Notes: generated by a model not told the origin, from the sequence alone. Numbered from the stretch's first letter, positions 1 through 22,601 are shown. The stretch: 22,601 nucleotides of DNA from a virus (IMGVR_UViG_3300025661_000033:1-22601), one strand, 5' to 3'. A program made the numbers and translations.

Positions 1-3000
1 TATATAATTAAAGTTACCTCCTATAATGACGCTGTTAGTTAAGTTTTTTACGAAATTATTATTACCTCCAATTATTGATGTGTTGTTGGAAAATTCAATT
101 TCATTAAATACACCGCCAATTATTGAAGAGTTAGATGAAGCAATACTAAACTCATTTGATTGCCCACCTACAATAGTACAAGCAGTTATTGGCTGTCCAG
201 TAACCATAAAATTTTCACGCCCTCCTAATATTGAACAATAAATAGAACCATTTAAAGAGTTTTCATTCCCTCCAACAACACTTGAATAAGATGAATTAAA
301 TTGATAGTTTAAAGGGCCTCCAGTAACTAATCCTATTCCTGAATTATTAAAGGGTTGGTTTTCTGAAGGGTTGCCTAATCTTATATTTTCATCTACTAAA
401 TCTATTCCAATAAAGTCTGTAAATACAACAGTGCCTCCACTTGAAATAAGAAAGTCAAAATTCGTTCCTCCAGTTATAGTTGGGAACGTTTCTATGAAAG
501 TTTCACTGTTGCCAGTTGCATTTACATTGCTTCCAAAGATTTCATTATAGTTTCCCTCAACCACATTTAATTGACCACCTATTGTGTTGAACTCGGCGTA
601 AGTCGATAGTGTGTTTAAGTTTCCATTTACAACGTTGTTGCTTGCTCCCTCGGCAATGAAGTTATACTTTCCATTAACTTGGTTTACAGCGTTGGAAATT
701 ATGATGTTTCTTGACCTAGTCCTAGTTGAAGCAAGACCTTGAACCGCAGCCCCTCTAAAAGGAGCAGGAGATGGAGAAGAAAGTATGTTTTGAAATTGAA
801 ATACTGCAGGTGATTGAGGTATTGGGTTTGACCCGCTTCCTCCACCTATAGGTTCGCCACCTGGAACGCCAATCGGGTTGTCTCCAATCGTTATTACGTT
901 CGGTATTTGAGAGTAGTTTCCGTAAGAAATTTCCTCATCAACCGTAATTAATTTCATTTTGGTCGGACGCTTGATTGTAGCATCGAAATCCGAAATTTCC
1001 AATATGTTGAACGCAGTGTCGTTAACGAAAATAATATCATTTAGCTTCGTATTCTTAAAATCATTCTCATTCAAGTCGAAGAAAGCTTCGAATATTTTTC
1101 CGTTATTTATTTGACTCATTGTTCGACGCCAGTGAAGGTTAAACAAGTTGTTGTTTGTTACACTTACAGTGTTGTTGTACAGTAAGTATTTTGGGTGCGC
1201 AAAATTCAACTCAAACGTCGAGTTTATTGGGTCGTTAAGGTGACCGCAATACAAGTACTGAGTGAGCCCTAATTCGCCTTCTGGAGATTGATAGTCTAAG
1301 TCTATGTACCTGTCCACAATTGAATAAGGACCGCAGTTTCTTAGCTCACCCTTCAAAACGATGAGTTGGTTGGTCTTCGGTTCAAACCCGTTGATTGGCA
1401 AAACAAACATATCATTGGTCGTTTTAACAATAGGCGCAGGCTGAAAGCCTATTTCCATTTTATCAACACCCCTTAGGTTGTTATCGTCGAAGACGTAAGT
1501 GAACTGGCCATACGTTTCATTTAACTCGTCCTGGTAAACGGTATTAATAATATCTTTTCCTTGTTTATAAGTGAATATTTTGGACCTCTTGGCCGATTCA
1601 TTAGCATAGGTTAAGGTTTCACCATTGTCTTTCAAAATCTTCTTTGAAAAGTCTTTTAATTCACCTGTGTCAAAGTAGTTATCACGCGTTTTGATAATGA
1701 GGTTGGTCGAGTCGTTTTCGTCCACGTCAATAAAGAGGTTGAACATATTTACAACTGACTTCAAGAATTCAGATTGGCTCATCTTTGGAACGAAGTCGCT
1801 TAATTCAAGACGAGCACCGAAAGAAACGTTTGTTGGTGTCGGGAAAAATTGAACCTCAATATCATCGAATAGTAGTTCATTCTCAATTTCAACATAGTTT
1901 GATGGTGCAATGCTCCCAACACTAATATCAGCCCATCTTCTTGGCAAACCAACCTGCTGAACTGTTAACTGCGTACGAAGCCTTATGTCTTCCGCTTCTA
2001 ATATGAAAGGTACTTGCATATCAAATTCAACAACACGACTATCTAACTGCGTCGTACCCGATGGAAGCGTATAAATATTAGTACTTTCACTGAACAATTG
2101 CGCAATAGGTATTGTACTTGCAACACCTATTCCTTGAAAACTATCATTGACTGCTCTGACTCCAACTGAATAAATCCATCCTCGTGGTGCACTTCCATTG
2201 AACTCTGCACCAGCTGACTCCGTTCTAATATAAGCTGGTGCACCAGTGTTATTTACAGCATTGAAAGTCAACTTAGCCTTTACTCTGAATGTATAATACT
2301 GGGCCGCTGCTGCCTGTATAGGTGCGGTGTAGGTGTTGTTTGTTATATCGTAATTATCACCGTTATCTATCTCGTTTTCACCTGCTTCAATTCGATAAGC
2401 ATTATAAAACTGTTCAATAGTTAAACTACCATTAAGCCAAGGTGTTTGTTTTCCATCGGCTCCATAACCAGGCGGAGAAGAATAAGTTGAACCCGTAGTG
2501 TTTTGAGCGTAAGAATAGAATATATCAAACGCCTCAGGTGATAATTCGGGAGCCTCTTGAGAATATGGCAATATGAGGTTGCTAAATTGAATATCTTTGT
2601 TGTCTTGCTGGTCAAAAGTATAGGTGTACCCAGCGTTGGCAAATATTTTATCAAATAAAGTCTTAACGAAAGGTGCGGGGCGCAATTCATTTAGGTCATA
2701 TACGTTGTCGTTTTCATTAAGGAAAGGCAAAGGGTAAGTGTAACCCTCAGCAGGTGTATGGGACCAACTTGCAACTGACCCAGCTGCAGTGTAGAGGTGG
2801 TCGAAACTGGACAAATCCAATTCCGATAGGTTTCGACCTTGAATGTTGGCGTAAAAAGTTGCAACCTCCGAATAAATTACGCACTCATAGCTTACCGCTT
2901 TTTTGGTTGTAGCCTCATCCGACTGCGTGTTGATTTTTAATAGACGCAAGTTGCCCTCAAACACGAGGGTGCCGTCCTTCATTACAACACATTTATTAAC

Positions 3001-3225
3001 AACCTTTCTATTGAAGGTTTCACTTTCTAAATTGATGTCATAAAGCTGACCAAGCGCTAGGTTGTTTGCTTTTGTTCCAGGAAAAACAACCGTCTTTGAA
3101 AATGAACCACCTCGTTTCGAAATATCCGACACGTCTGCGATGGTTTTTGTCAAAGGAAAAGCGAGCTTATCATCAGCTATCAATTCAGCTTGATAATCAG
3201 TGTTAATAATTTGTACCTTTACCAT
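1..3225 (-). CDS. Large tail/baseplate protein with C-terminal beta-helical fibre region (3' end outside window)
   Basis: The minus-strand frame is open from an ATG at 3225 to the window edge, giving 1075 codons with no stop; the C-terminus is missing. The N-terminal part (about residues 1-150, with a motif near RGGSFSKTVVFPGTK) resembles a tail-associated protein of Bacteroidota phages that follows the distal-tail gene. Residues about 835-1075 are rich in Asn, Gly and Ser. From about 975 they form recurring S-x-(I/V)-(I/V/L)-G-G-x-x-N units, a pattern typical of beta-roll or beta-helix stalks in phage fibres and trimeric adhesin heads. It starts 25 bp after the 508-residue tail gene, behind an A-rich leader. 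I infer a tail-tip protein fused to a fibre stalk; an intramolecular chaperone domain beyond the edge is possible. The structural role is fairly sure, the exact component is not. Confidence 0.7.
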   Translation of the reverse strand, partial: MVKVQIINTDYQAELIADDKLAFPLTKTIADVSDISKRGGSFSKTVVFPGTKANNLALGQLYDINLESETFNRKVVNKCVVMKDGTLVFEGNLRLLKINTQSDEATTKKAVSYECVIYSEVATFYANIQGRNLSELDLSSFDHLYTAAGSVASWSHTPAEGYTYPLPFLNENDNVYDLNELRPAPFVKTLFDKIFANAGYTYTFDQQDNKDIQFSNLILPYSQEAPELSPEAFDIFYSYAQNTTGSTYSSPPGYGADGKQTPWLNGSLTIEQFYNAYRIEAGENEIDNGDNYDITNNTYTAPIQAAAAQYYTFRVKAKLTFNAVNNTGAPAYIRTESAGAEFNGSAPRGWIYSVGVRAVNDSFQGIGVASTIPIAQLFSESTNIYTLPSGTTQLDSRVVEFDMQVPFILEAEDIRLRTQLTVQQVGLPRRWADISVGSIAPSNYVEIENELLFDDIEVQFFPTPTNVSFGARLELSDFVPKMSQSEFLKSVVNMFNLFIDVDENDSTNLIIKTRDNYFDTGELKDFSKKILKDNGETLTYANESAKRSKIFTYKQGKDIINTVYQDELNETYGQFTYVFDDNNLRGVDKMEIGFQPAPIVKTTNDMFVLPINGFEPKTNQLIVLKGELRNCGPYSIVDRYIDLDYQSPEGELGLTQYLYCGHLNDPINSTFELNFAHPKYLLYNNTVSVTNNNLFNLHWRRTMSQINNGKIFEAFFDLNENDFKNTKLNDIIFVNDTAFNILEISDFDATIKRPTKMKLITVDEEISYGNYSQIPNVITIGDNPIGVPGGEPIGGGSGSNPIPQSPAVFQFQNILSSPSPAPFRGAAVQGLASTRTRSRNIIISNAVNQVNGKYNFIAEGASNNVVNGNLNTLSTYAEFNTIGGQLNVVEGNYNEIFGSNVNATGNSETFIETFPTITGGTNFDFLISSGGTVVFTDFIGIDLVDENIRLGNPSENQPFNNSGIGLVTGGPLNYQFNSSYSSVVGGNENSLNGSIYCSILGGRENFMVTGQPITACTIVGGQSNEFSIASSNSSIIGGVFNEIEFSNNTSIIGGNNNFVKNLTNSVIIGGNFNYI

Positions 3226-3250
3226 TTTTTACTTATCTTTGTGTTACTTC

Positions 3251-4777
3251 TTACCAGTTAATTGCGTTTTGGTTTGCAAAACGTATAACGATGGTGTAAC
3301 GTATGTTCTTATTATTAATCTTCTTCTGCAGAATGCTGCTAGTTGTTTCCACTATAACAGGATAGTTACGACCTGTTTGATTTGGGTCTTGCCATAGCAC
3401 GTAAGGTGAACTTATCAACTCTTGAAAATGAGCTGATTCAACGTCGGATAACCAAGCAGTTGTTATACTTAGTCGTTCTACCTTTGAAACGTCTAAGGTG
3501 CCCTCTCCAAATTGCTCAGGAGTGTAGCTATACTCATTAGTTTCACTGTTCAACTCACCCAAAGCATATCTTGCCGTGGTCCTTTTGATATTTTGAGTTT
3601 GCTCTGACTTATAATTAAACGCAAAGCTTGAAAAGCTACCCAAAGAATCCAAAAACATTAAGTTAACGGGCTCATGCTTATAACACCTGTTGTCAAGCAT
3701 AATCTTAAACTTCTGCGTTTTTATTAAAGTACCACTTGTATCACCTAAATGGACCGTATACCACTTGGCCGCTGCATCAAAAATACTTCCTGACCCCGCT
3801 ACAGTCGTGTACTGGCCTTCTGTTGCATTGCCAGGCCCCGCATTTATTGGCGTTATATAATTCGATGAAAACAATTTAAGCCTTCTCTTAATGGTCCCTA
3901 AATCGTTTTCAAGATATACGTATCTCAATACGGAAGTTGTTCTAAAGTTCGTAAATGCATTCAATAGCAGGTGTTGGTTCCTGTTCATTGTGGCACCTGT
4001 AAGTGGTAAAGTGCTTAACCAGTTACCGTCTGTTGCTCCAACGCTACCTGTAAGTGGTATTTGATAAGTATCCCAATCATAATCCATAAAGTCATTATGA
4101 GGAATTGCTCCATTAAACACCGAAGTCCCAGTTACGAGTGTTGCATCTTCAGAAGATGATATAAACTTTGTTCCATCCGCATAATAAGTGGTGCCTGATA
4201 CTGTTGAACCTGTTCCTGGAACGTTACCAGCAACACTTTCATAGGTCCTGTTCACGACAACGCTTGATGATGAGCCAGTTGATACAACAGTTAAAATACC
4301 TTCAAGCAAAGGTTGCTCTAACCCTCCGTCACTTTGATTAATGATTATCTGGTCGTTTGCAACGTAAGGTATGTCTTCTTGAAAAGTTAACTCAACCATT
4401 CCGTTAAAGCCAGCAGGCAAACCAGTGGACTCGCTATACGACGTCCATAGATAACTTCTTGTATATTCTTCACGTAGCTTAATGTTATAACGTAAATACG
4501 TTGCAGGAGCGTTTGTTACACCAGTGGAACTAGGACTTGCATAAGTCACATAATCCGAAAGCTGACGATTGCAATCTATTACTCCAAAACTATCGATTGG
4601 ACGAGGCGGAACCTTCTTGGTAAACATTAATTCAGCGCTATCGGTGTTATAGAACTCAGCTATGTATCGATAGTTTGGCTCACTTGTGTTTGGTGAGTCA
4701 ACATAATAAACAATAGGGTTATATGCTGGGCTTAACCTGCCTTGGTTTTGCGGACTACCGCTTACTGTTACGCTCAT
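3251..4777 (-). CDS. Tail/baseplate structural protein, 508 aa
   Basis: The protein begins MSVTVSGSPQNQGRLSPAYN and soon reads NPIVYYVDSPNTSEPNYRYI, a combination seen in large structural proteins of Bacteroidota phages encoded just before the tail-tip protein. The middle is Ser/Thr/Gly-rich and likely beta-sheet; the C-terminus (RYTIVIRFANQNAINW) is again beta-like. No signal peptide or membrane segment is visible. The start overlaps the previous gene's stop by one base (TAATG), so translation is probably coupled. Its place between two small tail genes and the tail-tip/fibre gene fits a distal-tail or baseplate component. The virion assignment is good; the specific role is inferred from order only. 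Confidence 0.6.
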   Translation of the reverse strand: MSVTVSGSPQNQGRLSPAYNPIVYYVDSPNTSEPNYRYIAEFYNTDSAELMFTKKVPPRPIDSFGVIDCNRQLSDYVTYASPSSTGVTNAPATYLRYNIKLREEYTRSYLWTSYSESTGLPAGFNGMVELTFQEDIPYVANDQIIINQSDGGLEQPLLEGILTVVSTGSSSSVVVNRTYESVAGNVPGTGSTVSGTTYYADGTKFISSSEDATLVTGTSVFNGAIPHNDFMDYDWDTYQIPLTGSVGATDGNWLSTLPLTGATMNRNQHLLLNAFTNFRTTSVLRYVYLENDLGTIKRRLKLFSSNYITPINAGPGNATEGQYTTVAGSGSIFDAAAKWYTVHLGDTSGTLIKTQKFKIMLDNRCYKHEPVNLMFLDSLGSFSSFAFNYKSEQTQNIKRTTARYALGELNSETNEYSYTPEQFGEGTLDVSKVERLSITTAWLSDVESAHFQELISSPYVLWQDPNQTGRNYPVIVETTSSILQKKINNKNIRYTIVIRFANQNAINW

Positions 4778-5058
4778 TATTCTTCTTCTTCTTTAAGTTT
4801 TGACTCGATTACATCTTTAAAAAGACTTTCTAAAATTGTTTCAAGTTGTTGCGTGTTATAAAACTTTTCCAACGCGCCTAGGTATAATAAATAATCCTCA
4901 CTTTCAATTTGGATTGAAACAGGAAAATTATTGTTCAAATTGAAAGCAACTTGAATAGACCCAACAAGCGCACCTGTCTCAACCAAACCTTCACTTTGAA
5001 GGAAAGATTGAAACGCTTGTTTAATTTGACCTTCGTAAGATTGAAAGTTTACCGCCAT
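4777..5058 (-). CDS. Small tail-completion-like protein, 93 aa
   Basis: This short acidic protein contains ETGALVGSIQV near residues 27-37. That Thr-Gly-x-(L)-x-x-S-I pattern recalls HK97 gp10-like tail-completion or neck proteins, which carry a similar TGxLRxSI segment. The following stretch (VSIQIESEDYLLYLG) fits the same small beta fold, and the C-terminus ends in a run of Glu. The start and stop each overlap a neighbour by one base (TAATG junctions), so it belongs to one translationally coupled tail operon. It is short for the gp10 family, so the match is tentative; a generic minor tail protein is the alternative. Confidence 0.5.
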   Translation of the reverse strand: MAVNFQSYEGQIKQAFQSFLQSEGLVETGALVGSIQVAFNLNNNFPVSIQIESEDYLLYLGALEKFYNTQQLETILESLFKDVIESKLKEEEE

Positions 5059-5339
5059 TATGGGTTAATTTGAATTGCGTTTGGAAATAATTGACTTATT
5101 GCCCCAGCAACCGTTGCTTTACTTAATCCCTCATCAGTACCTGTAACAGGTAAACTGAAGTCACGTGCAACAACGTTAACACCATCAACGCCTTCAGTGA
5201 ACATAAGCTCTAAACGAGCTACTTTCGTGATTGCATTATAGTCAACTCTTGCCACTTTGAAGTGAGGGTTGTTCATTGTGAAGTCTTGTATTGTTTGAAC
5301 GCCATTTAACGCCCACTGGTAATCCTTTAAATCTGCCAT
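5058..5339 (-). CDS. Conserved-looking small tail-operon protein, 93-94 aa
   Basis: I do not recognise a named family. The frame stays open upstream to an ATG at 5396, but I chose the ATG at 5339 (MADLKDYQWALNGV). It follows an A-rich leader of the kind seen before other genes here, and the longer form adds a basic stretch unlike the rest. The protein is soluble, mixed alpha/beta, with no Cys motif, signal or membrane segment. It lies between the fibre gene upstream and the gp10-like gene downstream, ending in a TAATG overlap with the latter. From position it is probably a minor virion or tail-assembly protein. Confidence 0.55.
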   Translation of the reverse strand: MADLKDYQWALNGVQTIQDFTMNNPHFKVARVDYNAITKVARLELMFTEGVDGVNVVARDFSLPVTGTDEGLSKATVAGAISQLFPNAIQINP

Positions 5340-5413
5340 ATCTTTTTTGTTTATTTCGGGGGATAACATATTCCACCGATGTAATTTCCTTTTCAATAAA
5401 GAGTGTTGTTTTC

Positions 5414-7297
5414 TTATGAATAATGGGTTCTACATACGTATGCACCATAACTGCTTGTTGAGGTCTTTGATGCACGTGCCATATCGCCTGAAGAGTTTAT
5501 TCTAAACGCATTCCCCGTACTTACGGTTTCATCGGTGTCGGCGTGCCAAGCAAATACGTCACTTCCGCTTACGCCTGAAATTCTTATTGAACGGTTCCAA
5601 ATGTTTGAAGTTAAATAGTAAGATGAATCATAATTCATCGCTGAATTAAATTCGGCCCTTGAAGGCAAACGCCAATCACTCGAACCTGAATAGCTAAAAG
5701 CATGAGCAGCTGCAATTGAAGTTGTCCAATTGTTACCAAAAGCAACTTTAAACTGAAGCCAACCCAGACCAGTTAAGTGGTCTATAATATAATAAAACGT
5801 AGCACCTCCAAAATCAGCTTCTTCAAACTGGGCTTTTGAATCAGAAGCTGCCCCACCTGCGTCATTTGTAAATCTTATCTTTGTTCCAAACTCATTATCA
5901 TTAACTAGTGTATACATTGGGTCCGCTGCGTCAAAGTCAAGTCTTTGAATTGTTGTTGCGGTGGTGCTATAATTATAACCTCCATTCGCTACTTGCCATC
6001 CAACGTCACCGTTAGCATAACTTGTGGTTAAACCATTATAATGAGGCCTTTGATAAAGTATACCACCTGCAGATGAAACACCTGAAAAGTTTACAGCCAA
6101 CCCAAAGCTAAAAGGAAGCGTTTGAGACTGTCCATCAACGTTTGTAACTGTTATATTGCCTAATTGCAAAGGGTCTGCTCCTGGGTACTCATAATCGAAA
6201 GCAGGCGTACCACCAGTTGAGTTGTTCAAGTTGAAATTATCAAGTGATAAGTTAAGTGCTGCAGGGTATCCTGGGTCAATTACGGTTCCACTTTCAGTTG
6301 TTATCACAATATCAGTTAGCGTAAGTGAAGAAGTTGCTGGCAATGAAACTGAAAAGCTTGAGTTTGAATTTTGAATGAGTGAATTCGGAACTTGAAATGC
6401 AAAGTTTTCACCACAATTGTTTGTTCCAGCGCTAAGTGTTGCGTCGGTGCTTGTTACACTGAAGTTATAATTAGAAGAGCTTCCTGAAAAGTTTATATAA
6501 AGTGATTCACCAATACCTGAAAGTGAAATGCTTTCGATGCTCCTGTTTATAATTAGGTTTGAAGTTGGATAGTTAGTTACGCCAAATGCATTGTCTCCAT
6601 TTATTCCATCAAATACTTTTATGGTGCCAAGGTTTTCAATTCCTCCAGCAGGGAATGATGAAATTAAAGCCAATTGACCACCTTGATTATTTTGAACGCT
6701 TATTGCGTTAAAGGGAACAACCCATTGACCACCAACAATTGAACCTACTTGACCACCATCATCATTTACAACGTTGTAAAACAGTGAATCAAACGCGCTT
6801 CCAACAAATACATCGTTTAGATAAAATGCTACTGCAGGACAGTTGTTTACCATTGCAGGTATGTCGCAATCGCTTTCAATTAAAGCCGAGCTTATCTTGA
6901 TGTCCATAAAGAACCCAGCCAAATAATCAGCAGAAAAGTTATTAACAGGCAATAAAGTCGTTGAGTCAAACTGAGTAGAGAAAATAGAGTTGGTTTGCCA
7001 ATTGTTGATAAGGTACTTACGAAGGTCCACGAGTATCTGGGCAGTGTCGCTTATAACGTCACGCAAGTTGTTGCTGTCTTTTTGCTTAAAGTCTACTGCA
7101 TAAACCCTAATATTGTAATCGATTAGGTTTGTGTTTTGCTGTATGCTCCTTAGTTCATAGAACAAGAATGAACCATCATTGTTGTTCTTTAAAAACTCAT
7201 TAAGGTCTTGACTGAAACCTTCACCTGCACTATTCACCTGGAGGTGAGCTGATGCAAAGTTGAGCAAGGTGTTTATAATTTGATTATAGCTTTTCAT
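5414..7297 (-). CDS. Fibre protein: tail-end-like N-terminal domain, beta-rich stalk, DUF1566/C-type-lectin-like C-terminus
   Basis: The protein has 627 residues in three parts. Residues 1 to about 145 (with SDTAQILVDLRKYL, then SADYLAGFFMDIKI and SDCDIP) look like the tail-terminator-type protein encoded near the neck of Bacteroidota phages. Residues about 150-480 are Asn/Ser/Gly-rich beta sequence. Residues about 500-627 contain SGSSDWRLPSRAEFNSA followed by aromatic-rich sequence ending GAYVCRTHYS, the hallmark of DUF1566/Fib_succ_major domains with a C-type-lectin-like fold, often used for receptor binding. It starts 15 bp after the large terminase gene. I infer a virion-attached receptor-binding protein. 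The fusion of a tail-end-like domain with a distal lectin is odd; the N-terminal assignment is the weaker part. Confidence 0.62.
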   Translation of the reverse strand: MKSYNQIINTLLNFASAHLQVNSAGEGFSQDLNEFLKNNNDGSFLFYELRSIQQNTNLIDYNIRVYAVDFKQKDSNNLRDVISDTAQILVDLRKYLINNWQTNSIFSTQFDSTTLLPVNNFSADYLAGFFMDIKISSALIESDCDIPAMVNNCPAVAFYLNDVFVGSAFDSLFYNVVNDDGGQVGSIVGGQWVVPFNAISVQNNQGGQLALISSFPAGGIENLGTIKVFDGINGDNAFGVTNYPTSNLIINRSIESISLSGIGESLYINFSGSSSNYNFSVTSTDATLSAGTNNCGENFAFQVPNSLIQNSNSSFSVSLPATSSLTLTDIVITTESGTVIDPGYPAALNLSLDNFNLNNSTGGTPAFDYEYPGADPLQLGNITVTNVDGQSQTLPFSFGLAVNFSGVSSAGGILYQRPHYNGLTTSYANGDVGWQVANGGYNYSTTATTIQRLDFDAADPMYTLVNDNEFGTKIRFTNDAGGAASDSKAQFEEADFGGATFYYIIDHLTGLGWLQFKVAFGNNWTTSIAAAHAFSYSGSSDWRLPSRAEFNSAMNYDSSYYLTSNIWNRSIRISGVSGSDVFAWHADTDETVSTGNAFRINSSGDMARASKTSTSSYGAYVCRTHYS

Positions 7298-7312
7298 AAA
7301 CTTTTTATAACT

Positions 7313-8500
7313 TTAATAGTCGAATGTAAATACATCATCGTCGTAATTTAATATCTTTCCCCAGTGGGTGTATGCTGCATAGCGTATGCTATCTATCGAG
7401 TGATTAAACAAGTCAACTGGGGTGCTCGTTATTTCGCCTCTTATCACTTTATAATTATGACGACTTAATTCTTTCCATATATTTTCACTTCCAGGTGCCA
7501 CAATGAACTTGTGATTACGTAAAAAGTCATACCCCGCTTTAATAGTCTTATCGCTCTTTGCAAATTGGTAACCACCTTCAACTGATAAATAGTCTATTAA
7601 GTCTGGTCGTGACACGTCTGGATAAATTATATGTTGTTTGCTTATTTCAACGTCATTCATCTTTTCAAGCATCTGCTTTGGATTTAAGTTGGACTCAAAA
7701 AACATTTCATCCATATAAACTACTCCATCATTAATGTAAACTTTAACAACAGTTGTAGGGTCAACGCTACCGAAGTCCATTCCATAAACGAAATCAACTT
7801 CACTTGGAAAATCGCCCCACTCTTTACGAGTGAATACTCGTTCTTTCTTCTCAGCGTGTATACCCAATGCGTAAATTTGATAGTTTACTTCGTCTTTATT
7901 AATCAAGCTTTCAATTTCACGCACCTGAGCAGTCGGCAAGAAGCTATTGTCTTTATAAGTTGAATGTATTTCAACCATATTTTCAGGCGTCTTCTTTAAG
8001 TCTTCAATCCACTTTATTAAGTCAGAAGGATTATAGTCCAAAATAATCTTGCTCTTGGTCCTTAGGTTTAGTTGAAGAAAATCATCTTCGTTTAGTTCGT
8101 TTGCCTCATTAATGTAAACCACATCATGCTTACGACCTCTCAGTTTTGCCGCATCATCCGTCGAAAAGAATTGAATGATAGTGTTTGAGTCTTTAAAGGT
8201 AAATTTTGACTCGGTCTTATTGTGTTCAACTCCATCCCAAAGATTAAGTTCACTCAAAATTGATTGAAAGTCTCGGTATGCACTGGCCCTTAGTGCGGGC
8301 ATTGTCTTCCGAACAACACTTATCGTCTTATGATTATTAGACAATGCATACCAAACCAATAGCTGAAGAATACTATAAGTCTTGCTGCTCCTTGAACCAC
8401 CTTTATTCACAATGAACCTTACATCAGCGTTTTGAAAAGCTTTAATATTCTTTGTAAATACTTTGGTATGCTTTATCTTTAGTTCACTCATCTTCTTCAA
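7313..8500 (-). CDS. terL: Terminase large subunit (ATPase-nuclease)
   Basis: This is the DNA-packaging motor, which translocates DNA into the prohead and cuts it. The 395 residues are complete for the Terminase_3/6-like family. Walker A is GGSRSSKT at residues 34-41. Walker B with the catalytic Glu lies in DVVYINEAN at 126-134 (E132), and a coupling-type segment LDYNPSD sits at 154-160. The RNase-H-like nuclease acidic residues are D242 (GMDFGSVDPT), D295 (YPDVSRPD) and D370 (HSIDSIRYAAY). The gene overlaps the small subunit's end by 17 bp; a start three codons later (MSELKIKH, at 8491) is also possible. The identification is firm. Confidence 0.94.
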   Translation of the reverse strand: MKKMSELKIKHTKVFTKNIKAFQNADVRFIVNKGGSRSSKTYSILQLLVWYALSNNHKTISVVRKTMPALRASAYRDFQSILSELNLWDGVEHNKTESKFTFKDSNTIIQFFSTDDAAKLRGRKHDVVYINEANELNEDDFLQLNLRTKSKIILDYNPSDLIKWIEDLKKTPENMVEIHSTYKDNSFLPTAQVREIESLINKDEVNYQIYALGIHAEKKERVFTRKEWGDFPSEVDFVYGMDFGSVDPTTVVKVYINDGVVYMDEMFFESNLNPKQMLEKMNDVEISKQHIIYPDVSRPDLIDYLSVEGGYQFAKSDKTIKAGYDFLRNHKFIVAPGSENIWKELSRHNYKVIRGEITSTPVDLFNHSIDSIRYAAYTHWGKILNYDDDVFTFDY

Positions 8501-9071
8501 AATCTATATCTTCAATTTTATCGTTTGCAATCTCAACTAACTTAATAGTTGTTGGGCTTACAAAGCTTTCACCTCCACTTGTTACATCAATTTTAATGGT
8601 CTTAGTTAAATTGCCTATGCTATCAAGCACTTTCCTGGCACCTTCAAAGTCTTCTTCTTCAACGCATTTCTCATATAGGTAAAAGTACTTATGCAATATG
8701 TCGTCGGCCAACCCTTGACCGCTTAAAAGGTCTTTAGTGAACAACTCGCGAGCTTCTGTTCGGTATTGGTATATATTTTCAATGCTACAACCCCACTTTT
8801 TACCATACTTATCAAAGATGGTTAAAGCTTGTTGACCTTCGGCCATACACCTAGCAACTGTATGCACCCTAATTAATCTATCTTGGTTTACCTTTCGGCC
8901 AATGTGGAGTGTTTTTGGTGTTAAGTATTGTGTCACACTCCTTTTAATCTTATTGTGACCCGTCTTTTGAATGTGACTCTTGTGTTTATCAATACGCTTT
9001 TCAACCTTTTTTTGAATATCATCTTGAAAATTTTCATCCAATGGCTTTTCAATCTGTTTTTTTCGTCCCAT
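8484..9071 (-). CDS. terS: Terminase small subunit
   Basis: The 195-residue protein directly precedes and overlaps the large terminase, the normal place for the DNA-recognition subunit. The N-terminal 60 residues are very basic (MGRKKQIEKP, several Lys/His clusters) and probably contact DNA. A helical core follows, with RVHTVARCMAEGQQALTIFDKYGKKWGCSIENIYQYRTEARELF resembling the helix-turn-helix and first oligomerisation helix of small terminases. The C-terminus is acidic (IEDIDFEEDE), typical of the segment that docks the large subunit. The start at 9071 lies inside the upstream gene's 3' end (23-bp overlap). The call rests on position and architecture more than on a conserved motif. Confidence 0.75.
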   Translation of the reverse strand: MGRKKQIEKPLDENFQDDIQKKVEKRIDKHKSHIQKTGHNKIKRSVTQYLTPKTLHIGRKVNQDRLIRVHTVARCMAEGQQALTIFDKYGKKWGCSIENIYQYRTEARELFTKDLLSGQGLADDILHKYFYLYEKCVEEEDFEGARKVLDSIGNLTKTIKIDVTSGGESFVSPTTIKLVEIANDKIEDIDFEEDE

Positions 9072-9321
9072 CTTGCTTTATTTTATCGTATACTTCCAAA
9101 ATTAACCTACATCTTCTTTGGACAGCAACCCTGCAGGATGGACAGTGCTGACCATATTCATTAACGGCCGTATAGTAATTGTTCATTCGAAACATAGAAG
9201 CGGTTTCGTGGGCCTTCCAAGAGCGCTTGTTGACGTGTTCTTTAATCTCTTCAATATCTGCCTCAAGAACATCAACTTCAGTCTTTAAAAACGCTTCTTT
9301 AATGTTGTTTTCAATATTCAT
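9049..9321 (-). CDS. Small cysteine-containing protein, 90 aa
   Basis: I do not recognise a named family. The N-terminal 35 residues are acidic and helical. The C-terminal part contains GQHCPSCRVAVQRRC with Cys60, Cys63 and Cys70, a CxxC plus a third Cys (His59 adjacent) that could bind zinc, followed by a basic helix. It sits between the small membrane protein and the small terminase and overlaps the latter by 23 bp, so it belongs to the same leftward operon. A role in packaging or regulation is possible from position; no function is claimed. Confidence 0.55.
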   Translation of the reverse strand: MNIENNIKEAFLKTEVDVLEADIEEIKEHVNKRSWKAHETASMFRMNNYYTAVNEYGQHCPSCRVAVQRRCRLILEVYDKIKQDGTKKTD

Positions 9322-9330
9322 ATCAAGGTT

Positions 9331-9344
9331 TTATAACGTTATAA
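9331..9344. promoter_or_regulatory. Perfect 14-bp palindrome TTATAACGTTATAA
   Basis: The site TTATAACGTTATAA is its own reverse complement. It spans the stop codon of the membrane-protein gene and lies just upstream of the start at 9321. It could be an operator for a dimeric regulator or a chance AT-rich palindrome; no second copy was found by eye. Confidence 0.3.
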
Positions 9345-9620
9345 TGATAAATAGTATGCGCTCATAATAATATGAACAATTGCCGAAGTAACAATCATAA
9401 TGCAAAGTACTGGTGGAATAAAAGGAACTATCATATAGCAGGCTCCTGCGAGCCAAAAGGCTAGGCAACCTGGGCATAATAGCATTGTAAGGATAAAGTT
9501 GATTGCTTTGCTTTTATCTTTCATTAAAAGGCTTAATAAAGCGTTTTTAATCTTCATTCCAGGCTTGCTTAGGTGAAAGAGGATTAATATAGAGAGCGAA
9601 ATTACAACGGTGGAAATCAT
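9339..9620 (-). CDS. Small multi-span membrane protein with CPGC motif, 93 aa
   Basis: Nearly the whole protein is hydrophobic. Segments at about residues 2-17, 38-58 and 62-90 look like three membrane spans, separated by a basic loop (KPGMKIKNALLSLLMKDKSK). Residues 49-52 are Cys-Pro-Gly-Cys at a membrane boundary, a redox- or metal-type CxxC. It overlaps the sigma-like gene by 4 bp (ATGA), so it is translated from the same message. It is too far from the identified holin to be called a lysis gene with confidence; an antiholin, a superinfection-exclusion protein or an envelope protein are alternatives. Confidence 0.6.
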   Translation of the reverse strand: MISTVVISLSILILFHLSKPGMKIKNALLSLLMKDKSKAINFILTMLLCPGCLAFWLAGACYMIVPFIPPVLCIMIVTSAIVHIIMSAYYLSL

Positions 9621-10096
9621 ATCTTGTTTTTTATCTTATTCTTTAACTTATTCAATTGGGAATAAAGCGTTTTGGGTTTGATTTTAAACTTTTCACTTAG
9701 CTGTTTAACAGTTAGACCATCTGCGTAACGTGCATAATAAAGAACCTGTTCATCCAGAGAAAAGTTATTAACAATGTTTCGAACACTTTCAATACGAAGT
9801 GAAGTAATATCTTCCATTTCTTCATGCGTTAGGTCCAAAGTTGTTACGTCAATCGGTTCTTCTTTCTTCTTAACAAAAAAGTTGAAGTTCCTGGTATAAA
9901 CCCAGTTCGTAAAGTATGCACGCAGACCATTCTCGTCTTTAATTTGTTCGTGTGCACCGCGCCTTACCATATAACAATAGCATTCAATAATGTTATCAGG
10001 GACTTTACTTCTATATTTCGGGTATAGTTTGCTTATATAAGTAATCCAATTGAGGTAATTACTTTGCAGGTGTTTGTCTAGGGTTTTTTTGGTCAA
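9617..10096 (-). CDS. RNA polymerase sigma-like factor, 159 aa
   Basis: The C-terminal 45 residues (from NFSLDEQVLYYARYADGLTV through FKIKPKTLYSQLNKLKNKI) form a sigma region-4-like helix-turn-helix, with the usual pattern of a helix, LTVKQLSEKF and a recognition helix. The N-terminal half (SNYLNWITYISKLYPKYRSK) is basic and aromatic and may correspond to a degenerate region 2. Small sigma-like factors of this sort occur in Bacteroidota phages upstream of packaging genes. I infer that it helps RNA polymerase start late transcription. The protein is shorter than a typical ECF sigma, so a plain HTH regulator is the alternative. Confidence 0.62.
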   Translation of the reverse strand: MTKKTLDKHLQSNYLNWITYISKLYPKYRSKVPDNIIECYCYMVRRGAHEQIKDENGLRAYFTNWVYTRNFNFFVKKKEEPIDVTTLDLTHEEMEDITSLRIESVRNIVNNFSLDEQVLYYARYADGLTVKQLSEKFKIKPKTLYSQLNKLKNKIKNKI

Positions 10097-10105
10097 TTTG
10101 TTTGG

Positions 10106-10573
10106 TTATTTTTTAGATGATTTATTCTCTTTTTCCTTGTAGTAACGGGCAAGTGCTTTCGCTTTTAGTTGGGTCTTATTCTTCTGATAACTTTCTTTTG
10201 CTCTTTTAGCAATTTTCTCTTTGTTGTTCGCTACGTACTTAGCTTGGTAAGAAGAAAGAGATTTGGGGTTTTGTTTTTGCCACTCTCTCACTTTTCTTAT
10301 ATGTTTTTCACGGCAATCTTCAGTCTTCAACTCTTCTTGTGGTTGCGGTTTTGCTGTTGCTTTTTCTTCTGGGTGTTTCTCGAAAAGAAAAACGCAGTTA
10401 AGCATAGCTTTATAAGGCGTATTAGAAACAAGCTCACTAGTATCTAGATAAATCTTTAAATAAGCTTCAGGGCACCCTAAAGTCTCAGCGGCAATAGCTA
10501 TGTCATTGTAAACACAAACGGGCTTATAAAGACCATCTTCAACGGCGTACTGGGCTATTTTAATAATCATCAT
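10106..10573 (-). CDS. Unknown protein with C-terminal Lys/Tyr-rich repeat region, 155 aa
   Basis: Residues 1 to about 75 form a compact domain (IAIAAETLGCPEAYLKIYLD) with no recognised family. From about residue 95 the sequence turns strongly basic, with spaced Tyr, Asn and Lys (YQAKYVANNKEKIAKRAKES, then YQKNKTQLKAKALARYYKEK). This resembles the linker repeats next to zinc ribbons in some phage HNH endonucleases, but no HNH residues are present. It overlaps the upstream gene by 4 bp (ATGA). The basic tail is probably helical and nucleic-acid-binding. Two other proteins here share this repeat style (11090-11398 and 14691-15254). Confidence 0.6.
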   Translation of the reverse strand: MMIIKIAQYAVEDGLYKPVCVYNDIAIAAETLGCPEAYLKIYLDTSELVSNTPYKAMLNCVFLFEKHPEEKATAKPQPQEELKTEDCREKHIRKVREWQKQNPKSLSSYQAKYVANNKEKIAKRAKESYQKNKTQLKAKALARYYKEKENKSSKK

Positions 10574-11100
10574 TCATTAATTTTTTTATCATAAATCAAC
10601 TCTTCCAAATTCAAAGTCTTTTGAATTATGCCCTCTTCTTCACTTTGTTGTTTAAGCTTATTTTGTACTAAAAGCATAATAGCAACATACTTAGTCTGTA
10701 TCTCTTTGACTTTTTTAGCAAGTATATAATCTTCTCTTTCTATGCAAAGAAGTTTGACAGCCAAAAACATTGCAATGTCTTCCACAACTTGAACTTGAAA
10801 ATAAGTGCTTTTTACATTGTCAGTCAATTCATTCATCCCAAGGTCTTTGTGCAGCATGAAGATTCTTCCCGTATAAACGTCAACACAGTCTTTTTGCTCC
10901 TGGTATATATTATGCCACTCCATATCATCGATTAACGTGTCGAGGTACTTGGGAGACAAGTAAGCATTAACAATGTCTTCAAAAATGTCTAGTTGTTTTA
11001 CGGTCGCTATTTTATTGTTATTAAACGCAACAACTTTTTTTCTCTTATCGCTTTTTCTCCATTTTGCAATAATATTTTTCCACTCATCATCATTCATCAT
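10570..11100 (-). CDS. Unknown mostly helical protein, 176 aa
   Basis: No family is recognised. The N-terminus is basic (WRKSDKRKKVVAFNNNKIAT); the rest is predicted helical, with amphipathic segments around YFQVQVVEDIAMFLAVKLLC and YILAKKVKEIQTKYVAIMLL. The segment REDYILAKKVKEI resembles QEDYNFATFLRKKL in the 166-residue protein two genes upstream, so the two may be distant relatives. The start overlaps the preceding gene's end by 11 bp and the stop overlaps the next start by 4 bp, so it is translated as part of a chain. Function unknown. Confidence 0.55.
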   Translation of the reverse strand: MMNDDEWKNIIAKWRKSDKRKKVVAFNNNKIATVKQLDIFEDIVNAYLSPKYLDTLIDDMEWHNIYQEQKDCVDVYTGRIFMLHKDLGMNELTDNVKSTYFQVQVVEDIAMFLAVKLLCIEREDYILAKKVKEIQTKYVAIMLLVQNKLKQQSEEEGIIQKTLNLEELIYDKKINE

Positions 11101-11398
11101 CTTTGTCTTTTGTTTGTGACCTTAAAGCTTTTTGGTAATTGCGACCGTAGTCTTGCATTTTTTCCAAGTTGTCTTTTCTGTAATTACGAAAGTAGGCGTT
11201 GTATTCTTCTCTTTTCTCTTCTCTCTTTTCCTGGGCCCGTTGCAACACTTTAGCCTTATTTTTATCATAGTACTTCTTGCGCCGCTCTTTAAAAACCTCT
11301 TTATTAGCATCGTAATGCTTCTTTATCTTTTTCTTTATTTTATCAGCATTCTCAATCCTGTACTTAGCATTGTATTCTTTTCTTTCTTCCTGTGTCAT
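11090..11398 (-). CDS. Lys/Tyr/Asn repeat protein, 102 aa
   Basis: The whole protein consists of degenerate units of about 12-14 residues with a Tyr, an Asn and Lys pairs (YRIENADKIKKKI, YDANKEVFKERRKK, YYDKNKAKVLQRAQ, YFRNYRKDNLEKMQD). It is highly charged, probably one long helix, and has no zinc site or HNH residues. Such repeats normally lie beside a zinc ribbon and an HNH domain; here they stand alone. The 3' end overlaps the next gene by 11 bp. It is likely a nucleic-acid-binding or scaffold-type small protein, function unknown. The opposite strand is also open across this stretch only because of the repetitive Lys/Arg codons. Confidence 0.6.
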   Translation of the reverse strand: MTQEERKEYNAKYRIENADKIKKKIKKHYDANKEVFKERRKKYYDKNKAKVLQRAQEKREEKREEYNAYFRNYRKDNLEKMQDYGRNYQKALRSQTKDKDDE

Positions 11399-11404
11399 CG
11401 TTGT

Positions 11405-11566
11405 TTATTTTTTGTTTTGAATTGCTATCCTTATACTTAACAACCTATTCTTAATGCTATGGTTGTTATTAAAGCTTCTGGCGGCGGTATTGCTCTGCTT
11501 TAAAGGCATAACACCAAGTGAAAGCCTTACTTGCTTTAAACGCTCTATTATAGCTTCACCATTCAT
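11405..11566 (-). CDS. Small translationally coupled basic protein, 53 aa
   Basis: The ATG at 11566 overlaps the stop of the upstream gene in an ATGA arrangement, the same 4-bp coupling used by its neighbours. The frame runs to a TAA at 11405, six bases before the next start. The product begins MNGEAIIERLKQVRLSLGVM and ends in a basic segment (IKNRLLSIRIAIQNKK). It fills the only sizeable gap in an otherwise overlapping operon, which supports it as a real gene. No family is recognised; its charge suggests contact with nucleic acid or an acidic partner. Confidence 0.5.
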   Translation of the reverse strand: MNGEAIIERLKQVRLSLGVMPLKQSNTAARSFNNNHSIKNRLLSIRIAIQNKK

Positions 11567-12063
11567 GCGACTGAATGATTAAAAGAGAAGGTGTTCGTTA
11601 AGCTTTTAACAAACGCAATGAAGCCTTTGTCTTCAAAGCTTAACTCGTCTGTTAAACTTCTTGCTGTTTTAAGTTTCTTTCTAAGAAAGGTTGCGAAGTT
11701 GTAGTCCTCCTGTCGTGCCGAATTTATTAAACCTAATGTAAATATTGCGTTTACTACTAGGTAAACAAAGTTTATTAAGTCAGCCTCTTCCAGGCTTTCA
11801 AGGTCTGCGTCGTTGAAAAGGTATATTTCGTCTATGTCCTGCAGCAAGAAAAGTATTAAATTATAAGCGCTCTGGCCTTCAGTACTGTTTTCGAATTGAA
11901 CAATAGTCCTACTTAGCCTTAAAGCGCTTACATTTATGTTTTTCAAGCGTGAGTGGTAAGCCAAAGCAATCTTCAAAAAGCTGAGCATATCGTTTTCATT
12001 TACTTCGCTCTTGCTAATTTTAATTGCTGTGTTTAACACTTCGTTTACGTCTACGTCTTTCAT
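11563..12063 (-). CDS. Unknown helical protein, 166 aa
   Basis: No family is recognised. The protein is acidic in its N-terminal half and predicted all-helical, with alternating hydrophobic segments (SAYNLILFLLQDIDEIYLFN, LINFVYLVVNAIFTLGLINS) that look like buried core helices rather than membrane spans because charged residues interrupt them. A basic helix (YNFATFLRKKLKTARS) follows. It begins the string of overlapping small genes, 66 bp after the nuclease-like gene, and is preceded by the AT-rich element at 12071-12085. It ends by overlapping the 53-residue gene. An early or middle accessory role is likely but unproven. Confidence 0.55.
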   Translation of the reverse strand: MKDVDVNEVLNTAIKISKSEVNENDMLSFLKIALAYHSRLKNINVSALRLSRTIVQFENSTEGQSAYNLILFLLQDIDEIYLFNDADLESLEEADLINFVYLVVNAIFTLGLINSARQEDYNFATFLRKKLKTARSLTDELSFEDKGFIAFVKSLTNTFSFNHSVA

Positions 12064-12070
12064 TATTGCT

Positions 12071-12085
12071 CTTTATTATAAATAA
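12071..12085 (-). promoter_or_regulatory. AT-rich start-proximal element TTATTTATAATAAAG
   Basis: Read on the minus strand, this element ends 7 bases before the ATG at 12063. A near-identical element precedes the plus-strand gene at 14691 and the minus-strand portal gene. It contains a TATAAT-like core and could be a promoter -10 box or an A/U-rich ribosome entry site. Confidence 0.35.
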
Positions 12086-12129
12086 CAATAAATAACTGAA
12101 AGTCGTAAATAAATAAGAATAAACTTATT

Positions 12130-12675
12130 TTATCTTTGTGAGTTGTATACGTTTTGTATAATGAGTGGGAGGTTGTTGTACATGAGGCTTGTTACGTCTT
12201 TTTGCGTTGCCTTATCAATATTTAAGTACATCACTTGCTTTTGCACTTTATGCTTACCGCTGAATAAAGTTTCGAAGGGAAGTGGCATTGGTTGAGGGGC
12301 GGAAGAAGTGAAGATGGTTTCATCTTGCATATCCCAGGAAAGCATTATTGTCTTTCCTTCTTGTTCTACAAAATTGACATAAAAGGCCTTTTCTAAACTT
12401 TTAAGGTGCAAGTACTTTTTAAGTTCTATTAGGGGCGGGTTTTGTTCAAAGTAGCTCATATTGTATTTTCTATATTTTAACTCAAGGAATGACTGTTGTT
12501 GCTCTTTGTTTAAGCATATGCCATCGTGTTTGCTATAGCGGTCCCCAGTTCCTTTATAACGACTACTGTTGCTGCTGTCTTGAAAAGTTACGGCTGACAT
12601 TAATAAGTCTGAGTAGTTTGGTTTGTTGCGAAGGTAATTACGCATTGTTTGCGTGGTTTGCTGTGTTGGTATCAT
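12130..12675 (-). CDS. Candidate PD-(D/E)XK-type nuclease, 181 aa
   Basis: The core of a restriction-endonuclease-like fold can be read around residues 46-75: Asp51 (YSKHDGICL), then after 13 residues Glu65-Leu-Lys67 in SFLELKYRKY. The hydrophobic strand before Glu and the basic patch after Lys are as in D-x(n)-E-x-K enzymes. A helix (PLIELKKYLHLKSLEKAF) and a strand pair (YVNFVEQEGKTIMLSWDM) follow, as expected. It is the first gene of the leftward block next to the long control region, fitting an early DNA-processing role such as recombination or host DNA breakdown. The assignment rests on one motif, so a non-catalytic relative is possible. It starts behind a long A-rich leader. Confidence 0.5.
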   Translation of the reverse strand: MIPTQQTTQTMRNYLRNKPNYSDLLMSAVTFQDSSNSSRYKGTGDRYSKHDGICLNKEQQQSFLELKYRKYNMSYFEQNPPLIELKKYLHLKSLEKAFYVNFVEQEGKTIMLSWDMQDETIFTSSAPQPMPLPFETLFSGKHKVQKQVMYLNIDKATQKDVTSLMYNNLPLIIQNVYNSQR

Positions 12676-12783
12676 TTGGTTTGTTTTTTGTTTGTTTTTT
12701 GCACTGTTTAAATAAATAAGGGCAAAAAAGTAAAACGCAAGTATTATTTTTTTTAATTACGAAACTTTACGAAAAGAAAAAAG

Positions 12784-12918
12784 AGGCACCACACCTCTCT
12801 TTATTTGCTCCTTCGAAGGAAGCCCTACTTTTAAAGGTGAACCAATAACCTTATGTATGTAAATATGTATAAGAAAACAATAGTTCGGAATTACAATAAG
12901 AAAGAAAGGGTGGTGCCT
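12784..12918. repeat. Inverted repeat pair AGGCACCAC / GTGGTGCCT
   Basis: AGGCACCAC at 12784-12792 is the exact reverse complement of GTGGTGCCT at 12910-12918. The arms enclose the 12-bp palindrome at 12809-12820. They could fold the transcript or mark paired protein sites. Confidence 0.4.
12809..12820. promoter_or_regulatory. Perfect 12-bp palindrome TCCTTCGAAGGA
   Basis: TCCTTCGAAGGA is self-complementary over 12 bases, with partly matching flanks (GC on the left, AGC on the right). It may be an operator for a dimeric regulator or the tip of a cruciform in the divergent control region. Confidence 0.35.
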
Positions 12919-13025
12919 GGCATTGCTTCGGGGAGTATTTCCTTTTATCGTTTTACTTTCTCTTTCAAAAAGGAAGGTGCTGGTTTTCTTTCTTTAAAAA
13001 AAGCAAGCAAAAAAGAATCATCATG

Positions 13026-13061
13026 CGTGGCCGCTATTAGCTGCCCAGTGGCAGCACACAA
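13026..13061. repeat. 36-bp hairpin element, copy 1
   Basis: A 36-base sequence starting CGTGGCCGCTATTAG is repeated exactly at 13143-13178. Its centre (13040-13055) is the perfect hairpin GCTGCC-CAGT-GGCAGC. It is more GC-rich than its surroundings. Candidate roles are an origin iteron, a nicking site, an operator or a structured RNA element. Confidence 0.65.
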
Positions 13062-13142
13062 AAAGCCTCTGTGCCCACTTTAACACTTTTCAATCCCTTT
13101 CTATACCTAAACAAAAAAGAAAGCAAAGAAAGCCTTTACGTT

Positions 13143-13178
13143 CGTGGCCGCTATTAGCTGCCCAGTGGCAGCACACAA
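13143..13178. repeat. 36-bp hairpin element, copy 2
   Basis: Exact second copy of the element at 13026-13061, starting 117 bp later (about 11 helical turns, so both would face the same side of the DNA). The hairpin lies at 13157-13172. The sequence between the copies is unrelated, so this is a dispersed functional repeat rather than a simple tandem expansion. Confidence 0.65.
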
Positions 13179-13416
13179 CAAGTCTTTCTTCGGGGTGTAT
13201 AATTCCAATGTTGTAAAACTGCTTCTTTAATGAAGAGTGTTTGTGTTCTTTCTTTCTTTTTCTTTAATTCCGAAACGAAGCGTAGCGAGGTGGCCAAAGG
13301 CCCAACTGAAAAAAGCTAAGCCCTAAAACAAGATGGTTTTCTAAACTTAATACATTATAAGTGGGGGGTCAAAAACTGACATCGCCCTCTGTATCCCGCG
13401 CCAGGCAAGAGATTCA

Positions 13417-13445
13417 AAATTGTTCAATTTAAGTTAATATCTTTA
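13417..13445 (+). promoter_or_regulatory. Candidate rightward promoter with overlapping operator-like repeat
   Basis: AAATTG-TT-CAATTT (13417-13430) is an inverted repeat, and TATCTTTA at 13438-13445 differs in one base from the Bacteroidota -7 box TAnnTTTG. The spacing from the TTG within the repeat is short (15 bases), so this is a weak promoter candidate. It would leave a leader of about 190 nt before the HTH gene. Confidence 0.3.
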
Positions 13446-13542
13446 GCTTGGTGTTATGATAAAAAAAGATTAATATTGTGGTGTAGAAAGAATTTTTCGT
13501 TCTATTTATAGATGTTAACCGCGAAAACAAACTGACAAAACA

Positions 13543-13561
13543 AGGACATTTTAAAAGTCCT
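13543..13561. promoter_or_regulatory. Short inverted repeat AGGAC...GTCCT around TTTTAAAA
   Basis: AGGAC and GTCCT flank ATTTTAAAA, making a small hairpin or operator-like site about 85 bp before the ATG at 13645, inside the presumed leader of the HTH gene. It could be an autoregulatory site. Confidence 0.3.
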
Positions 13562-13644
13562 CTCTATCAAATTCTAAAATTGTTGGTTCGTGGTTGACAA
13601 GGCAAAGTACAAGAACTGATAGGGAGGCTTTTTTTTTAAACACT

Positions 13645-14367
13645 ATGGAAACCACTGCTTATAAAATACAACTTGAACAACTCTCCAAAGGTATTACACC
13701 ATTGGAATTGCTGGCAAGTGCTGTAAGCAAGAAGGTCACCACAATAAAAGAAGTAGCTGAGAAAATAAACTGCCATCGTACTACTGCAGCTAAAGCTCTT
13801 AAAAAAATAATCCCTAATTGTGACGGTTTATATGTTATGGTACCACAAGCGGTCCTAAGCATTGGTCTAAAGCCCACAGAGGCGCTTTTAGCTTCACTTC
13901 TCTTATCTTTGGAAGGTCAGTATGGCCAGGCAATAATATGCAACAGAAGCCTTTGTGAGTTGCTAGGTGTTGCACTATCAACTCTTAAACGCACAAAGAG
14001 GTCTTTAATCAATAAAGGCCTATTGAGAATTAAGAAGAGATTTTTTAATGGGTGGCAAGTAGCAAACAGATACTTCTGTTCCCACAATATGTTGCAAACT
14101 GCAGTTGAAAAAGCAATAAGAGTCCACAAATGGTTTTCAAAAAACAAGTGGGTTAAAAACTTTTACTCCGCCAAAGCGATAAATAAGTGGGTTCACAACA
14201 GGGCATCAGAATTATTGTTTGATTTCATGCTCCAATCAAAACAAAACGAAAGAGAACTAGAGGAAAAGTTTGTTGCAAAACAAAACCTCTCCATTCAATC
14301 AAACAAAAACGATTTATCAATGCTCATTCAAAATGAGTTTGAAGAGGAATATAACTTTTCTTTATAA
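13645..14367 (+). CDS. DNA-binding protein with two HTH domains (replication initiator or regulator candidate), 240 aa
   Basis: Numbered from the ATG at 13645, residues 32-55 (TTIKEVAEKINCHRTTAAKA plus following) form a clear helix-turn-helix. Residues about 96-132 (NRSLCELLGVALSTLKRTKR, then GLLRIKKRF) form a second, winged-helix-like unit. The middle (PTEALLASLLLSLEGQYGQA) is helical; the C-terminus is charged and ends in acidic sequence. The frame is open to a TTG at 13594, but the ATG follows an AT-rich leader and is the more natural start. The gene lies next to the repeat-rich region, which suits an origin-binding protein or a regulator of the divergent promoters. No catalytic motif is visible, so the role is inferred. 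Confidence 0.6.
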   Translation: METTAYKIQLEQLSKGITPLELLASAVSKKVTTIKEVAEKINCHRTTAAKALKKIIPNCDGLYVMVPQAVLSIGLKPTEALLASLLLSLEGQYGQAIICNRSLCELLGVALSTLKRTKRSLINKGLLRIKKRFFNGWQVANRYFCSHNMLQTAVEKAIRVHKWFSKNKWVKNFYSAKAINKWVHNRASELLFDFMLQSKQNERELEEKFVAKQNLSIQSNKNDLSMLIQNEFEEEYNFSL

Positions 14368-14391
14368 AAAGTTTGCACCAAACGTAACCTT

Positions 14392-14574
14392 ATGTTAAAG
14401 CAAACGTATATTAAACAAATCATTCAAACAAATCATTCAATTAAAAGTATCATGAAAGAAAACGAAAAAGATTCAAAAAAAGAAGAAGACAACGGAGGCA
14501 TCATTATGCCAATTATTAGTCTTGCAATAGCTGCCTACCTCATTTACCTAGGTGTTAAACTTATGTTTGCGTAA
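14392..14574 (+). CDS. Small single-span membrane peptide, 40-60 aa
   Basis: The C-terminal 22 residues (IIMPIISLAIAAYLIYLGVK and on) form one clear membrane span, after a very hydrophilic stretch (MKENEKDSKKEEDNGG). Two starts are possible: ATG at 14392 (60 residues) or ATG at 14452 (40 residues). The second follows A-rich sequence and begins with Lys/Glu/Asn codons as is common here, so the shorter form may be the real one. It lies 24 bp after the HTH gene and is followed by a strong terminator, so the two probably share a transcript. It might act in the host envelope; function unknown. Confidence 0.45.
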   Translation: MLKQTYIKQIIQTNHSIKSIMKENEKDSKKEEDNGGIIMPIISLAIAAYLIYLGVKLMFA

Positions 14575-14594
14575 AGTATTAAGCTTAAATATAA

Positions 14595-14631
14595 AAAAAG
14601 GCCTGTAATGATTAAGTTACAGGCCTTTTTT
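14595..14631. terminator. Strong bidirectional intrinsic terminator
   Basis: A perfect 14-bp stem (AAAAAGGCCTGTAA paired with TTACAGGCCTTTTT) encloses an 8-base loop and is followed by a T run on the plus strand; the A run on the left serves the other strand. It ends the HTH/membrane-peptide transcript before the next operon. Confidence 0.88.
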
Positions 14632-14665
14632 ATTGAAATTAAATAAGTGAAAAGGTTTTTCTTCT

Positions 14666-14680
14666 CTATTTATAATAAAG
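14666..14680 (+). promoter_or_regulatory. AT-rich start-proximal element CTATTTATAATAAAG
   Basis: The element ends 10 bases before the ATG at 14691 and sits just after a terminator, where a new promoter is needed. It contains TATAAT at 14671-14676 and matches the elements before the genes starting at 12063 and 20210. Confidence 0.4.
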
Positions 14681-14690
14681 AAACCAAGAG

Positions 14691-15254
14691 ATGATAGAAG
14701 AACAAAAGTTTTGCAGTAAATGCAAAGAGACCAAAGCTTTAGAAGAGTTTAGCAGAAGAGGTCCAGACAAGCGCCAGGCTCATTGCAAGCCTTGTGCTCG
14801 ATTAAAACAGATTGAGTGGCGTAAAGCTAACGTTGAGAAAATTAGAATTGCTCATAGGCTTTATTACCTGGAAAACATTGACCGCGCCAGAGCTTACTAC
14901 CAAACCAATAAGGTTGAATTAAAAGAAAAGCACGCTACTTACCGCAAAGAGAATATTGATAAGATAAAAGTGACTAGCAAGTTGTATTATGAAAATAATA
15001 TACAGCAAGCAAAAGATAGCGCTCTTCTTCGGTATGAAGAATACCGACTAAGGCATATTGAGCTCGTAATCAAATGGCAAAAAAGAAACCCAGAAAAGGT
15101 AAAGGGTTACCAGAAAGCTTACATTCAAAGGCTCAAGAAAAAAGACGACAATTATATGCTTAAAAATAGAGAAAGAGCAAGGGTGTATTATAAAAACAAC
15201 CGAGAAAAAGTTCTTGCAAGAATGCAAGCAAAAAAAGATGAAAAACTAAAATAA
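14691..15254 (+). CDS. Zinc-ribbon plus Tyr/Asn/Lys repeat protein (HNH-associated architecture without HNH), 187 aa
   Basis: The N-terminus carries a four-cysteine zinc site: C8-x2-C11 (FCSKCKETKALEEFSRRG) and C32-x2-C35 (AHCKPCARL). This is the arrangement found at the front of many phage HNH endonucleases. Residues about 45-187 are then filled with degenerate units such as YYLENIDRARA, YYQTNKVELKEK, YRKENIDKIKV, YYENNIQQAK and YYKNNREKVLAR. No HNH catalytic His/Asn cluster is visible, so it is probably a DNA- or RNA-binding protein derived from that architecture. It begins an operon: its stop overlaps the methyltransferase start (TAATG). A divergent nuclease cannot be excluded. Confidence 0.65.
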   Translation: MIEEQKFCSKCKETKALEEFSRRGPDKRQAHCKPCARLKQIEWRKANVEKIRIAHRLYYLENIDRARAYYQTNKVELKEKHATYRKENIDKIKVTSKLYYENNIQQAKDSALLRYEEYRLRHIELVIKWQKRNPEKVKGYQKAYIQRLKKKDDNYMLKNRERARVYYKNNREKVLARMQAKKDEKLK

Positions 15255-15967
15255 TGGCAAGCACTAGAATAAACAATGACAAGTACTATACGCCTAACAG
15301 TATAGCTGTTTCATGCGTAATTAATATGTTTAATGCAATTGAAAATGACGACCCAGACTTTGATTTAAAGTTCGCAATTGAAACAGCGGCGGGTAGCGGT
15401 GTCTTTATGAAGGCCTTCTCTTCAGTTACAGCAAACCAAATACCTTGCTTTGGTTCGGACCTTTATCCAGAAGCGCCAGAAAGTTACAACGTTGTAAAAC
15501 AAGACTACCTTAAGGCAAGCACACCTTATACTGCAGGCACGATAAGTATTGGCAACCCTCCCTTTGGTATAGGTCGAGAAAGGCTTTACCCAAAGTTTAT
15601 TAAAAAAGGTCTTCAAAGTTGTAATTATGTAGGTTTCATTTTGCCTTTTTCTCAGTTTGATAACTATTGGACAAACTACGCACAAGGAGAGCTTATAGCC
15701 ACCTTTGACCTGGGTGAACAAGTGTATAGCAACTCAAGGGTTATACAATGCGCATTCAACGTATATAGGGCCTGGACAAAAGATAGACCAAGACCAAAGA
15801 AAAAGTTTCCATCAATGGAATTTATTCTTAAAAAACACTTTGAAAATGAAGGAATAAAACCAGTGAAGTTTGAAGACGTTAATTTAGAAGACCCTAGTTT
15901 AAACTGGGATTTAAACCAAGATTTTGAATTCAACTTTGACTTGAAAAAATGGCAAGATGAAAATTAA
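15254..15967 (+). CDS. DNA N6-adenine methyltransferase core, 237 aa
   Basis: This would transfer methyl groups from S-adenosylmethionine to adenine in DNA. Visible are KYYTP at residues 10-14 (N-terminal motif common in N6-adenine methylases), motif I ETAAGSG at 43-49, an acidic residue D69 (FGSDLYPEA), D84 (KQDYL) and the catalytic motif IV NPPF at 101-104 in SIGNPPFGIG. The following VGFILPFSQFDNYW and QCAFNVYRAW fit the rest of the catalytic core. At 237 residues it lacks the large C-terminal target-recognition domain of TaqI-type enzymes. It is coupled by TAATG to the zinc/repeat gene and overlaps the first tandem paralog by 11 bp. A role in protecting phage DNA from restriction is likely but inferred. 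Confidence 0.8.
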   Translation: MASTRINNDKYYTPNSIAVSCVINMFNAIENDDPDFDLKFAIETAAGSGVFMKAFSSVTANQIPCFGSDLYPEAPESYNVVKQDYLKASTPYTAGTISIGNPPFGIGRERLYPKFIKKGLQSCNYVGFILPFSQFDNYWTNYAQGELIATFDLGEQVYSNSRVIQCAFNVYRAWTKDRPRPKKKFPSMEFILKKHFENEGIKPVKFEDVNLEDPSLNWDLNQDFEFNFDLKKWQDEN

Positions 15968-16310
15968 AAATATAAACCCAAAGCAAATTCGAACAAATGA
16001 TTTTATTGTTCTTCACAATAAAATTAAACTCTTTTCTCATATGAAGAAAGGGGATAAGTTTGATGAGCCCAACATATTTGGCATTCGCAACTTTGGGGAC
16101 CCCCTTGGCAAAGTGTTTGGGTTTTTCAATAAAAGCTATTGCATTGAAAGTGACAACCCAAAAACAAAGCAGTGGTTTAAAATTATGTGCATTAAAAGAG
16201 TTTGGTGCCAAGTGAGGGAAAAGAAAAAAGGGAATGGAAGCCCATCAATAGGCGCTTCAAACATACACAGTGCTTTTTTAATTTGGAAAGCAAAAAACGG
16301 AATTGAATGA
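15957..16310 (+). CDS. Tandem 117-aa paralog, copy 1
   Basis: First of four near-identical 117-residue proteins of unknown family. The protein is basic, with no signal peptide, membrane span or Cys motif. It begins MKIKNINPKQIRTNDFIVLH and ends HSAFLIWKAKNGIE. The core CIESDNPKTKQWFKIM (residues 62-77) and the tail LIWKAKNGIE (108-117) are invariant among copies. Copy 1 is distinguished by HNKIK at 20-24, RNF at 44-46, MCIKRVW at 77-83 and SIGASN at 97-102. Its ATG lies inside the methyltransferase's last codons (11-bp overlap), so it is coupled to that gene; its stop overlaps copy 2's start (ATGA). The charge suggests nucleic-acid or acidic-partner binding. Confidence 0.72.
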   Translation: MKIKNINPKQIRTNDFIVLHNKIKLFSHMKKGDKFDEPNIFGIRNFGDPLGKVFGFFNKSYCIESDNPKTKQWFKIMCIKRVWCQVREKKKGNGSPSIGASNIHSAFLIWKAKNGIE

Positions 16311-16660
16311 AGATTAAAAATATAAACCCAAAGCAAATTCGAACAAATGATTTTATTGTTCTTCATGCTAATAATAAACTCTTTTCTCATATGAAGAAAG
16401 GGGATAAGTTTGATGAGCCCAACATATTTGGCATACGTCACTTTGGTGACCCCCTTGGCAAAGTGCATAGCTTTTTTAATAAAAGCCGTTGCATTGAAAG
16501 TGACAACCCAAAAACAAAGCAGTGGTTTAAAATTATGTTTATGAAAAGAGCTTGGTACCAAGTGAGGGAAAAGAAAAAAGGGAATGGAAGCCCAACAATA
16601 ACCTTCGCAAACATACACAGTGGTTTTTTAATTTGGAAAGCAAAGAACGGGATTGAATGA
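16307..16660 (+). CDS. Tandem 117-aa paralog, copy 2
   Basis: Second copy of the array. The N-terminal third follows copy 1 (RTNDFIVLH) but the middle differs from all others (KVHSFFNKSR at 52-61, where the other copies have KVFGFFNKSY). The C-terminal third shares MFMKRAW and HSGFL with copy 4 (copy 4 has NSGFL). Its start and stop are both ATGA overlaps with the neighbouring copies, so it depends on translational coupling within one long message. No frameshift or stop is present, which argues that the copy is maintained as a working gene. Function unknown. Confidence 0.72.
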   Translation: MKIKNINPKQIRTNDFIVLHANNKLFSHMKKGDKFDEPNIFGIRHFGDPLGKVHSFFNKSRCIESDNPKTKQWFKIMFMKRAWYQVREKKKGNGSPTITFANIHSGFLIWKAKNGIE

Positions 16661-17010
16661 AGATTAAAAATATAAACCCAAGGCAAATTCGAACAAGTGA
16701 ATTCAATGTGGTTCAAGCTGGAAATAAACTCCTTATTCACATGAAGAAAGGTGAGCATTTTGATGAGCCCAACACATTTGGCATACGTCACTTTGGTGAC
16801 CCCCTTGGCAAAGTGTTTGGGTTTTTCAATAAAAGCTATTGCATTGAAAGTGACAACCCAAAAACAAAGCAGTGGTTTAAAATTATGTGCATGAAAAGAA
16901 CTTGGTACCAAGTGAGGGGAAAGAAAAAAGGAAATGGAAGCACATCAATAACCAATGCAAACATACACAGTGCTTTTTTAATTTGGAAAGCAAAGAACGG
17001 AATTGAATGA
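16657..17010 (+). CDS. Tandem 117-aa paralog, copy 3
   Basis: Third and most divergent copy at its N-terminus: RTSEFNVVQAGNKLLIHMKK replaces RTNDFIVLH...KLFSHMKK, GEHFDEPNTF replaces GDKFDEPNIF, and STSIT replaces SPSI/SPTI near residue 96. The MCMKR and HSAFL segments match copy 1 rather than its neighbours. The conserved cores at 62-77 and 108-117 are unchanged. It is linked by ATGA overlaps on both sides. The changes cluster in a few short windows, as expected if these surfaces bind variable partners. Function unknown. Confidence 0.72.
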   Translation: MKIKNINPRQIRTSEFNVVQAGNKLLIHMKKGEHFDEPNTFGIRHFGDPLGKVFGFFNKSYCIESDNPKTKQWFKIMCMKRTWYQVRGKKKGNGSTSITNANIHSAFLIWKAKNGIE

Positions 17011-17360
17011 AGATTAAAAATATAAACCCAAAGCAAATTCGAATAAGTGAATTCATTGTTCTTCAAGCTGGAAATAAACTCTTTTCTCATATGAAGAAAG
17101 GGGATAAGTTTGATGAGCCCAACATATTTGGCATACGTCACTTTGGTGACCCCCTTGGCAAAGTGTTTGGGTTTTTCAATAAAAGCTATTGCATTGAAAG
17201 TGACAACCCAAAAACAAAGCAGTGGTTTAAAATTATGTTTATGAAAAGAGCTTGGTGCCAAGTGAGGGGAAAGAAAAAAGGGAATGGAAGCCCAACAATA
17301 ACCAATTCAAGCATAAACAGTGGTTTTTTAATTTGGAAAGCAAAGAACGGGATTGAATGA
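17007..17360 (+). CDS. Tandem 117-aa paralog, copy 4
   Basis: Last complete copy. The N-terminal window (ISEFIVLQAGNKLFSH) resembles copy 3, while MFMKRAW and SGFL resemble copy 2, and SSINSG near residues 101-106 is unique. The stop overlaps another ATG in the ATGA form, which opens the 43-codon frame at 17357-17488, so coupling may continue past the array. The conserved core at 62-77 and the C-terminal LIWKAKNGIE are intact. A terminator hairpin about 90 bp downstream ends the operon. Function unknown. Confidence 0.72.
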   Translation: MKIKNINPKQIRISEFIVLQAGNKLFSHMKKGDKFDEPNIFGIRHFGDPLGKVFGFFNKSYCIESDNPKTKQWFKIMFMKRAWCQVRGKKKGNGSPTITNSSINSGFLIWKAKNGIE

Positions 17361-17488
17361 AGATTAAATTTCTTTTTTCCAACAAAAGGTTGTACCTTTG
17401 CAAAGTACTTATTGAGGCGCTCAGCGCTGGTAATGGTATTTGTTTGGTTTTAAAGAGGTCGCTGGGGAGTGACCTCTTTTTATCTTGA
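17357..17488 (+). CDS. Possible 43-codon coupled ORF after the array
   Basis: The ATG overlaps copy 4's stop in the same ATGA manner as all array junctions. The frame reads MKIKFLFSNKRLYLCKVLIE and continues to a TGA at 17486-17488. Only the first four residues match the paralogs, because the unit breaks off after 12 bases. The product is hydrophobic and basic. The last part of the frame coincides with the terminator hairpin, and a promoter-like site lies inside it, so it may be a by-product of the duplication rather than a gene. Confidence 0.3.
   Translation: MKIKFLFSNKRLYLCKVLIEALSAGNGICLVLKRSLGSDLFLS
17369..17400 (+). promoter_or_regulatory. Candidate Bacteroidota-type promoter TTTC-N20-TACCTTTG
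   Basis: TACCTTTG at 17393-17400 fits the -7 box TAnnTTTG exactly, and TTTC at 17369-17372, 20 bases upstream, matches three of four bases of the -33 box TTTG. Transcription would start near 17406, just before a hairpin-forming segment with a terminator. Confidence 0.45.
17406..17482 (+). ncRNA. Candidate small RNA of about 75 nt
   Basis: The stretch runs from the expected start of the promoter at 17369-17400 to the strong terminator at 17452-17481. It contains a GC-rich stem at its 5' side (GCGC-TCA-GCGC within 17418-17428), a U/G-rich single-stranded middle and the terminator hairpin. It contains no ATG-started frame of its own. The alternative is that it is only the 3' end of the array operon, or part of the coupled 43-codon frame. 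Confidence 0.35.
17452..17481 (+). terminator. Intrinsic terminator after the tandem array
   Basis: AAAGAGGTCGCT pairs with AGTGACCTCTTT (12 bp, one G-U pair) around a GGGG loop, followed by a T run. It would end the methyltransferase/paralog operon and the candidate small RNA. Confidence 0.85.
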
Positions 17489-17524
17489 TGTCGTAATGAG
17501 AATAGAAAAATAATGATATAATTG

Positions 17525-17556
17525 TTTGGTGGATTGAAACTTTATACTTATCTTTG
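17525..17556 (+). promoter_or_regulatory. Bacteroidota-type promoter TTTG-N20-TATCTTTG
   Basis: TTTG at 17525-17528 and TATCTTTG at 17549-17556 are separated by 20 bases, a full match to the Bacteroidota -33/-7 consensus. It lies between a terminator and the gene at 17580, giving that gene its own host-recognised promoter. Confidence 0.75.
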
Positions 17557-17579
17557 GAATGAACAAATACAAACCCACA

Positions 17580-17924
17580 ATGATAAGTACACTACAAGTT
17601 GCTCAGCAACCACAAACTACAAGAAAAAGTATTAAGAAAGTAAAAAGACAAAGCTTTGCAATTTACAATATAAGCGAAGCAATGGCTAACAAACTTCTAG
17701 TTGACTTCGCTTACAAAAGCAACGCTTGCATGCGCAAAATACTAAAGAGGGTGCATTGCGGTGGCTTTGACTACAACACAGAAAACATTGATAGCAAACG
17801 TCAGTACAACTTAAATGTTGGTCTAATTAATATAGACTTAAAACGTTCTTTCGTTTTTAAAGACACAAAGTATAGCATTGAAATGTTTAGGGCTGATGAA
17901 TGGATTGCAATTAATTCAAAATAA
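17580..17924 (+). CDS. Unknown basic protein, 114-115 aa
   Basis: No family is recognised. An ATG exists at 17559, but the promoter's -7 box ends at 17556, so transcription should start near 17562-17564 and the first usable ATG is at 17580 (MISTLQVAQQPQ). The N-terminal third is Lys/Arg/Gln-rich (TTRKSIKKVKRQ), followed by a compact alpha/beta region (FAIYNISEAMANKLLVDFAY, then LNVGLINIDLKRSFVF). It is transcribed alone from a host-type promoter and ends at a bidirectional terminator, so it is regulated apart from the array operon. Early expression and a host-directed role are possible but not shown. Confidence 0.55.
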   Translation: MISTLQVAQQPQTTRKSIKKVKRQSFAIYNISEAMANKLLVDFAYKSNACMRKILKRVHCGGFDYNTENIDSKRQYNLNVGLINIDLKRSFVFKDTKYSIEMFRADEWIAINSK

Positions 17925-17932
17925 GCGCAAAC

Positions 17933-17969
17933 AAAAAGAGGGGCGTCATGACAGCGCTCCTCTTTTTTT
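17933..17969. terminator. Bidirectional terminator between convergent genes
   Basis: AAAAAGAGGGGCG pairs with CGCTCCTCTTTTT (13 bp, one G-U pair) around a 9-base loop, with T runs on both strands. It separates the plus-strand gene ending at 17924 from the minus-strand holin gene ending at 17994. Confidence 0.88.
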
Positions 17970-17993
17970 CCTTTAAATGAAAATGGCTTCCAC

Positions 17994-18455
17994 TTAAAGT
18001 TTTCTACTTAACTTATCACTCCCGCCCATTTCACGCATCTTTCCAAACATTGATTTCAACTCATCAAACAAATTTACTTTGAATATTTTGAATATGTTTT
18101 CGTTTGCCGAAATTAACTCAGTGTAAATTAAAACCAAAGCAGCAACCTTTGTCGCCAAGAGCTCAGTTTCGAAAAAGTTCTTCATCAAACCCTGAAGTAT
18201 CGTTTTGTCAATGACAAACACACCAAGCAAAACACACTGGTATATAAGCATTTTCAATATGGCTTGAGAAAACTTGCGCGAAGTAATCTTCTCGCCCGTT
18301 TTCTTTGCCGCAATAACGCCTAGGAAGGTGTCTAGAGCAATTGCAACACCAACTGCAATAGCTAGTGGAGCAAGAGGAACAAAAAATGTAAGCAGAGCAA
18401 GTGACATACCCATAAATAGTTTACCCTTTGTCGCAAATAGTGCGTTTAATGACAT
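17994..18455 (-). CDS. Phage holin family protein
   Basis: The 153-residue membrane protein has hydrophobic segments at about residues 14-50 (ALLTFFVPLAPLAIAVGVAI, then LDTFLGVIAA), 66-90 (QAILKMLIYQCVLLGVFVID) and 100-122. The pattern DTFLGVIAAKKTGEKITSRK followed by LIYTELISANENI is typical of the Phage_holin_4 family, in which Asp-x-x-x-G ends the first hairpin and a Glu/Ser/Asn helix precedes the tail. Holins permeabilise the inner membrane at lysis; no endolysin gene is visible in this window. It is the last gene of the head/neck block and abuts the bidirectional terminator, 10 bp after the adaptor gene. Confidence 0.8.
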   Translation of the reverse strand: MSLNALFATKGKLFMGMSLALLTFFVPLAPLAIAVGVAIALDTFLGVIAAKKTGEKITSRKFSQAILKMLIYQCVLLGVFVIDKTILQGLMKNFFETELLATKVAALVLIYTELISANENIFKIFKVNLFDELKSMFGKMREMGGSDKLSRKL

Positions 18456-18465
18456 TTTGTTTGTT

Positions 18466-18969
18466 TTAGTAAAAGATTATTCCGTTGTCGTATTGGTTAT
18501 TATCTTCTGACTTATCAATCAGCGGGTCAATTTGTGTTTTATACCCTGGAAAAAGCTCTACATTTTTGGCTAAGTAATCAAAAAGTAGTTGCTCCTGGAA
18601 CTCTGCTCGATTTTGAGCTTCATTCCTAAGATAGTTTAACTCTTGAAAGGAGCTCACTACAGCGTTTTCATCTGTATTTCGCAATACACCCTTACCTCGA
18701 AGGTTATTGGCCATCCAAGGCAGCGCTAAGCTGACTGTTCGCCACATAACTTGAGGCTTAATGTAGTTCTCAACAAGTGCTATTTCGTCTGCATTCAAAG
18801 TTTGAGCTGAAAACGATAAAAGTATTTCGTCGTAAAAGTTTGAACCCAAAAGTTTTTGAGTATAATTTGATTGAGCCGCAATTACGTGAGGAAAAAGGTC
18901 CTTCTCTTGAACGTTTTCGGTTACGGGAGAGTTTTCACGTATGTATGCTTGACTTATTAAGTATATCAT
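18466..18969 (-). CDS. Head-tail adaptor-like protein (DUF6712-like), 167 aa
   Basis: The protein follows the portal by 5 bp and has the composition and pattern of the Bacteroidota phage adaptor family. An N-terminal segment with a conserved-looking Ile-Arg-Glu (YLISQAYIRENSPVTENVQE) is followed by a helix-rich region (IAAQSNYTQKLLGSNFYDEI), then YIKPQVMWRTVSLALPWM with a Gly-Val segment (GKGVLRN). Such proteins sit under the portal and link head to tail, as HK97 gp6 does. The C-terminus is acidic and Tyr-rich. The family link is by recall of pattern and by position. Confidence 0.6.
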   Translation of the reverse strand: MIYLISQAYIRENSPVTENVQEKDLFPHVIAAQSNYTQKLLGSNFYDEILLSFSAQTLNADEIALVENYIKPQVMWRTVSLALPWMANNLRGKGVLRNTDENAVVSSFQELNYLRNEAQNRAEFQEQLLFDYLAKNVELFPGYKTQIDPLIDKSEDNNQYDNGIIFY

Positions 18970-18974
18970 TTTGT

Positions 18975-20210
18975 TTATTTTAATGCGTTTATCATCAATT
19001 GGACTGCAGAGGCTCCGCTTTTCTCGGCGGTGTCTTTAAGTGCGTTAATAAAGTCTTCGGAAAGGTTTATTTTAACGTTTGCATCAACGTTATATAGTTG
19101 TGCAACCGTATTTAGTATTTCCTCCACCTCAATTACTACCGCTTTTAGCTTTGTGTTGCTGAAAATAGCGAACGAGTCAAGTATTTCGCTTGTTGCGCCT
19201 AGCTTGCCTGAGGTTGCTACACCCATTACAACAGGTGAAATTTGATGAGCATAGGCAATGTTGTTAACAATACTTGTTTGAACGTCAGCAAAGGCCTCAT
19301 CAAGCTTATTCGCGTCCATCATTGAGATGTCTGGCGCCGTTTCTCTATCTTTTGACGTCAGTACAACAACTTTACCCGCATTACGTGCACCCGCCATACT
19401 TTGTTGCAAGCTGCTAATGTACTTTTGCTTGTCGTCTTTGTTTGCAAACTGCTTATAAATTTTGATTATAGCCGATGGGTTGATTGAGTTTTGAATGTTT
19501 TGCTTTTGAAAGTAAGACACTTGACTATCTAGCCAAATCCAGTTTGAAGCTGAAACATACTGCGGCAAAGAGTATATGCGTTGTCCTGGACTGTCCTGCT
19601 GCAGTTGCAATAGCTCGGTTACTCCGCCTTCTTTGTTTGCGTGATTCAACTTTGTAATGAACTTTTCTTTACGGCTTGCGTATTGCCAATCCTCATTTAT
19701 TAAGTAACCCTTTTTATTCGTTGCTGTTCGTACTTTTTCAGCGCCAATTACTTCAACGTTTTTTACTGTTCCGTTTGTTTTGTGAACAAGGAATGTATTG
19801 CGATTATGAATAAGCGTCTCTAGTGCCACCTGTCGAATGAATTTAGGGCTCATCTTACGCTTTAAACGAGTAAGTTGAAGGTCTTTCTCAAGTCCGTCTT
19901 TGCCTTTAATATCGACCTCTATATCGCTTGCCATCAAAATGTCTGATGTAAACTTCAAAATGGAAGAATGGAAAGGAGAAGAGTAATACATATCAATCAG
20001 GTGCTGAGGGTATAGGTTGTCAGAACCAAACGGAACAAACGCACCCCTTGCGTTAATATCAATTCGCGGTTGGCTTAGGTCATACCCAACGTTATTCGTG
20101 AACCTTTGATAATTAAAGCTTTGTGCATCTTCAGCATTTTGATTACTTTGCGGTGATGGTGATGGTGCTGGTGCAGAAGATTTAAATATTCTTTGAATTA
20201 AATTTGCCAT
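18975..20210 (-). CDS. Portal protein
   Basis: The 411-residue protein forms the twelve-subunit ring through which DNA enters the head. After a Pro/Ser/Gln-rich N-terminal linker it has FVPFGSDNLYPQHLIDMYYS at about residues 57-76, a pattern typical of portals in Bacteroidota phages. It continues with SSPFHSSILKFTSDILMASD, an alpha/beta core, and the C-terminal region PVVMGVATSGKLGATSEILD, where portals carry a Gly-rich stretch before the long helix. The position before the adaptor and in the capsid block agrees. It begins 12 bp after the previous gene's stop, with the AT-rich element at 20219-20232 just before the ATG. Confidence 0.82.
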   Translation of the reverse strand: MANLIQRIFKSSAPAPSPSPQSNQNAEDAQSFNYQRFTNNVGYDLSQPRIDINARGAFVPFGSDNLYPQHLIDMYYSSPFHSSILKFTSDILMASDIEVDIKGKDGLEKDLQLTRLKRKMSPKFIRQVALETLIHNRNTFLVHKTNGTVKNVEVIGAEKVRTATNKKGYLINEDWQYASRKEKFITKLNHANKEGGVTELLQLQQDSPGQRIYSLPQYVSASNWIWLDSQVSYFQKQNIQNSINPSAIIKIYKQFANKDDKQKYISSLQQSMAGARNAGKVVVLTSKDRETAPDISMMDANKLDEAFADVQTSIVNNIAYAHQISPVVMGVATSGKLGATSEILDSFAIFSNTKLKAVVIEVEEILNTVAQLYNVDANVKINLSEDFINALKDTAEKSGASAVQLMINALK

Positions 20211-20218
20211 TGTTTTAT

Positions 20219-20232
20219 TTTATTATAAATAG
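20219..20232 (-). promoter_or_regulatory. AT-rich start-proximal element CTATTTATAATAAA
   Basis: On the minus strand the element overlaps the stop codon of the 127-residue gene and ends 8 bases before the portal ATG. It is the third occurrence of the motif found before the genes at 12063 and 14691. Confidence 0.35.
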
Positions 20233-20606
20233 ACGGTATTTGTATTTGGGTAGCTTGCGGTTGTGCCTGTTACGTGGCACAAGCCCGTTTCGAGTTTTCG
20301 AAGGACTGATGTATTAATATTGTCGGGGTCACCGCTTGATGGCCACTCAAAACAGCTGTATATGTAGTTGCCATCTTTATTAAGTTCAATTTCTGCGTTT
20401 GATAAGGTTGCGCCTGTTGTAACACGTATATTAAATACGTCATACCTGCCTGGTGCGGCTGAAGTATTGCCAGTGGTTATGCAATATTCTGTCCTGAAGC
20501 TTTGCGTGTTTACAAATTCAAACAAAACATTCAAACTTTGATTCAGCATGAGCTCGGTTGCGGTTACCACAACAGCGTTAGTTGAATTACCTGTTAAGTG
20601 TATCAT
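20223..20606 (-). CDS. Small virion-associated protein, 127 aa
   Basis: The sequence (MIHLTGNSTNAVVVTATELM ... YIYSCFEWPSSGDPDN ... LETGLCHVTG) matches the style of a small beta-rich protein recurrent in the structural cluster of Bacteroidota phages, where a Tyr-x-Tyr/Phe-Glu segment and a terminal L-E-T-G-x-C-x-V motif recur. It has no membrane span or signal peptide. It lies between a terminator and the portal gene and so begins the lower part of the head block. A head decoration or fibre-like accessory role is plausible but not established. Confidence 0.5.
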   Translation of the reverse strand: MIHLTGNSTNAVVVTATELMLNQSLNVLFEFVNTQSFRTEYCITTGNTSAAPGRYDVFNIRVTTGATLSNAEIELNKDGNYIYSCFEWPSSGDPDNINTSVLRKLETGLCHVTGTTASYPNTNTVYL

Positions 20607-20638
20607 TTTTTAATTATGATTAAAGAGGTTTAAAACAA

Positions 20639-20683
20639 AAAAAAGGCCTTTACGCCCTTTTCGAGAGCGCAAGGGCCTTTTTT
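20639..20683. terminator. Terminator between the capsid/tail-tube genes and the portal genes
   Basis: AAAAAAGGCC (20639-20648) pairs with GGCCTTTTTT (20674-20683); an alternative inner stem GCCCTT/AAGGGC (20654-20659 with 20671-20676) competes with it. On the minus strand the hairpin is followed by a run of eight T, so it can stop transcripts leaving the gene ending at 20706. Confidence 0.8.
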
Positions 20684-20705
20684 AAATTATGTTTATAAGC
20701 AGTTA

Positions 20706-21239
20706 TTATGCTGCTATAAGTGCAAGCGCTGTTGCTTCTTGAATTTCAAAAACAGGCTTTGCATCTTCGCAGGTGAAAGTCAAAGTATAACCGTTAAGGT
20801 CAGCTTTGGCCGTTCCAGACCCGCCTTCATTTCCAGTTAAGTAAACTTTGTCATCATCTGACCCAAACAACCAATAAAGGCCGTTGCTGTCTTTAATTAC
20901 AAATGTCAACCCAGGTTGTCCCAAAGCAAGCAAGAGCAGTTTTCTGCGTTTGTCAGCTTCTCTACGAGAAAGTTGGATTGTGATAGTTTGATTATAAAAA
21001 GTTGAACCGTTTACAAGGTCAATTGTGCTAGTTTCAACGTAATTTGAAGTGTTAGGGTTGAATGCGAACTGAACGAAAGACGTTACAGCTGACAAAAGAG
21101 TAACACCTGTAACCAAAGACGTAGCGTCAGTTGTTACGGCGTCATAAATTGCCCCATTATTAATCCAAGCACTTACAATACCACCCGTGTTACCACTGCA
21201 ACTTTTTGCTATCTCTTCTAATGTGTTACAAAAACTCAT
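20706..21239 (-). CDS. Tail-tube-like major structural protein, 177 aa
   Basis: The C-terminal half carries a signature of an abundant Bacteroidota phage structural family: NGSTFYNQTITIQLSRREAD, then LLALGQPGLTFVIKDSNGLY with WLFGSDDDKVYLTG, and finally DLNGYTLTFTCED. The N-terminal half is Thr/Ser/Asn-rich with GIVSAWINNGAIYD. The expected fold is the beta-sandwich used for tail-tube subunits. It lies directly downstream of the major capsid gene and directly upstream of a strong terminator, as suits a highly expressed virion gene. A major tail protein is the best call; a head decoration protein is the alternative. Confidence 0.6.
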   Translation of the reverse strand: MSFCNTLEEIAKSCSGNTGGIVSAWINNGAIYDAVTTDATSLVTGVTLLSAVTSFVQFAFNPNTSNYVETSTIDLVNGSTFYNQTITIQLSRREADKRRKLLLLALGQPGLTFVIKDSNGLYWLFGSDDDKVYLTGNEGGSGTAKADLNGYTLTFTCEDAKPVFEIQEATALALIAA

Positions 21240-21264
21240 TGTTGTTAGTTTTTTTGTATCTTTG

Positions 21265-21288
21265 CCCCAAGAGACTATTCTCTTAGGG
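21265..21288. other. Hairpin in the gap after the major capsid gene
   Basis: AAGAGA and TCTCTT (21269-21274 with 21279-21284) pair around CTAT, extended by CCC/GGG across a one-base bulge. On the minus strand it is followed by A-rich, not T-rich, sequence, so it is not a classic terminator there. It may protect the capsid mRNA or structure the leader of the gene starting at 21239. Confidence 0.45.
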
Positions 21289-21320
21289 CGTAGATAGATT
21301 TTTAATTGAGTGAATTATGA

Positions 21321-22247
21321 TTAAAGAGTGTTGTATGTAACAACTTCTTCAGAAACCAAGTAGTTAACTCCAAACTTGAAGTTACCAACAATACGTACTG
21401 TACGTACTCCTGTCTTATCAAACTGCGGAATGATAGAAAGTTGCTCTTCATCAGACAATAGGTCAGTAACCAATGTCAAGTTTTGAGAGTCAGCCGCTAC
21501 TATTCTTTCTGCAGGTAGACCTGGTGCCAAAAGCAAAGGAATACCGAGGAAGTTAGGCTCTTTAGCACCTACGTAGTATGCTTCGCTAGAAGCATTTGCG
21601 ATAGCTTGCTGGTAAAGCTTGAAAACGTTTGTTGAAACATAGAACTTCAAGTTTTCACTCGAAATAACAGTTGCAGGAATAGCGTTGTAGATAATTTGCA
21701 TTTGACCAACAACGTTAGCCGCAGTCAAAGCAGATACAGTTGCAGTAGCAACAATAACGTCATCATCAACGTCAGCAATCTTCAACACACCGTCACAAAT
21801 GTTTTGTGGGTAAGTTGAACCTGTTACGTCACCTTGCCATACAGCAATCTCTAGGTCATTCTGAACCTTTTTTCCAACTTCACCAATCATATAGTCGACG
21901 AATTGAGCAGGAGCAGCTTCACCTGTGTTAGAACCAGCTCTTAAATACTCCGAAAGGAAGTTGTTTTCAAAAGTTGTTGAACACAATTCAAGTTGAATGT
22001 CTTTTGAACAAGCCTCTAGTTGCTTTTGAGAGAGTGTTCCCTCACCTGTTGAAGACCAAGCGCAGCTTGCATCTTTAATTATTGAACCTACATCATATCT
22101 CGGCACATTTACCTTGCTCTTAACACCAGGTATTACGCGAAACGTTCCTTTTGAAGGACCACTAAGTAGTGCCTTAGAGTAAAAGTCAATTAAGTCTTTT
22201 CCAGCATACGTAGTGTTGTCGGTAATTGAGAATTCGAATTTTTTCAT
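21321..22247 (-). CDS. Major capsid protein (HK97 fold)
   Basis: The 308-residue protein has the pattern of Bacteroidota phage HK97-type capsids. The N-terminal region ends in a charged helix. LELCSTTFENNFLSEYLRAG and EVGKKVQNDLEIAVWQGDVT match the spine-helix region with its terminal W-x-G. NLKFYVSTNVFKLYQQAI gives the P-domain segment, and FLGIPLLLAPGLPAERIVAA followed by NLTLVTDLLSDE matches the C-terminal G-I-P-L...D-L segment. The preceding gene ends in an acidic coiled-coil typical of scaffold or delta domains, and the next gene is tail-tube-like. About 1000 bp of head genes in this order leaves little doubt. Confidence 0.85.
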   Translation of the reverse strand: MKKFEFSITDNTTYAGKDLIDFYSKALLSGPSKGTFRVIPGVKSKVNVPRYDVGSIIKDASCAWSSTGEGTLSQKQLEACSKDIQLELCSTTFENNFLSEYLRAGSNTGEAAPAQFVDYMIGEVGKKVQNDLEIAVWQGDVTGSTYPQNICDGVLKIADVDDDVIVATATVSALTAANVVGQMQIIYNAIPATVISSENLKFYVSTNVFKLYQQAIANASSEAYYVGAKEPNFLGIPLLLAPGLPAERIVAADSQNLTLVTDLLSDEEQLSIIPQFDKTGVRTVRIVGNFKFGVNYLVSEEVVTYNTL

Positions 22248-22274
22248 TGTATTGTTTTTATTTTATTATTGTGT

Positions 22275-22601
22275 TTAGTTTTGTGAGTTTGATATAAAAC
22301 GCTTCTCAGCATTAAATACACCACGTAGCTCAGAAATTTTTGTGTATACGTCTTTTTCAGTAGCAGTAAAGTCTTCTTCTTCAGTAGCAGCTCCGTCAAT
22401 CTTCGCTTCTAGCGCCTCAATCTTAGCTTCTAGCTCGTCAATCTTAGCAAGCAGTACAGCTCTTTCATCTTCAACAGGAGCATCAGCAGCAGGAGCAGCA
22501 TCATCTTCGGCCATTACTTCTTCAACTTGCTCAGAAGCTTCAGCCTCAGCTTCAATCTCTTTCATATCTGCGATTTTTCCATCAGCAACTACGATTACAA
22601 T
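22275..22601 (-). CDS. C-terminal end of a scaffold/head-maturation-type protein (5' end outside window)
   Basis: The frame is open through the right window edge: before the ATG at 22565 it continues upstream as IVIVVADGKIAD, so the internal Met is probably not the start. Visible are a short beta-like segment (VVADGKIADM), a strongly acidic Glu/Ala stretch (IEAEAEASEQVEEVMAEDDA), a regular coiled coil (LLAKIDELEAKIEALEAKID) and a C-terminal helix. Acidic plus coiled-coil tails just before the capsid gene are typical of scaffolds, alone or fused to a prohead protease. The protease part, if any, lies outside the window. It ends 27 bp before the capsid start. Confidence 0.6.
   Translation of the reverse strand: MVIVVADGKIADMKEIEAEAEASEQVEEVMAEDDAAPAADAPVEDERAVLLAKIDELEAKIEALEAKIDGAATEEEDFTATEKDVYTKISELRGVFNAEKRFISNSQN

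Follow-up and report, generated by a model that had tools for sequence, protein, structure and literature searches.

The 3′ part of a probable methyltransferase operon in a viral genome consists of four consecutive genes for a protein of 117 amino acids, and this raises the question of what the protein is and why it is present in four copies. The window analyzed here is the 22,601-bp sequence that forms the whole virus record. Its terminase is at best ~35% identical to those of Bacteroides and Parabacteroides phages, indicating only distant kinship to known phages.

Organization of the Array and Its Operon

The features of the operon from the 5′ to the 3′ end are as follows.

14691-15254 (+): zinc-ribbon protein, 187 amino acids; lies upstream in what is probably the same operon, its stop overlapping the methyltransferase start by 1 nt
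15254-15967 (+): adenine methyltransferase catalytic chain, 237 amino acids; motifs DKYYTP, ETAAGSGVF, and NPPF; acidic tail
15957-16310 (+): copy 1, 117 amino acids; 11-nt overlap with the methyltransferase gene
16307-16660 (+): copy 2, 117 amino acids; 4-nt overlap (ATGA) with copy 1
16657-17010 (+): copy 3, 117 amino acids; 4-nt overlap (ATGA) with copy 2
17007-17360 (+): copy 4, 117 amino acids; 4-nt overlap (ATGA) with copy 3; target of structure prediction
17357-17368 (+): fifth-unit stub, ATGAAGATTAAA, the first 12 nt of the unit; overlaps the copy 4 stop
17452-17479 (+): terminator-like hairpin and trailing TTTAT; the transcription unit probably ends here

The array is formed by four intact 117-codon open reading frames placed head to tail on the + strand with no indels and no stops. 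Each open reading frame is 354 bp including the stop, and consecutive copies have a 4-nt stop/start overlap at GAATGAAG, which accounts both for the period of 350 bp (354 − 4 = 350) and for the change of frame from one copy to the next. As an ordinary result of the overlap, the period and frame change do not in themselves point to selection. The first-pass annotation described four tandem, stop-free, near-identical genes with a period of exactly 350 bp in a tract ending at 17368. The copies and the period are confirmed at 15957-17360, and the remaining nucleotides are explained by the start of a fifth unit after copy 4, but "near-identical" is too strong a label as the copies differ pairwise at 23-40 of 351 nucleotides and 14-23 of 117 amino acids (80-88% protein identity). 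These differences exclude assembler duplication of one gene and make an assembly artifact from identical repeats unlikely. The longest exact stretch common to two copies is 113 nt, located at equivalent positions of their units, and individual copies are therefore distinguishable. The encoded proteins are basic with a pI of about 10.

The array was previously regarded as a free-standing family, whereas the overlaps place it as the 3′ part of the methyltransferase operon. A second terminator-like hairpin at 14594-14631 provides the other bound of the proposed mRNA; nine terminator-like sites are found compared with 4.9 expected in shuffled sequences, and single sites of this type are therefore not proof. 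The 187-amino acid zinc-ribbon protein is weakly similar to the phage endonuclease VII and Lar-like families (phrog_2340, E = 3e-8; phrog_5558, E = 2e-5). No restriction subunit is seen within the 22,601-bp genome. A periodic Y-x3-N-x2-K motif, spotted by eye in the translations, is common to three lysine-rich proteins, namely the zinc-ribbon protein and two in the other gene block (10106-10573 and 11090-11398, both on the − strand).

Beyond the array, a short and strongly structured stretch at 17393-17485 (+) (RNA fold z = −4.2) lies between a Bacteroidota-type −7 box, TACCTTTG, at 17393-17400 and the terminator-like hairpin; it has no Rfam match and is possibly a small phage RNA. Elsewhere in the genome, two 73-nt direct repeats (12996-13068 and 13113-13185), 78% alike and 117 bp apart, are located between two gene blocks, each containing the hairpin GCTGCCCAGTGGCAGC. 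The gene at 5414-7297 (−) encodes a 627-amino acid protein of the structural module with no PHROG match, the C-terminal end of which (DWRLPSRAEF...) presumably resembles DUF1566/C-type-lectin-like domains.

The Upstream Methyltransferase Lacks a Domain Present in Its Relatives

The description of the 117-amino acid protein as unrecognized is borne out, as the profile search proposed for it gives no match at E ≤ 1 in Pfam, PHROGs, NCBIfam, or PADLOC, tblastn of the copies gives none among phages and plasmids, and no relatives are found among viral contigs and genome contigs. The 395 Bacteroidota genomes searched with the copies yield short matches at chance level, all but one interrupted by stops, and a weak match in one locus (L099) looks like chance. 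A second array of this kind is not found in the searches made.

The methyltransferase encoded at 15254-15967 matches phrog_5172 (E = 7e-17) over profile positions 15-134 of 377 only. The invariant D, YT, AG.G.F, and GNPPFG are common to this protein and its relatives, the family catalytic motifs DxYYT, ExxAGxGxF, and NPPFG are present, and it is by its sequence a member of the phrog_5172-like family. Related methyltransferases in phages KIL1 and Atu_ph07, a Helicobacter phage, and a Vibrio phage match phrog_5172 to approximately position 280 and carry a further C-terminal domain. With additional relatives collected by two IMG/VR scans, this domain of ~100 amino acids is present in all 101 distinct relatives that have a whole catalytic domain (in 100 of them at E ≤ 1e-3). 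The methyltransferase of the operon has no match to the domain profile, scoring 0.4 bits below zero, and its 72-residue tail scores 1.1 bits. In a tree of the catalytic domain the protein is nested, by a long branch whose placement is uncertain, within a clade of 34 with 100/100 support. All other members of the clade are fused, and this nesting indicates that the loss of the fusion is derived.

Apparently stand-alone C-terminal domains in five other loci (L187, L193, L202, L237, and L294) are rejected as natural splits because the remaining part of the methyltransferase lies directly upstream; these look like interrupted, recoded, or frameshifted genes. In two of them (L202:2986-3789 and L237:2998-3837) the upstream remainder is in the same frame as the domain and the methyltransferase genes are broken by same-frame stops; in these phages a stop codon is possibly translated as sense. 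The KIL1 and Atu_ph07 methyltransferases (L157:1971-3075 and L158:1986-3039) also overlap a gene of ~100 amino acids, phrog_15563, whose two products have 46% mutual identity. Both of these methyltransferases retain the C-terminal domain, and the phrog_15563 protein, considered as a possible homologue of the copies, shows no similarity to them.

In the relatives the C-terminal domain has the evolutionary behavior expected of a target-recognition domain (TRD). It diverges faster than the catalytic domain, with a mean identity of 0.29 where catalytic identity is 0.5-0.6, and it can be exchanged as a whole. The methyltransferases L196:3004-3798 and L197:3004-3804 are identical at 85 of 89 residues up to NPPF and at 36 of 108 residues in the C-terminal domain, the pattern expected where one specificity region has naturally been swapped for another.

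The Copies Resemble the Missing Domain

Using a first profile built only from the C-terminal domains of the relatives, with the array left out, the four copies score 15.6, 14.4, 12.9, and 12.3 bits, above all 800 shuffled sequences (best 11.6), and align collinearly and nearly end to end with profile positions 7-104. Among 25,720 sequences from the fetched loci, the copies rank directly after genuine pieces of the family, with one unrelated open reading frame scoring between them at 13.6 bits. A larger profile of 91 domains gives a less clear picture, with copies 3 and 4 beaten by one of 4000 shuffles and copy 1 beaten or tied by two; copy 2 is the weakest and falls outside the top 14. In profile-profile comparison the observed score is reached by 0 of 400 and 1 of 900 column shuffles, and the copies score 22.8 compared with at most 13.1 for the other 24 proteins of the genome.

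The sequence support for homology is moderate, as is each of these tests alone, and the case becomes coherent when they are combined with the order of the genes and with the absence of the domain from this methyltransferase only. Homology of the copies with the missing C-terminal domain is thus supported but not proven, and the protein, which had been left without an identity, is now likely to be the missing recognition domain of the methyltransferase.

Predicted Structure of Copy 4

Prediction of the structure of one copy, as suggested at first pass, is poor from the copies alone and improves with the domains of the relatives. AlphaFold2 with a copies-only alignment gives a pLDDT of 49 and a pTM of 0.35, compared with 70 and 0.61 for copy 4 when the domains of 38 relatives are added. 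VIA-align was run on the solved chains ranked highest by Foldseek. For the copy 4 model, 10 of the 12 best VIA-align matches are TRD-bearing chains from Type I, Type IIG, and related enzymes, superposed over residues 11-117 with Z values of 2.9-4.7, in a range (below 8) where a score can reflect merely a common arrangement. These are the Type I S subunits 1ydx, 1yf2, 2y7c, 7bst, 3okg, and 5ybb, PacII (7vru and 7vs4), a Vibrio methyltransferase (7eew), and BpuSI (3s1s). The other two are a protein called Esub1 (8vsr and 8vsq), and the matches after the best 12 are PH and longin domains with Z ≤ 2.3. No long spacer helix is predicted in the copy.

Foldseek alone gives no significant match for the copy 4 model, the best (E = 0.18) also being a DNA methyltransferase, and a profile search of the PDB with copies and relatives' domains aligned together finds no TRD by sequence. 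The structural matches of the copies-only model are a mixture that contains no TRDs, so the assignment of the fold depends on the added relatives. A TRD-like fold of the copies, of the kind known from S subunits and gamma-type methyltransferases, is a reading of the model that is supported, though short of proven.

Divergence among the Copies

The copies are related by a minimum of 60 changes, 48 nonsynonymous and 12 synonymous, where the neutral expectation is 22% synonymous (P = 0.88), and the pairwise dN/dS proposed as a check ranges from 0.42 to 1.10. With the overall ratio at the neutral value, dN/dS is rejected as proof of selection. The intact reading frames across the frame shifts were earlier taken as showing that each copy is kept as a coding gene; this argument is weak, the chance of no stops under 60 random changes being 0.09.

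The nonsynonymous changes are concentrated in codons 13-27, 54-61, and 78-106 (20 nonsynonymous and one synonymous in 78-106), and codons 62-77 are free of both nonsynonymous and synonymous change, these segments having been picked after inspection of the data. The invariant blocks noted at first pass are real at 62-77 and 107-117. As 62-77 also lacks synonymous change, the invariance is partly due to a recent common origin or to gene conversion. The residues that vary among the copies are not significantly enriched at the columns variable in the family (P = 0.2). Along the unit there are three mutually incompatible groupings of the copies, which need recombination or repeated mutation. The incompatible site patterns are not significantly clustered in space (P = 0.16), and mosaic copies are therefore suggested rather than proven.

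Discussion

The reading that best accommodates these observations, with a probability of roughly 0.7, is that the locus encodes a split m6A methyltransferase composed of one catalytic chain and four alternative single-TRD specificity subunits. The order of catalytic part followed by recognition part, with overlap, mirrors the fused gene and is counted in favor of this reading. In the proposed sequence of events the methyltransferase gene would have been split after the catalytic domain in this phage lineage, and the C-terminal recognition domain of ~100 amino acids would have become its own cistron, duplicated in tandem to four, and diverged. A single mRNA would supply all of the chains, each translated by stop/start overlap, as for the overlapping hsdM and hsdS of EcoKI, which are translationally coupled (PMC3510504). 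Each basic subunit may bind the catalytic chain, with the acidic tail as a possible docking site, and would then direct the catalytic chain to a DNA site. Variants would read different sites, and we infer that the four copies have distinct specificities. The split enzyme would probably yield several methylation patterns from one catalytic chain, and these patterns would shield phage DNA from cleavage by several restriction enzymes of the host. An anti-defense or host-takeover role had been suggested for the array; counter-defense is the likely benefit, exerted here through the recognition domain of a methyltransferase. It is conceivable, but rather doubtful, that the four single-TRD subunits act with the one methyltransferase, like the 2M+2S enzyme M.AhdI, as homo- or heterodimers, which could give a combinatorial epigenetic disguise of up to ten patterns from ~1.4 kb of DNA, with recombination within the array continuing to generate new recognition patterns.

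The 117-amino acid protein might alternatively be an unrelated small, basic protein of anti-defense or host takeover, with selection for dose or variants behind its amplification next to a methyltransferase with a divergent C terminus. Such a protein would be in keeping with copies that match no known sequence directly and have moderate profile scores against the methyltransferase domain, and tandem amplification as counter-defense is documented in phage T4 (PMC9391042). It is nevertheless improbable, as it leaves unexplained the absence from this methyltransferase of a domain found in 101 of 101 relatives, the end-to-end alignment of the copies with that same domain, and the gain in model confidence from the relatives' domains. 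Selection for dose also predicts uniform copies, whereas the proteins differ by 12-20%, so of the two benefits first envisaged for an amplified family, variants fit better and dose less well.

The TRD-like model of copy 4 is also compatible with decoy specificity subunits, stand-alone proteins that would associate with the M subunits of the host and either retarget or inactivate them. Pairing of a free single-TRD protein with a foreign M subunit is conceivable, as one HsdM can work with alternative S subunits in Helicobacter pylori (PMC3936762), and variants would suit several hosts. The overlapping upstream methyltransferase, which itself needs this domain, is however the simpler partner, and by sequence the domain belongs to the phage's own methyltransferase family and not to Type I S subunits, making decoys highly improbable. 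Least likely is that the array is debris or an assembly product, with recent, drifting duplications and no function beyond one copy. The 48:12 ratio, the probability of 0.09 for the absence of stops, and the fifth-unit stub, which shows that the array changes in size, are as expected for debris. Against it, the four copies have neither indels nor stops, their differences at 23-40 of 351 nucleotides are not those of assembler duplicates, and the nonsynonymous changes fall in few segments, albeit ones chosen post hoc.

The split methyltransferase proposed here can be compared with several known systems. The phrog_5172-type phage adenine methyltransferases (Pseudomonas phage KIL1, Agrobacterium phage Atu_ph07, and many IMG/VR phages) have the same catalytic domain, and the 117-amino acid protein has its apparent homologue in their C-terminal domain, but that domain is fused and single in 101 of 101 cases, in contrast to the separate gene in four copies found here. 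The multispecific methyltransferases of the SPbeta group are cytosine-C5 enzymes with all TRDs within one polypeptide. In the proposed system the enzyme is of the N6-adenine type, with the NPPF motif of amino-methyltransferases, and the putative TRDs are separate cistrons rather than several TRDs inside one cytosine-C5 chain. As cited in PMC8936443, the multispecific C5-methyltransferases of the Bacillus SPbeta-group phages SPR, phi3T, rho11, and H2 share with it the principle of a phage methyltransferase having one catalytic part and several recognition domains or specificities.

Division between chains is also known. M.AhdI has separate M and S chains and works as 2M+2S (PMC4081073), and in this enzyme and the Type I M/S methyltransferases (PMC4081073 and PMC3510504) the catalytic and specificity chains are separate, the genes overlap, and S is a TRD protein; here the likeness to a two-chain enzyme consists of gene overlap and complementary domain content, known from the genes alone. 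Type I S subunits have two TRDs and helical spacers, and the copies, each a 117-amino acid single domain in four tandem variants, do not have the two TRDs and helical conserved regions of HsdS in one chain. The C5-methyltransferases M.AquI and M.EcoHK31I are split into two polypeptides that work together (PMC3404938) and thus represent a normally single-chain methyltransferase that is naturally divided, as proposed here, although they are cytosine enzymes with one small subunit and another cut site, compared with four variants in the phage. In H. pylori one HsdM is used with two alternative S subunits to give different methylation patterns (PMC3936762); one methylating chain with alternative specificity subunits is again as proposed here, but this is a bacterial Type I system with no tandem single-TRD phage array. 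A literature search of incomplete coverage found no report of separate single-TRD genes arranged in tandem.

The proposed system would unite the multispecific phage methyltransferase with the separate specificity subunit, the recognition domain being amplified as four independent cistrons, and it gives a tandem gene family a testable function. If true, a single enzyme could methylate several different DNA sequences and thereby help the phage to escape more than one bacterial restriction system. This would be a cheap route for a phage to broaden its protection from restriction, and the array would be a naturally occurring collection of interchangeable recognition subunits that serve a single small catalytic chain.
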